Of a stretch of DNA of 64,000 nucleotides, positions 1 through 64,000 are shown one piece after another (within the stretch, counting starts at the first letter, position 1; every line of letters begins with the position of its first letter). The stretch is from the NCBI GenBank assembly GCA_002840435.1, contig PHAT01000001.1:718979-782978 (forward strand), read 5' to 3'. The notes beneath the pieces are model-generated. The model was not told where the DNA came from, ran no database searches, and saw only the letters and a list, made by a program, of their open reading frames with translations. The DNA is from Deltaproteobacteria bacterium HGW-Deltaproteobacteria-6. Its GTDB lineage: Bacteria; Desulfobacterota; Syntrophia; Syntrophales; Smithellaceae. Both the position numbers and the translations under genes were made by a program.

Positions 1-156
1 GGTGAAAATATTCAGAAAGCAATTAAATGGATTTCTGCCAACAGAGAGGATAATGCCGCTCAGCCGCTGTATGTGTTGGTGGAAAAGGCTGTGTTTAAAT
101 TTGATTTATCCCCTAAGGATAGTGAATTCCTGATCGGATTTTTCAGCAAGAAATAG
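1..156 (+). CDS. C-terminal end of an unidentified protein (partial)
   Basis: The window opens inside a reading frame that runs 51 codons to a TAG at 154-156. The visible tail contains the stretch KAIKWISANRED, is mixed charged/hydrophobic and ends FFSKK. I do not recognise the family. It converges on the hydrolase gene on the other strand, and a strong bidirectional hairpin lies between the two stops. The start and most of the protein are outside the window. Confidence 0.6.
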   Translation, partial: GENIQKAIKWISANREDNAAQPLYVLVEKAVFKFDLSPKDSEFLIGFFSKK

Positions 157-193
157 CACAAGCGTTCAAGGGTACTTGACCAGCCAAACTTAA

Positions 194-230
194 GGCCGAA
201 TGCCGATAATTTTCGTATCGGCATTCGGCC
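194..230. terminator. Bidirectional hairpin terminator between convergent genes
   Basis: A perfect 15-bp inverted repeat (arms 194-208 and 216-230, starting GGCCGAATGCCGATA) with a 7-nt loop lies between the stop of the upstream plus-strand gene and the end of the minus-strand hydratase gene. There is no long T-run, but position and stem strength fit a shared transcription stop. Confidence 0.75.
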
Positions 231-233
231 CGG

Positions 234-1286
234 TCATGGAATGAATTTATCTTTATCAACCTTGTCAATGCTATCCGGCATCCATTTCGGCTGATCATCC
301 CGGTCAACAAGTCTTGCCCGGACTCCCTCAATATAATCAGGCTGCCGTGTAATAAATTTAGCGGCTTTCAGCTCCGTGGCAAATACATCCGCAATCGATC
401 GCCTTTCATTATACCGCAATAATTGTAATGTCAGCACCAGAGCGGTGGGTGATCGTTCGGCAATGCTTGCAAATACCTCCCTGCAGTGATCCTCCTGTTC
501 GTGACACTGCGATAACGGCTCCAGAATTTCCCGGATATCGGTCTTCCCCGCAAAATATTTTTCCACCCATGCGTCCATATCATGATTGACAGGAATATTA
601 AAATCCAGGAATCCGGAAATCTTCATTAACAGCTTCGCCTGCATCTCCTTCTTATCGTTTTCCGGCTTCAGTTCTTCATTTTCCAGCAGGTCAATCAGCC
701 GGGGAATTTGCTCTGATTTCATGAAATGCGTGGCAAAACCCAGCCGCACGCATTCGCTGCCGATCATGTCATAACCGGTCAATCCCAGATATTCGGGATA
801 ACCTCTGGGACAGCGCCTGAACATCCAACCGGTTGAACCGACGTCCGGAAAAAAACCAATCCGGGTTTCAGGCATGGCCATTCTTGTCCGCGGGGTCGCA
901 ATACTGATTCCGGCTCCTGCGGCAATGCCTAACCCCCCGCCCATCGTGATGCCGTCGGCTACCACAATGACCGGTTTGGGAAAAAGATGGATTCTCAAAT
1001 CCAATCCGTATTCCTTGCGGAAGAAGGAATCTACTTTATCAAATTGATTGCTGCTTCCCAGTCTGGCCAGCTCTTTGACATCCCCCCCTGCGCAAAATCC
1101 TTTGGGGCTCGTGCTGTAAAACAAGACAAACCGGCATTCCTCATCGGCGGCGGCTTCAGAAAGCAAGCCATCAATCCTGTCGATCATCTCTTCACTGAGA
1201 CTGTTGATCGCGTCGGGACGATTTAAAATAACAGACAAGCCGGACTTGAACCGGCGTGATAATACATACTGATCATTTGTAATCAT
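234..1286 (-). CDS. Enoyl-CoA hydratase/isomerase family, 3-hydroxyisobutyryl-CoA hydrolase type
   Basis: 350 residues with a crotonase fold. The oxyanion-hole segments are visible as GFCAGGDVKEL near residue 65 and GITMGGGLGIAAGAG near 115, followed by PETRIGFFPDVGS. That last block, plus the long C-terminal helical part, is typical of the 3-hydroxyisobutyryl-CoA hydrolase (ECH_2) branch rather than short hydratases. Known members hydrolyse beta-hydroxyacyl-CoA thioesters in valine or propionate-type catabolism; substrate here is inferred only. It stands alone, convergent with the gene at the left edge, and has the decayed mscL gene upstream. Confidence 0.8.
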   Translation of the reverse strand: MITNDQYVLSRRFKSGLSVILNRPDAINSLSEEMIDRIDGLLSEAAADEECRFVLFYSTSPKGFCAGGDVKELARLGSSNQFDKVDSFFRKEYGLDLRIHLFPKPVIVVADGITMGGGLGIAAGAGISIATPRTRMAMPETRIGFFPDVGSTGWMFRRCPRGYPEYLGLTGYDMIGSECVRLGFATHFMKSEQIPRLIDLLENEELKPENDKKEMQAKLLMKISGFLDFNIPVNHDMDAWVEKYFAGKTDIREILEPLSQCHEQEDHCREVFASIAERSPTALVLTLQLLRYNERRSIADVFATELKAAKFITRQPDYIEGVRARLVDRDDQPKWMPDSIDKVDKDKFIP

Positions 1287-1476
1287 ATCTTCATCACTCA
1301 GATATTTGTTAACAAAAAATATGGGGGCAACGCCACGATCTGATGAGCGGATAGTCAGAATATGTAAGACCGCCGGTGATATCCTTCAGGGTGTTTGTTT
1401 CAGCGGGCAGAGTAAATTAAATCCATCCTGTTCCAATTTACCGGGAACGAGAGACAACGGATTACAAAAGATACTT

Positions 1477-1844
1477 TTATTCTTTCAGCAAATCCCGGAT
1501 TTTCATAAGCAGTGCCTGATCCTTCGTCGGCGCTGCCGCTTCTTCTTTTTTACTCGTCATCATGATGCCCGGAAAATTGACCATAAAAACTTACAAAGCC
1601 GGCGCCACTCCCAGAAAGTTGACAATTTCTCCACTAAACAGCCCATAGGGAACTTCCTTGACGTTAATCACCCACTTCCATACCCGATAGCCCCGCTCGC
1701 CCGGCATGATAACACTGATCATCGGCATCAGAATGTGCTTGACGCAGGAATCAATGATTGACCAAATGCCGCGTCGATAATAACACCGATAGCCGGATCA
1801 ATCACATTGCCTTTCAATGAAAATTTTTTAACTCGCCCAGCCAT
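1477..1844 (-). pseudogene. mscL: Decayed large-conductance mechanosensitive channel (mscL)
   Basis: The frame starting at the ATG at 1844 reads MAGRVKKFSLKGNVIDPAIG and continues VIIDAAFGQSLI, matching the first MscL transmembrane helix, but hits a stop after about 38 codons. The match resumes in another frame with ILMPMISVIMPG, WKWVIN, then VPYGLFSGEIVNFLGVAPAL, is interrupted by a TAA, and ends in the normal MscL tail TSKKEEAAAPTKDQ ... KIRDLLKE before the TAA at 1477-1479. The order and spacing of all segments are those of a full MscL, so this is a channel gene broken by at least one frameshift and one stop. Sequencing error is the alternative. Confidence 0.8.
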
Positions 1845-1898
1845 GATGATGCTTTTCTTATCTTGGCATCCATATATTATCCCTTCGCCACATTGAGA

Positions 1899-2336
1899 CT
1901 ACTTGATTCTGGACATTTCTTCGTAAATCTTTAAATCAATCACGCTGAAAAAGCTGTCATACTGATCCTTATTCAGCAGGCGGCGCATTTCCCAGCCTTT
2001 GTCCGTCTTCTTCTCCGTTGTCACAATAAGACGCACTTCACATTCTTTCCAGTTAAGCTGCTTAACCCGGGCAGTGGTCTTTGTCCGCCAATCATCCGCC
2101 ACCACATAGTCCGAATCGACGCGGTTATGCTCAAAATCGATGGAGATATTTTCTCCTATACTTTTCTCTTTTAATACGGCGGCAATGGCCTTAAGAGCGA
2201 CTTTCTCTTTTGCCTCGTAAACATGAGTGTATTCATCCGGTTTGGTTATGACTACTGAACCAAACTCATGAGCGCAGGACATCAGGTGGATCATGAAAAT
2301 AAAAGCGAGAGACAAATGAACCGTTTTATGAATCAT
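1899..2336 (-). CDS. Small predicted lipoprotein, unknown function
   Basis: 145 residues from the ATG at 2336, which has GGAG eight bases upstream; a longer frame from 2393 would overlap the next gene and bury the signal peptide. The N-terminus MIHKTVHLSLAFIFMIHLMSC is a lipoprotein signal with the lipobox LMSC. The mature part is charged and ends in a helical segment. No family recognised. It lies 29 bp downstream of the HD-domain gene, probably in the same transcript. Confidence 0.7.
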   Translation of the reverse strand: MIHKTVHLSLAFIFMIHLMSCAHEFGSVVITKPDEYTHVYEAKEKVALKAIAAVLKEKSIGENISIDFEHNRVDSDYVVADDWRTKTTARVKQLNWKECEVRLIVTTEKKTDKGWEMRRLLNKDQYDSFFSVIDLKIYEEMSRIK

Positions 2337-2365
2337 GTAATATTCTCCGTGTTTATGATAAACGG

Positions 2366-2941
2366 TTACCGGTTGTTTCCGTTTATCCACCAATCGCTTT
2401 TATCCTTAAACCACCAGTTCGAGGAATCCGTTTGTATAATGCGGGCAGACAGTTTCTTACCTTCATCGGTGGAAAGCCTCTGCAAAGCGTACTTTATCCA
2501 TTCATCGGAATACTTGTTGCCCAGATCGCCGTACTCCTTGAGCTGAAGAATCAGCGCGATCTGATCGGCATCACGGGCAATTTGAGATTCTTTTGTCTCT
2601 TTCCCGTTAAACTCTTCTATCGCCATCCGGATATCATCGCCGAAAAAAAGGCCTTCGGTTAATTCCTTCACGGCTTTGGCTTCATCAACCTGAACGTATT
2701 TTTTATTAACGTAGTTCATGTCACCGGTGCGTGCTTCCGGCAAATCATGCAGGATGCACATTTTCAACACGCGCAGTTCGTCCAGAGAAGCATCCAACTT
2801 ACACAAAGCGTAACCGATAAATACCGTACGCAAAATGTGCTCCGCAACCGATTCCCTGCCGCTGCCCAGAAACTGGTATCCGCTGCGCGGTGTCTTACAA
2901 AGCATTCCTACTTCAAATAAAAAATCAGCGATACTATCCAT
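2366..2941 (-). CDS. HD-domain phosphohydrolase (HDDC2/YfbR-like)
   Basis: 191 residues. Metal-binding HD motifs are clear: ESVAEH near residue 34, CILHDLPEARTGD near 67-80 and RDADQIA near 125. This is the compact HD_3 type of 5'-deoxynucleotidase-like enzymes, which remove phosphate from deoxynucleoside monophosphates; the exact substrate is not readable. The start codon follows the stop of the 73-residue gene by one base, so translation is probably coupled. The C-terminus is unusually rich in tryptophan (SSNWWFKDKSDWWING). Confidence 0.8.
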   Translation of the reverse strand: MDSIADFLFEVGMLCKTPRSGYQFLGSGRESVAEHILRTVFIGYALCKLDASLDELRVLKMCILHDLPEARTGDMNYVNKKYVQVDEAKAVKELTEGLFFGDDIRMAIEEFNGKETKESQIARDADQIALILQLKEYGDLGNKYSDEWIKYALQRLSTDEGKKLSARIIQTDSSNWWFKDKSDWWINGNNR

Positions 2942-2942
2942 T

Positions 2943-3164
2943 TTAAGCCTTTTTCAGCACCTTGATGCGGTTGCCCATCATTTCCGACATTTTTCGGATT
3001 TGTAATTGCAAGGAGGCGATGCTATCCGGTCTTGAGCTTTCGATTTTTTCAATTTGCCCTTTCCAGTGTTCCAGAAGTTCGATCTCATTTTCCTTCAATT
3101 TCTTTTCAAACCGTTCCTGATACTCCTTGATAAAAGCGGCGGATGATGAATCCAAAGGCGCCAT
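2943..3164 (-). CDS. Small charged helical protein, unknown
   Basis: 73 residues, highly charged, likely one long helix or coiled coil. The ATG at 3164 has an ideal GGAGG seven bases upstream. It is the first gene of a three-gene unit with the HD phosphohydrolase and the lipoprotein. No family recognised. Confidence 0.65.
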   Translation of the reverse strand: MAPLDSSSAAFIKEYQERFEKKLKENEIELLEHWKGQIEKIESSRPDSIASLQLQIRKMSEMMGNRIKVLKKA

Positions 3165-3243
3165 TGTGTATCCTCCTTGAGTTTATTGATCTATTATATC
3201 ATTCGCACTCAAACATGCAATCAACAATTTATCAAATGATAAT

Positions 3244-3270
3244 TTGACAGCCCCTTTTAAATACTATAAA
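3244..3270 (+). promoter_or_regulatory. Possible sigma-70 promoter of the DUF1385 gene
   Basis: A perfect TTGACA at 3244-3249 is followed after 15 bases by TATAAA at 3265-3270, about 40 bases before the ATG at 3311. The spacer is slightly short. This is the divergent intergenic region between two oppositely oriented units. Confidence 0.4.
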
Positions 3271-3310
3271 TAAGCGCCACTAATAATATTGGAATGGTAT
3301 AGAAAATCTT

Positions 3311-4180
3311 ATGAGCTGTAAACCAAATCCTGAAGACATCGCCGGTGGTCAGGCAATTCTCGAAGGCGTTATGATGCGTCATGGCACAAAAATCGCTGCG
3401 GCGGTGAGAAGGCCCGACAAGGAAATTGTTTTCCAGGAGCGCGAGTATGTTCCTTTGACCAAGCGATACAAACCACTGGGCTGGATGTTTATCCGGGGCA
3501 CTATCAGTTTGTTTGAAATGATGATCGTCGGCATCCAGTGCCTGATGTTTTCCGCGGAGGTCGCCCTGTCCGAAGAGGAGGTTAAGCCGAAAGGCTGGGA
3601 AATGTATGTTTCTTTCGTCATCAGCTTTGCGATTGCCATTTTTTTCTTTATTATCGTTCCGGCTTTTTTCTTTACCAAGATTAAATTTTATATAGACAGC
3701 CTGATCCTTTTAAATATTCTGGAAGGCTGCGTCCGCCTCGGCATGTTTTTATGCTTTCTTTCCGCCACACTGTTGATGCCGGACATGCGTCGCGTCTATA
3801 TGTATCACGGCGCAGAGCATAAAACCGTTTTTGCCTGGGAAGACGGCCAAGAGTTGACTGTTGAAAATGTTAAAAAATACTCTACCCGCCACCCCCGTTG
3901 CGGCACCAGCTTTATTCTTTTTGTAATGATCGTTTCCATTCTCGTCTTTTCTCTGCTGGGGCGTCCGGACTTTCTGCACCGGATCCTTTATAAGATTCTG
4001 CTGATGCCGGTCATTGCGGGAATTTCTTACGAGGCGATCCGTTTTACCGGGAAATACGGCCAATTCAAGCTGGTGCAGATTCTAAGCTGGCCGGGGCTTG
4101 CCCTGCAGAAGATCACCACCCGTGAACCGAATGATGACCAAATTGAAGTCGCCATTGCCGCCATGAAAAAAGTAATTTAA
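3311..4180 (+). CDS. DUF1385 (YqhQ-like) integral membrane protein
   Basis: 289 residues. The N-terminus GGQAILEGVMMRHG is the signature of the DUF1385 family, followed by RRP and FIRGTISLFEMM. At least four hydrophobic helices follow (roughly residues 95-120, 125-150, 200-220, 225-245). The conserved YHGAEHKTVFAWEDG and TRHPRCGTSF blocks sit between the second and third helices and include His and Cys residues that could bind metal. Function is unknown; in many bacteria the gene lies near rpmE/prfA. Here it is monocistronic with its own terminator. Confidence 0.85.
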   Translation: MSCKPNPEDIAGGQAILEGVMMRHGTKIAAAVRRPDKEIVFQEREYVPLTKRYKPLGWMFIRGTISLFEMMIVGIQCLMFSAEVALSEEEVKPKGWEMYVSFVISFAIAIFFFIIVPAFFFTKIKFYIDSLILLNILEGCVRLGMFLCFLSATLLMPDMRRVYMYHGAEHKTVFAWEDGQELTVENVKKYSTRHPRCGTSFILFVMIVSILVFSLLGRPDFLHRILYKILLMPVIAGISYEAIRFTGKYGQFKLVQILSWPGLALQKITTREPNDDQIEVAIAAMKKVI

Positions 4181-4201
4181 TCTGAATTCATTCTTCATAT
4201 T

Positions 4202-4243
4202 CGCTGCCGCATATTGTTCAAATAATATGCGGAAAGCGTTTTT
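4202..4243 (+). terminator. Intrinsic terminator after the DUF1385 gene
   Basis: CCGCATATT (4207-4215) pairs with AATATGCGG (4224-4232), extended after a short bulge by CGCT/AGCG, and is followed by a five-T run at 4239-4243. Confidence 0.75.
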
Positions 4244-4327
4244 ATGCCCGATTCGTATTGACTTTTCAAGACACATAAAGTAATAAATAAACCTGTAAAT
4301 TTCATTGATTGCAGACAGGAATGACAA

Positions 4328-6049
4328 GTGATGAAGAAATATTTTTCTGTTCCGATCCTGGCGATTGTTTCAATCATGGCATTTCACTCGCCGGTGATGT
4401 CCGCCAAAGAAGATACTGCTCAACTGACTTTCAGCAAGACGGCTATTTCTAAAAAAACGGTTAATCTTTATACGGTTCAGAAAGAGGACGTTCTTTCCGC
4501 AATCGTCCGCAAAATACCCGGCGTAACCGAGAAGGATATTCCTAATTATTACCGGATGATCAAAGAACTTAATCCCCATATCGCAGACTTGGATAAATTA
4601 CAGGTGGGGCAGAAGATCGTGCTACCCGGAAAGAACATTGCTCTTACGGAAGAAAAGACGGCAGCCGTCGATATTCCCGCTAACAAGCAATCGCAGGAAT
4701 CGGCCGCTCCTCAGGCCTATCGGGTAAAAAAAGGCGATAGTCTGATTCGGATTATTCACCGCGAACTTCACATAAAATCCAATACTCAAAAAACCATGCT
4801 CCAAATCAAATCATTAAACCCGTCCATAAAAGATGCCAATAAGATCTACATCGGCCAGGTCATTCGTCTGCCCGAAGGTCAGGCTGTCGCAAGAACCGGA
4901 ACACAACCGCCGCAACAGGACACCCCTGCCCTCTCATTGCCTGAAGAAGAACAAATGCAAACGGAAAAAACCGTCACGGGAAAAGATTCCATCGTTCTGT
5001 CACCCGAGGCACGGATGGCCGTCATCAGGCATATCTTTGCACAAATGAACGGCACGATGATGACCACCGGCAATTACTATCTACCGGTCTCTAAAACCGA
5101 ACAACTGACTATTGACTGCTCCGTTATTCCTGTTTTGGAACTTGACGACCGGACGACAATATTCCTTGATCTGGAAAACCGTTCCAACAGTCATCTGAAA
5201 AAAATATTAAGCGACCATTGGAACAATTATCATTTAGTTAAAATTGATGCTAAAGATGATATTATCACCATCTTGAAGAAAATTTTCAAGAACACCAAAA
5301 GCTATGAGATCACCAAAGCGCAAAAGCCGGTTACCGTCGGGTCTTCTCCGCCGCTGGAAATCATCATGGATTGGCTCATTAACAGAAAAATTGCCAAACA
5401 ATCTCCATCGACCATCCAGGGATTGCGATTTGTTTACGAAAACAACTCTTTGCTGCCCAGAGCTATTGTAAATTACGCGCGGCGGCATTCCTTCATGATT
5501 ACGGAAATCTCCCCGGAAAAAGGCCTTGTTGCAAAACCGGAAGAAATTTACTCGCTGTCTCCGATGACGGTAATTCCTTCATCCTCCGCCAGAGATTTCT
5601 CCTATGATCTGCTTTCTTACCTGAAAATCCCGGCCGAAAAAGACGTCGATGTCCGAGTTTTCAATATCGCCCGGGATGGATTTAACCTATCCATAAAGGC
5701 GGATATCATTGTTACGCGCGACGGGAAGAAAACGATCCTTTTCTCGCGTAATCTGCCGCCGCAATTTGTCGGCATCCTTCAAAGAAACGGCAGTGAAATC
5801 ATCTTTGTATCCGACCAGGACGGACCCGCCAAAAATATTGAAAAGATTCTGCGCGGTTTTAATTTTGTCTTTACGTCCGGTTATTTTACTTTTTCCGGTC
5901 TGGATAAAAATCAACCGCCTTATAACTTCGGTTTCAGCGGCACCAAGATCAAGACCGACAAAGATATTTACGTTGTGAATTTTGACTTCAATCAGGAGTT
6001 AAGGGGATTGCTGCAGGAAACATGGTCGGCAAACATTATCCGGTATTGA
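4328..6049 (+). CDS. Secreted protein with two LysM domains and a large unknown C-terminal region
   Basis: 573 residues. The start is GTG at 4328 or the adjacent ATG at 4331; AGGAA lies 7-10 bases upstream. A signal peptide ends near PVMSA (residue 26). Two LysM peptidoglycan-binding domains follow, about residues 46-100 (NLYTVQKEDVLS ... GQKIVLPG) and 131-183 (YRVKKGDSLIRII ... IGQVIRLPEG). A proline/glutamine-rich linker precedes a 350-residue C-terminal part with no recognisable motif. Likely periplasmic or cell-wall associated. No catalytic domain is visible, so a structural or sensing role is as likely as an enzymatic one. Confidence 0.8.
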   Translation: MMKKYFSVPILAIVSIMAFHSPVMSAKEDTAQLTFSKTAISKKTVNLYTVQKEDVLSAIVRKIPGVTEKDIPNYYRMIKELNPHIADLDKLQVGQKIVLPGKNIALTEEKTAAVDIPANKQSQESAAPQAYRVKKGDSLIRIIHRELHIKSNTQKTMLQIKSLNPSIKDANKIYIGQVIRLPEGQAVARTGTQPPQQDTPALSLPEEEQMQTEKTVTGKDSIVLSPEARMAVIRHIFAQMNGTMMTTGNYYLPVSKTEQLTIDCSVIPVLELDDRTTIFLDLENRSNSHLKKILSDHWNNYHLVKIDAKDDIITILKKIFKNTKSYEITKAQKPVTVGSSPPLEIIMDWLINRKIAKQSPSTIQGLRFVYENNSLLPRAIVNYARRHSFMITEISPEKGLVAKPEEIYSLSPMTVIPSSSARDFSYDLLSYLKIPAEKDVDVRVFNIARDGFNLSIKADIIVTRDGKKTILFSRNLPPQFVGILQRNGSEIIFVSDQDGPAKNIEKILRGFNFVFTSGYFTFSGLDKNQPPYNFGFSGTKIKTDKDIYVVNFDFNQELRGLLQETWSANIIRY

Positions 6050-6201
6050 GTTTTACATTGTTCATGCATCATCATTCAGCGTTGCGGGCAACATTTTGCA
6101 GTGCTTTTAATTCTAATGCCACTTCGCTTTCTTCGGCTGACTTTGTCGGCTGCGTTATCCTTTGAAATCAAGATGGTAAATAATAAATTGGATTTGTAAA
6201 C

Positions 6202-7173
6202 ATGGTAAAAGCAATAGCCCTTTTGTCCGGCGGACTGGACAGCATCTTAGCCGTCAAGCTTGTTCAAAGTCAAAACATTCATGTAATCGGGTTTACCTGT
6301 ACAACCCCTTTCTTTAATGCCGTCAAGGCACAGGCGGCAGCCGATCAGATCCATTTGCCCCTGATGATTGCGGATATCACAGACGAACATCTGCAAATGC
6401 TCAAGTCTCCCCGCTATGGATACGGTAAAAACATGAACCCCTGCATTGACTGTCATACACTGATGCTGAATATTGCCGGCAGAAAAATGGAGGAAATCGG
6501 CGCTGACTTTCTCGTGACCGGCGAAGTTATGGGCCAACGCCCCATGTCGCAGACCAAACAGTCCCTCGGTGTCGTCGCAAAAAACTCGGGTTACGCCGAC
6601 TACATTTTGCGGCCTCTTTCCGCGCAACTGCTTGAACCCGTTAAAGCCGAAAGAGAGGGGAAAATTGACCGCTCAAAACTTCTGGCTGTTTCAGGGCGGG
6701 GACGCAAAGATCAAATGCGTCTCGCGGAAGAATTCGGCATCCGTCACTACCCGGCGCCTGCCGGCGGCTGCCTGCTGACGGATCCGATTTTTTCCCGCCG
6801 TCTGCGCGACCTGATGTCTCATTCCGATGACCGGCAGATTCGCGACTATGAACTGCTTAAACACGGACGGCACTTTCGCATTGAAGACATCGGTAAAATT
6901 ATTGTCGGCAGAAACAAAGCCGACAATGAAGCCTTACAGAAACTTTCGCTGGCTGAAGACCTGATCTGCAACATGGTCAATACTCCCGGCCCCTGCGTGC
7001 TGGCGCCTTACGGCGATGAAGCGGCAATCGCCACAGCCGCCGCGCTCTGCGTCCGTTATTCCGATGCACCGGACAATACCGAAGCCGATGTCGCCTGTCA
7101 GCATCAAAACAGATCCGTCACCATTAAGGCAAGGGCTATTCCGAAAGACAAATCCGAACGCTGGATCATTTAA
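6202..7173 (+). CDS. PP-loop ATPase, ThiI/MnmA-like tRNA thiolation-type protein
   Basis: 323 residues. The N-terminal PP-loop SGGLDS (residues 9-14) binds ATP for adenylation. The MNPCIDCH motif near residue 84 offers the paired cysteines used in sulfur-transfer enzymes, and GEVMGQRPMSQ follows. The C-terminal segment with GRHFRIEDIGKIIVGRNKADNE resembles the NFACT-R/DUF814-type RNA-binding module. The architecture is that of the uncharacterised tRNA 4-thiouridine-synthase-like family common in Deltaproteobacteria; modification of tRNA by thiolation is an inference. Its last eight bases overlap the end of the convergent DUF4301 gene. Confidence 0.75.
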   Translation: MVKAIALLSGGLDSILAVKLVQSQNIHVIGFTCTTPFFNAVKAQAAADQIHLPLMIADITDEHLQMLKSPRYGYGKNMNPCIDCHTLMLNIAGRKMEEIGADFLVTGEVMGQRPMSQTKQSLGVVAKNSGYADYILRPLSAQLLEPVKAEREGKIDRSKLLAVSGRGRKDQMRLAEEFGIRHYPAPAGGCLLTDPIFSRRLRDLMSHSDDRQIRDYELLKHGRHFRIEDIGKIIVGRNKADNEALQKLSLAEDLICNMVNTPGPCVLAPYGDEAAIATAAALCVRYSDAPDNTEADVACQHQNRSVTIKARAIPKDKSERWII

Positions 7174-8704
7174 TGGCATTGCCGCCTCTGTGCTCTCGGC
7201 GCAAAAGATCGTAAACCGTTTTGACTGGATTAAATACCACAAGCGGAAGCTCTACAAAGACCGTGTTCCAGTATGCCATGCCGCCATTCCACAACCCCGG
7301 CATCTCCTGTGCCTTGAGGCGTCGTCCCTTTTCCGTTTTGTGACTGATTAAATAAGCATCCTCATTCACGTAACCGGCCAGATCAAATTTTTCTCCGAGA
7401 TAATTCTTCGCACAACAAACCATATCGACCGGATTAAAATACGAAGCCCGCGACCAGATGCCCGCCTGTGTCGTCGTGCCGTGATCGACATGAGGCAATT
7501 CGACAATTTGCAGTGTTTGCGATTTGTCTTTTTCCAGAACCCAGAAGGGCCCCCCGCCGGGTTCTCCGACATTCCTCACCATCCCGCAAACACGCAACGG
7601 ACGGTTCAAATGCGCAAATATCCTTTTCTTTTTTTCTTGCTGCGACAACTTTGTATATCCCTTTAAAATACCCGCATGAAATTCAAAACGGCAGAATTCC
7701 GCCATGGCTTGCAGCTCACGGTCGCTGCATTGACCTTTTTCCAGATGCTTCAACATCGCAAAGACTGACTGCCGCAATTGCAAGGCCAGACCTCCCAGCA
7801 TTTTCTTATAAGGCAATATTTTCTTTTGCAGCGCATCAGGTGCAATATTATCGATGTTTTTGACAAAGATAAGATCGGCGTTTAAATTCTGGAGGTTTTT
7901 AAGCAAAGCGCCATGTCCGCCGGGTCGAAAAACCAGACGACCATTGTCATCCCGAAACGGCAGATTGTTTTCATCGACAGCCACAATACTTGTGGCCGGA
8001 GACTGCACGGACAATCCAACCTTGAATCGAACGCGGCAGCGTTTTTCATATACTGGAATAACCCGTCTGAGCAATGCCCTGACTGCTTTGACGTGCTCTG
8101 TTGAAATGGTAAAATGCAGATTGCAGATTTTTCCGTTACCGGTCACGATGCTTGCAGCCTCTCCAAGATGTTCTTCCAGCGCCGTCCTTACTTCACCGGA
8201 TGGATAGGCATGAAAAGGGATAAGCGCTTTGGGCAGCCATCCAAAACGGAGTCCGTCTGCAGAAAGAATATACTCCAGCAATGCCTTAACGTCTTTGTGC
8301 TTGAGCATCCGGCGAGTCGCTTCGTCTTTCTGAAGCATTGAGATGAATGGCATTTTTTTCAAATCGGCAAAGAAAGACCGGCGGCCATCGCTGCCTGACG
8401 TATCCTGCTTCGCTGCGGAAAACCATTCTGCGAACATCCGGCTGGCCGCACCCGACGCCGGTACAAATTTCAATATTTTGAGCCGAGCAGCCTCTTCATC
8501 ATACACTTTAAGCAAATGTTTCCGCTCTGCAGATGTAAAAGATCGAATTCCATCATTATGAGCGCAGGGACGAATGAGTTTCAGATAGTTTGAACCACGC
8601 CGGTAGACTTCCAGCTGTTGATGAACGTCAGACGGCGTTAAGCCGAGCCCCCTGATCTGCAAGATATCATTTTTGGTGAAAGAATATGTTTTTTTCATCG
8701 TCAC
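7166..8704 (-). CDS. DUF4301 family protein, nucleotidyltransferase-like
   Basis: 512 residues. The segments KFVPASGAASRMF near residue 80, FRPGGHGALLKNL near 270 and VGEPGGGPFWV near 375 are the hallmarks of DUF4301. The glycine-rich N-terminal motif and the GGHG block recall UDP-sugar pyrophosphorylases, suggesting a sugar-1-phosphate nucleotidyltransferase fold, but no activity is established to my knowledge. It is a single gene, convergent with the PP-loop ATPase and divergent from the liv operon. Confidence 0.75.
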   Translation of the reverse strand: MTMKKTYSFTKNDILQIRGLGLTPSDVHQQLEVYRRGSNYLKLIRPCAHNDGIRSFTSAERKHLLKVYDEEAARLKILKFVPASGAASRMFAEWFSAAKQDTSGSDGRRSFFADLKKMPFISMLQKDEATRRMLKHKDVKALLEYILSADGLRFGWLPKALIPFHAYPSGEVRTALEEHLGEAASIVTGNGKICNLHFTISTEHVKAVRALLRRVIPVYEKRCRVRFKVGLSVQSPATSIVAVDENNLPFRDDNGRLVFRPGGHGALLKNLQNLNADLIFVKNIDNIAPDALQKKILPYKKMLGGLALQLRQSVFAMLKHLEKGQCSDRELQAMAEFCRFEFHAGILKGYTKLSQQEKKKRIFAHLNRPLRVCGMVRNVGEPGGGPFWVLEKDKSQTLQIVELPHVDHGTTTQAGIWSRASYFNPVDMVCCAKNYLGEKFDLAGYVNEDAYLISHKTEKGRRLKAQEMPGLWNGGMAYWNTVFVELPLVVFNPVKTVYDLLRREHRGGNAIK

Positions 8705-8846
8705 GCTTTACAATTTTAAGGCGTTCGCCGGATAACCGGCGGAAACCCTTTTTTTTGAATTAACACCATCACATCAAATTGACAAGTCCCAATTCACCAT
8801 CTATTGGAAAACATTAATCAAGTCGAAAATAACTATCGATTGCGTC

Positions 8847-8875
8847 TTGACGCGGCGCGCCTTTTCAAGTAGTAG
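8847..8875 (+). promoter_or_regulatory. Possible promoter of the liv operon
   Basis: TTGACG (8847-8852) and TAGTAG (8870-8875) are separated by 17 bases and lie about 30 bases before the livK ATG. The -10 is poor, so this is tentative. The rest of the 8705-8905 divergent region shows no other clear signal. Confidence 0.3.
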
Positions 8876-8905
8876 TTTTGCACCATCTTATCAGGGAGTA
8901 ATACA

Positions 8906-10033
8906 ATGAATAATAATCTTCTTTTCCGATGGATTTTAATCCCCGTCTTTTTATTTGCCTTTGGTTCAACTTCCACGTTGTATGGAGGCGAAACCATTAA
9001 AATCGGCATTGCAGGTTCCCACACCGGCGACCTGGCTTCATATGGCCTGCCCACGGTTCACGCAGCCGAACTGGTAGCCAGGAAGATAAACGCACAAGGC
9101 GGAATTTCAGGAAAAAAGATCCAGTTATTGATTGAAGACGAAGCCTGCAAACCGGAACTGGCCACCAATGCCGCCACGAAACTGGTTTCCGCAAAAGTGG
9201 ATGGCGTCATCGGCCATATCTGCAGCGGCGCGACCAAAGCGGCGCTGCGCACTTACAAAGACGCGGGAATTATCGTGATATCCCCCTCGGTAACCAGCCC
9301 CGAATTAACCCTCGCCGGTCAGTATCCGAATTTCCATCGCACCATTGGCCCGGACAATGTACAGGCAAGACTGGTAGTGGATTTTGCACTTAAAACGCTG
9401 AAGATGAAAAAACTTGCCGTCATTCATGATAAAGGAGATTACGGTAAAGGGTTCGCGGAATACGCAAAAAAATATCTGGAAGAATCCCAGGGAGCCAAAG
9501 TCGTTCTTTACGAAGGCATCACACCGGGTGCGGTGGATTATTCGGCAATTGTTCAGAAGATTAAGTATTCCGGTGCGGACGCGGTTGTATATGGCGGTTA
9601 CCACCCGGAAGCGGCATCAGTTGTACAGTTGATGCGGAAACGAAACATGAAAACAATTTTCATATCCGACGATGGTGTAAAAGATCAGACCTTCATTAAA
9701 GTGGCGGCTGCGTCGGCGGAGGGTGTTTACGCGTCAGGCCCCAAAGATACAACAAAAAATCCGCTGGCGATCGCGGCCATTGCAGAGCATAGAAAAGCCT
9801 ACGGCACGGAACCAGGAGCTTTCTACCTTAATGCCTACAGTGCGATGCTCGCCATGGTCAACGCCATAACCAAGGCTAAGTCCACCGATTACAAAGCGGT
9901 GCGCAATGCCCTGCGAACCTATCCCGCGGACACGCCGCTCGGCAAAATAAAATTCAACGACAAAGGCGATGCCATTGGCGTCGGCTTTTCCATCTATCAG
10001 GTGCGCCAGGGTGTTTATGTGGAATTGAAGTAG
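8906..10033 (+). CDS. livK: Branched-chain amino-acid ABC transporter, periplasmic binding protein
   Basis: 375 residues. A signal peptide (residues 1-28, ending LYGG) precedes a type I periplasmic-binding fold beginning ETIKIGIAGSHTGDLASYG. The blocks VIGHICSGATKAA, SPSVTSPELT and FRTIGPD-like FHRTIGPDN match leucine/isoleucine/valine-binding proteins. It captures the ligand for the LivHMGF transporter encoded immediately downstream. Related proteins also bind amides, urea or aromatic acids, so the ligand is inferred. Confidence 0.88.
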   Translation: MNNNLLFRWILIPVFLFAFGSTSTLYGGETIKIGIAGSHTGDLASYGLPTVHAAELVARKINAQGGISGKKIQLLIEDEACKPELATNAATKLVSAKVDGVIGHICSGATKAALRTYKDAGIIVISPSVTSPELTLAGQYPNFHRTIGPDNVQARLVVDFALKTLKMKKLAVIHDKGDYGKGFAEYAKKYLEESQGAKVVLYEGITPGAVDYSAIVQKIKYSGADAVVYGGYHPEAASVVQLMRKRNMKTIFISDDGVKDQTFIKVAAASAEGVYASGPKDTTKNPLAIAAIAEHRKAYGTEPGAFYLNAYSAMLAMVNAITKAKSTDYKAVRNALRTYPADTPLGKIKFNDKGDAIGVGFSIYQVRQGVYVELK

Positions 10034-10122
10034 GTTCACCCCTTACGGGGCGCACGGTTCAAAGTTCACGGTTCACGGCTGAACGATACAAAACGTCAGG
10101 AGTCAGGTGTAGGCAAAGGGGA
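10034..10122. repeat. Intergenic stretch with short TTCACGG-type repeats
   Basis: Between livK and livH lie a small hairpin CCCCTTACGGGG (10038-10049) and reiterated GTTCA/ACGGTTCA units (10068-10086). A related GTGAACGG/CCGTTCAC pair occurs in the hairpin at 30157-30203. Function is unknown; it may be an attenuator lowering expression of membrane components relative to the binding protein. Confidence 0.35.
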
Positions 10123-11025
10123 ATGAATTATTTCTGGGATTTATTTTTGGGGGGACTCACGCGCGGCAGTATATATGCCCTGATTGCCCTGGGCTACACC
10201 ATGGTTTACGGCATTCTGCAACTCATCAATTTCGCCCACGGTGAGATCTACATGATTGGCGCGTTTACCGCGCTGATAGCGGCTTCCATCCTGACCATGC
10301 AGGGGCTCACCGGTCTGCCCGTATTCATTCTTGCCACAATTGTCGCCGTCCTTTATTCTTCCGCCTACGGTTTTACCGTTGAAAAAATAGCTTACAAACC
10401 CTTGCGTCAGGCCTCGCGGCTCTCACCGCTCATCAGTGCGATCGGCATGTCCATCTTTTTGCAGAATTATGTCATGCTGGCTCAGACTTCCGATTTCCTT
10501 CCCTTCCCCAACCTGTTGCCTCAATCTGAATTTCTCGACAACATCAGCCACTTGATCGGCCCATCGGACTTCATTATTATCCTGACCTCCGCAGCCGTGA
10601 TGATCTCGCTCACCCTGCTTCTGAAATTCACCAAGATGGGCAAGGCCATGCGGGCAACGGCTCAGGACCAGGAAATGGCCCTGCTCACCGGCGTAAACGT
10701 CAATCGCGTGATATCGCGGACATTCATCATCGGTTCGGCGCTCGCGGCCATCGGTGGTATTTTGATCGCCTCCCATGTCGGCCGCATTAACTTCTATATC
10801 GGTTTTAACGCGGGCATCAAGGCTTTTACCGCCGCCGTTCTTGGCGGCATCGGCAGCATCCCCGGCGCCATGCTGGGAGGACTGGTGCTGGGGCTGGCGG
10901 AAAGCTTCGGCACCGGCTATATATCCAGCGACTATGAATCCGTATTCGCATTTGTTCTCTTGATTCTGATTTTAATTTTTAAACCCGATGGCATTCTGGG
11001 ACGTTCCTCCCAGCAAAAAGTCTAG
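10123..11025 (+). CDS. livH: Branched-chain amino-acid ABC transporter permease LivH
   Basis: 300 residues, about eight hydrophobic helices. The N-terminus GGLTRGSIYALIALGYTMVY and the following LQLINFAHGEIYMIGAF are the LivH signature, and GSIPGAMLGGLVLGLAE is the conserved cytoplasmic loop that contacts the ATPases. It pairs with LivM to form the inner-membrane channel. Confidence 0.92.
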   Translation: MNYFWDLFLGGLTRGSIYALIALGYTMVYGILQLINFAHGEIYMIGAFTALIAASILTMQGLTGLPVFILATIVAVLYSSAYGFTVEKIAYKPLRQASRLSPLISAIGMSIFLQNYVMLAQTSDFLPFPNLLPQSEFLDNISHLIGPSDFIIILTSAAVMISLTLLLKFTKMGKAMRATAQDQEMALLTGVNVNRVISRTFIIGSALAAIGGILIASHVGRINFYIGFNAGIKAFTAAVLGGIGSIPGAMLGGLVLGLAESFGTGYISSDYESVFAFVLLILILIFKPDGILGRSSQQKV

Positions 11026-11038
11026 GGAGGACCTCCAG

Positions 11039-12250
11039 ATGAAATACGCCTCCGAACTAAAAAGATCGGCCACCATCGCCCTGTGGCTTATTCTGCTGAC
11101 ATTTCCCCTCACGGTGGTCAAAGTCAACACTATTGAAAACCTTGTGATCTGGCGCTGGATCAACATTGTTGGCATCGGCCTCGGCAGTTTTGTGCTTTCT
11201 TTTATCTGGCAGATCTATCTGAGCAAAAAAACGTCAGCCCTGCAAATCGTACCGGAAAGGCTATCCCCGCTGAATCGCCTGATTGAAAATCCGAAAATTT
11301 ACCGTCCCGCGGTCATCATCATCGCCGCTTTTACTCTGATCTTCCCATTTGTCTTTTCCCATTACCAGGTCAACGTCATGACCACCGCACTTATTTATGT
11401 CATGCTGGGACTGGGATTGAATATTGAAGTCGGTCTGGCAGGTCTCCTGGATCTGGGCTACGTCGCCTTTTACGCTGTTGGCGCATACAGCTATGCCTTG
11501 CTCAATTATCACTTCGGTCTGGGCTTCTGGACACTGCTTCCGGTTGGCGCCCTGATTGCGGCCTTTTTCGGCATTCTGGTGGGGCTGCCGGTGTTGAGGC
11601 TGCGCGGTGATTATCTGGCTATTGTCACACTGGCTTTCGCTGAAATCATCCGGCTGGTGCTGGAAAACTGGAACGATTTTTCTTTTGGTCCCAGCGGCAT
11701 TTCCAACATTCCCCGGCCCGGATTGTTCGGCATGTCCCTGACTCCCGAACAATCCGCGATTTATATGTATTTTATTTTAATTGCCCTGTGCGGGCTGACC
11801 ATTTTCGTGATCTACCGCCTGCAGAATTCCCGCATTGGCCGCGCCTGGGTGGCCCTGCGTGAAGATGAACTGGCCTGTCAGTCTATGGGCGTCGACAAGA
11901 CAAAAGCCAAACTTGCGGCTTTCGCACTGGGCGCAACATGGGCGGGAATGGCGGGCGTACTCTTTGCCGCAAAAACAACTTTCATCAATCCGGCAAGTTT
12001 CACGTTTCTGGAATCGGCCATGATTTTATCGATTGTGGTGCTGGGTGGCATGGGGTCGATTCTCGGGGTGATTATCGCGGCGCTGGCTATCATCCTGCTT
12101 CCTGAATACCTGCGGGTCTTCAGCGATTACCGGATGATCCTGTTCGGCGCGGCCCTGATTCTTATGATGGTTTTTCGCCCCGGCGGACTTCTGGCCGACC
12201 GTCGTAAACAATATGAATTTCATCAGCCGAATGGTAATGACACGACTTAA
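11039..12250 (+). CDS. livM: Branched-chain amino-acid ABC transporter permease LivM
   Basis: 403 residues from the ATG at 11039, which has GGGAGG upstream just after the livH stop; a longer frame from 10988 would overlap livH and is less likely. About ten hydrophobic helices. GLGLNIEVGLAGLLDLGYVA is the LivM signature, and GGMGSILGVIIAALAI the ATPase-contact loop. An extra N-terminal pair of helices (residues 1-90) extends it compared with short LivM proteins. Ends 13 bases before livG. Confidence 0.92.
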   Translation: MKYASELKRSATIALWLILLTFPLTVVKVNTIENLVIWRWINIVGIGLGSFVLSFIWQIYLSKKTSALQIVPERLSPLNRLIENPKIYRPAVIIIAAFTLIFPFVFSHYQVNVMTTALIYVMLGLGLNIEVGLAGLLDLGYVAFYAVGAYSYALLNYHFGLGFWTLLPVGALIAAFFGILVGLPVLRLRGDYLAIVTLAFAEIIRLVLENWNDFSFGPSGISNIPRPGLFGMSLTPEQSAIYMYFILIALCGLTIFVIYRLQNSRIGRAWVALREDELACQSMGVDKTKAKLAAFALGATWAGMAGVLFAAKTTFINPASFTFLESAMILSIVVLGGMGSILGVIIAALAIILLPEYLRVFSDYRMILFGAALILMMVFRPGGLLADRRKQYEFHQPNGNDTT

Positions 12251-12263
12251 GAAAGAGTGAAGC

Positions 12264-13061
12264 ATGGAAAACATTCTGGAAGTAAAAAATATGACCATGG
12301 ATTTCGGCGGCCTGCGTGCTCTGGACAATGTCAACCTCCACATTCAAAAAGGAGAAATCGCAGCGCTCATCGGCCCCAACGGCGCGGGCAAAACCACATT
12401 ATTCAATTGCCTGACAGGCATCTATAAGCCAACAGCGGGCGAGATTATCCTGCACCCCCCTGACGGCAAACCGAAACGGCTCGATGGCTTGAAAATCAAC
12501 ACGATCACCAAACTGGGTATGGCACGCACCTTCCAGAATATCCGGCTTTTCGGCGGCATGACCGTTCTGGAAAATATCATGATCGGACGTCACACCCGGT
12601 CGCACACGGGCATTATCGGCGCGATTTTCCGTCCGCGCAGCGCGCGTTATGAAGAAAAAGCCATCGTTGATAAAAGTTATTCCATTCTTGAATACATGGG
12701 TCTCACCGCCAGCGTGAACGAACTGGCTAAAAATCTGCCCTACGGCGCTCAGCGCCGTCTGGAAATCGCCCGCGCCCTGGCCACTGATCCCCAAGTCCTT
12801 TTGCTGGATGAACCGGCCGCAGGCATGAATCCTCAGGAAACCAGTGAGCTGGATACCCTGATTGCACGATTGCAAAAAGACTTTCAACTATCCATCCTGC
12901 TTATTGAACACGATATGAAACTGGTGATGAATCTGGCGCAGAATATTTTCGTACTCGACTACGGCGAAGAAATCGCAAGGGGCGCGCCTCAGGAAATCCG
13001 CAGCAACCCTGCTGTAATCAAAGCCTATCTGGGAGATGATACTGATGCTGACGTTAATTGA
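12264..13061 (+). CDS. livG: Branched-chain amino-acid ABC transporter ATPase LivG
   Basis: 265 residues. Walker A GPNGAGKTT near residue 37, Walker B LLLDEPAAGMNP near 178, and the C-terminal EHDMKLVMNLAQ switch region. The signature motif is PYGAQRRLEIARAL instead of the canonical LSGGQ, as is usual for LivG. It is one half of the cytoplasmic ATPase pair. Its last 17-26 bases overlap livF. Confidence 0.92.
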   Translation: MENILEVKNMTMDFGGLRALDNVNLHIQKGEIAALIGPNGAGKTTLFNCLTGIYKPTAGEIILHPPDGKPKRLDGLKINTITKLGMARTFQNIRLFGGMTVLENIMIGRHTRSHTGIIGAIFRPRSARYEEKAIVDKSYSILEYMGLTASVNELAKNLPYGAQRRLEIARALATDPQVLLLDEPAAGMNPQETSELDTLIARLQKDFQLSILLIEHDMKLVMNLAQNIFVLDYGEEIARGAPQEIRSNPAVIKAYLGDDTDADVN

Positions 13062-13752
13062 TGTGGAAACCAGCTATGGCAGCATCCGCGCGCTCAAAGG
13101 CATTTCTCTATCCGTGGCGGAAGGCGAGATTGTCGCGCTCATTGGCTCCAATGGCGCGGGCAAATCAACTACACTCATGTCCATCTCGGGCATCACGAAG
13201 GTTCGCGCCGGTCAAATTCTATTGAACGGAGAATCCATCGAAAAAAACGACCCTGATAAGATCGTCGCCTCAGGGATTTCACAGGTTCCAGAAGGCAGGC
13301 GTATCTTCCCCAGGTTAAGCGTCATGGAAAACCTGGAAATGGGCGCTTTTTTACGCGATGATCACACGGAAATCAAAAACGACCTCCTGTATATTTACGA
13401 ACTGTTCCCCATTCTTTACAAACGTCGGCATCAGCAGGGCGGTACATTAAGCGGCGGAGAACAGCAGATGCTGGCCATCTCCCGCGCGCTCATGGCCAGG
13501 CCGAAGCTGTTGCTTCTGGATGAACCGTCTTTGGGATTGTCGCCTTTGATGACCAAATTGATCTATTCAATTCTTCGCAAGATCAATACCGAACACCGCA
13601 CCACTATTTTTCTGGTAGAACAAAACGCCTTCATGGCGCTCAAGCTTTCCCACCGTGCTTACGTTCTGGAAAACGGCGCCATAACCATGGAAGGCAAAGC
13701 CGCAGATCTGCTGCATGATGAGAATGTGAAAAAAGCGTATCTGGGAATTTAA
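13045..13752 (+). CDS. livF: Branched-chain amino-acid ABC transporter ATPase LivF
   Basis: About 235 residues. An ATG at 13036 sits directly on the GGGAG ribosome-binding site, so the ATG at 13045 (MLTLIDVETSYGS), nine bases downstream of it, is preferred. Walker A GSNGAGKST, signature LSGGEQQMLAISRALM, Walker B LLLDEPSLGLSP, switch VEQNAFMALKLSHRAYVLENG. Partner ATPase of LivG and last gene of the operon. Confidence 0.92.
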   Translation: MLTLIDVETSYGSIRALKGISLSVAEGEIVALIGSNGAGKSTTLMSISGITKVRAGQILLNGESIEKNDPDKIVASGISQVPEGRRIFPRLSVMENLEMGAFLRDDHTEIKNDLLYIYELFPILYKRRHQQGGTLSGGEQQMLAISRALMARPKLLLLDEPSLGLSPLMTKLIYSILRKINTEHRTTIFLVEQNAFMALKLSHRAYVLENGAITMEGKAADLLHDENVKKAYLGI

Positions 13753-13809
13753 ACCGGATCTGAATTCAGGGAATTTCTTGCAGGAAATACGTTCAAGGAA
13801 GCCTGTTAA

Positions 13810-13842
13810 TAAAGGCCGAAGTGTTTTGCACTTCGGCCTTTA
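13810..13842. terminator. Bidirectional terminator between livF and metK
   Basis: A 14-bp perfect stem TAAAGGCCGAAGTG / CACTTCGGCCTTTA with a TTTTG loop lies between two convergent genes. T-rich sequence flanks it on both strands. Confidence 0.85.
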
Positions 13843-13858
13843 TCTGTTAATCATTGCG

Positions 13859-15034
13859 CTATTTTACCGCTTTTTGCAGCGTCTTCGTCATATCTGTTTT
13901 TTCCCAGCGGTAGTCATCCATAAAGAATGTCCGAGGAATTTTGCGGTAAATTTTACCGTTGAGCAGGTCGAATTTTTCGATCATGCCTTCCGGCGTCAAA
14001 TCAAAATGATCTTCAATCATTTTTTCCAGTCTGTCGTCTGAGACCTTGCCTGTACCAAACGTATTGACATAAATAGAAAACGGGCAGGCAATACCGATGG
14101 CATAAGCCAGCTGAACTGCGCATTTAGAAGCAAGCCCCGCCGCCACAATATTTTTGGCGACATAACGGGCGCCAAAAGCCGCCGAACAATCCACTTTTTC
14201 AGGTGTCTTATTGACCACCGCTCCGCCGCCCAGCTGAGCGCCGGGGTATCCGCCGTAAAACTGCACGACCAGCTTGCGTCCGGTCACCCCGGAATCAGCC
14301 GCACTGCAGGAATTAATGGCATTCCATTCACCGGTGGGGTTGAACAAAAATTCCGTTTTTTTATCCACGCAATCCTTCAAAGCCTCAAAAGCGATTTTCC
14401 TGGCCCGGTCGCGCACCTTCAGACGATCGCCTTTGACAAAACGATAATCAATCGAGTTGGACATCAGCACTTTGGCTACGCGCAGGGGTTTGCCGGTTTT
14501 TGTGTCGTAATCAACCGATACCTGACCTTTTCCGTCCGGAGCGAAAATCGGGTCCTGGCAATATTCAAAGGCCCGCATCATTTTGTTGACCAGAACATAA
14601 GGCAGAGGAAGGAGTTCCGGCGTTTCGTCGCAGGCAAAACCATACATGATGCCCTGATCCCCGGCGCCGATTTCCTGATCCTTGTTCAGAAGACAGCTTG
14701 TTCCCTGATTGATGTCGTCCGACTGGGGAATAATCGCATTGAGCACACCCATTAAATGTCCGTTCAATCCGACTGCGGCATGATTATAACCTAGTTCAAT
14801 TACGGAATCCCTAGCTATTTTATCAATATCAACATAAACTCTGGTTCTGACTTCACCCCCGACCAGACATATTCCCTTGCCCAGAAAAACCTCAATGCCG
14901 CAATGCGGCATATTCGCCAGCGTAAGCTTTTGTTTTTTTTCTTCATCAAGGATAGCCGCAATTACATTGGCCGCAATAATATCCGCAACCAGATCAGGAT
15001 GCCCCACTTTGACACTTTCCGATGAAATTTGCAT
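13859..15034 (-). CDS. metK: S-adenosylmethionine synthetase
   Basis: 391 residues, bacterial MetK length. Makes SAM from methionine and ATP. The N-terminal ESVKVGHPD corresponds to the ESVSEGHPDK active-site motif, GAGDQGIMYGFACDET is the ATP-binding hexapeptide region (GAGDQG), and GGGAVVNKTPEKVDCSAAFGARYVAKN corresponds in blocks to the GGGAFSGKDPSKVDRSAAY motif. The sequence is divergent from enterobacterial MetK, with ATN replaced and several lineage-specific loops. The gene is monocistronic and sits behind a SAM-II-like riboswitch and terminator, so product feedback on its own transcription is expected. Confidence 0.9.
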   Translation of the reverse strand: MQISSESVKVGHPDLVADIIAANVIAAILDEEKKQKLTLANMPHCGIEVFLGKGICLVGGEVRTRVYVDIDKIARDSVIELGYNHAAVGLNGHLMGVLNAIIPQSDDINQGTSCLLNKDQEIGAGDQGIMYGFACDETPELLPLPYVLVNKMMRAFEYCQDPIFAPDGKGQVSVDYDTKTGKPLRVAKVLMSNSIDYRFVKGDRLKVRDRARKIAFEALKDCVDKKTEFLFNPTGEWNAINSCSAADSGVTGRKLVVQFYGGYPGAQLGGGAVVNKTPEKVDCSAAFGARYVAKNIVAAGLASKCAVQLAYAIGIACPFSIYVNTFGTGKVSDDRLEKMIEDHFDLTPEGMIEKFDLLNGKIYRKIPRTFFMDDYRWEKTDMTKTLQKAVK

Positions 15035-15082
15035 AATATTTCTCCTTACAGTTTTTTGTGCGGGCTTTCAGTGACTAAAACT

Positions 15083-15109
15083 AAAAAAACCCGCGCCAAA
15101 GCACGGGTT
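15083..15109 (-). terminator. Regulatory intrinsic terminator in the metK leader
   Basis: On the minus strand AACCCGTGC pairs with GCGCGGGTT around a TTTG loop and is followed by seven T. It lies between the riboswitch and the metK start, about 50 bases before the ATG. Its 5' arm GTGCTTTGG can instead pair over nine bases (one G-U) with CTAAAGCAC at the 3' edge of the aptamer, giving a mutually exclusive antiterminator. Confidence 0.85.
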
Positions 15110-15130
15110 CAATTGATTCATTGATTTTCA

Positions 15131-15180
15131 GTGCTTTAGCACATTTATAGAGCGGAGCAATTTACTTTAAATCACCGCTT
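15131..15180 (-). ncRNA. SAM-II-like riboswitch upstream of metK
   Basis: On the minus strand the leader carries, in order, a 5-bp stem AGCGG/CCGCT enclosing TGATTTAA and TTGC, then ATAAATGT and GCTAAA. Each of these blocks and their order and spacing match the SAM-II aptamer (H-type pseudoknot) as I remember it. The gene downstream encodes SAM synthetase, and a terminator with an alternative pairing follows. Together this supports a SAM-responsive OFF switch acting on transcription: bound SAM would hold the 3' GCTAAA segment in the pseudoknot and let the terminator form. I did not assign every base pair of the second helix. Confidence 0.82.
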
Positions 15181-15189
15181 TCTTGCTTC

Positions 15190-15218
15190 ATACCATATAA
15201 ATGCATAAAATCAAGCAA
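15190..15218 (-). promoter_or_regulatory. Probable metK promoter
   Basis: On the minus strand TTGCTT (15218-15213) and TGGTAT (15195-15190) are 17 bases apart. A start about seven bases further would place the riboswitch at the very 5' end of the transcript. Confidence 0.45.
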
Positions 15219-15252
15219 AAAATTATCATCAGAAAGCAGGTTATCCTTCGGG

Positions 15253-16836
15253 TCATTCCACGTCAATCTGATGGGGCGCTAATTCACGCCTGGCATAATC
15301 CATATAAATTTTTTCTTTGATAAACAATTCATACACATCCGAGTCAATGTGCTGATCTTTAACCATAAAGTTTAGTATTTGTAAGACCTCCCCCAATGTC
15401 TTGCCTTTTTTGTAAGGCCGGTCTTTGGCGGTAAGCGCCTCAAAAACGTCCGCGAGGGCAATGATGCGCGACTGCAGAGAAAGCTGATCTCCTTTTAACC
15501 CCATCGGATAACCACTGCCGTCAAGTTTTTCATGATGCGCAGCCGCATATTCGGCAATTTTCTGCAACTTTTTGGGAAACGGCAGCTTGGCCAGCATCTT
15601 GTAAGTGAGAGCTGCATGATTTTCGATAATTTTTCGCTCCGCATCATTGAGGGTGCCTCGGCGGATACTTAAATTATAAATCTCATCCTCCGTGAGCAGC
15701 GGCAAGGTCTGGGTGCTCGTGCTCCATTTCCTTCCCGCGATCCTTCTGATTCGTTCAATCATTTCATCCTGAGTAAATTCACTGCCGCTATTGACCTGCA
15801 CCAGGAACTGATATTCTTCATCCAGTGTCTTCAGTTCTCGGCCGGCCTCTTCTATTGAAAGATCTCCCGCATTCTTTAGGGCGTTGTTTATCGACATCTG
15901 ATATTCACGTTTGAGCATTTCAAATCGTGTTTTGACGTCTTCAATCCGGTCATATATTTTTTCGAGTTTTGTTGCTTTATCGACGACATGATCGGGTGTG
16001 GTAATTTTCCCGATATCATGCAGCCATGCGGCCATTCGCAATTCCTGCATTTCATCACCGGAAAAGCTGATCCCCGCAAAATGCCCCTCATGAGTTTCAT
16101 TGATTTTTTCCGCAATATTCAGGGTCAGCCCGGCCACACGCCGGACGTGCCCGCCGGTATAAGGTGATTTTTCATCAATGGCAATGGCAATGGATTGAAT
16201 AAAAGCATCCAGTAAATTCTTCAGTTCGGCAATGAGCAGGTTGTTGGTTAGGGCGACCGCCGCTTGGGATGCCAGAGACCTGGCCAGCTCCTGCCCATTT
16301 CCCGAAAAAGGAATAACCCGCCCCGTATCCGGGTCTTTAGCGTTAATAAGTTGTACAACACCGATAATGTCATTTTCATGATTGCACATCGGAACAACCA
16401 GCATCGACTGCGTGCGATATCCTGCTTTCTGATCGAACGCCCGAGGACCCTCAAAATTGAAAACCGACGAATCGTAAACATCTTCTACGTGGACCACTTC
16501 TGCGGTAAGTGCCACGTGCGCGGAAATATTGGAGTGATTGGGCAAGCCATTGGCATCGGCGAGTTTTATGGGCGGCCAGGTTATTTTTCCGCCTGTACCC
16601 CCCATGTTCAGCCCCATGGATTCATTTTGAACAAAAGCAAACTGAAGCTCTTTTTCGTTGTCTGACATCAGATAAAGCGTACCGCCATCCGCGGAAGTTA
16701 TGGTGCGCGCTTCAATTAATATTTTTTCCAGCAGACGGTCGATATCCTTTTCAGCAGACAGCGCCACACCGATTTGAGTTAATCTTCTCAGATGATCCGC
16801 GTCAATGGAATTGGCGCTATTCGTTTTTTCCTGCAT
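15253..16836 (-). CDS. GAF-HD-GYP protein, probable cyclic-di-GMP phosphodiesterase
   Basis: 527 residues. A GAF sensor domain spans about residues 20-200 (ARTITSADGGTLYLM, GYRTQSMLVVPM, GVVQLINAKDP). An HD-GYP domain follows with YTGGHVRRV, WLHDIGKITTPDHVV and HHEKLDGSGYPMGLKG, then LADVFEALTAKDRPYKKG. These are the metal ligands and GYP signature of c-di-GMP-hydrolysing enzymes. Between the HDIGK block and RRGTLNDAERKIIENH there is an extra segment of about 100 residues, mostly predicted helix/coiled coil, absent from minimal HD-GYP domains. The gene starts 23 bases after nrdG, so it probably shares that transcript. Confidence 0.87.
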   Translation of the reverse strand: MQEKTNSANSIDADHLRRLTQIGVALSAEKDIDRLLEKILIEARTITSADGGTLYLMSDNEKELQFAFVQNESMGLNMGGTGGKITWPPIKLADANGLPNHSNISAHVALTAEVVHVEDVYDSSVFNFEGPRAFDQKAGYRTQSMLVVPMCNHENDIIGVVQLINAKDPDTGRVIPFSGNGQELARSLASQAAVALTNNLLIAELKNLLDAFIQSIAIAIDEKSPYTGGHVRRVAGLTLNIAEKINETHEGHFAGISFSGDEMQELRMAAWLHDIGKITTPDHVVDKATKLEKIYDRIEDVKTRFEMLKREYQMSINNALKNAGDLSIEEAGRELKTLDEEYQFLVQVNSGSEFTQDEMIERIRRIAGRKWSTSTQTLPLLTEDEIYNLSIRRGTLNDAERKIIENHAALTYKMLAKLPFPKKLQKIAEYAAAHHEKLDGSGYPMGLKGDQLSLQSRIIALADVFEALTAKDRPYKKGKTLGEVLQILNFMVKDQHIDSDVYELFIKEKIYMDYARRELAPHQIDVE

Positions 16837-16859
16837 GTCGTCTTCCTTCGCTTCTCATA

Positions 16860-17612
16860 TCAACGAATAATAATCAGCGGGACGTATTTTTCCATCTGCT
16901 TTTTTATCTTTAATAACTCATCGTCCGGGCAGATCTTTTCACTGAGAAATGTCTTATTCAGTGTTCTTGCCGGTTGAAATTTTTGCATAACATAGCGCTT
17001 TGCGCCGGCTATCTCCCGTACAATCGCCGCAATATCTTTTTGAGTCAGCAGCGACGTCACCAGCGTCGTGCGGAATTCATGCGGCATATTCGCCTTTAAA
17101 ACAATCCGGATGCTTTCTCTAATAGCGTCGATATCCACCGGTACTTTAACAACGTTCTGGTATTTTTCGGCCGGCGCTTTGACATCCATCGCAATATAAT
17201 CAAGGAGTTTTTCACGGATCAGGCGCTCAAGAACATCCGGGCGGGACCCGTTGGAATCAAGCTTTACGGCAAAGCCCAGTTTTCGAATTTTTTGGATGAA
17301 AGAAAATAAACCTTCGTGAAGCGTCGGTTCGCCTCCGGTAATAGTCACTGCATCGAGCTTTCCCCGGCGCGTTGTCAGAAATTCCAGAATATCTTTTTCC
17401 GGAAGACAGGGCCGATATAATTTCTGTTCCACCAGTTCCGGATTATGACAATAGGGACAGCGGAAATTACAGCCCTGTGTAAATATAACGGCGCCGATTT
17501 TCCCCGGATAATCGATCAGAGACACTTTTTGCAAGCCGCCTATTTTCATATATTCTTTTTGGCCTTTTGGGTCGCTCTGCAACATGGAAGCCCCGCCACG
17601 CTGTTGTGGCAA
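16860..17612 (-). CDS. nrdG: Anaerobic ribonucleotide reductase activating enzyme (radical SAM)
   Basis: 250 residues if translation starts at the TTG at 17612, which is favoured by a perfect GGAGG seven bases upstream inside the end of nrdD; an ATG at 17549 (MKIGGLQKVS) is the usual family start but has only a weak site. The radical-SAM cluster is C48NFRCPYC (CxxxCxxC), followed by TGGEPTLHEG. It generates the glycyl radical on NrdD. The IGGLQKVSLIDYPGK N-terminus is typical of the NrdG2 type associated with strict anaerobes. It sits directly behind nrdD. Confidence 0.88.
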   Translation of the reverse strand: MPQQRGGASMLQSDPKGQKEYMKIGGLQKVSLIDYPGKIGAVIFTQGCNFRCPYCHNPELVEQKLYRPCLPEKDILEFLTTRRGKLDAVTITGGEPTLHEGLFSFIQKIRKLGFAVKLDSNGSRPDVLERLIREKLLDYIAMDVKAPAEKYQNVVKVPVDIDAIRESIRIVLKANMPHEFRTTLVTSLLTQKDIAAIVREIAGAKRYVMQKFQPARTLNKTFLSEKICPDDELLKIKKQMEKYVPLIIIR

Positions 17613-17626
17613 ATATCATCCTCCAT

Positions 17627-19714
17627 TTACTGAAGCCGGTAAACCTGCCGTGAATCAAATTCTTCCTGTTTACCTTTGTTCCACTGCTTGACAGGCCGCA
17701 AATAACCGACCACCCTCGAATAAACTTCACAGGACTCCGCGCACGTCGGACAATTTTTCACTTCGCCTTTGATATAACCGTGAGAAGGACAAACACTGAA
17801 AGTGGGCGTAAAAGTCAGATAAGGCAAACGGTAACTGGAGCAGATCTTGCGTACCAGCGATTTGACAGCCAGGGGGTCATCAATGCGTTCGCCCGCAAAT
17901 GTGTGGAAAACCGTGCCGCCGGTGTAACGCGCTTGAATTTCATCCTGCAAATCCAGCGCCTCAAAAATATCATCGGTATAGTTGACCGGCAACTGACTGG
18001 AGTTGGTATAATACGGCTCAGCGGTTTTAGACTTGCCGTCACTGGCGGAAATGATATCCGGATACTTAGCCTTGTCAATACGCGCCAGACGATAGGAAGT
18101 CCCTTCCGCCGGTGTGGATTCCAGATTGTAGTTATTGCCGGTTTCTTTCTGATAGGCAATCAACCGGGTTCTCATAAAATCCAGCACCGATTTAGTGAAA
18201 GCCTGGCCTTCCGCCGATGCGATATTTGTTCCGAGCAGATTCAGACAGGCTTCATTCATACCGACCAGTCCGATGGTCGAAAAATGATTTTTCCAGTATT
18301 CATTAAATCTTTCCTTAACATTGCGCAGATAATATTTCGTATAAGGATAGAGATTGGCATCGGTAAATTTCTCCAGTACCTTGCGCTTGGTTTCCAGACT
18401 TTCTTTGGCAACATCCATCAGCCTGGCCAGTTGCTCCAGAAAATCTTTTCTGGATTTGGCCCGATAGCCTATCCGCGGCATGTTGATCGTAATAACACCG
18501 ATGGAACCGGTCAGCGGATGAGAGCCGAAAAGTCCGCCGCCTCTCATCTCCAACTCCCGATTGTCGATGCGCAGACGGCAGCACATACTGCGGGCATCTT
18601 CGGGGTTCATGTCGGAATTGATGAAATTGGAAAAATACGGCACCCCATATTTTGCGGTCATTTCCCAAAGGTCGGCCATATTGGGATTGTCCCAGTCAAA
18701 ATCCTTGGTAACGCTGTAAGTGGGAATGGGAAACGTAAACACCCTGCCCCGGGCATCGCCTTCAGCCATCACCTGCAAAAATGCCTTGTTGAATAAATCA
18801 AGTTCTTCCTGAAAATCTCCGTAGGTTTCTTTCTGTGGTTTGCCGCCGATGATGACATGCTGATCCTTGTAGTATTTCGGAACCGTCAAATCCAGCGTAA
18901 CATTGGTAAACGGCGTCTGGAAACCGACGCGCGTGGGCACATTAATGTTAAAGATGAATTCCTGAAGCGCCTGCTTGATTTCCTTGATGGTCAAACCGTC
19001 GTAACGGATAAAGGGGGCAAGCAGTGTATCGAAGTTGGAAAACGCCTGAGCGCCCGCCGCTTCGCCCTGGAGCGTGTAAAAGAAATTCACAACCTGGCCG
19101 AGGGCGCTCCGGAGATGCTTGGCGGGCTTGCTTTCCACCTTGCCGGATACGCCGCGAAACCCCTGCATGAGAAGATCAAATAAGTCCCACCCCACGCAAT
19201 AGACAGACAACAGACTTAAATCGTGAATATGAAAATCGCCTTCCGTGTGCGCCTTGCGGATTTCCGGCGTATAAATTTCGTTGAGCCAGTAGACCTTGCT
19301 GACTTCGGAAGAAATGTAATTGTTCAAACCCTGCAGGGAATAATCCATATTGCTATTCTCGTTAATCTTCCAGTCGGCCTTGCTTAAGTACTGATCGACC
19401 AGATCGACCTCCATGCGATTGGCGATATCTCTGAGGCGCGAATGCTGATCGCGATAAATGATGTAGGCTTTGGCGGTCATGCGATAGGGGGACTGCAGGA
19501 GAACTTCTTCGACGATGTCCTGTATTTCTTCAACCGATAAAATTTTGCCGTTGAAGAGTTGCTCCGCAAGATTGAGCACCTTCAGGGTCAGTTTGCGCGC
19601 CTCCTTCATTTCAAATTCACCCGTGGCAGCGCAGGCTTTGGCGATGGCGCTGGTGATCTTGTCCGCGTTGAACTTGACTAAACGGCCGTCTCTCTTCTTA
19701 ATCTTTGTGTTCAT
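17627..19714 (-). CDS. nrdD: Anaerobic (class III) ribonucleoside-triphosphate reductase
   Basis: 695 residues from the ATG at 19714; an upstream ATG at 19732 in the same frame would add six residues. An ATP-cone allosteric domain occupies about residues 1-95 (KKRDGRLVKFNADKITSAI). The C-terminus carries the zinc-binding cysteines CPSHGY and NCPTCAESC and the glycyl-radical motif RVVGYLRPVKQWNKGKQEEF, with the radical glycine 26 residues from the end. It reduces ribonucleotides to deoxyribonucleotides without oxygen, after activation by NrdG. Upstream are two NrdR boxes. A run of ten C on the plus strand (G in the mRNA) overlaps its ribosome-binding region. Confidence 0.93.
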   Translation of the reverse strand: MNTKIKKRDGRLVKFNADKITSAIAKACAATGEFEMKEARKLTLKVLNLAEQLFNGKILSVEEIQDIVEEVLLQSPYRMTAKAYIIYRDQHSRLRDIANRMEVDLVDQYLSKADWKINENSNMDYSLQGLNNYISSEVSKVYWLNEIYTPEIRKAHTEGDFHIHDLSLLSVYCVGWDLFDLLMQGFRGVSGKVESKPAKHLRSALGQVVNFFYTLQGEAAGAQAFSNFDTLLAPFIRYDGLTIKEIKQALQEFIFNINVPTRVGFQTPFTNVTLDLTVPKYYKDQHVIIGGKPQKETYGDFQEELDLFNKAFLQVMAEGDARGRVFTFPIPTYSVTKDFDWDNPNMADLWEMTAKYGVPYFSNFINSDMNPEDARSMCCRLRIDNRELEMRGGGLFGSHPLTGSIGVITINMPRIGYRAKSRKDFLEQLARLMDVAKESLETKRKVLEKFTDANLYPYTKYYLRNVKERFNEYWKNHFSTIGLVGMNEACLNLLGTNIASAEGQAFTKSVLDFMRTRLIAYQKETGNNYNLESTPAEGTSYRLARIDKAKYPDIISASDGKSKTAEPYYTNSSQLPVNYTDDIFEALDLQDEIQARYTGGTVFHTFAGERIDDPLAVKSLVRKICSSYRLPYLTFTPTFSVCPSHGYIKGEVKNCPTCAESCEVYSRVVGYLRPVKQWNKGKQEEFDSRQVYRLQ

Positions 19715-19717
19715 GGA

Positions 19718-19727
19718 CCCCCCCCCC
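19718..19727 (-). repeat. Ten-G homopolymer in the nrdD translation-initiation region
   Basis: The mRNA-sense strand has ten consecutive G ending a few bases before the nrdD ATG, where the Shine-Dalgarno sequence should be. A run this long is prone to slippage in replication, and may also be a sequencing-length uncertainty. Confidence 0.6.
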
Positions 19728-19760
19728 GACATGATTAAAAGAAAATAATTACCCCGTAAC

Positions 19761-19808
19761 AGGCTATATATTGTGGTTCGATGCGGATCATAACACTACA
19801 TATAGGCC
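19761..19808 (-). promoter_or_regulatory. Two tandem NrdR boxes upstream of nrdD
   Basis: Box 1 at 19761-19776 contains CTATATATTGtg and box 2 at 19793-19808 reads acaCTAcATATAGgcc. Both fit the NrdR consensus acaCwAtATaTwGtgt, and box starts are 32 bp apart, about three helical turns, which is the usual NrdR arrangement. NrdR represses ribonucleotide reductase genes when dATP/ATP is high, so it is expected to control nrdDG here. Confidence 0.75.
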
Positions 19809-19982
19809 ATATCAAGAAAAAACATGCAGCAACAAATAATAACCGACAGTCATTTTAATGATCTGTTAAAAAGTCCGCTGGATTGTCATTGCAGCTGATG
19901 CGGGCATAATTAATTGTTTCATAATTGACTTTTACGAGACCGGCATCTTTGGGTTGCAATTAATTCCTGCGAGGGTTATGAC

Positions 19983-20630
19983 ATGGTAACTAAGAAAGAA
20001 GGATGGCTGATTTTGAAGATTGATTCTTTAAAAGTAATGAATGTTAAAGGTTTTTTGGATGAAGCGGAGGCACATCGCCTCTACAACCTGGCTTCAGAGG
20101 CATCAAAGTCCGGGCCCTGTCTGGAAATCGGCAGTTATTGCGGTAAATCTGCCATCTATCTGGGCACGGCCTGCAGGGAAAACAGCGCCGTTTTATTTTC
20201 CGTTGATCACCACACGGGCTCGGAAGAGCAGCAGCCCGGACAGGAATATTTCGATTCTGACTTACTGGATAAAGAAACAGGGAAAATCGACACATTTCGC
20301 TTATTTCGTAAAACGATTGATGATTTTGATCTGGATAATACTGTGATCCCGGTCATTGGCCGCTCGGAAATAGTGGGTCAAGCCTGGCAAACGCCTTTGA
20401 GCCTGCTCTTTATCGATGGCAGCCATGCCTATGAATCCGTATTGAACGATTATAAAATCTGGGCAAAACACGTTATGAACGGCGGCTATCTGATTTTTCA
20501 TGATATTTTCCCGAATCCATCAGATGGTGGTCAGGCGCCCTATCAGGTTTATTCTTTAGCTGTCGATTCTGAATTATATGATGTCCTGCCACTGTTCAAA
20601 TCATTGGGAGTGTTGAAAAGAAAAGGCTAA
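19983..20630 (+). CDS. Class I SAM-dependent methyltransferase (Methyltransf_24 type)
   Basis: 215 residues. GPCLEIGSYCGKSAIYLG (about residues 44-61) is the SAM-binding glycine-rich motif I, followed by the acidic FSVDHHTG, and LLFIDGSHAYESVLNDY and GGYLIFHDIFPN, as in the family of small methyltransferases that act on sugars or catechol-like groups. The ATG at 19983 has GAGGG seven bases upstream. It stands alone between nrdD (divergent) and the radical SAM operon (convergent); acceptor unknown. Confidence 0.8.
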   Translation: MVTKKEGWLILKIDSLKVMNVKGFLDEAEAHRLYNLASEASKSGPCLEIGSYCGKSAIYLGTACRENSAVLFSVDHHTGSEEQQPGQEYFDSDLLDKETGKIDTFRLFRKTIDDFDLDNTVIPVIGRSEIVGQAWQTPLSLLFIDGSHAYESVLNDYKIWAKHVMNGGYLIFHDIFPNPSDGGQAPYQVYSLAVDSELYDVLPLFKSLGVLKRKG

Positions 20631-20743
20631 ACGCCTGAAAGAACGAGAGGCTGAGAAGTGTGATGCACTTAAACCTGTGTGCCTCTGTCACTCTTTATCT
20701 TCGCAAATAACGAGTAACTCGCCACGCACAAAGCACTCACACC

Positions 20744-22315
20744 TCATGCCCAGTGCCAGGTACAGCCTTTATCGTTTTCTCTCGCCGTAATATAACCGCG
20801 GGATAAAAAATCTTTGACTGTGTTTTCAATCAGCCGTGGATCGCCGGAAATGTTTCTTTTCATTCTTTCAGACAATATTTTCCCGGCAGCATCACCGCCT
20901 CCGTTCAGCTCTGAGGCATTAATGAAACCCAGTTTTTCAACCAGATCTTCCTTGAGAATGGCAAAGGTGATATTCATCCGGTGCTGGCCTTCAACCCGCA
21001 TATCATCATAAGGCGTGTTTTTGCCGGTTTTATAGTTTTCGAGCACTTTTTGCCATTCGCCGCTCATTTCAGCGTCGTAGAGAGCGACAAAATCACGGAT
21101 ATCCTGAGGAGTCAGCTCCGCCGTTTTCACGATCGCGTCATTCGCATCGTACTTTGACCAGTCTCTGGTTAATATTTCCAGATCATAGTCTTTTACTTTT
21201 TCACACAAGGTGGTACCCGGAAAGGGCGCAAGATAATGGTAGCCGTAAAGAATTTCCAGGCTTCGGGCAAACGCATCGGTGCGCTTCAGTGTATCCTTTG
21301 TTTCGCCCGGCAGCCCGACCATGAAAGAAGCGTGAGCCAGCATTCCAGACTGCTTGCACATCCTGACCGCGTCTTTTACCTGCTCAAGTTTAATTCCCTT
21401 TCTGACCCGTTTGAGCATTTCCGGGCAGCCCGATTCCACGCCGAAGCTGATACTGTCGCAACCGGCGGCAGCCATGGCGTCAAACATTTCCTGATTGACG
21501 GTATCCACGCGGGCAAAAGCGCTCCAGGCGAATTTTAAGTTGCGTTCTTTGATGCCGCCGCAGATTTCCTTGACCCGGTTGGTATCGGAGGCAAAAAGAT
21601 CGTCGGCAATGTTCATGCGATCAAATCCCAAACCTATGATCTGCTCAATTTCATCAAGCACCAGTTGCGGACTGCGGCGTCGCACTTTCGATCCGACCAT
21701 TTTCCGCCCCAGACAAAAAATGCAGCCATGAGGACAGCCGCGTCCCGTAATCATACTGACCGGAAAACCAAACGCGCGATAACGCGAGATGGGCAGCATA
21801 TGCCTCGCCGGAAGGGGAATGCGGTCAACATCAATGATGAAATCTCTCCTGCCGTTGCTGACGATTTCGCCGTTCTCACGAAATGCGATACCCTGAATAC
21901 TTCGCCATTTACTTTTCTGTTTCATGAGCGGAGCGAATTCCCTGATGGTGTCATCAGCCTCGCCGATAAAGATTAAATCGATTTCCGGATAGGCCCTGAG
22001 CGTCTCATCTACGGTGAAGGATACATGCGGCCCGCCCATCATGGTGAGGATGTCCGGATTGATGCTTTTCACGTCTCGCAGGATCCGCTGCGCTTCATAA
22101 AAATTCATTGTGACTGAACCCGCGCCAACGGCATCCGGCTGAAAGTCGGCCAGCTGCATAGCCAGTTTTTCCCTGGAATAACAGGAAATGATATAGTCGA
22201 AAACACGCACGTCACAGCCCGCGGCTTCGAAGGCTGCGGCGACATACGAGATGCCCAGCGGCGGCGAGGGAAATTCTTCCAGAGGATAGGGAGCGGCAAT
22301 AATGGCAATACGCAT
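20744..22315 (-). CDS. B12-binding radical SAM protein
   Basis: 523 residues from the ATG at 22315 (MRIAIIAAPYPLEEFPSPPL), which has AGGAG upstream; the longer frame from 22357 would overlap the acyltransferase gene. The N-terminal Rossmann-like domain (residues 1-140, GMSYVAA-like GISYVAAAFEAAGCDV, MMGGPHVSF) is the cobalamin-binding type, although the DxHxxG motif is absent. The radical-SAM cluster is GRGCPHGCIFC near residue 190. Such enzymes methylate or rearrange unactivated carbons (hopanoids, antibiotics, lipids). Last gene of a six-gene operon. Confidence 0.85.
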   Translation of the reverse strand: MRIAIIAAPYPLEEFPSPPLGISYVAAAFEAAGCDVRVFDYIISCYSREKLAMQLADFQPDAVGAGSVTMNFYEAQRILRDVKSINPDILTMMGGPHVSFTVDETLRAYPEIDLIFIGEADDTIREFAPLMKQKSKWRSIQGIAFRENGEIVSNGRRDFIIDVDRIPLPARHMLPISRYRAFGFPVSMITGRGCPHGCIFCLGRKMVGSKVRRRSPQLVLDEIEQIIGLGFDRMNIADDLFASDTNRVKEICGGIKERNLKFAWSAFARVDTVNQEMFDAMAAAGCDSISFGVESGCPEMLKRVRKGIKLEQVKDAVRMCKQSGMLAHASFMVGLPGETKDTLKRTDAFARSLEILYGYHYLAPFPGTTLCEKVKDYDLEILTRDWSKYDANDAIVKTAELTPQDIRDFVALYDAEMSGEWQKVLENYKTGKNTPYDDMRVEGQHRMNITFAILKEDLVEKLGFINASELNGGGDAAGKILSERMKRNISGDPRLIENTVKDFLSRGYITARENDKGCTWHWA

Positions 22316-22317
22316 AT

Positions 22318-23040
22318 TCAATCTCCTTTGCGCGGGAAAAGCATGGACCGAAACCACCCGAAAAGCGAATTTTTTTCCCGCATAATCCGTTCGACGGCGT
22401 CAAAATATTCATTCATTTTTTTAGGATCGGACATCCATTGGGATCGTGATTTGACAGGTCTATCCGTATCCAGATACTTGATGACCGCAGCAGGATTTCC
22501 CCCGGCAATGGCGTTGGCCGGAATATCCTTGAGCACAATAGCCCCCGCGCCGATAATGGCATTCTCGCCGATGTGAACGCCCTTGCAAATCATGGCGCTG
22601 TCGCCGATCCATACATTGTTGCCAATAGTAATCTCTTTTGTGTTCCCGATAGAGACGCTGCGGTCATAGATATCATGCCAATCGGCATCGGTAATACAGA
22701 CATTCTGCGCCATCATGCAGTCGTCGCCGATGGAAATGGCGGTGGCCGACTGGATTCTGGTGCCCGGGCAAACCAGGCAATGCCTGCCGATTTCAACTTT
22801 CCCCGACTTTCCATCCGCCATCCAGGCCGTAATGCGAATGCGTTTTTCCATCGTGGCAATCAAAGTGGTGTAATCTCCGATCGAGACAGGCCATCCGTTT
22901 ATTTCCACGCCCCATGGTTTCATGAAAACCAGATTGCGGCCGAAATGTTCGCACTGCGGCGCCAGAAAATGGTTGGCATACCATCTTTCAAATTTCCAGC
23001 TCAACTTTTTGATGTAATAGGGTCGATGATCCTTCTGCAA
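22318..23040 (-). CDS. Hexapeptide-repeat acyltransferase (LbetaH family)
   Basis: 240 residues starting at a TTG at 23040 with only a weak upstream site. From about residue 75 the protein is made of hexapeptide turns forming a left-handed beta helix, with KEITIGNNVWIGDSAMICKG, HIGENAIIGAGAIVLKD and IAGGNPAAVIKYLD near the end, as in maltose/galactoside and sugar O-acetyltransferases. Likely transfers an acetyl or other acyl group to a sugar. It ends two bases before the radical SAM gene. Confidence 0.83.
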   Translation of the reverse strand: MQKDHRPYYIKKLSWKFERWYANHFLAPQCEHFGRNLVFMKPWGVEINGWPVSIGDYTTLIATMEKRIRITAWMADGKSGKVEIGRHCLVCPGTRIQSATAISIGDDCMMAQNVCITDADWHDIYDRSVSIGNTKEITIGNNVWIGDSAMICKGVHIGENAIIGAGAIVLKDIPANAIAGGNPAAVIKYLDTDRPVKSRSQWMSDPKKMNEYFDAVERIMREKNSLFGWFRSMLFPRKGD

Positions 23041-23134
23041 GTCGTTACTCTTTTCACAATATTCTATCGGACAAAGTAATCGTAAAAATTAACCTTCGGG
23101 GTAATGCGGTAAGCTTTTCGGAAGATTATGATTA

Positions 23135-24160
23135 TCATTCCTGCCAATAGAGATGATTAAATATTTTCGCAGCCGGCGTTATACCGTTTAAGGCATCCCA
23201 CGCCAGGAGAACCGCCGCAGACGTCCAGCCGGTTTTTTCTTCCGGCCAGATCACGGTGTCCGGAAACGTAACACCCATCCAGTAAGAACCATCTGGGTAA
23301 CGTTTGTCGCTAAGCCAGCTGAAAATTGTTTTGGCACGCGTATCATCTTCGATGGCTGCAAGCGTCAGGATAAACTCGGATGTTTCAGCCATGGTAACCC
23401 AGGGACGGTCGCTGACGCAACGAACGCCCCAGTCAGGCACCACAAATTTATCCCAGAGATGATCGATCCGTTTTTTCGCCTCGTCACCGCTGATGGCTCC
23501 GCACAAAATCGGGTAATACCAGTCCATCGAAAAACGTGACTTGATCATATTAAAAAGATCGGGCCGGTTGCAAATGGTTGCTCCCAGCAGCTCTTTGGCC
23601 TTCTGCCAGCTGGGTCTTTTGATCCCCAGCACCTCGGCAATAGCCAACGCACATTTGATACTCATATAAATCGAACTGCATCCGGTTAAAAGCGCCATCT
23701 TGTCAATAACGCCTTCGCGGTTTCTTGCCCAATAAATTTCGCCATCCGGCGCCTGCATATTGATTGCATATTGAATGCCGTGCATTACCGACGGCCACAT
23801 GGTTTTCAGAAAATCAACATTGCCCGTGATCAGATAGTGATGATAAACACCCACGGCAATGTAAGCCGCATAATTTGTCTCTTTGCTGGCATTGATGATT
23901 TCTCCGTCTTTTGTTTCCGACCACCAGCTGCCGTCAGCCAACTGCGTTGAAACCAGCCATTGATAAGCGCGTTCGGCCTGGTGAAAATATCCGGCGATGC
24001 TCAAGCCCATTGCGCTTTCGATATGATCCCAGGGATCCGTTTTGCCGCCTGCAGACCAGGGAATCTCACCGTTATCTTTTTGCAGGGAGGCGATAAACTC
24101 TGCAACTTTTTCTATTTCAATGGGTTTGATCGCTTCGCTTAAAGATATATTCAATTCCAT
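23135..24160 (-). CDS. Alpha/alpha-barrel (prenyltransferase/terpene-cyclase-like) protein
   Basis: 341 residues with repeated tryptophan- and glycine-rich helical units: LQKDNGEIPWSAGG, TQLADGSWWSETKDG, MQAPDGEIYWARN, YPDGSYWMGVTF. These QxxDGxW-like repeats are characteristic of the squalene-hopene cyclase/prenyltransferase and related alpha-alpha six-hairpin folds. The acidic DxDD catalytic motif of cyclases is not visible, so it may be a glycoside-processing or scaffold version of the fold. Located four bases after the methyltransferase in the operon. Confidence 0.6.
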   Translation of the reverse strand: MELNISLSEAIKPIEIEKVAEFIASLQKDNGEIPWSAGGKTDPWDHIESAMGLSIAGYFHQAERAYQWLVSTQLADGSWWSETKDGEIINASKETNYAAYIAVGVYHHYLITGNVDFLKTMWPSVMHGIQYAINMQAPDGEIYWARNREGVIDKMALLTGCSSIYMSIKCALAIAEVLGIKRPSWQKAKELLGATICNRPDLFNMIKSRFSMDWYYPILCGAISGDEAKKRIDHLWDKFVVPDWGVRCVSDRPWVTMAETSEFILTLAAIEDDTRAKTIFSWLSDKRYPDGSYWMGVTFPDTVIWPEEKTGWTSAAVLLAWDALNGITPAAKIFNHLYWQE

Positions 24161-24164
24161 ACGC

Positions 24165-24866
24165 TCAACCTTTTTTCAGATAAAACACAATGCTTTTACC
24201 GATCAGCGGATTCAACGCTTCCTCCAGAAACCGCACTCCCCTGGGCTTGCAAAACATATCCCAGACCAGAAACTTATGGTAAAGTTTTACGAAAATATTG
24301 TCTTCATTTTTAATACCAACCAGACATTTCAGCCACCAGTAGGGCGCATGCAGTGCATGTTTGTAATTAATCTTCCAGCATTGCATGCCATGACCTGTAA
24401 GCATTTTCTGAAGTTTTTTCTTTTTATAAATGCGGATGTGGCCACCCTCATCGCTGGAATAAGCCGTGGAAATCATCCAGCAGATGCGCTCTGAAAAATA
24501 TCGCGGCACACTGACCACCAGAGTTCCTCTGGACTTTAAGACGCGGACCAGTTCTTTCAAGGCGGCTTCATGCTCCGGAATGTGTTCCAACACTTCCGAA
24601 CAAATAACACAGTCAAACGACTCGTCGGCAAAAGGCATTTTCGTAATATCGGCACACGCCACGTAAAAATCACCGGAGAGCGCGTCAGGCATATCTTTTA
24701 AGGCCTTCACAGCCGCATCTACGTCAGATGGATTCCGGTCGATTCCGACGATCTTCAGCCCCGGCAGCTTCGCCAGTGCGCGCAAATGCCTGCCGCTGCC
24801 GCATCCGGCGTCCAGCACGTGAGAACCGGGTTTTAACTTCAATTCATGAAAATCTACGGTGATCAT
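24165..24866 (-). CDS. Class I SAM-dependent methyltransferase
   Basis: 233 residues. Motif I VLDAGCGSGRHLRAL at about 18-32, acidic IVGIDRNPSD, then FDCVICSEVLEHIPEHEAAL and LKSRGTLVVSVPRYF, all typical of the UbiE/Methyltransf_11 class. The C-terminal part carries basic residues and may contact membrane or lipid. Its start overlaps the glycosyltransferase gene by 23 bases, indicating translational coupling. Confidence 0.87.
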   Translation of the reverse strand: MITVDFHELKLKPGSHVLDAGCGSGRHLRALAKLPGLKIVGIDRNPSDVDAAVKALKDMPDALSGDFYVACADITKMPFADESFDCVICSEVLEHIPEHEAALKELVRVLKSRGTLVVSVPRYFSERICWMISTAYSSDEGGHIRIYKKKKLQKMLTGHGMQCWKINYKHALHAPYWWLKCLVGIKNEDNIFVKLYHKFLVWDMFCKPRGVRFLEEALNPLIGKSIVFYLKKG

Positions 24867-26106
24867 TTATTGCCTCGCGATATACCTCGGCCACTTCCTG
24901 GGCTGCTTTTTTCCAACTGAATACCGAACTGACGCGGTCAAGCCCCGCCTGAGCATATTTTTTTCTTTCTTCGGGAGATTTCAATAAATGTGTAATGGCA
25001 TCAGCCAGCGCTTTGGCGTCGGCAGGCGGAACAATCACACCCGCATCTCCCACCACTTCCGGCAGAGCGCCTCCGGATGTAGAAATCAGCGGTACACCGC
25101 AGGCCATCGCCTCGGCGGCGGGAATGCCAAAACCTTCATAAAGAGACGGCACAACTGCGATGGTTGATTTGGCGTAGTAATCGGCAAATTCCTCATTGGC
25201 AATGCGTCCGGTAAAGTGGACAATATCACCCACACCCAGTTTGGCCACCAGATTTTCAATGATACCATCTTTTTTGGGCTGACCGATAACAGTCAAATTG
25301 ATCGGCTGTTTTTTACGAATCTCCGCTACCGCCTCCAGAAGGAAATTCAGACCCTTTAACGGCGTGTCCGCGCTGTTGGTTACAATCAGCGAATTTTCAG
25401 GTCTCGGCCCGTTTTGTTTAGGATAAAAATATTCGTTGATGATGCCGTTATGTACAACACGGAATTTATTTTCATCCAGTGAAAACTCTTTGGCGATGTC
25501 TTTCTTGGTGAATTCCGACACCGTGATAATATGAGAAAACTTTTGCGCCACCTTCAATTGCATGTTGATAAATGAGTACCAACGGCGAACGCGGAATCTT
25601 TGACGGAGCGTTTTAGCCACCTTGTAATCCTCCTGCCTGTCCACCGTGATCGGATGGTGGATGGTGACCAGAGTCGGCATGACCTTTTGCGCAAGTCTTC
25701 CGATGCCGTAGGCAAGACACTGATTGTCATGCACAATGTCATAATCATTTTTGTGCCTTTTCAGATAATCGTAAACCCGCTCGCCAAAAGTAAAAGGTTC
25801 CGGGAAACTGCCCGTACATACATTTAAGAACTCATAGAGATTAAGCGGGTTGGTCAGGTCGCTGATTTTCTCCGGACGAAAAAGATGATCCGGATGATAG
25901 AGATCGAGACTGGGCATTTTTATCAGGCCGACATTTTTATTCAGATGGGGATAAGGCGGACCGGATATGACATCCACCCGATGTCCTTCGTCGGCTAATG
26001 CCTCGGCTAAATGCTTGATGTAAACACCCTGCCCACCGCAAGTGGGATTACCACGGTAAGTCAGCAGGCAGATCTTCAACGTCTTTGAACCCAAACGACT
26101 CTTCAC
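24844..26106 (-). CDS. Glycosyltransferase family 4
   Basis: 420 residues, GT-B fold. N-terminal ICLLTYRGNPTCGGQGVYIK (acceptor domain with GGQG loop), then VVHNGIINEYFYP and the C-terminal donor-binding ATPLKGLNFLLEAV-like segment, VPSLYEGFGIPAAEAMACG (the EX7E motif) and GGALPEVVGDAG. Retaining transferase moving a sugar from a nucleotide-sugar to an unidentified acceptor. Overlaps the PHP gene by four bases (ATGA). Confidence 0.9.
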   Translation of the reverse strand: MKSRLGSKTLKICLLTYRGNPTCGGQGVYIKHLAEALADEGHRVDVISGPPYPHLNKNVGLIKMPSLDLYHPDHLFRPEKISDLTNPLNLYEFLNVCTGSFPEPFTFGERVYDYLKRHKNDYDIVHDNQCLAYGIGRLAQKVMPTLVTIHHPITVDRQEDYKVAKTLRQRFRVRRWYSFINMQLKVAQKFSHIITVSEFTKKDIAKEFSLDENKFRVVHNGIINEYFYPKQNGPRPENSLIVTNSADTPLKGLNFLLEAVAEIRKKQPINLTVIGQPKKDGIIENLVAKLGVGDIVHFTGRIANEEFADYYAKSTIAVVPSLYEGFGIPAAEAMACGVPLISTSGGALPEVVGDAGVIVPPADAKALADAITHLLKSPEERKKYAQAGLDRVSSVFSWKKAAQEVAEVYREAINDHRRFS

Positions 26107-26762
26107 ACACCAATCCTCTGAACCAGCTTTTGAGAATTTTCAAACATTACAGAAATTTCTTCGTCGGATAATCCTGCTCCTTTTGCGATATTCGCTGCCA
26201 TTTTAAGGCCGACATAATCACTCGGCGCATGAGCGTCGTTGTTGAGCACCAGTTGCGCGTTACATTTTCTGGCCATTTGGGCAACATGGCCATTACTGAA
26301 GCTATGGCCTCTGCGGGTGGTAATTTCCAGGAAAACACCTTTTTTTGCAGCAAGACATCCTTCTTCTTCTGTTATCAGGCCCGGATGGGCAAGAATATCG
26401 ACGGCCGCATTGATGGCGGCCAGATTAGTGCCCGCCGGCACAGGTTCCGTTATGGTTTCCCCGTGGACCACAACAATTTTTGCCCCCAATTTTCTGGCTT
26501 CAGCGGCAAGCGAGGCGATATCGGTGGGGTCAACATGCGTGAGTTCTACACCGGGCAGAACCTGAATTCTGCCCTTCTGAGTAATTTTTGTGCACGCCTT
26601 GATAACCCTTGGAATAATAAAGTCAATATTGGAATAATCGGCATGATCAGTAATGGCTATCGTCTTGTATCCGGCGGCAAAGGCCCGCTGGACCGATTCT
26701 GACGGAATAAGTTGACCGTCGCTGAAAATAGAATGTGTATGTAAATCAATCATTTCAAACAT
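26103..26762 (-). CDS. PHP-domain phosphoesterase
   Basis: 219 residues. The PHP metal motifs are IDLHTHSIFSDG at the N-terminus, ITDHADY near residue 38, PGVELTHV near 70, VVHGET near 98, LAHPG near 128 and NNDAHAPSD near 174. Such domains hydrolyse phosphoesters (histidinol phosphate, nucleic acids, nucleotides). First gene of the operon, so a phosphatase step in the same pathway is possible. Either ATG at 26762 or 26753 could start it; neither has a strong ribosome-binding site. Confidence 0.83.
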   Translation of the reverse strand: MFEMIDLHTHSIFSDGQLIPSESVQRAFAAGYKTIAITDHADYSNIDFIIPRVIKACTKITQKGRIQVLPGVELTHVDPTDIASLAAEARKLGAKIVVVHGETITEPVPAGTNLAAINAAVDILAHPGLITEEEGCLAAKKGVFLEITTRRGHSFSNGHVAQMARKCNAQLVLNNDAHAPSDYVGLKMAANIAKGAGLSDEEISVMFENSQKLVQRIGV

Positions 26763-26905
26763 TCATCACTGAAATTTAGAAAACTCTAAAACTGGTAGTC
26801 ACTTAGCAAATTTAGAACCGGGAGTCAATAAAGATCACGAAATAACTGGAATATAAAAAGAACGAGCGTTCTGTTGTGACTGTGATTGAAATTTGTTGTT
26901 GACGA

Positions 26906-27817
26906 TTATCCTTTTCTTGACCTGGTGTCCGGGGCCGGTCCTTCCAGCCATTTTTTTATGCGGTTGGCATCGCCGACCCGGGTCAGTTTGCCTTGAGAAT
27001 CAAGGAGGATAATAAGCAGGGGGCGCTGGGCTACCTGGGCTTGCATAACCAGACAACGTCCGGCTTCACCGGTAAAACCCGTTTTGGAAAGACCTATTTC
27101 CCAGCGAGGATTCTGAATCAATCGATTGGTATTGCGAAACTCCAGTACTCGCCGACCCGAATGGATTGTGGCCTGTTTACAGGTCGTATATTCCCGGATA
27201 AGAGGATATTGGTAGGCGGCATCCACCAACCTCACCAGGTCTCTGGCAGATGAGACGTTGCCGCTGGAAAGTCCGGTGGTATCGTCGAAATGCGTTTCGA
27301 AAAGTTTCAGTGACCGGGCTTTGGCATTCATGGCATTAATACAGGCAGCAAGACCGCCCGGGTAAGTACGCCCCACTGCATGAGCAGAACGATTATCGGA
27401 CGCCATCAGAGCAATCAGCAGAGCCTCTTTGCGTGTAAGCTCTGTCCCGACCGGCAGGCGGGAGTGGCTATGACGAAGGAAATCCACGTCGCTGGTTTCA
27501 ATCGTGAGCGATTCCTGAAGCTTCTCGTCCGCATCCAGCACAACCATGGCCGTCATCAGTTTGGTGATGGAAGCGATGGGTACCACCGCTGTTGCCTGCT
27601 TTTGAACCAGGAGTTCACCGGTTTTCTGGTCCTCTACCAGGGCAGCGGCAGAGCGTAAAACAAGTCCCCGGGGCATCCGGACGGCGTGAGCGGTTAAAGA
27701 GCTCCGATAAGAGACTGCCGTTACCGGCGATTTTGAAAATCCCGTAGTGACCGGAACTGCCAGCATGATCCCGCACAGAATAATCACAAAAGTTACTACG
27801 CCATGTTTATTGGCCAT
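26906..27817 (-). CDS. D-alanyl-D-alanine endopeptidase/carboxypeptidase (peptidase S11, PBP7-like)
   Basis: 303 residues with a signal peptide (MANKHGVVTFVIILCGIML). Penicillin-binding serine-peptidase motifs are present in order: SITK (active-site SxxK), ASDN (SxN) and SKTGFTGEAG (KTG). Cleaves D-Ala-containing bonds in peptidoglycan in the periplasm. It lacks the C-terminal amphipathic anchor of PBP5-type enzymes, so PBP7-like is favoured. Divergent from the hydroxyacyl-CoA dehydrogenase gene. Confidence 0.88.
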   Translation of the reverse strand: MANKHGVVTFVIILCGIMLAVPVTTGFSKSPVTAVSYRSSLTAHAVRMPRGLVLRSAAALVEDQKTGELLVQKQATAVVPIASITKLMTAMVVLDADEKLQESLTIETSDVDFLRHSHSRLPVGTELTRKEALLIALMASDNRSAHAVGRTYPGGLAACINAMNAKARSLKLFETHFDDTTGLSSGNVSSARDLVRLVDAAYQYPLIREYTTCKQATIHSGRRVLEFRNTNRLIQNPRWEIGLSKTGFTGEAGRCLVMQAQVAQRPLLIILLDSQGKLTRVGDANRIKKWLEGPAPDTRSRKG

Positions 27818-27988
27818 GTTCTCTCCAAAAGAGTCGGTGAAATATATAATCCTATTTTCATCGATGCTGTCAAGACAACTTTTTGTGTAATTGATTTACC
27901 AGGTAAAGCAATAATTGCCATAAAGCTAATTATCATAAACATCAAAATCCAAGCAGGTGACAATCGCTCCTTATCCGCCGGTTTTCCC

Positions 27989-28018
27989 TTGACTTCGGCA
28001 GGCCGATGCTGCTATTTT
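27989..28018 (+). promoter_or_regulatory. Possible promoter for the 3-hydroxyacyl-CoA dehydrogenase gene
   Basis: TTGACT at 27989-27994 and TATTTT at 28013-28018 are 18 bases apart, about 75 bases before the ATG at 28093. The rest of the 275-bp divergent region is AT-rich without further clear motifs. Confidence 0.35.
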
Positions 28019-28092
28019 TCTCAACCAGTCTGGCCGGAATAGTTTATTGTATCAGTCATTTTTTCATTCAACATCGACAAGGAGAGTTCGTT

Positions 28093-28950
28093 ATGGAAAT
28101 TAAAAAGGTATGTGTTTTAGGAGCCGGTTTAATGGGTAACGGCATTGCGCAAATTTGCGCTCATGCAGGTTACGAAGTTGCGTTGCGCGATATCGAACAG
28201 AAATTTGTGGATGGCGGAATGAACACGATCAAAAAAAATCTTGGCCGTGACGTTGAAAAAGGAAAGATGACGCAGGCGCATATGGACACTATTCTTGGTC
28301 GAATCAAGCCAACACTGAGTTTAAAGGACGCCGCTGCCGGAGCGGACATCGTCGTTGAAGTAGTGATCGAAGTGATGGACATCAAGAAAAAAGTTTATGC
28401 CGAACTTGAAGACATAGTCCCCAAGCATTGTTTGTTTTTTACGAATACATCGGGACTGAGCATCACGGAGATGGCCGCCGTGACAGGCAGACCGGACCGC
28501 TTTATTGGCACGCATTTTTTCAATCCCGTTCCGGTGATGCGCCTCCTGGAAATCATCCGTGGCCATCAGACATCAGATGAAACGCTGGCGACCGCCATCG
28601 AATGGGGTAAAAGGATCGGCAAAGACGTTATCACAGTGAAAGAAGCGCCGGCTTTTGTCGTCAACAGAATTCTCTGCACAATGCTCAATGAGGCTTTTTT
28701 TGTTCTGGATGAGGGACTGGCCTCGGCTGAGGATATTGACAAGGGCATGGTCCTGGGATGCAATCATCCGATCGGACCGCTGGCGCTGGCCGACCTTGTC
28801 GGCAATGAAACCCTGCTGCGCGTCATCGAAGGATTGCATCGGGAACTGGGCGATAAATACCGGCCCGCGCCTATTTTAAGAAAACTGGTTCGCGCCGGAA
28901 ATTTCGGACGCAAAGCAGGTAAAGGAGTTTATGATTACAGCAAACAATAA
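28093..28950 (+). CDS. 3-hydroxybutyryl-CoA (3-hydroxyacyl-CoA) dehydrogenase
   Basis: 286 residues from the ATG at 28093, which has AAGGAG about eight bases upstream; the longer frame from 28006 has no such site. NAD-binding motif [18 protein letters not shown] at residues 9-26, [25 protein letters not shown] with the catalytic His, and [14 protein letters not shown]. Interconverts 3-hydroxyacyl-CoA and acetoacetyl-CoA in beta-oxidation or butyrate-type metabolism. Paired with the acyl-CoA dehydrogenase 55 bp downstream. Confidence 0.9.
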
Positions 28951-29005
28951 TTATTTTTCAAAGACGCCACGGCAGTCTGAATACTGATAAGAAGGAGAAA
29001 TAGAT

Positions 29006-30148
29006 ATGGATTTCGAACTTACCGAAGAAATGAAGATGTTGAAGGAAATGGCCTATAAATTTGCTGTGGCGCAGGTAAAACCGGTATCACAGGAATGTGA
29101 TGAACACGAAAAATACCTGCCGGAAATCAGAATCAAGGCGGCCCAGAATGGTTTGGTCGGCGCGTGGATTCCGGAAGAATATGGCGGACCGGGCGCCGGA
29201 ATCCTGGGCCATGCGATCATCACGGAAGAAATATCAAAGATCGATATGGGCATCGGCCTGAATATTGTTGCCTCGGGCTTCGGTTGCGAATCTATTCTCA
29301 ACTACGGGACAGAAAAGCAGAAAAAAACGTATCTGCCACCGATCTGCGAAGGTGTGAAAGTCAGCGCCGGCGCTTATACAGAACCTAACGCCGGGACGGA
29401 TGTTTCCGGCTATAAAACCCGGGCGGTAAAAGACGGCAATGACTACATCATCAACGGCAACAAAATGTTCATTACCAACGGCATGGTTTGCGACTTTATG
29501 GTGGCTCAGTGCATTACCAACCCGGAAGAAAAAAAACATAACAGCTTCAGCCTCATTATCATTCCGGCGGATGCCAAAGGCGTGACGCGCAATAAACTTC
29601 ACGGGAAAATGGGCATCCGCGCCAGCGATACGGCGGAAATCGCCCTGGAAGACGTACGGGTTCCCCAATCCAATCTGGTGGGAAAAGAAGGGCATGGCTT
29701 TCGCCAGCTCATGCACTTTTTCGATGTCACCCGCGTCATGGTTTCCGGTCAGGCTCTGGGACTTTCGGAAGCCTGCCTGGAAACAAGTATTAAATACGTC
29801 AAGGAAAGAACAGCCTTTGGCGCTCCACTGGGTTCTTATCAAATGACCCAGATGAAGCTGACTGAAATGGCGATCCGTATTGAAGCGCTGCGCGGTCTTG
29901 TTTATAAAGCGGCCTGGCTGATCGATCAGGGGAAACCGGATTATACGCTGGCCGCGATGGCTAAATTTTACGGCGGACAGACCGCCGTCTTTTGCGCCAA
30001 TTACGCCGTGGAATTGCACGGGGGCTATGGTTACATCGACGAATATCCCGTGCAGAAATGGTATCGGGACGCAAAAATTCTGGAACTTTATGAAGGCACC
30101 AAAGAAGCCGAAATCATGACGATCGGCAGGGCTCTGCAGGCACGTTAA
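29006..30148 (+). CDS. Acyl-CoA dehydrogenase
   Basis: 380 residues, the normal family length. AYTEPNAGTDVSGYKT and MFITNGMV are FAD/substrate contacts, FGAPLGSYQMTQMKL and VELHGGYGYIDEYPVQKWYRD are family signatures, and the catalytic glutamate lies in LYEGTKEAEIM. Oxidises acyl-CoA to enoyl-CoA with electron transfer to ETF. Preceded by AAGGAG and co-transcribed with the dehydrogenase upstream. Confidence 0.9.
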   Translation: MDFELTEEMKMLKEMAYKFAVAQVKPVSQECDEHEKYLPEIRIKAAQNGLVGAWIPEEYGGPGAGILGHAIITEEISKIDMGIGLNIVASGFGCESILNYGTEKQKKTYLPPICEGVKVSAGAYTEPNAGTDVSGYKTRAVKDGNDYIINGNKMFITNGMVCDFMVAQCITNPEEKKHNSFSLIIIPADAKGVTRNKLHGKMGIRASDTAEIALEDVRVPQSNLVGKEGHGFRQLMHFFDVTRVMVSGQALGLSEACLETSIKYVKERTAFGAPLGSYQMTQMKLTEMAIRIEALRGLVYKAAWLIDQGKPDYTLAAMAKFYGGQTAVFCANYAVELHGGYGYIDEYPVQKWYRDAKILELYEGTKEAEIMTIGRALQAR

Positions 30149-30156
30149 CAATAAAC

Positions 30157-30203
30157 GGCAGTGAACGGTCCACAGACACCGAACCCAAGAACCGTTCACT
30201 GCC
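30157..30203. terminator. Long inverted repeat after the acyl-CoA dehydrogenase gene
   Basis: Arms GGCAGTGAACGGT (30157-30169) and ACCGTTCACTGCC (30191-30203) form a perfect 13-bp stem with a 21-nt loop. There is no T-run, so it may be a rho-assisted stop or mRNA-stabilising hairpin. The rest of 30204-30368 is AT-rich with no gene seen. Confidence 0.5.
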
Positions 30204-30368
30204 AACGGCTCATATCAAGAGTTGACATATTCTCAACGATACTCCATCCTGCCGCTAATATCCAATTTAGCATCAATTCATGTTGGACTTATTGGCAGAG
30301 CATCTGCGGTAAAGCGTTTATAATAAAATAGAATTAATGATTTAAAACAGCATGGATGGCGAACTTGG

Positions 30369-30854
30369 TTATGTCTTTATATTAACAAATAAGCCCTTGG
30401 CTTCATCCCCCTGAATCGGTTCTTTCCTGGCATATGTAGTTGTCGTCGTTCCCCCGGAAACGTAAATTCGCCCTCACTCCGGACAGACGTCGCTATGGAT
30501 CTGGACAAATGATGTAGCCTTCATCCCCTCCCTGTTTGCCTTTTCCGCATTATGCTGCACATGCTGCTGTTCATGGGCAATAACAGCGCCTCCTGCTTCA
30601 TTGGGAGACAGGTGAGTGGGGCTTTGCATGGATACGGAAGAATCACCAGACTGGTCCTTGTATTTTCTGGCCTTTCAGGTCTTACATTCTTTTGGACCGA
30701 GTTCCTGGCTTCTCCTGTTGGATTCAATTTCGGAAATTGCGGGAATAGATACTCCCATTTGCGGTTGAGATGAGGCGGAATTACTGGAAGGCAGGTTACC
30801 CTGTCCGACGGAATATTGATAGTAATAATTTTGATTGGATAATGGATTGATCAT
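30369..30854 (-). CDS. Probable selenoprotein with two in-frame TGA codons (CxxU ... HExxH ... CxxU)
   Basis: From the ATG at 30854 (AGGA seven bases upstream) to the TAA at 30369-30371 the frame is 161 codons, interrupted only by TGA at codon 60 (30677-30675) and codon 127 (30476-30474). Read through, the protein has a polar Ser/Gln-rich N-terminus (1-50), C57-K-T-U60, RKYKDQSGD, SPTHLSPNEAGGAVIAHEQQH (the HExxH at 94-98), and C124-P-E-U127 followed by GRIYVSGGTTTTYA. As I recall, a family of unnamed bacterial proteins has the same layout with cysteine at both TGA positions (CxTC, RKYQDGS, HEQEH, CPECG, YVSGG). Both TGAs replacing exactly those cysteines, with frame and similarity intact through the end, supports selenocysteine. 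Double nonsense mutation is the alternative. HExxH plus two paired-chalcogen motifs suggests a metal site; activity unknown. Third gene of the small operon. Confidence 0.72.
30447..30462 (-). promoter_or_regulatory. Candidate SECIS hairpin after the second TGA
   Basis: On the minus strand CGTTTC pairs with GGAACG (six pairs, one G-U) around a CGGG loop. The stem starts 11 nt after the TGA at 30476-30474. That is the spacing of the minimal E. coli fdhF SECIS stem-loop as I know it, and the G-rich loop also fits bacterial SECIS features. After the first TGA only weaker options exist: ACCA-GTC-TGGT (30655-30645) or GCCAGA/TCTGGT. Confidence 0.5.
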
Positions 30855-30923
30855 CAATTAATCCTTCTGATACAATTTTAATAAAGATTAACATCTGTGC
30901 CTGCAGCCGGAATCCTTTGCCTC

Positions 30924-31466
30924 TTAATTAGAGGCTGCATTCCGCGCAGCGTTGGTCGCCTGGGCAACCGCAATAGCCAGGGCGGCATTGGCATTTTGAG
31001 CCGCAGCGACAGCCTGGGCGGCTTCGGCTGCTTTGGCGATACTTTCCTTATGATCTGCAGCATCGGCCTTGGCTTCGGCGGCAGCCTGCGTTGCTTTTGC
31101 CGCTTTGGCTGCGGCGCTGTCTCTGGTTGCAGCGGCGGCTTTAACGGCAGCCTGCAATGCAGTTTCCTGAACTTGTTGAAAAATAGTTAACGCATCAGGA
31201 CTTCGCTTGCTGCTGGATTCCAGAACATTGCTGTTAACTTCTGCTTCAACGTTCTTTTGATCCGTTTGCAATGAAGATGCTGCATTATCAGCTTCTACTG
31301 CAGCCCTCTGAGCTTGCCGGGAAATAGTCACTGTGTCAGTTATCTTATTACTGCCGGTCCCGGCCGATTGGACAGTGCTACTAACCTTTGTTTCAGAAGT
31401 CTTTTTAACAGTTTGCGCATGGAACACTGCATTGGCTTGACCTGCTGTAATTGATGAAATAGCCAA
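30924..31466 (-). CDS. Alanine-rich helical protein, unknown
   Basis: 180 residues starting at a TTG at 31466 with AGGGG about nine bases upstream. The N-terminal half is polar and contains ITDTVTISRQAQRAA. A DTVTIS-type segment is common at the N-terminus of FlgM-like and other motility-associated small proteins, as I recall. The C-terminal half (about 120-180) is very rich in alanine and lysine/glutamate, a long amphipathic helix or coiled coil. Composition alone resembles phasins, but no phasin motif is seen. Second gene of the operon with the 59-residue protein and the TGA-containing gene. Confidence 0.6.
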   Translation of the reverse strand: MAISSITAGQANAVFHAQTVKKTSETKVSSTVQSAGTGSNKITDTVTISRQAQRAAVEADNAASSLQTDQKNVEAEVNSNVLESSSKRSPDALTIFQQVQETALQAAVKAAAATRDSAAAKAAKATQAAAEAKADAADHKESIAKAAEAAQAVAAAQNANAALAIAVAQATNAARNAASN

Positions 31467-31489
31467 TCTGGATCACCCCTTTTCTCATT

Positions 31490-31669
31490 CTAGGCAAACG
31501 TATTGATAAGACCTGGCCCTTTAGGCTTTTCCTGCTGCTTAACAGCGGGTTCTTCTTTTGGTCTTTCGGCCACTTGCTGCGGTTGCTGCTGCGGTTGCTG
31601 CTGCTGAACTTTTTGATTCTGTTCGGCTTTCGGATATTGTGTATTACTCTGGATAGCATTGACGTCCAT
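31490..31669 (-). CDS. 59-residue glutamine/proline-rich small protein
   Basis: A short frame starts at the ATG at 31669, with GGAG seven bases upstream, and ends at TAG 31490-31492. It begins MDVNAIQSNTQYPKAEQNQ, has a QQQQPQQQPQQ core and ends KPKGPGLINTFA. The opening MDVNAIQ recalls the MDV start of YjfB-type putative motility proteins, but the rest does not match. First gene of the three-gene operon; the next gene starts 23 bases after its stop. Confidence 0.6.
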   Translation of the reverse strand: MDVNAIQSNTQYPKAEQNQKVQQQQPQQQPQQVAERPKEEPAVKQQEKPKGPGLINTFA

Positions 31670-31724
31670 TTTAGATCTCCTTTTGTTGGCATCCGTTAAC
31701 TGTCAAATAAACTTTTACATAATT

Positions 31725-31752
31725 GTATCGGCACAGACTTAAAAAAACTTTA
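31725..31752 (-). promoter_or_regulatory. Sigma-28 (FliA)-like promoter of the small-protein operon
   Basis: On the minus strand TAAAGTTT (from 31752) is followed by 12 bases and GCCGATAC (31732-31725). The FliA consensus is TAAAGTTT-N11-GCCGATAA, so both boxes match with one base of extra spacing and one mismatch. It lies about 55 bases upstream of the first gene's ATG. Confidence 0.5.
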
Positions 31753-31836
31753 ATTTAATTAATATGCCGTTTTTATGACGTTTATTACCAACAAACAATT
31801 TACCCGTGGACGCCGTATCTTGCCATCCGGCATTTG

Positions 31837-32772
31837 TCAGCCGCGCGACTTGAGATAATCAACTATAGTTTTGAGTGTGTTCTCGGCCTCTTCAAAAGGA
31901 ACCTGGCAGGTACCGACAGAACGGTGACCGCCCCCGCCGCGGCTCAGCATTAACGATCCGATGTCGGCTTTGCAAGTACGGTTAATTATACTGTACCCTG
32001 CCGTGAAGACTACATTCTGTTTCATCTTGCCCCAGATAGCCCGCACGGACACATTCTGCTCCGGATACAAAACGTATTCAACAAAACGGTTGCCGCTTAA
32101 AATCTCTTCCAGATCGCGCAAATCGATAATCATGACGTTTCCGTCTATCCTGGCATGGGTTTTCAGCATGGTTTCGTAATGGTCTTCCTGTTCGAAATAA
32201 CGCACGACACGTTCTTTAACATCAGGGTTTTCCAGGATGTCCTCAATTGTCATGGTTCGGCAATATTTGATCATATCCGTCATTAACTGGATATTACTGA
32301 TCCGGTAGTCATGATAGCGTCCAAGTCCTGTACGTGCGTCCATGATGAAAGAAAGCAGCACCCAGTCTGACGGTTTAAGAATTTCATCTTTGGTGAGATC
32401 CGCCGAATCGCTTTTATCCACGGCCCACATCAAGCCGCTTTCGTCAAACTTCTTAAATCGTCTGATACCATCGTAATAATCATAGATAACTCTGGCGCAA
32501 CTCGGAGCCTGCCGTGAAAAGCCCTTAAATTGTATTGTACGCCTCATTTTGAGGCGTTCCTGTTCGCTGGAATGATGATCGAACCACAAACCGCAACCGG
32601 GAACATAGGGTACGTTGGCCAAAACGTCATTCTGGGTTACTTCTACTTTCCCATCCTGAACATCCTTGGGATGAACAAATATATAACTATCGATGATCCC
32701 TGCTTCTTCCAGGAGGACAGCGCAGGCAAGACCGTCAAAATCGGACCTTGTAATCAGATTCATGTTAAGCAT
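31837..32772 (-). CDS. DHH-family phosphoesterase
   Basis: 311 residues (or 308 from the ATG at 32763, which has GGGG nine bases upstream). Motifs of DHH phosphoesterases: TRSDFDGLACAVLL near the N-terminus, WFDHHSSEQER (DHH) near residue 64, WAVDKSDSADL near 118, and the C-terminal SRGGGGHRSVG (DHHA1, nucleotide binding). Relatives are exopolyphosphatases, nanoRNases and cyclic-dinucleotide phosphodiesterases; the short N-terminal form without CBS or GGDEF modules does not decide between them. Monocistronic. Confidence 0.82.
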   Translation of the reverse strand: MLNMNLITRSDFDGLACAVLLEEAGIIDSYIFVHPKDVQDGKVEVTQNDVLANVPYVPGCGLWFDHHSSEQERLKMRRTIQFKGFSRQAPSCARVIYDYYDGIRRFKKFDESGLMWAVDKSDSADLTKDEILKPSDWVLLSFIMDARTGLGRYHDYRISNIQLMTDMIKYCRTMTIEDILENPDVKERVVRYFEQEDHYETMLKTHARIDGNVMIIDLRDLEEILSGNRFVEYVLYPEQNVSVRAIWGKMKQNVVFTAGYSIINRTCKADIGSLMLSRGGGGHRSVGTCQVPFEEAENTLKTIVDYLKSRG

Positions 32773-32937
32773 CCCCTTCGGCGCTGCCGCTCAATGGCAA
32801 TATCAGGATTAGATATTATGGGATAAAAAACTGTCTACGGAAAATAGTATAAAAATTTCGGACTTATCTGTCAAGTTAATCATGACCGACATTTCTTTGC
32901 CTGATGCCGGAACATACTTCCATGCCACTGAAGCTCG

Positions 32938-34077
32938 TTATTCCTTGATGACTTCTCTGGCAATGACGATACGCTGAATTTCCGATGTGCCTTCGTAGAT
33001 GGTCGTGGCGCGGGCGTCCCGGTATAGGCGTTCAACCTTGTAGTCCTTCGTATAGCCATAGCCGCCATGAACCTGAAGCGCCATGTAGGCACTTGAATTG
33101 GCTGTTTCCGAGGCGAACAATTTGGCCATTGAGGCTTCTCGCGTAAACTTCAACCCCCTGTCCTTGCGGTCTGCCGCAGCCAGGGTCAGCCATGAGGCGG
33201 CTTCTATTTTCGTTGCGGCATCCGCGATCATAAACTGGACGGCCTCAAACGAGCTGATGGTTTTTCCAAACTGGCGTCTTTGTTTGGTGTAGGAAACAGC
33301 CTCATCCAGGCAAGCTCGCGCAATACCGGTAGCCTGTGAGGCAATGCCGATTCTTCCGCTGTCGAGCGCACGCATGGCCACCTTGAACCCTTCACCGGGA
33401 GCACCCAGCAGGTTAACCGCGGGAACTTCACAATCTTCAAAGACCAGTTCGACCGTATTGGATGCCCTCAGCCCGAGTTTTTCTTCTTTTGTTCCGATTT
33501 TAAAACCGGGTGTGCCTTTTTCTATGATAAAAGCGGAAAGCCCTTTCGTCCCCTTCTCCTGGCCGGTTCTGGCAATCAAGTTGATGATATCGGCATACTG
33601 CCCGTGCGTAATGAATACCTTTGTTCCGTTGATGATATATTTGTCTTTTTTAAGAACGGCTGTAGTCGTCATCGAGCCGGGATCAGAGCCGGCATTCGGT
33701 TCCGTCAGCGCAAAAGCGCCCAGCAGCGAACCTTCGGCAAGCCCGCCCAACCATTTATCTTTCTGTTGACTGTTGCCGAATTTCAAAAGAGGTTCGGTGG
33801 ACAAATTGGCAACCGACATGGTGACCGCGCTTGAAGCACACGAATAGGCTATCTCCTGCAGCGCCAGTGAATACGCCACCGCGCCGGCGCCTGAACCGCC
33901 CAGTGCAGGCGGCACCATCATACCAAGCAGGCCAAGGCCGCTCATCTTTTTTATCGCATCCATCGGGAACAGGCCCTGCCGGTCCCAGTCAGCCGCCTTC
34001 GGTTCCAGCTCCTTTTTGGCAAAGTCTCTTGCCATAAGCCTGATCATTTCCTGTTCGCTTGTGAGTTCAAATGTCAT
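32938..34077 (-). CDS. Acyl-CoA dehydrogenase
   Basis: 379 residues. AFALTEPNAGSDPGSM and VFITHGQYADI are FAD-loop motifs; RRQFGKTISSFEAVQFMIAD, QVHGGYGYTKDYKVERLYRD and IYEGTSEIQRIVIAREV (with catalytic Glu) complete the family pattern, closest in character to short-chain/butyryl-CoA-type enzymes. Distinct from the dehydrogenase at 29006. It begins 11 bases after the stop of the XRE-cupin regulator, which may control it. Confidence 0.9.
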   Translation of the reverse strand: MTFELTSEQEMIRLMARDFAKKELEPKAADWDRQGLFPMDAIKKMSGLGLLGMMVPPALGGSGAGAVAYSLALQEIAYSCASSAVTMSVANLSTEPLLKFGNSQQKDKWLGGLAEGSLLGAFALTEPNAGSDPGSMTTTAVLKKDKYIINGTKVFITHGQYADIINLIARTGQEKGTKGLSAFIIEKGTPGFKIGTKEEKLGLRASNTVELVFEDCEVPAVNLLGAPGEGFKVAMRALDSGRIGIASQATGIARACLDEAVSYTKQRRQFGKTISSFEAVQFMIADAATKIEAASWLTLAAADRKDRGLKFTREASMAKLFASETANSSAYMALQVHGGYGYTKDYKVERLYRDARATTIYEGTSEIQRIVIAREVIKE

Positions 34078-34088
34078 AGTCGCTACTC

Positions 34089-34631
34089 TCAGGGTATGTA
34101 CAGAACTACCAGCAGTTCTGCTTTTTCTTCGGAAGGATTGCTCAATGCGTGATGCAGAGCCGAATTAAAATGGATGCATTCGCCCCGTTCCAGAAGGCTG
34201 GTATTTTTGCCAACTGAAATCGAAAGACGCCCTTTTAAGACATAAATGAATTCTTCGCCTTCGTGATGATATTCAACGCCTTCATGAACCGTATTAGGTT
34301 CGATGGTAACAAGGTATCCGCCCAGATGCTTATCGGCGCCTGATTTGGTCAGTTGTTTATAGGCATAGGATCCCGCGCGCCTCTTCTGGCTTTTCACCCG
34401 GGATGATGCTTTTTTGCTTTCGTTTTGATCAAGTGTTTCCACATCAACCTTCAGTGTCCGGCTCAATTGCAATACAAGCGCCACCGGAGGTGTGGTTTCA
34501 TCATTTTCAACTTTTTCCAGAAGGTCGGCGGGATATCCCGTTTCATGGGCCAGTTCTTTGATGCTCAGTTTTTTACCTTCACGATACGCTTTGACGCTTT
34601 GTCCGAATGATTTCTTTTTATCTTTTGCCAT
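34089..34631 (-). CDS. XRE-family transcriptional regulator with cupin domain
   Basis: 180 residues. Helix-turn-helix at about 10-65 (GQSVKAYREGKKLSIKELA, TGYPADLLEKVENDET), a basic linker (SSRVKSQKRRAG), and a C-terminal cupin at about 100-180 (EGVEYHHEGEEFIYVLKGRL, RGECIHFNSALHHALSNP) with the His/Glu metal or ligand residues. Typical of regulators of small-molecule catabolism. Located directly ahead of an acyl-CoA dehydrogenase on the same strand, suggesting an acyl-CoA-related signal. Confidence 0.87.
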   Translation of the reverse strand: MAKDKKKSFGQSVKAYREGKKLSIKELAHETGYPADLLEKVENDETTPPVALVLQLSRTLKVDVETLDQNESKKASSRVKSQKRRAGSYAYKQLTKSGADKHLGGYLVTIEPNTVHEGVEYHHEGEEFIYVLKGRLSISVGKNTSLLERGECIHFNSALHHALSNPSEEKAELLVVLYIP

Positions 34632-34830
34632 AAATTATTTTCCTGAAATAAATTTCTCTCTTTTTTTAAGCCACCTTCACCGTTTTGGCAAGATCATCTG
34701 AATACCCCATGCAAACGCCGTCAAACTTTTAATACATCATCGCAATTCTAGCCGTTTATCTTGCTGATAGCGAATACTTTTTTGATAGCGGATCGCTTTT
34801 TCCCCGGATAATAACAAAAATCCAGCTTTT

Positions 34831-36219
34831 TCAGGACCTTCTTTCCATAATCCTTGCGTATTGCCGCATTCGGGCAAAAACGTGGACGGCGTATTCGGGA
34901 AAATCGTAACAGGGCAGACCATTCGTATCCAGAAAACGCTCGCAGGCTTCTTTGTCTTTGCTGTCCCCCAACAGGCAAACAAATACCGGTTTGCGGCGGT
35001 CATTCTTGAGAAGATCAATCATGGGTTGATAGACTTCCGGATTCTGATCGGCAAAAGAAATAAAAATGACACCGTCAACACCATCATCGTCCAGCAATGC
35101 GCCAACAACCTCAGTGGTTGTCTTTTCGTAACCATGGGCCTGCCAGTCCGGGAAAATATCAATCGGGTTTTTCATCTTCGATGCCGTGGCAATCACTTTG
35201 CCAATCCTGGCCTGTGCGGCTTCTCCCAATCGGGCAACTTCCAACCCCAGCTCCATCGTCACATCGATACTCATAATCGCCTGCGCGCCGCTGTATGTCA
35301 CATAAGCCAACCGGTTTCCCCGGGGCAGAGGCATGTTCAAGAACCCTTTCAATGTGCGGACAAATTCATCAATAGCGTTAATGCGGATTGCGCCCGACTG
35401 ACGGACGACACCGTCGAATACGGCATCAGCAACCGCCATGCTGGCCGTATGAGAGGCCGATGCTTTTGCTCCGGCCTGCGTGCGTCCGCTCTTGATAAGG
35501 AGCACAGGTTTTTTAGCCACGGCGGCTTTGAGATTTTCCAGAAACTGATTGCCGTCTTTGACGTCTTCCAGATAAAGGCCGATAATTTTTGTTTGCTCGT
35601 CATCCGCGAAATAAGAAAGAGCATTCGATTCGTTGACATCCACTTTATTTCCCAGGCCGATGCCCTTTGAGAGATTCAATCCATTCAGCGAGCTTAAATA
35701 CCGAAGCAGCGCCCCGACAAAAATTCCGGACTGCGCGGCAAAACCTATCTCGCCTTGCGCCAGCATTCGGGGATTGGCAAAATAAGACGTGGTCAGCTTT
35801 GTTTTGGTATTGACCAGACCCAGGGTATTGGGGCCGAAACCTCTCATGCCGGATGATTGTAGAATCGCGCGGACATCTTCCTGATATTGCGCCCCCTGGG
35901 TTCCGGTTTCCGCGAATCCCTCGGCGGAGATCACCACGCCCTTTACACCTTTGCGGGCACAGTCCCGCAAAGCATCCGGAACAAATTTAGGAGGGATAAG
36001 CATAACCGCCAGATCAACATTGAATGGGACATCCCGCATATTCTGATACAGAGGCATCCCGAAGACCTCCCCGCCCTGCGGGTTGACGCCTGCCGTCCGC
36101 CCCTGATAGCCCACCTCTTTGAGAACTTTCAGCAGCTGCGCCCCCGGTTTTTCCTGATCCCTCGACGCCCCGATAACTACCACACTTTGTGCATCCAGAA
36201 TTTCGCGAATAGGCCGCAT
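34831..36219 (-). CDS. CoA-binding protein, acyl-CoA synthetase (NDP-forming) alpha-type
   Basis: 462 residues. N-terminal CoA-binding Rossmann domain (VVVIGASRDQEKPGAQLL, GVNPQGGEVFG), then succinyl-CoA-ligase-like domains with GPNTLGLVNT, GFAAQSGIFVGALL, KGIGLGNKVDVNE and SGRTQAGAKASASHTASMA, where the His corresponds to the region of the phosphohistidine in ADP-forming acetyl-CoA synthetases. The ATP-grasp beta part is absent from this gene and from the neighbours, so it may work with a beta subunit encoded elsewhere. Fourth gene of a unit with an enoyl-CoA hydratase homologue. Confidence 0.8.
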   Translation of the reverse strand: MRPIREILDAQSVVVIGASRDQEKPGAQLLKVLKEVGYQGRTAGVNPQGGEVFGMPLYQNMRDVPFNVDLAVMLIPPKFVPDALRDCARKGVKGVVISAEGFAETGTQGAQYQEDVRAILQSSGMRGFGPNTLGLVNTKTKLTTSYFANPRMLAQGEIGFAAQSGIFVGALLRYLSSLNGLNLSKGIGLGNKVDVNESNALSYFADDEQTKIIGLYLEDVKDGNQFLENLKAAVAKKPVLLIKSGRTQAGAKASASHTASMAVADAVFDGVVRQSGAIRINAIDEFVRTLKGFLNMPLPRGNRLAYVTYSGAQAIMSIDVTMELGLEVARLGEAAQARIGKVIATASKMKNPIDIFPDWQAHGYEKTTTEVVGALLDDDGVDGVIFISFADQNPEVYQPMIDLLKNDRRKPVFVCLLGDSKDKEACERFLDTNGLPCYDFPEYAVHVFARMRQYARIMERRS

Positions 36220-36269
36220 GGATTATTCCTCACCGAGTTGTTGGCTACCGCTAGTTGAACGGTAAAATG

Positions 36270-36977
36270 TTACTTTATAACCAGTCCCAGAAGTTCCTTC
36301 TCAAACACATTCATGACCTCATCCGCTTCCTTCTGACGCATGAATTTTTTGGATACCGCGTACATGGGAACATTCAGTCGGAAAAGATCTTTGGCGTAAA
36401 CTTTTGCGGCTTCCAGAACATCGCCGTTTTCGGGTACCAGATCATCAATGATGCCTTTTTCAAAAGCCTCGCGGGGAGAATAAATATGGGCATGCAGCAG
36501 AGCTTCTTTCCAGAAACCGGGGGGAATCGAAGAGCGGCAAATGAGCAGTATCCAACTGGGCAGAGCCATATTGTTGGCGATTTCATTGATCTGGATCTTA
36601 TACGGCCCGTCAACCATCATGAAGCGGTCGCAGGCATAAGAAAGAATCGCGCCTCCGGCAATGGAATGGCCCGAGTAGGCGGCAATCGTCGGAATGGGGA
36701 ATAAGTAAATCCTCAGCATGGTTGTGGCAAACGTTTTCTGAAACTTGAACTGCTCAGGAAACGACAAGGTCGGCAGAAGCTTCAAATCGAGACCTGCGGA
36801 AAAAACACCCGGCTTTGATGTAAAGATGAGAACCTGGGCGCAGTCGGCTTCAGCCTGATCCAGGCAATCGTTCAGTTCACTGAAAAATTCCCAGTTCATT
36901 ACATTCATTTTTCCGTCATCCAGAGTGATCCTGGCCATACGGTCCTCGATCGAATACTGCATTTTTTTCATAATCAT
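36270..36977 (-). CDS. Enoyl-CoA hydratase/isomerase family protein
   Basis: 235 residues, a compact crotonase. The oxyanion-hole segments are VFSAGLDLKLL near residue 60 and AYSGHSIAGGAILSYACDRF near 100. At the positions of the two catalytic glutamates of true hydratases, the sequence reads QINEIANNMALPSW, with only one Glu evident, so an isomerase or thioesterase-like activity is possible. Preceded by AGGAG; 50 bp upstream of the CoA-ligase-type gene in the same unit. Confidence 0.82.
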   Translation of the reverse strand: MIMKKMQYSIEDRMARITLDDGKMNVMNWEFFSELNDCLDQAEADCAQVLIFTSKPGVFSAGLDLKLLPTLSFPEQFKFQKTFATTMLRIYLFPIPTIAAYSGHSIAGGAILSYACDRFMMVDGPYKIQINEIANNMALPSWILLICRSSIPPGFWKEALLHAHIYSPREAFEKGIIDDLVPENGDVLEAAKVYAKDLFRLNVPMYAVSKKFMRQKEADEVMNVFEKELLGLVIK

Positions 36978-37011
36978 GTGTCTCCTGTTTTCGTCATATG
37001 ACCGGTTTTGT

Positions 37012-37449
37012 TTATTTCAGTTGCTTGGCAATTACATCACTGAGTACTTTTTGCGCTTCGGCAAGTTTTTCATACTTCGCCCTGATCTTGGCCGCATTGC
37101 CTTCCAGAATCGCTTTGAGCAGATCGCCTTCCAGCTCCGCCACATCGATCCTTCTGTAGTAGTCCATGGTTTCCTTAAGATGGGCCAGAACGATTTTTCC
37201 GGTCAGGATGGGATGGTTATTGGTAACATTGGCGTCTTTAAATCTTGTGCCGTGCTCCAGTTCGACCTCCAGTCCCATACGGAAATCCTCGAGGGGAATG
37301 ATCATGCTTTCGGTATTAACAATTTCAAGAATCGCATACGCCTCCTCTTTTGAGACAACCGCTTCAGTCCTTTTGGACCAGTCGTCCATCCCGATCTCAG
37401 CGCAAACTCTCGCTACTTCTTTCGCTGTCACATATTCCGGCAGTATCAT
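37012..37449 (-). CDS. DUF5661-like protein
   Basis: 145 residues from the ATG at 37449 with AAGGAG six bases upstream; the longer frame from 37644 would overlap the membrane protein gene. The segment LEDFRMGLEVELEHGTRFKD and the following NVTNNHPILTGKIVLAHLKE are the core of the DUF5661 family as I recall it. Mostly helical, no catalytic motif known. Lies between a membrane protein and the crotonase gene in one operon. Confidence 0.7.
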   Translation of the reverse strand: MILPEYVTAKEVARVCAEIGMDDWSKRTEAVVSKEEAYAILEIVNTESMIIPLEDFRMGLEVELEHGTRFKDANVTNNHPILTGKIVLAHLKETMDYYRRIDVAELEGDLLKAILEGNAAKIRAKYEKLAEAQKVLSDVIAKQLK

Positions 37450-37478
37450 TTTTTTCTCCTTATCAGAAAACTGATTAT

Positions 37479-38102
37479 TTATATCCATTTCAAAATGCCC
37501 GCAAACACGATCATCATGAGGGCATCCACAACAAAAAGGGCACCGATCACGGCGCATTGCACTTTTGGCTTCCAATCGTAGCACAAAAACGAAACCACAA
37601 AGAAGGGAATATAAACGGTGAGAAAAACCGGGAACGCTCCCCACCAGTTGTAAACCCAGTGAAAGGCCGGTGTTTTCGCCAGAAAGATTTCGATGATTGA
37701 AAACAGGCCTGCATTGACCACTGCAAAGAAGATGCGGTTATTGACGCCGAATATTTTCATTTTGGGATCTTCGGGAAGGATTTTGGAGAGCACCAGACCG
37801 GCAACAGAAAACATCAGGCTCAGTTCAATTCCGACGCCGACCAAAAGCAAAAATGAAGTGCCGGTGGGGACCGTCCAGAGGGCGTGTCCGCTTCCATACT
37901 GAATCAGGGCATTACCGATCTCGTAAAACCAGTGCACCAGATAAAGCGAAAGGCCGGCGGCAATCCCCTTCCAGTTTTTTTTACTGATCTCATTGGTGTA
38001 AACATAGACGACCAGAGCCAGAAGCGTGATGACAGACCACTGAAAATTGTCGGGACATCGCAAGATGCTTAAAGCTTGCTGGGTCAATTCGGGGTGATTC
38101 AT
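37479..38102 (-). CDS. Integral membrane protein, unknown
   Basis: 207 residues with six or so hydrophobic helices (about 22-42, 47-65, 80-105, 120-142, 150-172, 180-205). Contains several aromatic-rich segments such as HWFYEIGNALIQYG and HWVYNWWGAFPVF. No family recognised. First gene of the four-gene unit 38102-34831, which otherwise handles acyl-CoA, so transport or membrane sensing of a lipid-like compound is conceivable. Confidence 0.7.
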   Translation of the reverse strand: MNHPELTQQALSILRCPDNFQWSVITLLALVVYVYTNEISKKNWKGIAAGLSLYLVHWFYEIGNALIQYGSGHALWTVPTGTSFLLLVGVGIELSLMFSVAGLVLSKILPEDPKMKIFGVNNRIFFAVVNAGLFSIIEIFLAKTPAFHWVYNWWGAFPVFLTVYIPFFVVSFLCYDWKPKVQCAVIGALFVVDALMMIVFAGILKWI

Positions 38103-38270
38103 AAAGACTCCTTTCTTTGATGGTGAGTCCGGTAGAACTTTTCCTCCCGATCAGGCGGGTTAATGGATATTTTTGCTGTAGCCATCCGGTTGCTGAACAT
38201 TGAACGGGTTTTTTAATACCATAAACATTCAATAAATAAAACCAGGGAATAACCTGCCTGCAAATTTGGT

Positions 38271-38299
38271 TTGACAATGTCGTCAGAGAATATTATCAA
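38271..38299 (+). promoter_or_regulatory. Probable promoter of the SDR gene
   Basis: TTGACA at 38271-38276 and TATCAA at 38294-38299 are 17 bases apart, about 65 bases before the ATG at 38364. Confidence 0.45.
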
Positions 38300-38363
38300 C
38301 CTCAAGCGCTTGAATGTTTATCCATTAGACAAACATCAAATCCATTTTCAGGAGAATTAAGAT

Positions 38364-39158
38364 ATGAGCAAAAGATTGGAAAACAAAGTAGCCGTTATAA
38401 CCGGCGGGACCAGTGGAATCGGCGAGGCAACGGCCGAAGTCTTTGCCGCCGAAGGCGCCAAAGTGATTATTGCCGGACGCTCGGAAGAAAAAGGCGCCGC
38501 CATCGCCAAACGACTGGGCGCCAATGTCGTCTATCAGCGCACCGACGTAACGGTTGAGGCGGACATCAAGGCACTCCTCGATTCAGCCGTATCGCGTTTC
38601 GGCAGGCTCGACTGCCTGTTCAATAACGCCGGCGGACCCGATCGCGGCACACTGGAAACCGTTACTCCAGAAGATTTCAATTACAGCATGAATCTTCTTC
38701 TGGGCGCCGTCGTTTTCGGCATGAAGCATGCGGCTCCCATCATGAAAGCCCAGAGCGCGGGCTGCATCATCAATAACTCCAGTGTCGCGGCCATCCGCAT
38801 GAATCAGGGCGGCTACCTTTACACGGCAGCCAAAGCAGCGGTGACCCACATTACGCGTCTGGCCGGCACGCAGCTTGGCCCTTCGGGCATCCGCGTGAAC
38901 AGCATCTCACCCGGCGCAATCGCCACACCTATTTTCTGGGGCGGCTCCCAGGTTGCCAACACGCTTTCCGACGAGAAAAACGCGCAGAAAATGGAAAAGC
39001 TGAAAGCAAGCCTGGCCAAGGCCACACCGCTGCCACGCGCCGGACTGGATAAGGATATCGCCTATGCCGCCCTGTTCCTGGCTTCCGACGAAGGAAGTTT
39101 TGTGAATTGTCATGATCTGGTGGTGGATGGCGGAAGAACATCCCTGTTCCGCGAATAA
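38364..39158 (+). CDS. Short-chain dehydrogenase/reductase
   Basis: 264 residues. NAD(P)-binding TGGTSGIGEATAEVF, NNAGGPDRG, INNSSVAAIRMN and the catalytic YTAAKAAVTH (YxxxK), then RVNSISPGAIATPIFWGG and VDGG at the C-terminus. Classical SDR of the 3-oxoacyl-ACP reductase/alcohol dehydrogenase type; substrate not readable. AGGAG precedes the ATG. Monocistronic with a strong terminator. Confidence 0.9.
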   Translation: MSKRLENKVAVITGGTSGIGEATAEVFAAEGAKVIIAGRSEEKGAAIAKRLGANVVYQRTDVTVEADIKALLDSAVSRFGRLDCLFNNAGGPDRGTLETVTPEDFNYSMNLLLGAVVFGMKHAAPIMKAQSAGCIINNSSVAAIRMNQGGYLYTAAKAAVTHITRLAGTQLGPSGIRVNSISPGAIATPIFWGGSQVANTLSDEKNAQKMEKLKASLAKATPLPRAGLDKDIAYAALFLASDEGSFVNCHDLVVDGGRTSLFRE

Positions 39159-39204
39159 ACATCATAGAACAAGCAAGATATTCCCTGTATAAAAGCCAAA
39201 AAAA

Positions 39205-39238
39205 AGCCGCTTCATCAGAAATGAGGCGGCTCTTTTTT
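39205..39238. terminator. Bidirectional terminator between the SDR and HU genes
   Basis: AGCCGCTTCAT (39205-39215) pairs over 11 bases (one G-U) with ATGAGGCGGCT (39221-39231) and is followed by a T-run on the plus strand; an A-run precedes it, giving a T-run for the opposite strand. Confidence 0.85.
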
Positions 39239-39261
39239 ATTGAATGATAACAAATATAAAC

Positions 39262-39531
39262 TTATTTAACTGCGTCTTTCAAACCCTTGCCGGCTTTGAA
39301 TACCGGAACCTTCTTGGCAGCAATCTTAATGGCTTCGCCCGTCTGGGGGTTTCTGCCCTTGCGAGCCTTTCTCTTGCTCACGGAGAAGGTGCCGAATCCC
39401 ACCAACGTTACGCTGTCACCTTTTTTGAGTGCTTTCTGGATTGCCGCCAATGTCGCACTAACCGCCGCATCAGCCTCTTTCTTTGTGCATGTCGCTTTTG
39501 CCACTTCTTCGATTAACTCTGCTCTGTTCAT
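39262..39531 (-). CDS. hup: HU-family DNA-binding protein
   Basis: 89 residues, exactly HU/IHF size. [23 protein letters not shown] forms the helical dimer body, [22 protein letters not shown] is the HU signature and DNA-binding arm, and [15 protein letters not shown] the C-terminus. Nucleoid architectural protein. Monocistronic; about 240 bp of AT-rich sequence upstream holds its promoter region, where no exact element is called. Confidence 0.93.
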
Positions 39532-39775
39532 TGGACACCCCTTTAAAAAGTTTTATTTTGGAAAACGGTTAAGCGAAAATATATCTTATTTAAAAAAAAA
39601 TCCACCTTTTTTATAAATATTCCATCTTATTTTTTCATTTTTTTTTGTGGCGAACCCTGCCCGGAGCGTTGTTTCCGGCGGGTTACATCCATAAATTACA
39701 TCGCCGCAAACTTTTGATCCCCGGAACAAAACAACCCGCAGCTGTCCATTCCCTTATCCGGCATGCTCCGTTCTT

Positions 39776-40762
39776 TCAGCGCAACTTTTGTTTAGATGCC
39801 TGTTTTTTATACTGCTTTTCGCCAAATATTAAATCCTGCTTTTTAATAAACACTTCCGTGTCGGGCGCCACAGAATGCGTCAGCCAGACGTTGCCGCCGA
39901 TCACGGAACGCTTGCCGACAACCGTATCACCGCCCAGGATGGTGGCATTGGCATAAATGATGACGTCATCTTCAATCGACGGGTGGCGTTTTTTGGATCT
40001 CAAACGCTTGCAGTCCGCTTTCGATAAGGACAATGCCCCCAGCGTAACCCCCTGATAGATACGCACGCGGTTACCGATCGTGCATGTTTCTCCAATGACA
40101 ACACCCGTGCCATGATCAATAAAGAAGCTCTCACCGATATGGGCGCCCGGATGGATATCAATGCCTGTCCGGCTATGAGCATATTCGGTCATAATCCTCG
40201 GGATGAGCGGAATATTTTGATGATAGAGTTCATGGGCGATCCGGTAAACCATGATCGCCCAGATCCCCGGATAGCTGAAGATAATTTCATCATACCCTTT
40301 GGCCGCTGGATCCCCGTCAAAAGCGGCGCGGATATCTTTGGCCAGCATTGAACGTAATTGGGGCAGCTGCCGGAGAAATTCAACAGTCAGTTGATGTCCG
40401 AGCGGTTCGCAATGCACACAGGGCTGGTTCAGACGAATACAATCATGACGAATAGCCAGTACAACCTGTTCGGAAAGGATTTCATAAAGAGCGGTCGCCT
40501 GCTGGCCGAGATAATATTCCAAATTGGTGGAATCCAGCCGGGTGCGCACAAAATATCCCGGATATAGAATCAGTGCCAGGCGGCGCAGAATATCGATAAT
40601 CGCTTCCCGATAAGGAATCGGTTCCGCGCTGACATGATCAAAACATCCTCCCTTGCTGCATGAAGAGACAAGCTCATCAACAATCGCGGGGACTTCATCG
40701 CGATAATTTTTTGCCGATTTTATTTCATTTTTACATTTATCACCGTTGCTTAAGCGCTTCAT
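39776..40762 (-). CDS. cysE: Serine O-acetyltransferase
   Basis: 328 residues. The long N-terminal helical domain (1-180) and the C-terminal left-handed beta helix (IPRIMTEYAHSRTGIDIHPG, FFIDHGTGVVIGETCTIG, RIYQGVTLGALSLS, KRHPSIEDDVIIYANATILGG) match the EpsC-type of serine acetyltransferase. Makes O-acetylserine for cysteine synthesis. It lies 12 bases after the cysteine desulfurase gene, linking cysteine supply to Fe-S assembly. Confidence 0.9.
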   Translation of the reverse strand: MKRLSNGDKCKNEIKSAKNYRDEVPAIVDELVSSCSKGGCFDHVSAEPIPYREAIIDILRRLALILYPGYFVRTRLDSTNLEYYLGQQATALYEILSEQVVLAIRHDCIRLNQPCVHCEPLGHQLTVEFLRQLPQLRSMLAKDIRAAFDGDPAAKGYDEIIFSYPGIWAIMVYRIAHELYHQNIPLIPRIMTEYAHSRTGIDIHPGAHIGESFFIDHGTGVVIGETCTIGNRVRIYQGVTLGALSLSKADCKRLRSKKRHPSIEDDVIIYANATILGGDTVVGKRSVIGGNVWLTHSVAPDTEVFIKKQDLIFGEKQYKKQASKQKLR

Positions 40763-40774
40763 CAGTACAAACTC

Positions 40775-41956
40775 CTATTGTTTGGCGCAGGCCTGCTCAG
40801 CGGTATTCCAGAAGGGGGACATGCCGCGCAACCTGTCGATAATCGCCGGCATTTTCTCAATAACAAAGTCAACTTCCTCTTCGGTGTTATTAACGCTCAG
40901 GCTGAAACGAATTGAACCGTGCGCCATTGTAAACGGAACACCCATGGCCCGCAGCACATGTGATGGCTGCAAAGATCCGGATGTGCAGGCGGATCCTGAC
41001 GAAGCACAAATACCCAACTCATTCATCAGAAGCAGAATCGCCTCTCCTTCCACATATTCAAAGCTGATGTTCGTGGTATTGGGCAGACGATTAACAATAT
41101 CGCCATTGACACGGCTCTTGGGAATCTTCTTTAATAGTTCATTTTCCAGTTTATCCCTCAGACGGCGGACATAGGTATTTTCCTTTTCCAGATTTTTAGC
41201 CGCCAGTTCACAGGCCATCCCCAGCCCGATGATACTCGGTGTGTTTTCCGTACCGCCTCGCCGCCCCTTTTCCTGATGTCCGCCGATCAGAAAAGGTGAA
41301 TATTTGGTGCCGCGCCGGATATAGAGAACACCGATTCCCTTTGGCGCATGCAGCTTGTGGCCGGAGACGGACAGCATATCAATAACATTATTTTTCATAT
41401 GGATGGGAATTTTACCGGTGCTCTGAACCGCGTCGGTATGGAAGAGAATACCCTTTTCGTGCGCCAGCATTGCCGCTTCTTCCACCGGGAAAATGACACC
41501 GGTTTCATTGTTACCCCACATCAGGCTGACAATAGCCGTATCGGGTGTCAGACTTTTCTCCAGATTTTCCAGATCAAGAATGCCGTTTTTATCAACCGGC
41601 AGTTCTGTAATCCGATAGCCCTCGGTATTTAAATGCGAACAAAGGGTGCGGACGGCCGGATGCTCCACGCGGCTGATCACAATATGCTTTTTGTCAGGTC
41701 TGGTCATCAAAGCCGATCGAATTGCGGAGTTGTCGCTTTCCGTCCCGCAGCTGGTGAAAACAATTTCTTCCGGCAAAGCGCCCAGAAGCGCCGCCACCTG
41801 CTCGCGCGCGACGCGTATTTTCTGGCCAACCTGCCCCCCGAACGTGTGCATGCTGGAAGGATTGCCGTAAAGATCGCGGAAATAAGGCATCATGGCATCC
41901 AGCACTTCCGGGGCTACCTGTGTTGTGGCATTGTTGTCGAGATAAATGATTTTCAT
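40775..41956 (-). CDS. nifS: Cysteine desulfurase
   Basis: 393 residues. N-terminal IYLDNNATTQVAPEVLDAM, the PLP lysine in SVSGHKLHAPKGIG, GGHQEKGRRGGTENTPSIIG and the active-site cysteine loop SSGSACTSGSLQPSHVL are the NifS-type pattern. Delivers sulfur from cysteine to the NifU scaffold. Overlaps nifU by four bases (ATGA). Confidence 0.93.
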   Translation of the reverse strand: MKIIYLDNNATTQVAPEVLDAMMPYFRDLYGNPSSMHTFGGQVGQKIRVAREQVAALLGALPEEIVFTSCGTESDNSAIRSALMTRPDKKHIVISRVEHPAVRTLCSHLNTEGYRITELPVDKNGILDLENLEKSLTPDTAIVSLMWGNNETGVIFPVEEAAMLAHEKGILFHTDAVQSTGKIPIHMKNNVIDMLSVSGHKLHAPKGIGVLYIRRGTKYSPFLIGGHQEKGRRGGTENTPSIIGLGMACELAAKNLEKENTYVRRLRDKLENELLKKIPKSRVNGDIVNRLPNTTNISFEYVEGEAILLLMNELGICASSGSACTSGSLQPSHVLRAMGVPFTMAHGSIRFSLSVNNTEEEVDFVIEKMPAIIDRLRGMSPFWNTAEQACAKQ

Positions 41957-42777
41957 TTGGCTGCCTCCTCAACGATGATGTCCGGCGAGACAATTTCTTT
42001 GAGCCTGTGTTCGACAAAATCTTTCAGCGTGATATTCGATGCCTTGCAGCTGGCACATGCTCCGCGCATGGCAACAATTACCCGATTGCCGATAATGTCG
42101 ATGATCTCTATATCCCCGCCATCCTGTTTCAGAGAGGGTCTGATTTCCCGTTCGATCGTTTCTTCAATCAGCCTGATTTTCTGAATATTGGTAAGTTTCG
42201 GCCTGGTGTCCGTTTTCGGCTCAGCCTTCACCCGATCGAGGATCTGGGCAATGGCGTCCTGACAACCCCCGCAGCCTCCGCCGGCCTTGGTATAATTGGT
42301 GACATCTTCCACGGTTGCCAGATTATTTTCACGAATAGCCCGTTCGATTTCCTTATCCGTTACACCGAAGCATTCACAAATAATTTTTTCACCCGCCGCA
42401 AGCGCCGGTGCGCCCCGATAATTTTCCACCGCTTTTTCCAGCGCCTGCTTACCCATAACGGAGCAATGCATCTTTTCATCCGGCAAACCGCCCAGATACC
42501 GGGCAATATCCTGATTACTGACTTTAAGCGCTTCATCAACTGTCATCCCTTTGATGATTTCGGTCAGAGCCGAAGATGATGCAATGGCACTGGCGCAACC
42601 GAATGTTTTGAATTTGGCGTCGGAAATGCGCTTGTTTTCATCGAGTTTAAAGGTGAGTTTCAGCGCATCACCGCAGGCCAGCGACCCGACTTCGGCCACG
42701 CCATCCGGATTTTCAATCTCACCCACATTGTGCGGGTTGAGAAAATGCTCTTTAACCTTATCTGTGTATTCCCACAT
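41953..42777 (-). CDS. nifU: Fe-S cluster scaffold NifU
   Basis: 274 residues with all three NifU modules: an IscU-like N-terminal domain (EVGSLACGDALKLTF, KFKTFGCASAIASSSALTE, MHCSVMGKQAL) with its three cysteines, a central BFD-type [2Fe-2S] domain (ICECFGVTDKEI, GGGCGGCQDAI), and the C-terminal NifU domain with GACASCKAS. Assembles Fe-S clusters with sulfur from NifS. Its presence without nif structural genes in the window is common in strict anaerobes, where it is the general assembly system. First gene of the operon. Confidence 0.93.
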   Translation of the reverse strand: MWEYTDKVKEHFLNPHNVGEIENPDGVAEVGSLACGDALKLTFKLDENKRISDAKFKTFGCASAIASSSALTEIIKGMTVDEALKVSNQDIARYLGGLPDEKMHCSVMGKQALEKAVENYRGAPALAAGEKIICECFGVTDKEIERAIRENNLATVEDVTNYTKAGGGCGGCQDAIAQILDRVKAEPKTDTRPKLTNIQKIRLIEETIEREIRPSLKQDGGDIEIIDIIGNRVIVAMRGACASCKASNITLKDFVEHRLKEIVSPDIIVEEAAK

Positions 42778-43044
42778 AAGTACTCCTTAAAAATCTGATT
42801 TAAATACGGCTTTTTATTATGACTATCCTTCGGCGATTTCAGAATATAATTAAAATTAATCCATTTCAATTGCAAGTATTTTTATAGTATTTTGTAACCA
42901 AACGATTTAACGCCGTTTTAATATAGGTTCGGATTGCCTCCTGTCAATGAAGCAAAATATGTGTCCCGTTTCAATATCCGCTATTTTATTTCCTCTCATT
43001 TTACTGTAGAGTGCGCAGAGATGCAACCCGGAGAAGGACATTCA

Positions 43045-43503
43045 ATGATGATGAAATGGAAATCCGTATTATTTCTTGTTTGCCTGTTGATGCTCCTGCC
43101 TTCAATCCTGTTTGCCGAAAGAATGACCGCCAATTGGCGTCTGACCGGCTATACAAAATATCGGGATGCTGTTTTTGCCGATACAGCCCGTTTGAGTTCA
43201 CCCGCTCCGGACACGCAAGCGATATGGGTTAAGATTGCCCCGTCAATCCGAAGCAAATATTTGCGCTTTATCAACGACTATCTGGAATCCGTCAGAAAAC
43301 CCCATCAAGAATTCAAGTCCATCGAAATCCTCTGTGAAATTAATTGTTCCAGTCATTTGATCCGGTTTACAAGATTTGTTTACCTGGATAAGAATAGAAA
43401 CGTCATTCACGAAGCTTATGAAGACAAACCCGAGCGGTTTCTGATCAATGAGGGCAGTATCTGGCACCCGGTTGAAAAAGAAGCCTGCGCAAAACGAAAA
43501 TGA
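43045..43503 (+). CDS. Secreted protein, surface-adhesin-E-like
   Basis: 152 residues from the ATG at 43045 (AAGGA seven bases upstream); longer frames start without a site. Signal peptide ends near LFAERM. The mature part has W-rich blocks NWRLTGYTKYRD, DTQAIWVKIAPS, EILCEINC, RFVYLDKNRNVIH and SIWHPVEKEAC, a layout like the small periplasmic proteins related to surface-adhesin protein E, with three cysteines. Stops one base into the ATGA overlap with a possible upstream start of the acyl-CoA synthetase, so the two are likely co-transcribed. Confidence 0.65.
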   Translation: MMMKWKSVLFLVCLLMLLPSILFAERMTANWRLTGYTKYRDAVFADTARLSSPAPDTQAIWVKIAPSIRSKYLRFINDYLESVRKPHQEFKSIEILCEINCSSHLIRFTRFVYLDKNRNVIHEAYEDKPERFLINEGSIWHPVEKEACAKRK

Positions 43504-43520
43504 AACGAGGAGCAGAAAAC

Positions 43521-45353
43521 ATGAGCACACAACCAGCCAAAATTCACACCACCATCAGTTTATCCGAATTCATCACTAAAATATCTCAGATTCTCTGGCG
43601 CCTGCCGTCGATGATCGTGAGCACCGTCAAAGGCCTCCGGAGCATCGGCAGCAACAAAAACAATTCATGGGGTCTGGAACTGGAAAAAATCGCGAAACAA
43701 TTTCCACAAAACGCTGCGGTCAAGTCACCGGATGGATCGCTCACCTATCGTGAACTGAACGAGCGCGCGAACCGTTTCGCCCATTACCTCATCTCCAAAG
43801 GGGTGGGCAAGGGCGATGTGGTGGCCCTCTGTTTTGAAAACCGGCCGGAACTGCTTGCCGCTTATTGCGGCTGTTCCAAAGTCGGCGCTATCGCTTCACT
43901 CATCAATACGAACCAACGGGGAGATTCCCTGGTGCATAGTTTCAATTTGAATCCCGGAAAGGTCGTCATCATCGGGGAGGAGTGTTATGACTTTTTCAGC
44001 GAATCCCGCGCATCAATCAACCTGGAGAAGTCGGTGCTGGTCATGGTCCGGGATACGGGTAAAATCTCACCTAAAGACATCAAAGACATCACACCTGAAC
44101 TCGAACTGATGAGTACCTTAAATCCGACCACAACCCCGAGCGTCACGCTCAAGGACGCGGTGTCCTATGTTTACACATCAGGCACGACCGGCGGCCTCCC
44201 CAAGGCGGCCGTCATTATCAATAAACGGGCGGTCTCCGCCATGTTCTGGTTTGGACGAGTCGTCATGCGCGTGAAGCCCTCCGATACCATCTACATTCCG
44301 CTGCCCTTTTTTCATACCAACGCCATTACCGTGGGGTGGCCCCCGGCGCTGTATAACGGAGCGGCAGTGGCCCTGCGCAGAAAATTCAGCGCCAGTAAAT
44401 TCCTCGATGATGTCCGGCAATTTCAGGCAACCCATTTTGTATACGTGGGAGAAGTCTGTCGCTATCTGATGGCGCTGCCCGCCAAGCCCGACGATCATCA
44501 GACCACGCTGAAATATATTGTCGGCAATGGCCTGAGGCCCGACATCTGGATGCCTTTTAAAAAGCGTTTCGGCATCAAGAAGATTTATGAATTTTACGGC
44601 GCCGCCGAAGGTGTGGGTGTTTTCACCAACATTTTTAACTTTGATTACAGCGTAGGAACAAGTGTCACGCCGTTTGCCCTGGTCGCCTATGATACGGAAA
44701 ACGATGTGCCGGTGAGAGACGCTAAAGGATACCTGAAAAAAGTCGGCAAAGGTGAAACCGGGCTTTTGATCATGGAAATTACCGAAAAGACGCCCTTCCC
44801 CGGCTATTCCGACAAGAAGAAAACAGAGGAAAAAATCATCCGCAATGCCTTCAAAAAAGGAGACATGTGGTTTAATACAGGCGACCTGCTCAGGAATATG
44901 GGATTTCGACACGCGCAATTTGCCGACCGGCTGGGCGATACGTTCCGCTGGAAAGGCGAAAATGTCGCCACGCAGGAAGTCGAAAAGGCTATTGATACTT
45001 TTCCGGGCGTTTCATCCTCCGCGGTGTACGGTATTTCCATTCACGGCTGCGACGGCAAGGCGGGAATGGCCGCTGTCGTGAAAGATGAAAAAGAATCCCT
45101 CGACATATCCAGACTCGCCTCGCATCTGAAAGCAAGCCTGCCGAAATACGCCGTGCCGCTGTTTGTCCGTTTCGTAACCGATTTTGAGTGGACCGCCACC
45201 CACAAGATAAAGAAAACGAACCTCAAAACTCAAGCGTACGACCTGTCACAGGTGAAGGAAGACATCTATGTGCTTTTGCCGGACAATGATGGCTATGTGG
45301 CCTTGACTGATGAAATATACCGCAACATAGAGGCCGGTAAATATAAATTCTAG
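43521..45353 (+). CDS. Long-chain (very-long-chain) acyl-CoA synthetase
   Basis: 610 residues from the ATG at 43521 (GAGGAG upstream). AMP-binding motif YVYTSGTTGGLPKAAVI near residue 225, YEFYGAAEGVG-like IYEFYGAAEGVGVF, and MWFNTGDLLRNMGFRHAQFADRLGDTFRWKGENVAT, the FATP/VLACS signature region. The C-terminus includes HKIKKTNLKTQ. Activates long-chain fatty acids with ATP and CoA, likely on entry to beta-oxidation. The N-terminal extension (1-50) is amphipathic and may bind membrane. Confidence 0.9.
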   Translation: MSTQPAKIHTTISLSEFITKISQILWRLPSMIVSTVKGLRSIGSNKNNSWGLELEKIAKQFPQNAAVKSPDGSLTYRELNERANRFAHYLISKGVGKGDVVALCFENRPELLAAYCGCSKVGAIASLINTNQRGDSLVHSFNLNPGKVVIIGEECYDFFSESRASINLEKSVLVMVRDTGKISPKDIKDITPELELMSTLNPTTTPSVTLKDAVSYVYTSGTTGGLPKAAVIINKRAVSAMFWFGRVVMRVKPSDTIYIPLPFFHTNAITVGWPPALYNGAAVALRRKFSASKFLDDVRQFQATHFVYVGEVCRYLMALPAKPDDHQTTLKYIVGNGLRPDIWMPFKKRFGIKKIYEFYGAAEGVGVFTNIFNFDYSVGTSVTPFALVAYDTENDVPVRDAKGYLKKVGKGETGLLIMEITEKTPFPGYSDKKKTEEKIIRNAFKKGDMWFNTGDLLRNMGFRHAQFADRLGDTFRWKGENVATQEVEKAIDTFPGVSSSAVYGISIHGCDGKAGMAAVVKDEKESLDISRLASHLKASLPKYAVPLFVRFVTDFEWTATHKIKKTNLKTQAYDLSQVKEDIYVLLPDNDGYVALTDEIYRNIEAGKYKF

Positions 45354-45380
45354 CATTCATGACTTAAGGAGCATTTTACA

Positions 45381-45417
45381 AACAGGCAGAGCAAACGTGT
45401 GGTTTGCTCTGCCTGTT
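45381..45417. terminator. Strong bidirectional terminator
   Basis: AACAGGCAGAGCAAAC (45381-45396) and GTTTGCTCTGCCTGTT (45402-45417) form a perfect 16-bp stem with a GTGTG loop between the acyl-CoA synthetase and the convergent DUF4384 gene. Confidence 0.85.
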
Positions 45418-45504
45418 TCAACACAACAAGATCATCGATGATAACCCGGCATGTTTCCGGATATAATGACCGGATTGATGTCTGCTTCAGCGATGATTTC
45501 TAAA

Positions 45505-46368
45505 CTACTTATTTGTTTTTAAAACCACTTTCCCCTCGGAAAATTCCGCGGCCTGCACGGCGCTGCTCTGCCCGCCGGCTTTGATTTTAACGCCTCTTGT
45601 CTTGATGCCGATGTCCTTTGATTTTGTTTTTACCGAATAAACACTGCCTTCTTCTTTTAAATTCAAATCACCCAGTTCGGTGACACTGGCATAAACGATA
45701 ATATTTTCCTCGCCGAAAGGCGGGTTCACTTCCAGTTCAAATTTATCATTACCGGAAGGGATTTCATAAATGACGCCGCCCTGAAAGTAATTGTCCTGAC
45801 GGTAGGGATTGGGCAGCAACTGCAAACTGTTTTTAGCCGCGTCCCGGTAAATCACCCGGGCAAAGAAAGGCTTGTTGCCTTTGAGATAAATTTTTATTTT
45901 CTCGCCGGTGTGATAAGACGCTTTATCCGTCCATACTTTCACGGCCAGAGGCAGTGACGGATCATCAAGGATGGCATCACTGGCTTTCTCCGACGCTTTC
46001 TTCATGGCCTTTTCGTCCGGAATTACTTCGGCCTTCAGCTTGATCTTGTAGCAGTCGCCCTGCGCCGGATCTTTATACCAGGCCTTTTCCAGTGTCTCAA
46101 TCACCGAAACCGTGGCATTGGTATAAGCGGAAATTAAATCTTTCTGAAGTTCAAAGTTTTTCACTTCGGTTGCCGACGACACATAGGTCAGGACCGATTC
46201 GACGGCGTTTCTTTTGGCTTCGGCCAGCGCCGACGTCTCAGCCTGTTTGCGCGACTTGTCATCCCCCATACAGGCCGAACCTTCCGCAATCTTAATCGTG
46301 GATTGCGCGGCGTAAAGCGGTGCGGCCAGCATAATACATATCGCAACAAAAAATAAAATCTTACGCAT
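45505..46368 (-). CDS. Secreted DUF4384-domain protein
   Basis: 287 residues with a signal peptide (MRKILFFVAICIMLAAPLYA). The N-terminal half (30-130) has the alternating pattern of LPP20/FlgT-N-like domains (ETSALAEAKRNAVESVLTYV). From about 140 a DUF4384 beta domain follows (LAVKVWTDKASYHTGEKIKI, KGNKPFFARVIYRDA, LQLLPNPYRQDNYF, GGVIYEIPSG). DUF4384 domains are often found near or fused to caspase-like peptidases, which matches the gene upstream here. Probably periplasmic or outer-membrane associated. Confidence 0.82.
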   Translation of the reverse strand: MRKILFFVAICIMLAAPLYAAQSTIKIAEGSACMGDDKSRKQAETSALAEAKRNAVESVLTYVSSATEVKNFELQKDLISAYTNATVSVIETLEKAWYKDPAQGDCYKIKLKAEVIPDEKAMKKASEKASDAILDDPSLPLAVKVWTDKASYHTGEKIKIYLKGNKPFFARVIYRDAAKNSLQLLPNPYRQDNYFQGGVIYEIPSGNDKFELEVNPPFGEENIIVYASVTELGDLNLKEEGSVYSVKTKSKDIGIKTRGVKIKAGGQSSAVQAAEFSEGKVVLKTNK

Positions 46369-46530
46369 ATAAAACCTCCATTGAAGTTTGTTTTTCTTTC
46401 ATCAACTGAAAACCATTTCCATAGTCCATCATGGAAATTTTGAGTTTCCTGTTTATACTTTTTTGTGATTTCCGGCAACTTCTCTTCCACAAAATCTGTC
46501 AGCTTCCGGAAAATCACATCATGGTCTTTT

Positions 46531-49500
46531 TTAACGCACATCAAATAATTTGCTGTCTTTGCCGAAATTGATGATCACCGGCGTCTGGGGATGACCGAGC
46601 TTAGTGGAAATCTCCATGGTCATTTCCTTTGAGTAGATTCCCAGGCTTTTAACCGTCACCGCGCCACTGCCTTCTTTATCCACCGCTTTATCGTTTTTCA
46701 ATCCCGCTAAAAGGGTATGGGTGTAAAGGCCGTTGCCCTGATAACCGTCCAGAGCCGTTTGAACCGATCCTGCCGAGGCATAGATGTGCAGTCCCATTTT
46801 CTTGGCCAGCACCGACATGCGGGCATCATAAAGTCCGCTGACAATGTTATCCACCCCGCCGGCATGACAGGTGTCAAAAATATAAAGCTGGGACAGGGCT
46901 TTAATTTTTTTGGACATTTCTACAATCTCATTGGAGCTGATCAGGCTGACGTTTTTATCCAGCCGCCCGTCAAAGCTGCTGGTGACGATGTAGTACTGGT
47001 TTTGCAAAAGCAGACCGTGGGAGGCGTCGAAGAAAATAAAGCCGTCGCCGTGTTTCACCTGCCCCGCCAGTTTTTCAATGGCGGCCATGATATTTCGTTT
47101 GCCGGCCTGATCATTAAGCAGCGTGGTCAAATGGATGTTGGAGGGCGGATAGATGGTCTTTGCCTTGTCCGCTAATCGGGCAATGAAGTCCCGGGCGTCC
47201 TTGGCCGCATATTTTAAATTAATGGAAGCGTCGCGATACCGGTCAATGCCCACAGCCAGGATATACAGATGCGGTGCAGCGGGCATACGGGTGGATATGA
47301 AACGGGTCGTACCCATCACGCTTTGCACGGTATTGGGAGCATTGAAAGCGGTCAGGCTGATTTCGTTCTCACCGGCAATGGTCTCCAACTCCACACATTC
47401 ATCAAACGAATCACTCTTGGCCCGGAGCACGTGTGCGCCGGGACTCTGCTTTTCCTTAATGGTGAGAGACCGCATATCCTGATAAACAGCCTTGCTGTCT
47501 ACTTGAGCCAGTTTCATGGTTGCTATCGTGCTCTGCGCCGCAACGTCACGATAAAATCCATCCGACTTGATCAGCTTGCCGTTTTGGAACAGGCGGACCT
47601 CTCCGATGCCGCCGCCTGTGCTCTGGATCTGATAACAGACCTTCACTTGCGGATCGCCGGTCTCAGAGGGGACCGGCAAGAATTTTACGGCGGGTGGTGG
47701 ATTCATGATCGCTTCTTCCACCGTCAACGTAACCAGACCGGTAATATTCTCTCCTTTGAGTTTTGCCAATACGATATCAGGACGGTAAAACACATCATAG
47801 AACTGGTCAATCCCATAAACCTTGTTGCCCCTGCGGATTTTGAGGTATTCATGCCCCCGGGCAGAGGAGTTGTAATACCCTTCCTTCGTAATCACGATCC
47901 ATTCACCGTTGCCGAAGTCAACAAACTGCGCAATCTCTCTGCCTGTTGCCTGATCCCACAGCCTGACGGTCCCGTCCGAGCTGCCGCTGGCCAGCCACGG
48001 AACCTCATCGCTTGCCGCCCCCGCATTGATTGGAGCCCGATGACCGGCAAATCGAAGTCCTTTCCCATCGGAGGCGTTGCTCATCAGACGAAACGAGTTA
48101 TCGCCATTATCCGCAATGGCCAGACGATCATCCGGCCTGCCCACGACCACGCGGCCGTCAGATCCACGCTGTTTGTTGCCCTGCAGGTCGATAAGTCCTT
48201 CATCTTTCCCCGGGATCGAGACGGTCTTGCTGTCTGATGTAAACTGCAACACCGCCGCCGTACCTTTCATTGCAACAACCGTTTCCCGCGTCCAGCTCTT
48301 CGTGGAGAAAAATTCAAGTTTGTTCAAAGTGGAAAGCGCGAAATGAGCGCCGTCCGGTGAAAAAACAAACATCACCGACTGCGGACTGGTTGCCGGGTCA
48401 ACCGGAATGGATTTGATAAGCCGGTTGTCCGGATTCCGGATATCGACGCTGAACCGGCCATTGTGGTCTGCTCCGAAACCGGCCACCGCAGTGCCCAGCG
48501 GTGATATCGCTAATTTTTCGACAAACTGTTGTGTCCGGATGGATTTCTGCCGCTGTTTTGCGATATCTACAATGTGGACGATGGTCCGGCTCTGGTCGGC
48601 CAGGGCAGCATAGGACCCGTTGGGGGACAAACCGGATACCGCCGCACGATAGGTTTTCGACAGAGCTCCCCGCTGGTAATCCCAGACATGAACCGTCCCG
48701 GTTGCATCTCTGGCGGCAATCAGCTGAGTGTTTTTGATAAAAGCAACCTGCAAGATCCAGTTCCCCCTGCCGATTGCGGCAAATACTTCAATTTCGTTAT
48801 TGTCGCTTCGTGTCTTGGCCAGCAGTTCATTGATCTGCTCTATGCGCGACGGCCGTGAAATCTTGTCAACTTCCCGGCCGCCGTTGAACAGGATGACCGT
48901 CGGCAGAATTCCTGAAACCCCGTAGCGCCTGACGATATCACCGCTTTTATCGATATCAATACCGACGATTTTAACGTCGGGATACTGCTTACCGGCCTCA
49001 CGCACGATCGGCAGGTACATTTTGCAGGGTGCACACCAGTTCGCATAAAAATAGGCCAACACCGGCTGGTCGGACTTCAATACCTCCTGTTCAAAGCGTG
49101 AACTTTCAATGGTAGATAAAGATCCTGCCATGGCCGAAGCCCGGGAGGGCTGGCCCGGACGAACCATACCCGGTGAAACGGCAACTCTCTTCAGGATGTA
49201 GCTTATTTGAAGCCGCTCTTTACCCCGCGCAATCTGCAACTGCACCTGATCACCCGGCTGATGCAGTCTTGCAACTTCCTGCAGATCAGCAGGCGCCTTA
49301 ATAATCCGGTCATCAACCTTCAAAACGACATCACCGGGCCGCAGGTCGCCCGTGGCCGGCGTCGACACAACGTAGGCGCCCACAGGAGTTTCCAGACCGA
49401 TAAATTGAGCATATTCGGCCGTTACAGCCTTGATCATCACACCGAATGAAGCCCGCTCAGCGGCAAAAGCAAATGCTGTAATCAGAATACAAATAATAGT

Positions 49501-49536
49501 AACGACACCGATGCTGCCTGACCTTTTTCTGATCAT
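46531..49536 (-). CDS. PDZ-thioredoxin-WD40-caspase (orthocaspase) fusion protein
   Basis: 1001 residues. Signal peptide 1-26; PDZ domain about 30-116 (LRPGDVVLKVDDRIIK); thioredoxin domain about 140-245 with WCAPC (Cys168, Cys171); a WD40-like propeller about 250-545 (DATGTVHVWDY, SGSSDGTVRLWDQ); a beta-rich linker; and a C14 caspase-like domain from about 757 (LYILAVGIDRYRDASINLKYAAKDA). The catalytic dyad is His840 in FFDASHGLL and Cys890 in IFDTCHAGG. Caspase homologues usually cut after basic residues; exported location with a redox and a PDZ module is unusual. Central gene of a five-gene minus-strand cluster. Confidence 0.88.
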   Translation of the reverse strand: MIRKRSGSIGVVTIICILITAFAFAAERASFGVMIKAVTAEYAQFIGLETPVGAYVVSTPATGDLRPGDVVLKVDDRIIKAPADLQEVARLHQPGDQVQLQIARGKERLQISYILKRVAVSPGMVRPGQPSRASAMAGSLSTIESSRFEQEVLKSDQPVLAYFYANWCAPCKMYLPIVREAGKQYPDVKIVGIDIDKSGDIVRRYGVSGILPTVILFNGGREVDKISRPSRIEQINELLAKTRSDNNEIEVFAAIGRGNWILQVAFIKNTQLIAARDATGTVHVWDYQRGALSKTYRAAVSGLSPNGSYAALADQSRTIVHIVDIAKQRQKSIRTQQFVEKLAISPLGTAVAGFGADHNGRFSVDIRNPDNRLIKSIPVDPATSPQSVMFVFSPDGAHFALSTLNKLEFFSTKSWTRETVVAMKGTAAVLQFTSDSKTVSIPGKDEGLIDLQGNKQRGSDGRVVVGRPDDRLAIADNGDNSFRLMSNASDGKGLRFAGHRAPINAGAASDEVPWLASGSSDGTVRLWDQATGREIAQFVDFGNGEWIVITKEGYYNSSARGHEYLKIRRGNKVYGIDQFYDVFYRPDIVLAKLKGENITGLVTLTVEEAIMNPPPAVKFLPVPSETGDPQVKVCYQIQSTGGGIGEVRLFQNGKLIKSDGFYRDVAAQSTIATMKLAQVDSKAVYQDMRSLTIKEKQSPGAHVLRAKSDSFDECVELETIAGENEISLTAFNAPNTVQSVMGTTRFISTRMPAAPHLYILAVGIDRYRDASINLKYAAKDARDFIARLADKAKTIYPPSNIHLTTLLNDQAGKRNIMAAIEKLAGQVKHGDGFIFFDASHGLLLQNQYYIVTSSFDGRLDKNVSLISSNEIVEMSKKIKALSQLYIFDTCHAGGVDNIVSGLYDARMSVLAKKMGLHIYASAGSVQTALDGYQGNGLYTHTLLAGLKNDKAVDKEGSGAVTVKSLGIYSKEMTMEISTKLGHPQTPVIINFGKDSKLFDVR

Positions 49537-49599
49537 GTTTTGTTTTCCTTCTTTAATTTTCTGCGCTGCTTTTATTTTTCTATCGTTTTTCCGGTGCCG

Positions 49600-50052
49600 C
49601 TATTCCATACTTTTCTCTTTAACCCTGCGATAGGGCATCACGATCTTGCCGTCGTCCGTAATGATGAAGACCTCTCGGGCAAATTTATCCCCCATGTTGA
49701 TGCCAACCCGATATTCCACATTTCTTTTTAACGGCGCCGGTCCGATGACGTGGGAAAACTCATCCAGTATCTGCCCGTATTTTATCCGCCGCAGATTGGG
49801 ATATTTTCTTTTTTTCACGGGAGTGGCCAGGTCGTGGTGAAGCGCCCACATCGTTTCCCCGTCACGCTTCCCCTGGTCGGGGGTGAAAACCTGCACCTGG
49901 ATCGCGGCGATTTCCCGTTCTTCTTCCAGCACAAAATACAATTCGTTGCCGATCATCACCACATCGACCGGAACCGGTCCGATGCAGGAGTAAAAACATA
50001 TGCCCAAGGCAAGCAGCAACAACATCCCTGCAAAACGTTTTACGGCTTTCAT
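49600..50052 (-). CDS. Predicted lipoprotein, unknown
   Basis: 150 residues from the ATG at 50052 (MKAVKRFAGMLLLLALG). Lipobox CFYSC gives a lipidated cysteine at about 23. The mature protein has VDVVMIGNELYFVLEEEREI and a C-terminal beta-rich half (VEYRVGINMGDKFAREVFII). Family not recognised. It sits 63 bp upstream of the caspase-fusion gene on the same strand. Confidence 0.7.
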   Translation of the reverse strand: MKAVKRFAGMLLLLALGICFYSCIGPVPVDVVMIGNELYFVLEEEREIAAIQVQVFTPDQGKRDGETMWALHHDLATPVKKRKYPNLRRIKYGQILDEFSHVIGPAPLKRNVEYRVGINMGDKFAREVFIITDDGKIVMPYRRVKEKSME

Positions 50053-50139
50053 TTTAAGTTTCACTTTGACGCAACATTTTTTTGCATGCAAACATATGCC
50101 CACTGCTTTTTCATTTCCTCCGTCATTCCCGGCCGTTTA

Positions 50140-50964
50140 TTAATCGATAAAACCTGTTTTTGCGCCTGTCATGTTCCGGCCGTCATGGGTGAGCGTGCAG
50201 TTATTCCTGCCCAACCCTCTTTTCGGCACAATTGTGATCGTTTCAGATCCCCGGATAATTTTATAATCTTCACCGGATAATTTTGACAAGTATTCCTCCA
50301 CCGGCATTCCCGCCCGCGCCATACCGCAGGCATCCGCAGCCATACGCTTCGCCTGACTCATCTCATAAACAAAATACCCGGCTGATAAACTGATCAGCAG
50401 GGCCATCGCATAAGCTGTTTTACGAACAAGCGGACGGATTTTTCTATTATCGGACTTTACCCCGGCCTGCGGCCAGAAGATTTTCCGGGCTGTCTTGCGC
50501 AGGAAATAATAAAGACCCGCCATTCCCAGGATAAACAGCAGCGGCGCGCCTTTTTCGCTTTCAAAGAGCGGCATGAACGGCAGAATAAAAAAGGACAGAA
50601 ATATTAAAATGGCCGGGTAGCGGGCCCAGAGCGCATACCGGATCACGCCGGAGCCGGTAACTGTCGCGGCGAACGCGTAAAGGACGGCCACAACAACAGT
50701 GGTAATGCCGTCTGCTGCAATCAGTCGGATATTGATCAGAACAAGAACGCAAATGAAAAGCAGGGCAAAACCGATGACCCGGATGGCAGCATAGGCATTT
50801 CGTTCGTCTTTGAGCTGCTTTTTTTCTTCGTTGGTTACCCAACGGTTGTGAAAAAGCCGCATTTTCTTACTCCGGGCTTCCTCTTCCGTCATTCCATCAC
50901 GGGGAATGCCCCAATCCGTATTGATCAATAAATCCGTTCGTTCCGGCTGATATTTTTTCATCAA
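50140..50964 (-). CDS. Membrane protein with cytoplasmic N-terminus and extracytoplasmic tail, unknown
   Basis: 274 residues. A charged N-terminus (1-58, ERTDLLINTDWGIPRDGMTE) precedes about five hydrophobic helices (60-80, 85-105, 112-130, 135-152, 186-205). The C-terminal 65 residues are soluble and contain two cysteines. No family recognised. Co-oriented with its neighbours. Confidence 0.65.
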   Translation of the reverse strand: MMKKYQPERTDLLINTDWGIPRDGMTEEEARSKKMRLFHNRWVTNEEKKQLKDERNAYAAIRVIGFALLFICVLVLINIRLIAADGITTVVVAVLYAFAATVTGSGVIRYALWARYPAILIFLSFFILPFMPLFESEKGAPLLFILGMAGLYYFLRKTARKIFWPQAGVKSDNRKIRPLVRKTAYAMALLISLSAGYFVYEMSQAKRMAADACGMARAGMPVEEYLSKLSGEDYKIIRGSETITIVPKRGLGRNNCTLTHDGRNMTGAKTGFID

Positions 50965-50970
50965 GATGCT

Positions 50971-51519
50971 TCACCTATCCCGTCGGCTGAATATTTTTAC
51001 CGTCTGGACGCAATCCCTGTGATGATCCGCCGCTGCAACAGACTTCGGCAAATTTCTATGGGGATCGTTCCGATGGCTTCTTTTGAAGTAGGGATCATCC
51101 TGGCTGCCTGTGAAAACAAACAAGATAAACAGAAAGACCAGCAGCAAAAAAAGAACCAGCCCATTCGCTCTTAACCTGAAGAACGCCGGAAGCAGACCGG
51201 ACAGGCCATTGTTTTGTGTCTCCCCGCTTTTCGGGATGCTGTATAACAGCCCCATAATCACTAAAGGCCCAAGAAAAGGAAAAACAGTTACTGCTACAAT
51301 CACGTAGAATCGCCAGTCGATCAAAGGCCGGCAGCCTCTGTTCTTCAATTCCGCAAAGGCGCCGATGATAAAAAGAAAACAGGAGAAAAAAAAGACAATG
51401 CCGAAAAAATATTCTCTACCGGAAGCCGCCATCATCGCTGCAAGGAAGGCGGCAGCATGGCTGATCAGTCCCGTAAAAAGAGTATTTCTTCCGATGCCGG
51501 TATAGGCTATTTCCTTCAT
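50971..51519 (-). CDS. Membrane protein, unknown
   Basis: 182 residues with about four hydrophobic helices (15-32, 37-55, 72-92, 117-137) and a basic, histidine-rich C-terminus (SHRNDPHRNL, AADHHRD). Six bases separate it from the next membrane-protein gene, so both are in one operon leading into the lipoprotein and caspase fusion. Confidence 0.65.
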   Translation of the reverse strand: MKEIAYTGIGRNTLFTGLISHAAAFLAAMMAASGREYFFGIVFFFSCFLFIIGAFAELKNRGCRPLIDWRFYVIVAVTVFPFLGPLVIMGLLYSIPKSGETQNNGLSGLLPAFFRLRANGLVLFLLLVFLFILFVFTGSQDDPYFKRSHRNDPHRNLPKSVAAADHHRDCVQTVKIFSRRDR

Positions 51520-51656
51520 GATATCATCTTCTCATCCAGGATATTGTTCCGTTTATGCAAAACGGGATAAATTTCCAACAGCTAAAATGCCGCCAACATT
51601 GAATTATAAGGTTTTTTAACGATTATCCCCATATGGCATATCCTGTTTCATGATCT

Positions 51657-54434
51657 TTACTCGAGTGTTTCTCTGACCTTCGCGGCAAGATCTCTTAAAG
51701 AAAACGGTTTGGAAATGAATTTTATGCCCTCATCAAGAATCCCCTGGCGCGCAATCACATCTGCCGTGTACCCCGACATATAAAGACATTTCATACCCGG
51801 TTTAATGGGGATAATCCGTTCCGACAGTTCCTTTCCGTTCATATCCGGCATCACGATATCGGTAAGCAGCAGGTCAATGTTTCCGTCATATTCTCCGACC
51901 AGTCGAACGGCCTGATCTGTTTTACTGGCCGTCAGCACCCTGTAGCCCAGTATTTCCAGCATGTCGCGGCTGAGTTTCAGCACCGATTCCTCATCCTCCA
52001 CAATTAATATCGTCTCGGTGCCGCTCTGCGCTTCCACCCCTTCCTGATGATCAGAAGATTCCATGATCGCCGCGCTGTACCGGGGAAGATAGATCCTGAA
52101 TGTTGTTCCCTGTCCCGGTTCGCTGTAGGCATTGATGAATCCGCCGTTTTGTTTCACGATTCCATAAATAGTGGCCAGCCCCAGACCTGTCCCTTGTCCG
52201 ATATTCTTGGTCGTAAAGAATGGTTCAAAGATATTGGCCAAGACTTCTTTTTCCATTCCACAACCGTCGTCGCTCATCGTCAATAAAACATATTCACCGG
52301 GAACGCATTCCGGCATGCCTGAACAGTAGGTTTCATCGCATATCTTATTGGACGTTTCGATAATGATTTTTCCCGCCATATTCATTGCGTCACGGGCATT
52401 CACCACGAGATTAACCAGAATTTGATCAACCTGGGAAGGATCAATCCTGACATTCCAGAGTTTCCGGCCCGGCATCCAGACCAGATTGATGTTCTCGCCG
52501 ATAAGTCTGTTGAGCATCTTGAGCATGCCGGTCACCATGTCGTTCATGTCCAGAACCTCGGGGCTGATCGTCTGCTTGCGGGCAAACGCCAGCAACTGAC
52601 GGGTCAGATCCGCCGACCGTTTCGCCGCGTTCATGGTGTCTTCCAGGGCATTACGGAGGAATTCAGGGGAGTCAACTTTGCGCATCGCCATTTCCGTATT
52701 GCCGATAATCACGCTGAGCATGTTGTTAAAATCATGGGCGACGCCACCGGCCAGTTGTCCGATGGCATCCATTTTCTGAGCATGGAACAGCTGCTGCTCC
52801 AGATTCTGACGATCTTCCTCCAGTCGCTTCAGATCAGTAATGTCCTGCATGCTGAAAATAGCACACGTATCTTCAGCGATTTGAATGGATCGGACGGAAT
52901 AGAGGGCGCTGCGCACCACGCCGTCCTTTCGCCGGAATTGAAACTCACGAGATAATACGTCCCGGCCAGCCTTCAATTCCTCAATCATAAAATCCCGATC
53001 AAAAGGATTGCTCCAGAAATTAATTTCATGGGAAGTTTTTCCTATAGCCTCGCTTCCCAGCCATCCGGTAACCTCTTCAAATCCTTTATTTGCATCAATA
53101 ATGAGTCCATCCTTTATTCGTGTAATGGCCATGCAGTCCGGTGTCGATATGAAGACTTTTCGGAATTTCTCTTCGGACTGGCGCAGCAGCTCTTCCGCAT
53201 GATGACGTTCCGTACTGTCCCTGCCGATTAACAATACACCTGAAGGTTTTCCATCATCCGTTAATAAAGATGCCCGGATGTCAAACGTCAACGTTTTACC
53301 CGAGGGGGGGATCAGTTCCCATTCAAAAGCCAGTGTTTCGCTGAATCCTTCGCGTCTTTTTTGCATCATTTCCTTTTGAACTGAATGCAGATGCGGCGGT
53401 GTAAAAGCCAGTAGACTCATCCCAATCAGATCAATGCCGTCCGCATAAATGAGGCTGGCTTTATTCACATACGTTATCCTGAAATCAAGATCCACGGTCA
53501 CAATTAAATCATGCGCGGTCTCGGCAAGCTGACGATACTTTTCTTCGCTCTTCTTAAGGCGTTCTTCCGCCCGCTTGCGTTCGCTGATATCCCGACACTC
53601 ACTGACAAAGCCGAACGGCGATCCGTCTTCATTACGCAAAACACCGCCGGTCACCTCAAAAGGAACTTTCCTTCCGCCTTTCATGATCATTTGATATTCA
53701 CTTGGCCCCTGCTTACGCCCCTCCATGACCAGGGATATATTTTGAATCAGCCTTTCCTGGTCTTCGGAAGCTATGAACATGAGCAGGTTCTGCCCTTCAA
53801 GTTGCTCGCGGCTGTACCCACTGAACTGAAGGGTGTAGTCGTTTACATAAAGAATCTTGCCGTCAAGGTCGGTGCGGGCAATCATATCGGGAATCGTGTT
53901 AACCAGTCTGGTATAAACCTCCTCACTTTTCCGCAGGGCTTCTTCCGCAAGCTTTCGCTCAGTGACATCCCGCGACACACCATGAAGTCCGGTCAAAACG
54001 CCCTGGTCATTGCGAAGGCCGCCAATGGTTGTCTCGAACCAGCGGGTTGACCCGTTTTTATGATAATATTCCAGGATCAGGGTTACTTTTCTGTCGGGAT
54101 CCGCATGACCCTGTTGTTCGAGGGCAAGCTCCCCGGCCAGAGTCTCGATCGCAAGCGTCCATGACTCCGGTGTCATTTGCTCCTCGACAGTCAGAGGGAT
54201 TTGATCTTCCTGGTTGAACCCGAGCACTGTTCGCGCGGAGGGGGTAATATAGAGCGTCTGCAAATTCATGTCGGTGATCCATACGACATCGGTCATTTTC
54301 TCCGTTAGAAGCCTGTATTTTTTTTCGCTTTCCCGCAACTCCGCGTGGAGTCTTCCGGCCTCCGCAGCTTCTTTTTCAAGCACTTTTATTCTTTGTTCCA
54401 GATCATGATAGGCGGGTTTTTTATTCATGGACAT
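51657..54434 (-). CDS. Soluble multi-PAS hybrid histidine kinase with receiver domain
   Basis: 925 residues. A short coiled coil leads into four PAS/PAC units (about 35-160, 170-290, 295-412, 420-540), then HisKA with phospho-acceptor His567 in VAHDFNNMLSVIIGNTEM, a HATPase domain (NLVVNARDAM, SDDGCGMEKE, GQGTGLGLATIYG), and a C-terminal receiver with Asp859 in LLLTDIVMPD. No membrane segments, so the signal is cytosolic; PAS domains could bind heme, flavin or a metabolite. Kinase and receiver regions are very similar to those of the divergent gene at 54810. Output regulator not encoded here. Confidence 0.93.
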   Translation of the reverse strand: MSMNKKPAYHDLEQRIKVLEKEAAEAGRLHAELRESEKKYRLLTEKMTDVVWITDMNLQTLYITPSARTVLGFNQEDQIPLTVEEQMTPESWTLAIETLAGELALEQQGHADPDRKVTLILEYYHKNGSTRWFETTIGGLRNDQGVLTGLHGVSRDVTERKLAEEALRKSEEVYTRLVNTIPDMIARTDLDGKILYVNDYTLQFSGYSREQLEGQNLLMFIASEDQERLIQNISLVMEGRKQGPSEYQMIMKGGRKVPFEVTGGVLRNEDGSPFGFVSECRDISERKRAEERLKKSEEKYRQLAETAHDLIVTVDLDFRITYVNKASLIYADGIDLIGMSLLAFTPPHLHSVQKEMMQKRREGFSETLAFEWELIPPSGKTLTFDIRASLLTDDGKPSGVLLIGRDSTERHHAEELLRQSEEKFRKVFISTPDCMAITRIKDGLIIDANKGFEEVTGWLGSEAIGKTSHEINFWSNPFDRDFMIEELKAGRDVLSREFQFRRKDGVVRSALYSVRSIQIAEDTCAIFSMQDITDLKRLEEDRQNLEQQLFHAQKMDAIGQLAGGVAHDFNNMLSVIIGNTEMAMRKVDSPEFLRNALEDTMNAAKRSADLTRQLLAFARKQTISPEVLDMNDMVTGMLKMLNRLIGENINLVWMPGRKLWNVRIDPSQVDQILVNLVVNARDAMNMAGKIIIETSNKICDETYCSGMPECVPGEYVLLTMSDDGCGMEKEVLANIFEPFFTTKNIGQGTGLGLATIYGIVKQNGGFINAYSEPGQGTTFRIYLPRYSAAIMESSDHQEGVEAQSGTETILIVEDEESVLKLSRDMLEILGYRVLTASKTDQAVRLVGEYDGNIDLLLTDIVMPDMNGKELSERIIPIKPGMKCLYMSGYTADVIARQGILDEGIKFISKPFSLRDLAAKVRETLE

Positions 54435-54542
54435 GGCGTCTCCAGTTGTTCGGGGAAGAGGCTGTAAGCAATCTGGAAAGACTGCTTTTTGTCATGGGTC
54501 TTAATGAAAACACCTCAGCAACAATGAATATTTGCAGTGAAA

Positions 54543-54571
54543 AGTATAGACAGGTTGGTAGGGTAAGTCAA
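54543..54571 (-). promoter_or_regulatory. Sigma-70 promoter for the 925-residue kinase
   Basis: On the minus strand TTGACT (54571-54566) and TATACT (54548-54543) are exactly 17 bases apart, giving a leader of about 100 bases before the ATG at 54434. The remaining part of the 375-bp divergent region (54572-54809) has no equally good promoter for the opposite gene and no other gene or repeat that I can see. Confidence 0.65.
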
Positions 54572-54809
54572 TTCAATAATACCTGCGCTTCGCATTGTGT
54601 CTGTTACGTTCATAATTCCTGATTCTCCATTCTATCTTTTTATGTTACATTAAAATCAACAGCCGTTCATACTTTTTGAACGCTGCAGAACCACGCTGAA
54701 AATGAGGATAAAACCGCAACCTACGGCGGCAGGAGAAACGGGGTTGGTCGATTCATAATTACATGATACGAATCCTGCACGGCTGTATAAACAAATCAGG
54801 AAATTAATC

Positions 54810-57800
54810 ATGAATAACCAGAGCGTGATGAATCTGCATTTGCTTACACTCAAATTCTCCGGAGACTCGGCGGATCTCGAGAAACCATTTCAGCGCGAAT
54901 ACTTCCGGGCTTCACTGCCCCACAATCGTGCGGCTCTGATTATCGGACTATTATTCTACTCGGCTTTCGGCATTCTCGATCTGCTGCTCATGCCGGAACA
55001 TAAATCCACGATATGGCTGATCCGCTTTGCTGTTGTCGGCCCCGCACTGATCGGGACATTTCTGTTGTCGTTTTCGAGATCGTTTCAATGGTACATAAAT
55101 CCTTTGATGACCTTCGTCTCCCTTGTGGCCGGCGGGGGAATCATCTGGATGGTCTTTATTGCTCCGCAACCGGTCAATTATTACTATTATGCGGGGGTGA
55201 TGCTCGTTTTCATATGGACCTATACCTTTGTCCGTATCCCGTTTCTCTGGGCTTCTTTCGCCGGTTGGGTGCTGGTGGTTCTCTACGAAATCTCGGCCAT
55301 CTGGATCAGCCCCACACCCTTCTCCGTTTTGATCAACAACAATTTCTTTTTTATCAGTGCGAATGTGATGGGAATGATTGCCTGTTATTCCCTGGAATAC
55401 TATGCCCGGCGTAATTTTTTTCTGATGCAGCAGACGGAAACAGACCGGGAAAGAATCAATTGCATCAATCGGGAGCTGGAAAGCCGCACGGTCGCGTATC
55501 AAATCGTCAATCGAACGCTTGAAGAGGAAATTGACGAGCGTAAAAAGATGGAGAAGAAACTGAGGGACAGCGAGGAATTTTTCCGGGAGATCACCATTAA
55601 TTCATCCGATGTCCTTTTTATTATCAATGGAAAGGGAAGCATTACTTATGTAAGTCCGTCAGTGGAGAGGATCGTCGGCTACAGACCCGACGAACTGATC
55701 GGCAAAAACAGTTTTGATTTGATTATACCTGAAGATCATTCCAGAGCCGGTAAAGATTTCGGCATGGCCCTTCTGACAAAGGAAGTTTCCATCCCCAACA
55801 ACTTCCGCATCCGGCATAAAAACGGCGCCGAACTCATCATGGAGGGTATCGGTAAGAACCTTCTCGATAATCCGGTCATTGCGGGTTTCGTGATGAATGT
55901 CCGCGATGTCACCGATCGCAAGCGGACGGAAGAATCACTTAAGGAAACCGAACAACGCTTCCGGTTGATCACAGACAATGTTCGAGACAGCGTCTGGCTT
56001 ATGGATATGAACCTGAGAACCAACTGGATTTCTCCATCCGCCGAACACAAGCGCGGTTTTACACTGGAAGAGCTTCAGAATCTTTCCCTGGAACAGCATC
56101 TTTCACCGCAATCACTTCAAACAGCTCTTGCATTGATCGAGAAAAATCTCACTCCGGACAGATTAGCAAATCATCAGGAAGATATTTCGATAAAAGCAGA
56201 ACTCGAATTCTACCGCAAGGATGGTTCCACGATGTGGGCCGATACGGTCATTACACTGCTCAGGGACGGACAAGGAATACCTGCCGGCTTTGTCGGTCTT
56301 TCCCGGGATACGACCGAACGCCGTGAAATGGAAGAAGCGCTCAGGGAAAACGAAAAAAAATACAGACTGCTGACCGAAAAAATGACCGACATCGTATGGA
56401 TTGCGGATATGAATTTGCGGACGCTCTATGTTACCCCCTCCGTCCAGACCGTACTGGGATTCACGCAGGAAGAGCGAATGCGTCAGACCATTGACCAGCA
56501 ATTTACGCCCGATTCATTGTTTTTCGGATTAGAGGCCATGGCCAGAGAGTTGACCCTTGAAGCACAGGGGCAAGGGGATCCCGAAAGAAAAGCGGTTCTT
56601 GTCCTGGAATACTATCACAAGGACGGTTCAACCCGCTGGATGGAAACGGTCATCACCGGACTTCGCAATGATCAGGGCGTTTTGACCGGTCTCCATGGTG
56701 TTTCCAGAGATGTTACCGCGCGGAAAAAGGCGGAGGATGCTCTTCAGAAAAGCGAAAAGCGATATAGAACAATCTTTGAGAGTACGGCTACGGCTAATAT
56801 CATCATCGCCGAAGACACAACCATCCTCATGGCCAATGACAATTTCGCCAACTTATGCGGGTATCCGAAGAACGAACTGGAAGGTAAGATGAGTTGGACG
56901 GTTTTCATCCATCCTGATGATCTGCAAAAAATGAAAACCTATCATAAAATACGCCGGGTCGATTCCGCACTGGCGCCCTCTTCCTATGAATTCCGATTTT
57001 TAAACCGGAAAGGCGAGATGCTGTATCTCTTTATCAGCATCGCCGTCATTCCCGAAACGAAAGAAAGCATCGCTTCTCTGGTCGACTTAACCGGAAGGAA
57101 GCAACTTGAAGTACAGCTCACTCAGGCGCAAAAGATGGAATCCGTGGGGCGCCTCGCCGGTGGCGTTGCCCATGACTTCAACAACATGCTCAGCGTAATC
57201 ATCGGCAATACGGAGATGGCCATGAACAAGATTCAATCCTCTGAACCTCTCTATAGATCGCTGCAGGAAATTATGAATGCCGGAATGCGGTCTGCCGATC
57301 TGACCCGTCAGCTGCTGGCGTTTGCCCGAAAGCAGACGATCAGTCCCAAAGTGCTGGACCTGAATGATACAGTAACCGGCATGCTCAAGATGCTCCAGAG
57401 GCTCATCGGCGAGAACATTGACCTGGTCTGGCATCCCGGTCACAACCTGTGGAAGGTGAGAATAGACCCGTCTCAACTGGACCAACTCCTGGCTAACCTG
57501 GCCGTGAATGCCCGTGATGCCATAGATAAAACAGGAAGGATCACGATCGAAACCGCCAACACCACCTGCGATGCAGCATACTGCATGGACCAGCCGGAAT
57601 GCATTCCCGGCGCGTACATTTTATTGGTCATCAGCGACAACGGCTGCGGCATGGATAAGGAAACACTTGCCAATATTTTTGAACCCTTCTTCACCACCAA
57701 GAAAGAAGGTCAGGGAACAGGTCTTGGCCTGGCTACTGTATATGGCATTGTCAAGCAGAATAACGGATTCATCAATGTGTATAGCGAGCCGGGACAGGGT

Positions 57801-58250
57801 ACAACATTCAGGATCTACCTTCCCCGCTGTATGGATAAAGACATGGAAGCAAATGATGATCAGCAGGAACCTGAAATACAGGGGGGTCATGAGACCATTC
57901 TTATTGTAGAAGATGAAGAAACCGTCTTGAAGCTCAGCAAGAATATGCTTGAACTACTAGGCTATAAAGTGCTGGCGGCCGGCAGCAAAGATCAGGCGCT
58001 GCAGTTGGCCCGCGAACACAGCCATGACATTGACTTGCTGCTCACCGATGTGGTGATGCCGAATATCAACGGAAAGGAACTGTCGGAGTTGATCATTGCC
58101 ATTAAGCCGGGTCTGAAGCGTTTGTTCATGTCCGGGTACACGGCGGATGTCATCGCGCTCCAGGGCGTACTGGACGAAGGTGTAAAATTTATTTCCAAAC
58201 CATTTACTTTAAAAGATCTCGCGACCAGGGTCAGGGAAGTGCTTGGGTAG
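54810..58250 (+). CDS. Membrane-anchored multi-PAS hybrid histidine kinase with receiver domain
   Basis: 1146 residues, AGGA eight bases before the ATG. About seven N-terminal hydrophobic helices (45-65 to 185-205) form a membrane sensor, then a coiled coil (ERINCINRELESRTVAYQ), four PAS/PAC units (about 255-375, 385-510, 515-640, 648-765), HisKA with His788 in VAHDFNNMLSVIIGNTEM, HATPase (GCGMDKETLANIFEPFFTT) and a receiver with Asp1080 in LLLTDVVMPN. The third PAS is close to the first PAS of the divergent kinase, and the catalytic half is nearly collinear with it, indicating duplication and gain of a membrane domain. Confidence 0.93.
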   Translation: MNNQSVMNLHLLTLKFSGDSADLEKPFQREYFRASLPHNRAALIIGLLFYSAFGILDLLLMPEHKSTIWLIRFAVVGPALIGTFLLSFSRSFQWYINPLMTFVSLVAGGGIIWMVFIAPQPVNYYYYAGVMLVFIWTYTFVRIPFLWASFAGWVLVVLYEISAIWISPTPFSVLINNNFFFISANVMGMIACYSLEYYARRNFFLMQQTETDRERINCINRELESRTVAYQIVNRTLEEEIDERKKMEKKLRDSEEFFREITINSSDVLFIINGKGSITYVSPSVERIVGYRPDELIGKNSFDLIIPEDHSRAGKDFGMALLTKEVSIPNNFRIRHKNGAELIMEGIGKNLLDNPVIAGFVMNVRDVTDRKRTEESLKETEQRFRLITDNVRDSVWLMDMNLRTNWISPSAEHKRGFTLEELQNLSLEQHLSPQSLQTALALIEKNLTPDRLANHQEDISIKAELEFYRKDGSTMWADTVITLLRDGQGIPAGFVGLSRDTTERREMEEALRENEKKYRLLTEKMTDIVWIADMNLRTLYVTPSVQTVLGFTQEERMRQTIDQQFTPDSLFFGLEAMARELTLEAQGQGDPERKAVLVLEYYHKDGSTRWMETVITGLRNDQGVLTGLHGVSRDVTARKKAEDALQKSEKRYRTIFESTATANIIIAEDTTILMANDNFANLCGYPKNELEGKMSWTVFIHPDDLQKMKTYHKIRRVDSALAPSSYEFRFLNRKGEMLYLFISIAVIPETKESIASLVDLTGRKQLEVQLTQAQKMESVGRLAGGVAHDFNNMLSVIIGNTEMAMNKIQSSEPLYRSLQEIMNAGMRSADLTRQLLAFARKQTISPKVLDLNDTVTGMLKMLQRLIGENIDLVWHPGHNLWKVRIDPSQLDQLLANLAVNARDAIDKTGRITIETANTTCDAAYCMDQPECIPGAYILLVISDNGCGMDKETLANIFEPFFTTKKEGQGTGLGLATVYGIVKQNNGFINVYSEPGQGTTFRIYLPRCMDKDMEANDDQQEPEIQGGHETILIVEDEETVLKLSKNMLELLGYKVLAAGSKDQALQLAREHSHDIDLLLTDVVMPNINGKELSELIIAIKPGLKRLFMSGYTADVIALQGVLDEGVKFISKPFTLKDLATRVREVLG

Positions 58251-58423
58251 ACACTTTTTTTCTGCATCTTGCCTGTCATGAAACAGCCGGGCAGGTAAAC
58301 GGCCCTCATTTATCGAACATCTGAAAATACGGATCCATCCAATTTTGATCAAGACAGCCGTCATTCAGCTCATCCGGAAACTTGCGTTCAAAAATGATAA
58401 CCCGCAGCCTGAAACCGCAACAC

Positions 58424-58462
58424 AAAACAAAAAAAGAGGTTACAGGTAATAGCGTAACCTCT
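58424..58462 (-). terminator. Terminator of the former tRNA-Pro gene
   Basis: On the minus strand AGAGGTTAC (58462-58454) pairs with GTAACCTCT (58443-58435) and is followed by a T-rich run. It lies just downstream of the tRNA fragment and is best explained as the native tRNA terminator left in place when the prophage inserted. Confidence 0.75.
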
Positions 58463-58472
58463 CGATTTTATC

Positions 58473-58520
58473 TGGTCGGGGCGGCAGGATTTGAACCTGC
58501 GACATCTTGCTCCCAAAGCA
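58473..58520 (-). tRNA. 3' fragment of tRNA-Pro(TGG): prophage attachment site
   Basis: Read on the minus strand, the sequence begins in the anticodon loop CTTTGGGA (anticodon TGG), continues through GTCGCAGGTTCAAATCCTGC (T-arm) and CGCCCCGACCA (acceptor 3' side with CCA). The 5' half (acceptor 5' strand, D-arm) is missing, and the anticodon stem is altered. Integrating elements that target tRNA genes leave such a 3' copy at one end and an intact gene at the other; orientation places the element to the right, where phage genes follow. Confidence 0.8.
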
Positions 58521-58570
58521 AAAGACCTGCTTTTTTACTATCTATTATCATTGATTTTTTTACGTTTATT

Positions 58571-59080
58571 TTGCGGCGACCCCCCTTAAATCCGCTACAA
58601 AAACAGCAAATCCACTACAAGACCCACTACACGGAACCCCGCTTTTACTTCGGAGTATTCCATGGCCTTTTCTACTCAGCGATTATCATCCTTCTGATCT
58701 TCATCCTCGCCCTCTCGTTGTCCGGCTGCACGTCCCTTGTAACCGATCTACGAAAAGAAGGCTTTGCCCTGACGCATGGGAGCTTTGAGAGGATTCCTGC
58801 AGGGCGTGAATTTTCCAGAGAATACGAGCTTAAAATAAAGGTGCATGTCGTGGATAGCCGGGTAAAGTTTAAACATCAGCCTTACCGTGGCGCGGCTATG
58901 GGTGTGATCGGGTACGCTTCCACGGGAGAACCACCTGAAATATGGGTGATCGGCAAGCAACTGCCGGACGGAACTATCATCATCAACCAGCACGTTTTAG
59001 GCCATGAACTGAACCACGTTTTAAGCTGGCAAGGCGGGGAAGTGGTTAATCCGGATAATTTGGATCAGATGGGTTACTGA
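58571..59080 (+). CDS. Prophage lipoprotein with a HELNH metallopeptidase-like motif
   Basis: About 170 residues if the TTG at 58571 is used; no in-frame ATG lies near, so the start is uncertain. A hydrophobic helix ending LALSLSGC is a lipobox. The mature protein has LTHGSFERIPAGREF, a charged central part and LGHELNHVLSWQGG, a zinc-peptidase-like HExxH. It is the only plus-strand gene of the prophage part and sits next to the attachment site, as accessory or lysis genes often do. Reading further upstream runs antisense through the tRNA fragment and is spurious. Confidence 0.55.
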   Translation: MRRPPLNPLQKQQIHYKTHYTEPRFYFGVFHGLFYSAIIILLIFILALSLSGCTSLVTDLRKEGFALTHGSFERIPAGREFSREYELKIKVHVVDSRVKFKHQPYRGAAMGVIGYASTGEPPEIWVIGKQLPDGTIIINQHVLGHELNHVLSWQGGEVVNPDNLDQMGY

Positions 59081-59280
59081 TTACCGCCTATTTTTTCCCC
59101 TGGCTTCGCGCAAATTTTCCTGAACAGCTCCATGATCGTATCAGTGGGAACTTCCGGATGCCTTATGGCTATTAGTTTTAAAATCGTAGCTGCGATGCTT
59201 GGAATCAGGAGCATGACAAAAGAAAAGTTATGCCATACCCACATCCACCATTTATCATCGAAAATATATTGAAAGTCCAT
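59074..59280 (-). CDS. Small phage membrane protein, possible holin
   Basis: 68 residues with one clear hydrophobic helix (FVMLLIPSIAATILKLIAI) flanked by a Trp-rich N-terminus and a charged tail. It overlaps the DUF1353 gene by one base and follows the transglycosylase, a position typical of holins or holin-like proteins. Assignment rests on context. Confidence 0.5.
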   Translation of the reverse strand: MDFQYIFDDKWWMWVWHNFSFVMLLIPSIAATILKLIAIRHPEVPTDTIMELFRKICAKPGEKIGGNQ

Positions 59281-59741
59281 TATGCTGCCTCCGTATCATA
59301 AATTTTCGGTTCACTTTTAGCCAGCGCAGCGCTTTCGGCAAATTCAATCACCGCGTTGTACCAACCCAAGGCCCGGCGCTCGACAATCTTCTTTTCTGCC
59401 CACTGGATAGGCTTTAAATGCCCCCATCGTTCGATCATTTTATACCCGTCATCGACTATTAACAGATACAGAAGACCGTCAAAATACTCCCTGCAGGACA
59501 TCGGAAGAAGCCCTTGCCGTATAGCCTCATAACCTCCATCATGGAAAAAAGCGCCACGCATGCAATAACGACTATCCATCGTTGGACCACTAGGCCCATC
59601 TGACGGATATCCATCTTTCAGGGTGAAAATACCATCGGGCGACATTTTCAAGTGTTTTGTCTCGAAAGCGTACCCTTTAAGGGCGGTATATACGGACCAA
59701 TCGCCCTCGACTGTGTATTTTACCCCGGAACGGTATTTCAT
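59280..59741 (-). CDS. DUF1353 phage protein
   Basis: 153 residues. DGYPSDGPSGPTMDSRYCMR and GAFFHDGGYEAIRQG are the DUF1353 core motifs. The family is common in lysis/tail regions of phages; function is not established. Overlaps the transglycosylase gene by four bases. Confidence 0.8.
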   Translation of the reverse strand: MKYRSGVKYTVEGDWSVYTALKGYAFETKHLKMSPDGIFTLKDGYPSDGPSGPTMDSRYCMRGAFFHDGGYEAIRQGLLPMSCREYFDGLLYLLIVDDGYKMIERWGHLKPIQWAEKKIVERRALGWYNAVIEFAESAALAKSEPKIYDTEAA

Positions 59742-60205
59742 TGTCCTGCCTTGTTTTTAATCATCTTTAAAAAGCCGTGGACCCGGTCAACATAAACCTG
59801 ATTAACAAGTTTTCCCCCTTTATATTTTGGGGTGCCGCAGTTATAAGCCGAAATGCCCTCATCAAGGCTTGGTGCATATTTTTTATAGCACTTCGATAAT
59901 TTCAGACATCCCCATTCAAGATTTGTTTCCGGATCCATTAATCCAGACCATGGCCCCTTATATCCAAGCTCTCTCGCTACCTGACCCATGATCTGCAGGA
60001 GCCCGAAAGATGTTGCCCGTCCTCTGGCTTCATTTTGATCTTTTAGATTCAGCGGGAAAATGTAATGCTCATAAAATGATGGTTCAAAACGTGTCGCGTC
60101 CGGTTTTCCGCTGCTTTCAGTGAGAATATGTGCTTCGACTAAGTCTGGGTCAAGCTGGTACGCCGCGGCTTTTAATTCAATAAGTTTTCGTAATTCCTGC
60201 TTCAT
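59738..60205 (-). CDS. Phage lytic transglycosylase (endolysin)
   Basis: 155 residues with an SLT-type lysozyme-like fold: catalytic Glu in HILTESSGKPDA (about residue 30), then ATSFGLLQIMGQVARELGY and ISAYNCGTPKYKGG. Cleaves peptidoglycan glycan strands for host lysis or DNA entry. No signal peptide, so release would need a holin, perhaps the 68-residue protein. Overlaps neighbours by four bases on both sides. Confidence 0.87.
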   Translation of the reverse strand: MKQELRKLIELKAAAYQLDPDLVEAHILTESSGKPDATRFEPSFYEHYIFPLNLKDQNEARGRATSFGLLQIMGQVARELGYKGPWSGLMDPETNLEWGCLKLSKCYKKYAPSLDEGISAYNCGTPKYKGGKLVNQVYVDRVHGFLKMIKNKAGQ

Positions 60206-60390
60206 GCTTTCGTATCTATCCTCTGCCCATGCATTAAGATTGATGCCCCCGCTTCAAGCCCGTTTTCGATCAGGCGTTCCCGTAAGATTGACCGTTCCTG
60301 AACCCATTCCGCTTTTTCCTGTTTTAACTGGGCGGTTTCATCATTGGAGCAACGATCATTGAATGGGCAAAAAGCACATAGGGCGTTCAT
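60202..60390 (-). CDS. Small cysteine-containing phage protein
   Basis: 62 residues. The N-terminus MNALCAFCPFNDRCSND has a CxxCxxxxxxC pattern that could bind a metal, followed by a coiled-coil helix (QLKQEKAEWVQERSILRERL). Overlaps both neighbours by four bases. Function unknown. Confidence 0.55.
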   Translation of the reverse strand: MNALCAFCPFNDRCSNDETAQLKQEKAEWVQERSILRERLIENGLEAGASILMHGQRIDTKA

Positions 60391-60716
60391 TTTTTTATCC
60401 TTCGATCAAGACTCTCAATCTTTTCTGCCGTTGTTTTTGTGTTGGATTCAATTTTGTCCAGGCTTTGTTTTATATAAAAGAGGGCCGTCTCCACTTGAAC
60501 AAGCCGGACTTCCTGCGCATCGTTTTTTAATTGCTGTTCTTTAATTATTGAGATTTGGTCTTTCATTTGGCTGTAAACAACTGAGGCAAAGCCAACCAGA
60601 AGGACGCCGACAATGGATAAAAGTATCGCAACGAATAGGCTGTTTCTTACAGGTGGATCTACCTGTTTAGTTTCCACTAACATATTACAATCGCCGTCAT
60701 GTCGTTTTGGTGTCAT
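60387..60716 (-). CDS. Single-pass phage membrane protein with coiled coil
   Basis: 109 residues (or 98 from the internal Met). One transmembrane helix (SLFVAILLSIVGVLLVGFAS), then a long coiled coil to the C-terminus. The layout is like spanin or Rz-type lysis helpers, but no specific match is seen. Part of the lysis module. Confidence 0.55.
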   Translation of the reverse strand: MTPKRHDGDCNMLVETKQVDPPVRNSLFVAILLSIVGVLLVGFASVVYSQMKDQISIIKEQQLKNDAQEVRLVQVETALFYIKQSLDKIESNTKTTAEKIESLDRRIKK

Positions 60717-60736
60717 GATACCAATCCCCCTTATTT

Positions 60737-61069
60737 TTATTCAAACCTCGCTTTAATTTCCGCCCTTTTTGCAATCCATTCCTGATGCCTTGCTTCTGCA
60801 TCCGCATCCTCTGCCGCAAGTAATGCTTTCCACTCGATGTAAAGCGGATCGGCTTCGGTTTTATAAGCCTGCCGCTTCCTAATGACCACCTGAGCCGCTT
60901 CATAATCAGCCGCCAGAGAGTCATAGTTCGCTATGATGCCGGCAACTATGGCGTTGTTGGCTTCCGTGTTGTAATCCTCGCTTTTCCAACAGAATTCGAT
61001 TCCGGATAGAAAAAAATATTCCGGATTGATTCGCTGGGCTATTAATTGGCATAAAATATCTTTATCCAT
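60737..61069 (-). CDS. Phage protein, unknown (tail-fibre-adjacent)
   Basis: 110 residues, mostly helical with alanine-rich segments (NAIVAGIIANYDSLAADYEA) and WKALLAAEDADAEARHQEW. Preceded by GGAG. Lies right after the tail-fibre-like gene, where assembly chaperones are often encoded, but no chaperone motif is recognisable. Confidence 0.55.
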   Translation of the reverse strand: MDKDILCQLIAQRINPEYFFLSGIEFCWKSEDYNTEANNAIVAGIIANYDSLAADYEAAQVVIRKRQAYKTEADPLYIEWKALLAAEDADAEARHQEWIAKRAEIKARFE

Positions 61070-61081
61070 TTTTGCTCTCCT

Positions 61082-62101
61082 TTAATCAACCCGGGCAAAA
61101 GACAGCGACGTGGCGCCGACGTAAGCATCGTCACCTTGAATCACCCGATTGCCGCTATCACCCGAAAGCGACAGCCCAAGATGGATTGTGTCGCCAGAAT
61201 TTAGATAGACCTGTTTTTCTCCAGCAATGGCAAAATTGTTAAAACTACCAAAGCCCGACGGGGCATTAAACAGACCTAACGCCTTTCGAACGGCGCTGCC
61301 ATACGTCGCGCTGCCGGTTTTTATATACGCCCAAAGGCTCCAGGGCGCACCGGCGGCCATGCCCATTGCCGCACCCGACATTTTATATTTTCCGGGCTGT
61401 TTAACCACAACGCTGATTGCGGAATAAACAGCTATGTCGCTGCCGCTGGTGACTGTTGCTGCCAGATTTTTACTGTAGCCATAATCTGATTTCGGATTCC
61501 AGATCACCCGCGGGGCATCGAGGGCCGTTGCCTGAATGGTATGGTCCGGAGTGTCGGCGGTATCATATTGATACCTGATTTTAGCGACTGCCACGCAATA
61601 ATGGGAGGCGCTGCGGGTGTACGTTGAGCCGTCTTCCAGCAGGAAATAATCATCATCCGTGGCTGTCGTAGTTGTCGGGACTATGGTAAATCCGGAATAC
61701 CCAGCCAGAGCCCAGACAATGCCGGTCCCGTCCCATATCGCATAGAGCCAGGCTGTCTTGATTTCAGCGTCCAGGGTGCCTTTGCTCCAATAATTAGCAG
61801 CATCGGCCATAATGATCTGGGATGTTCCGGAAAGATACGCGGCCGCCCTTGTCCGGAATGTGTGACCATTTCCATCAGGGATAGCCACGCCGATGATGTG
61901 CGCCGCGGCAGGAGCGGCCCCGCCGGACTTTGTGAAGATATCCAGCTTATTGACTGCGGCGTTCACGACGGGCTTAAGGTTTCTCGCTAAGCCTAACGCC
62001 TGATAATCCCTTAAATAAAGAGTATTGTTAAAGGCCGCGTCTATCTCTGATTTTTTCGACGCGTTTCCAGTCGTAATTGATAATGCTTCTGTCCATGACA
62101 T
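61082..62101 (-). CDS. Phage tail/fibre-like structural protein
   Basis: 339 residues rich in Ala, Gly, Ser and Thr, with beta-strand-like segments such as IIMADAANYWSKGTLDAEIK, YLNSGDTIHLGLSLSGDSG and GDDAYVGATSLSFARVD at the end. Composition and position between the large structural gene and the lysis module suggest a tail fibre or tip protein. No receptor-binding domain is identifiable. Confidence 0.6.
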   Translation of the reverse strand: MSWTEALSITTGNASKKSEIDAAFNNTLYLRDYQALGLARNLKPVVNAAVNKLDIFTKSGGAAPAAAHIIGVAIPDGNGHTFRTRAAAYLSGTSQIIMADAANYWSKGTLDAEIKTAWLYAIWDGTGIVWALAGYSGFTIVPTTTTATDDDYFLLEDGSTYTRSASHYCVAVAKIRYQYDTADTPDHTIQATALDAPRVIWNPKSDYGYSKNLAATVTSGSDIAVYSAISVVVKQPGKYKMSGAAMGMAAGAPWSLWAYIKTGSATYGSAVRKALGLFNAPSGFGSFNNFAIAGEKQVYLNSGDTIHLGLSLSGDSGNRVIQGDDAYVGATSLSFARVD

Positions 62102-62105
62102 ATTA

Positions 62106-64000
62106 TCACCACCATAAAGATTTATTTAAGCTTTCCGGATCTGTCGGGTCTGCGTAACCGTTATCATCGCACCAGAACCCGGAATCATCCCTCTGTTGTG
62201 CCGTTGCCGTTGCCCAGCTTGGAGCGTCATCAGCCATCCAAAAACCAACATTGCGGCCGTAATCCATCAGATCGCGGCCTTTCAAAGTTACCATCAGCGG
62301 AAAGCAGGAAATTTCTTTTGAAATAATTTCAAAAACCCGTTCGTCATATCCCCCGGCGGTTGACTGCGGAGCGCGGGCCAGCGTCACTTTTATTTTATCG
62401 CCCAAGTTTTTATTGATCTGGCCTGCCTTTAATTTCAGTGTGATCACCGGCGACGGGTTTCTGCTTACCCAGTTTATTCGGCCGGCCATGGTGTCCGCCC
62501 CGGCTTTTGTCCGGTGATAGGTCTTGATCGTCAGATAATCGTCACGGCCATATTTGTATTTTGATTCATCGTTGCACGCTTCTGTATAGAGATAAGTTCC
62601 AATGGCGCACTGGTACGAATACCCGGCCTTTACTTTCCAGTAAAGCTGTGAACTGTCTTCGATAATTTCCGGCTCTTCCAGGATGTCTTCTTTTGCCAAC
62701 ACCGGCAGCGTCCCGATGGTTGATGGCTCCCACGTCCGATATCTTAGCAATCCTGCACCATCTTCATCGAAAAAGGCCAAATCAGACTGACAGATGGTTT
62801 CAAGGATCGTCAGCGCCGACGTCACGGACTCATTTGCCACATTTAAAACGCAATCGCTGATCGCTTTGGATGCCGTGAAGCTGGCCGCGTTCAGGTCCGC
62901 TGCTACATATCCGCACTGATTCAGAAGGATGTCTTCCGCGATTTCCGGAGCGCCTTCAATCAGGACTCCGCCAACGTGATAACCTTCAAAGGCAACTTTG
63001 ACGCGGGAAGTTCCAACCACAAAAGAGGCTGAATTGATCGTAAAGGTGCCGTTCGTCAGATCTTCATTGCCGTGGGCGATTGCCTGCCAGCCCGCGCCGT
63101 CATTATAATCAACATAAACCTGAGCAATGGATTTAATCGCATGGTACGTGCAGTCGCAGATTTTAAACTGATAAGTCGATGCGGCGTATGCCGTATTGAT
63201 GCAGGTGCAAAGCGGGGCTTGCGTTATGTCATAGCTTCCCCAAAAATAAGGAATGGCTTTGCCTTCCGCCGACGGTTCAAGATTCGGCCATGTGCTTTTC
63301 CAGTAGTTATTAATTGGCAACGATCTGAGAAGGGCGAAGGCGCGGCTTTCGATATCCAGCATGAAATTTGTTTTTGTAAACGTCGCCTGCATGATGCGCC
63401 CGGCGAAAATCGCCGTATATTCGGAATACGGCAGAGCGTCCCCGCCCAGAAGCAGCTTTATTTCTTTGTTGTTCCAGATCCAGCGTTTTGTGATCTGATC
63501 GAAAAAGCCCCGGCTGTTGATAAGATTTACTGATCCGGATGATATCTGTGAAGCGCCCCAGTGGATCTGCTGCGTTTCCTGCGTAATCGCCGGGATGCCG
63601 TCGGATGCGATATAGGGTTCATAATATCGTTCTGGAGTGTCCAGTTTTATGCCGCGAGTGGCGAAAAACACCCAAAAATAGACGATGACGGTGTGATGGT
63701 TCGGTGATCCGCCGTCAGGGGCATGGACGTAAAAGAGGCCGTTCGTCGTGTCGTGCCAGTAAGAACCTGCGTTCGCGTCCACATTTGCAATGCTTGTCTG
63801 TGCTGTCAATGCTACGCCGTCAAGCTCACAGGCAACAATGGCCTTTCTAATGGTTTCCGTGCTGGCATCGGCCATGGTGATGGTTTCGTTGAGATAGGAT
63901 AGCTGATAGGTTTCTGCCGGTTCAAGAGTTACGTTGTAAGTTGCCCCGGAAGCAGTGCTAATTCCATCATTGCTCGCCCAATTATAAGTACTTCCGTCTT
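62106..64000 (-). CDS. Large phage structural protein, probably tail/baseplate (partial)
   Basis: The frame is open to the right window edge, so the N-terminus lies outside; at least 631 residues are visible. An internal ATG at 63875 would give 589 residues, but the preceding in-frame sequence (TASGATYNVTLEPAETYQLS) looks coding. Contains GSYWHDTTNGLFYVHAPDGG, typical of phage virion proteins, and many beta-rich segments. Four bases separate it from the fibre-like gene. Specific role not determinable. Confidence 0.65.
   Translation of the reverse strand, partial: DGSTYNWASNDGISTASGATYNVTLEPAETYQLSYLNETITMADASTETIRKAIVACELDGVALTAQTSIANVDANAGSYWHDTTNGLFYVHAPDGGSPNHHTVIVYFWVFFATRGIKLDTPERYYEPYIASDGIPAITQETQQIHWGASQISSGSVNLINSRGFFDQITKRWIWNNKEIKLLLGGDALPYSEYTAIFAGRIMQATFTKTNFMLDIESRAFALLRSLPINNYWKSTWPNLEPSAEGKAIPYFWGSYDITQAPLCTCINTAYAASTYQFKICDCTYHAIKSIAQVYVDYNDGAGWQAIAHGNEDLTNGTFTINSASFVVGTSRVKVAFEGYHVGGVLIEGAPEIAEDILLNQCGYVAADLNAASFTASKAISDCVLNVANESVTSALTILETICQSDLAFFDEDGAGLLRYRTWEPSTIGTLPVLAKEDILEEPEIIEDSSQLYWKVKAGYSYQCAIGTYLYTEACNDESKYKYGRDDYLTIKTYHRTKAGADTMAGRINWVSRNPSPVITLKLKAGQINKNLGDKIKVTLARAPQSTAGGYDERVFEIISKEISCFPLMVTLKGRDLMDYGRNVGFWMADDAPSWATATAQQRDDSGFWCDDNGYADPTDPESLNKSLWW

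Follow-up and report, generated by a model that had tools for sequence, protein, structure and literature searches.

SAM-II riboswitches are described as most common in the Alpha-, Beta-, and Gammaproteobacteria (PMC2704228), and the majority of them are reported to act on transcription (PMC6061858). In the SAM-II/SAM_alpha family (RF00521), an aptamer is followed by a terminator and the promoter lies just 5' of P1; the element of S. meliloti metZ is a predicted OFF switch of this kind (PMC9373788, PMC1273637), expected to act by termination (PMC9373788). The text of a survey of about 200 proteobacterial genomes places SAM_alpha in Rhizobiales and Rhodobacterales only, with metY as the core target, and the targets named there (metA, metX, metY, metC, hom, and metW) do not include metK (PMC4239095). 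A long-loop form, RF01726, has its listed members in Bacteroidetes and in marine sequences (PMC2864571), and 44 tandem SAM-II riboswitches have been found (PMC9481103). A literature search, with most subscription journals outside its scope, returned no report of a metK-linked SAM-II riboswitch in Deltaproteobacteria; with the same scope, its sole mention of SAM-II riboswitches together with Deltaproteobacteria concerns another motif.

The locus studied here lies on the minus strand of the window, by which we mean the whole 64,000-nucleotide stretch of DNA analyzed, in a genome of the Smithellaceae, a family placed in the Syntrophales, Thermodesulfobacteriota. In a leader at 15184-15083, about 50 nt 5' of metK, a SAM-II-type aptamer is joined to an antiterminator of 12 bp and to an intrinsic terminator (Table 1). 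The order of aptamer and terminator is that of SAM_alpha, as is the probable position of the promoter, and the P1 stem, long L1, and AUUGC...UGCUAAA pseudoknot are held in common with long-loop SAM-II. Judging from sequence comparison, we put the probability at roughly 94% that this leader works as an OFF switch of the SAM-II kind, one that senses SAM, acts on transcription, and exerts feedback on metK. The preliminary description of the locus had seen the interest in a deltaproteobacterial version coupled to a terminator. The coupling is not the point of interest: SAM-II riboswitches are often or mostly transcriptional (PMC2258182, PMC6061858, PMC9373788, PMC1273637), and such coupling is ordinary for them. 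What is notable is the lineage, metK as the main target, the divergence of most copies to below the Rfam cut-offs, and the occurrence of arrays.

Table 1. Features of the metK leader and its surroundings, in window coordinates
Feature	Position	Strand	Basis
SAM-II-type aptamer	15130..15184	-	RF01726 20.4 bits full length; model R1 81.7 bits (R1 includes this sequence)
P1 5' strand AGCGG	15175..15179	-	sequence, pair counts
P1 3' strand CCGCT	15151..15155	-	sequence, pair counts
Block TGATTTAA	15174-15167	-	sequence
L1 third strand UGAUUUA	15168..15174	-	A9, U11, U12 equivalents invariant 68/68
P2b 5' strand UUGC (TTGC in DNA), pseudoknot	15157..15160	-	every position identical 68/68
Block ATAAATGT	15148-15141	-	sequence
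P2b 3' strand GCUAAA, presumed SAM-adenine partner U at 15138	15135..15140	-	conservation in 68 aptamers
Probable P2a 5' strand AGU	15164..15166	-	end-pair counts; register chosen by analyst
Probable P2a 3' strand ACU	15130..15132	-	end-pair counts; register chosen by analyst
Antiterminator 5' strand GUGCUAAAGCAC, overlapping P2	15131..15142	-	12-bp helix, -17.4 kcal/mol alone
Antiterminator 3' strand GUGCUUUGGCGC, overlapping terminator	15093..15104	-	folding, tail/arm pairing
Intrinsic terminator hairpin	15087..15110	-	terminator scan; -15.6 kcal/mol
Terminator U-tract, seven T	15083..15089	-	sequence
Probable -35 box TTGATT, 16-nt spacer to -10	15209..15214	-	read from upstream sequences
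Probable -10 box TATGAA	15187..15192	-	inferred by eye from upstream sequences
metK ribosome-binding site AAGGAG	15042..15047	-	sequence
metK, methionine adenosyltransferase, 391 aa, divergent type	13859..15034	-	TIGR01034; three S-AdoMet_synt Pfam domains

Four blocks, TGATTTAA, TTGC, ATAAATGT, and GCTAAA, had been described in that order around a 5-bp stem, and all four were seen so arranged on the minus strand; P1 is 5 bp long and closes a 19-nt loop. Pairing of CTAAAGCAC with GTGCTTTGG, likewise proposed earlier for the 3' edge of the aptamer, is possible and grows to 12 bp (15142-15131 with 15104-15093). Both the P1 stem and the P2 pseudoknot between UUGC of L1 and GCUAAA of the 3' edge, as in SAM-II, are present in the window. 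A linker of 19 nt joins aptamer and terminator, and the 3' end of the aptamer lies about 80 nt 5' of the metK ribosome-binding site, with the terminator in between. The fold of the 102-nt leader was better than those of all 200 dinucleotide shuffles (z = -3.6), and that of the aptamer alone was only moderately better than its shuffles (z = -1.9; 6 of 200 equally good). A simple terminator scan over 1.7 kb found 2 sites against 1.9 in shuffled sequence, so the terminator pattern by itself proves nothing.

A protein search with the window MetK yielded 52 loci, the names of whose records include Smithellaceae, Syntrophaceae, Syntrophus, Deltaproteobacteria, and the like, the closest being Syntrophaceae bacterium UBA4059, with a MetK 98% identical. 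By a first text motif, the element was found 124 to 240 nt 5' of metK in 26 of 51 examined loci, each time with a terminator, and by a looser motif in 28 of 52; a first-motif match at L035 was discarded as chance. One of the 24 loci without the looser motif has merely 3 upstream bases and the rest are relatives at 68 to 74% identity, which suggests that the element is often missing in paralogs of metK or in remoter relatives. Two covariance models were built, R1 from 18 metK leaders, among them the window's and one further copy from the same genome, and R2 from 75 matches, the source sequences of both coming from the Syntrophales alone. R1 (E ≤ 0.01) matched 85 of 155 genomes of the order (53 of the 92 of good quality) with 101 copies, and R2 (E ≤ 0.001) matched 84 with 108 copies; since these searches used stricter filters and scored few candidates per genome, weak copies may be missed. 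Among 395 genomes sampled from the phylum, each model matched 13, all 13 inside the order. The 26 orthologous loci and the 85 genomes thus back the earlier proposal of a SAM-II-type aptamer and terminator before metK in a deltaproteobacterial lineage, the Syntrophales, and show a SAM-II branch that recurs across one order of anaerobic bacteria. The R1 matches at L117 and L146 have no GCUAAA tail and look false; with R2 in place of R1, genome G046 loses its sole match and G042 its doubtful one. Three of 124 pooled leaders fell outside our core pattern.

Conservation was assessed in 68 aptamers, obtained from 102 model-aligned matches of which 70 were distinct and two of these, without the GCUAAA tail, were dropped. 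The outer pair of P1 covaries, being A-U in 59, G-C in 5, U-G in 1, and unpaired in 3, and the other four pairs do not vary, counts that may lean because P1, unlike P2, was in the model. In P2b, the C-G and G-C pairs occur in 68/68 and the two U-A pairs in 67/68 and 68/68, with no compensatory change; accordingly, neither the inner P1 pairs nor P2b give covariation support. Within GCUAAA, the G, the C, and the last two A residues are found in 68/68 and the U and first A in 67/68. The inner L1 pair (columns 16-41) is paired in 51 of 68. For P2a there are two tail types (35 and 27 rows), in registers that we chose and that lie one base apart, and 6 of the 68 rows fit neither. In the chosen registers, the P2a end pair covaries in both types: in the first (columns 25-76) it is G-C in 18, G-U in 7, A-U in 4, and unpaired in 3 of 32 rows, a result reached by 94 of 5,000 shuffles; in the second it is G-C in 14, A-U in 7, G-U in 1, and unpaired in 5 of 27, reached by 14 of 5,000. 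With pocket positions numbered after PDB 2QWY, those presumed to correspond to U11, U12, U20, U21, U44, and A45 to A47 are each kept in 67 or 68 of the 68 aptamers. U44, which presumably contacts the adenine of SAM in SAM-II, is matched by U in 67 of 68.

At gathering thresholds, no Rfam family was found in the whole window. A relaxed scan of 231 bases aligned RF01726 end to end at 15126-15184 with 20.4 bits, against a gathering cut-off of 44 bits; no non-standard pair was marked in this alignment, nor in that of the C2 copy, which scored 30.1 bits. RF00521, with a cut-off of 36 bits, and SAM-V were absent from the 35 lines of that scan (E up to 10), which leaves the window site below both SAM-II cut-offs. 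Over the whole genome of origin, RF01726 gave ten places at E up to 10; those ranked 1 (C2:477102-477160, E = 0.0016), 2 (the window site, E = 0.4), and 8 (C3:87542-87602) all coincide with R1 sites, and of the best two, rank 1 only has a small E value. RF00521 gave 13 weak matches in the same genome, with 150 of 746 candidates scored; one is the proximal C2 copy (13.9 bits), and the window site is not among them.

Across the order, RF01726 reached E ≤ 0.01 in 2 of 155 genomes, both places being R2 sites, and passed its cut-off in none; in the 395 genomes from the phylum it had no match at E ≤ 0.001, and a Bacteroides control was over the cut-off. RF00521 found ten places at E ≤ 0.01 in 9 of the 155 genomes. 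Two exceed its cut-off, G154:C37:54701-54776 (43.6 bits, E = 2.5e-8) and G072:C1:523130-523206 (41.6 bits, E = 6.4e-8), and both are also R1 and R2 sites; three weaker places (in G090, G088, and G023) are R2 sites, and 14 control genomes gave no match. The window site and most sites of the family are without an RF00521 match, but two members pass its cut-off and tie the leader family to canonical SAM-II. That RF00521 coincides at these places with a model whose source sequences include no known SAM-II member strengthens the SAM-II reading, which we regard as very probable. The preliminary description had looked to RF00521 and the related SAM-V model: SAM-V is not listed for the window and the window site alone falls short, the support from RF00521 coming from the family. 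The leader is therefore best regarded, by its sequence, as a probable variant of SAM-II, with the fold and conserved nucleotides of that class and with relatives, though not itself, over an Rfam cut-off. Because the cut-offs are passed in 2 (RF00521) and 0 (RF01726) of 155 genomes, though 84 to 85 carry the element, Rfam-based surveys largely miss this branch. Five further RF00521 places at E ≤ 0.01 lie below the cut-off and are neither R1 nor R2 sites (G060:C76:6301-6377, G073:C6:14630-14708, G137:C6:332-406, G072:C1:2843127-2843204, and G065:C157:1707-1766); these may be additional copies of SAM-II or chance matches.

Transcription probably starts a few bases before P1, in agreement with the start site described for SAM-II (PMC1273637), which the TTGA spacing matches. 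The putative -35 and -10 boxes agree with 8 of 12 consensus letters by our reading, and a promoter scan did not list the TTGATT/TATGAA promoter. Of 88 first-in-array aptamers, 76 have a TTGA 28 to 45 nt 5' of P1 (70 of 82 if distinct upstream sequences are counted), compared with 11.5% in shuffled upstream sequences, and in 50 of those 76 it stands at 36 to 37 nt.

Of 93 distinct leaders, 92 have a hairpin below -8 kcal/mol with a T-run after it; among shuffled downstream sequences, 5 of 279 do. This count left out the middle aptamer of the C3 array, and the sole miss (L106_1) is a script artefact, in which the pattern caught the third C3 aptamer and the terminator lay past the cut. For 65 distinct pairs, the mean energy of pairing between the aptamer tail and its own terminator arm was -13.9 kcal/mol. 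When tails were re-dealt, relatedness being ignored, the mean was -11.5 kcal/mol (standard deviation [SD], 0.26), and with the last five bases shuffled it was -10.2 kcal/mol (SD, 0.29); 0 of 2,000 and 0 of 300 trials, respectively, reached -13.9. In the table of tail against terminator classes, the best fits do not all lie on the diagonal: GCAC tails pair most strongly with terminators of their own class (-17.0), for GGCC tails the same holds by a bare margin (-12.0), and GCGC tails give -18.7 with GTGC-class terminators versus -15.2 with their own. The antiterminator was weak (above -8 kcal/mol) in 6 of 92 leaders. The roughly 100 copies, most with an antiterminator fitted to their own terminator, are material for the study of aptamer and expression-platform co-evolution.

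At low SAM, in the mechanism that we propose, a transcript begun a few bases 5' of P1 would pair the aptamer 3' edge GUGCUAAAGCAC with the emerging GUGCUUUGGCGC, no terminator would form, and polymerase would enter metK. With ample SAM, the ligand would be held in the P1/P2 pseudoknot and triplex, locking GCUAAA into P2; the antiterminator would then be unavailable and the terminator would halt transcription 5' of metK. Folds of the growing window transcript make the antiterminator best from a length of 86, and the terminator is complete only at 95 to 98. With GCUAAAGCACU blocked, the terminator form is the best fold, at -25.0, versus -29.7 for the free antiterminator form. The folding tool placed the terminator form first for 102 nt (-30.2, with a small GUGC/GCAC hairpin), and our own script placed the antiterminator form first for 108 nt (-29.7). 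The end states being nearly equal in energy, the predicted direction rests on the order of folding, and energies alone do not prove it. The sequence CCCGC, complementary to the 3' arm of the terminator, occurs at 15064-15060, between terminator and metK, and in the same place in 19 of 27 leaders; it might keep that arm out of the terminator in read-through RNA.

Other readings of the leader were weighed against this evidence. A riboswitch with the SAM-II fold could sense a different methionine-cycle compound, for instance SAH or methionine: SAM is the predicted ligand here, small changes in a pocket can shift specificity, and small proteins with no family match follow some of the copies. We consider this very unlikely, given that the presumed pocket equivalents hardly vary among the 68 aptamers and that the commonest target is SAM synthetase. 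The terminator/antiterminator pair could also belong to a leader-peptide or ligand-independent attenuator, a reading to which the first-ranked line in the relaxed Rfam scan, Leu_leader (26.4 bits against a cut-off of 50, E = 0.0011), and a 9-codon frame starting at 15191 lend something. Mismatched pairs are numerous in that alignment, which is closest over the terminator; the frame begins within the presumed -10 box and is broken by single-base variation of the L1 loop among orthologs, and what is conserved in the leader is the aptamer core. Because the frame is not conserved, the leader-peptide reading is rejected, and the chance that we leave to attenuation of either sort is slimmer still.

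The slightest chance goes to a SAM-V riboswitch acting on translation. The leader aptamer has its pseudoknot and pocket in common with SAM-V, in which the tail pairs with the ribosome-binding site (PMC6061858); here a terminator and about 80 nt separate the two. SAM-V, a translational class, also has a P3 helix and is unmatched at the window site.

The product of the window metK scores 321 bits with TIGR01034 (cut-off, 309.4) and has three Pfam S-AdoMet_synt domains; the genome also encodes a canonical MetK (491.5 bits), 42% identical to it. A third MetK-like open frame (G000:C3:81680-82618, minus strand; 29% identity) lies about 3 kb from the canonical metK, and the bins JAKLDS, JANYAY, and CAIVQG each appear twice in the MetK search, pointing to several relatives with more than one MetK. 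Targets were read for 68 matches in 61 stretches, taken mostly from below the top 30 R1 matches. A MetK frame lies within 1.9 kb downstream in 47 of the 68, starting within 460 nt in 43 of these; three of the MetK-linked matches precede a single gene (L106). No MetK was found downstream in the other 21, among them two doubtful matches and one with only 110 bases left. SAM synthetase, the commonest target of the aptamer family, would itself be placed under SAM-II feedback. Among the other targets are small proteins for which no family was matched; against Pfam (two proteins), NCBIfam (eight), and PHROGs (four), orphan proteins gave weak lines, none near a cut-off. The frames downstream of the SAM-II-type leaders at L110, L135, and L140 encode small proteins with no NCBIfam match near cut-off, and the regulon may for this reason extend past methionine genes.

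Besides the window copy, the genome carries five more, in a tandem pair on C2 and a triple array on C3. The C2 pair (C2:477282-477106, minus strand; loci L061 and L069) runs SAM-II, terminator, SAM-II, terminator, like the known tandem SAM-II riboswitches with a terminator for each of two aptamers. It precedes an orphan 138-aa protein with no family match near cut-off. Of 51 family genomes, 8 have homologs of this protein, which stand behind such aptamers in 7 of the 8. In the C3 array (C3:87655-87401, minus strand; locus L106), three SAM-II-type aptamers lie 5' of the canonical metK. No terminator separates the first two, which stand back to back, and the single terminator arm downstream of them can pair with the 3' edges of both (-10.0 and -15.1 kcal/mol). 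G154:C37 has a similar back-to-back pair, in which the second aptamer is the one over the RF00521 cut-off; of the two tails there, only that of the second makes a good pairing with the terminator (-11.5, against -4.4 for the first). Back-to-back aptamers sharing one terminator, as in C3, are absent from the types with two aptamers and one platform (glycine and guanidine-II) in Table 1 of a published account (PMC9481103). Nine more pairs of R2 sites, no more than about 200 nt apart on the same strand, were found (G013:C252, G053:C17, G055:C198, G041:C52, G088:C34, G090:C3, G126:C43, G023:C18, and G039:C165), which, with those of C2, C3, and G154, brings the arrays in the order to twelve, spread over eleven genomes.

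More tentatively, and with somewhat less than even confidence, we suggest that the Syntrophales may have a separate SAM-II branch that has grown into a major SAM regulon there and of which a dual-aptamer form is part. In that form (C3:87655-87546), with two 3' edges and one terminator arm, termination before the canonical metK would need both aptamers to be SAM bound; if so, it would parallel, within SAM-II, the glycine switch with its two aptamers. Both the arrays and the orphan targets offer leads that can be tested. A CRISPR-like repeat array, as read by eye, also lies at a distance of about 1 kb from the C2 aptamers.
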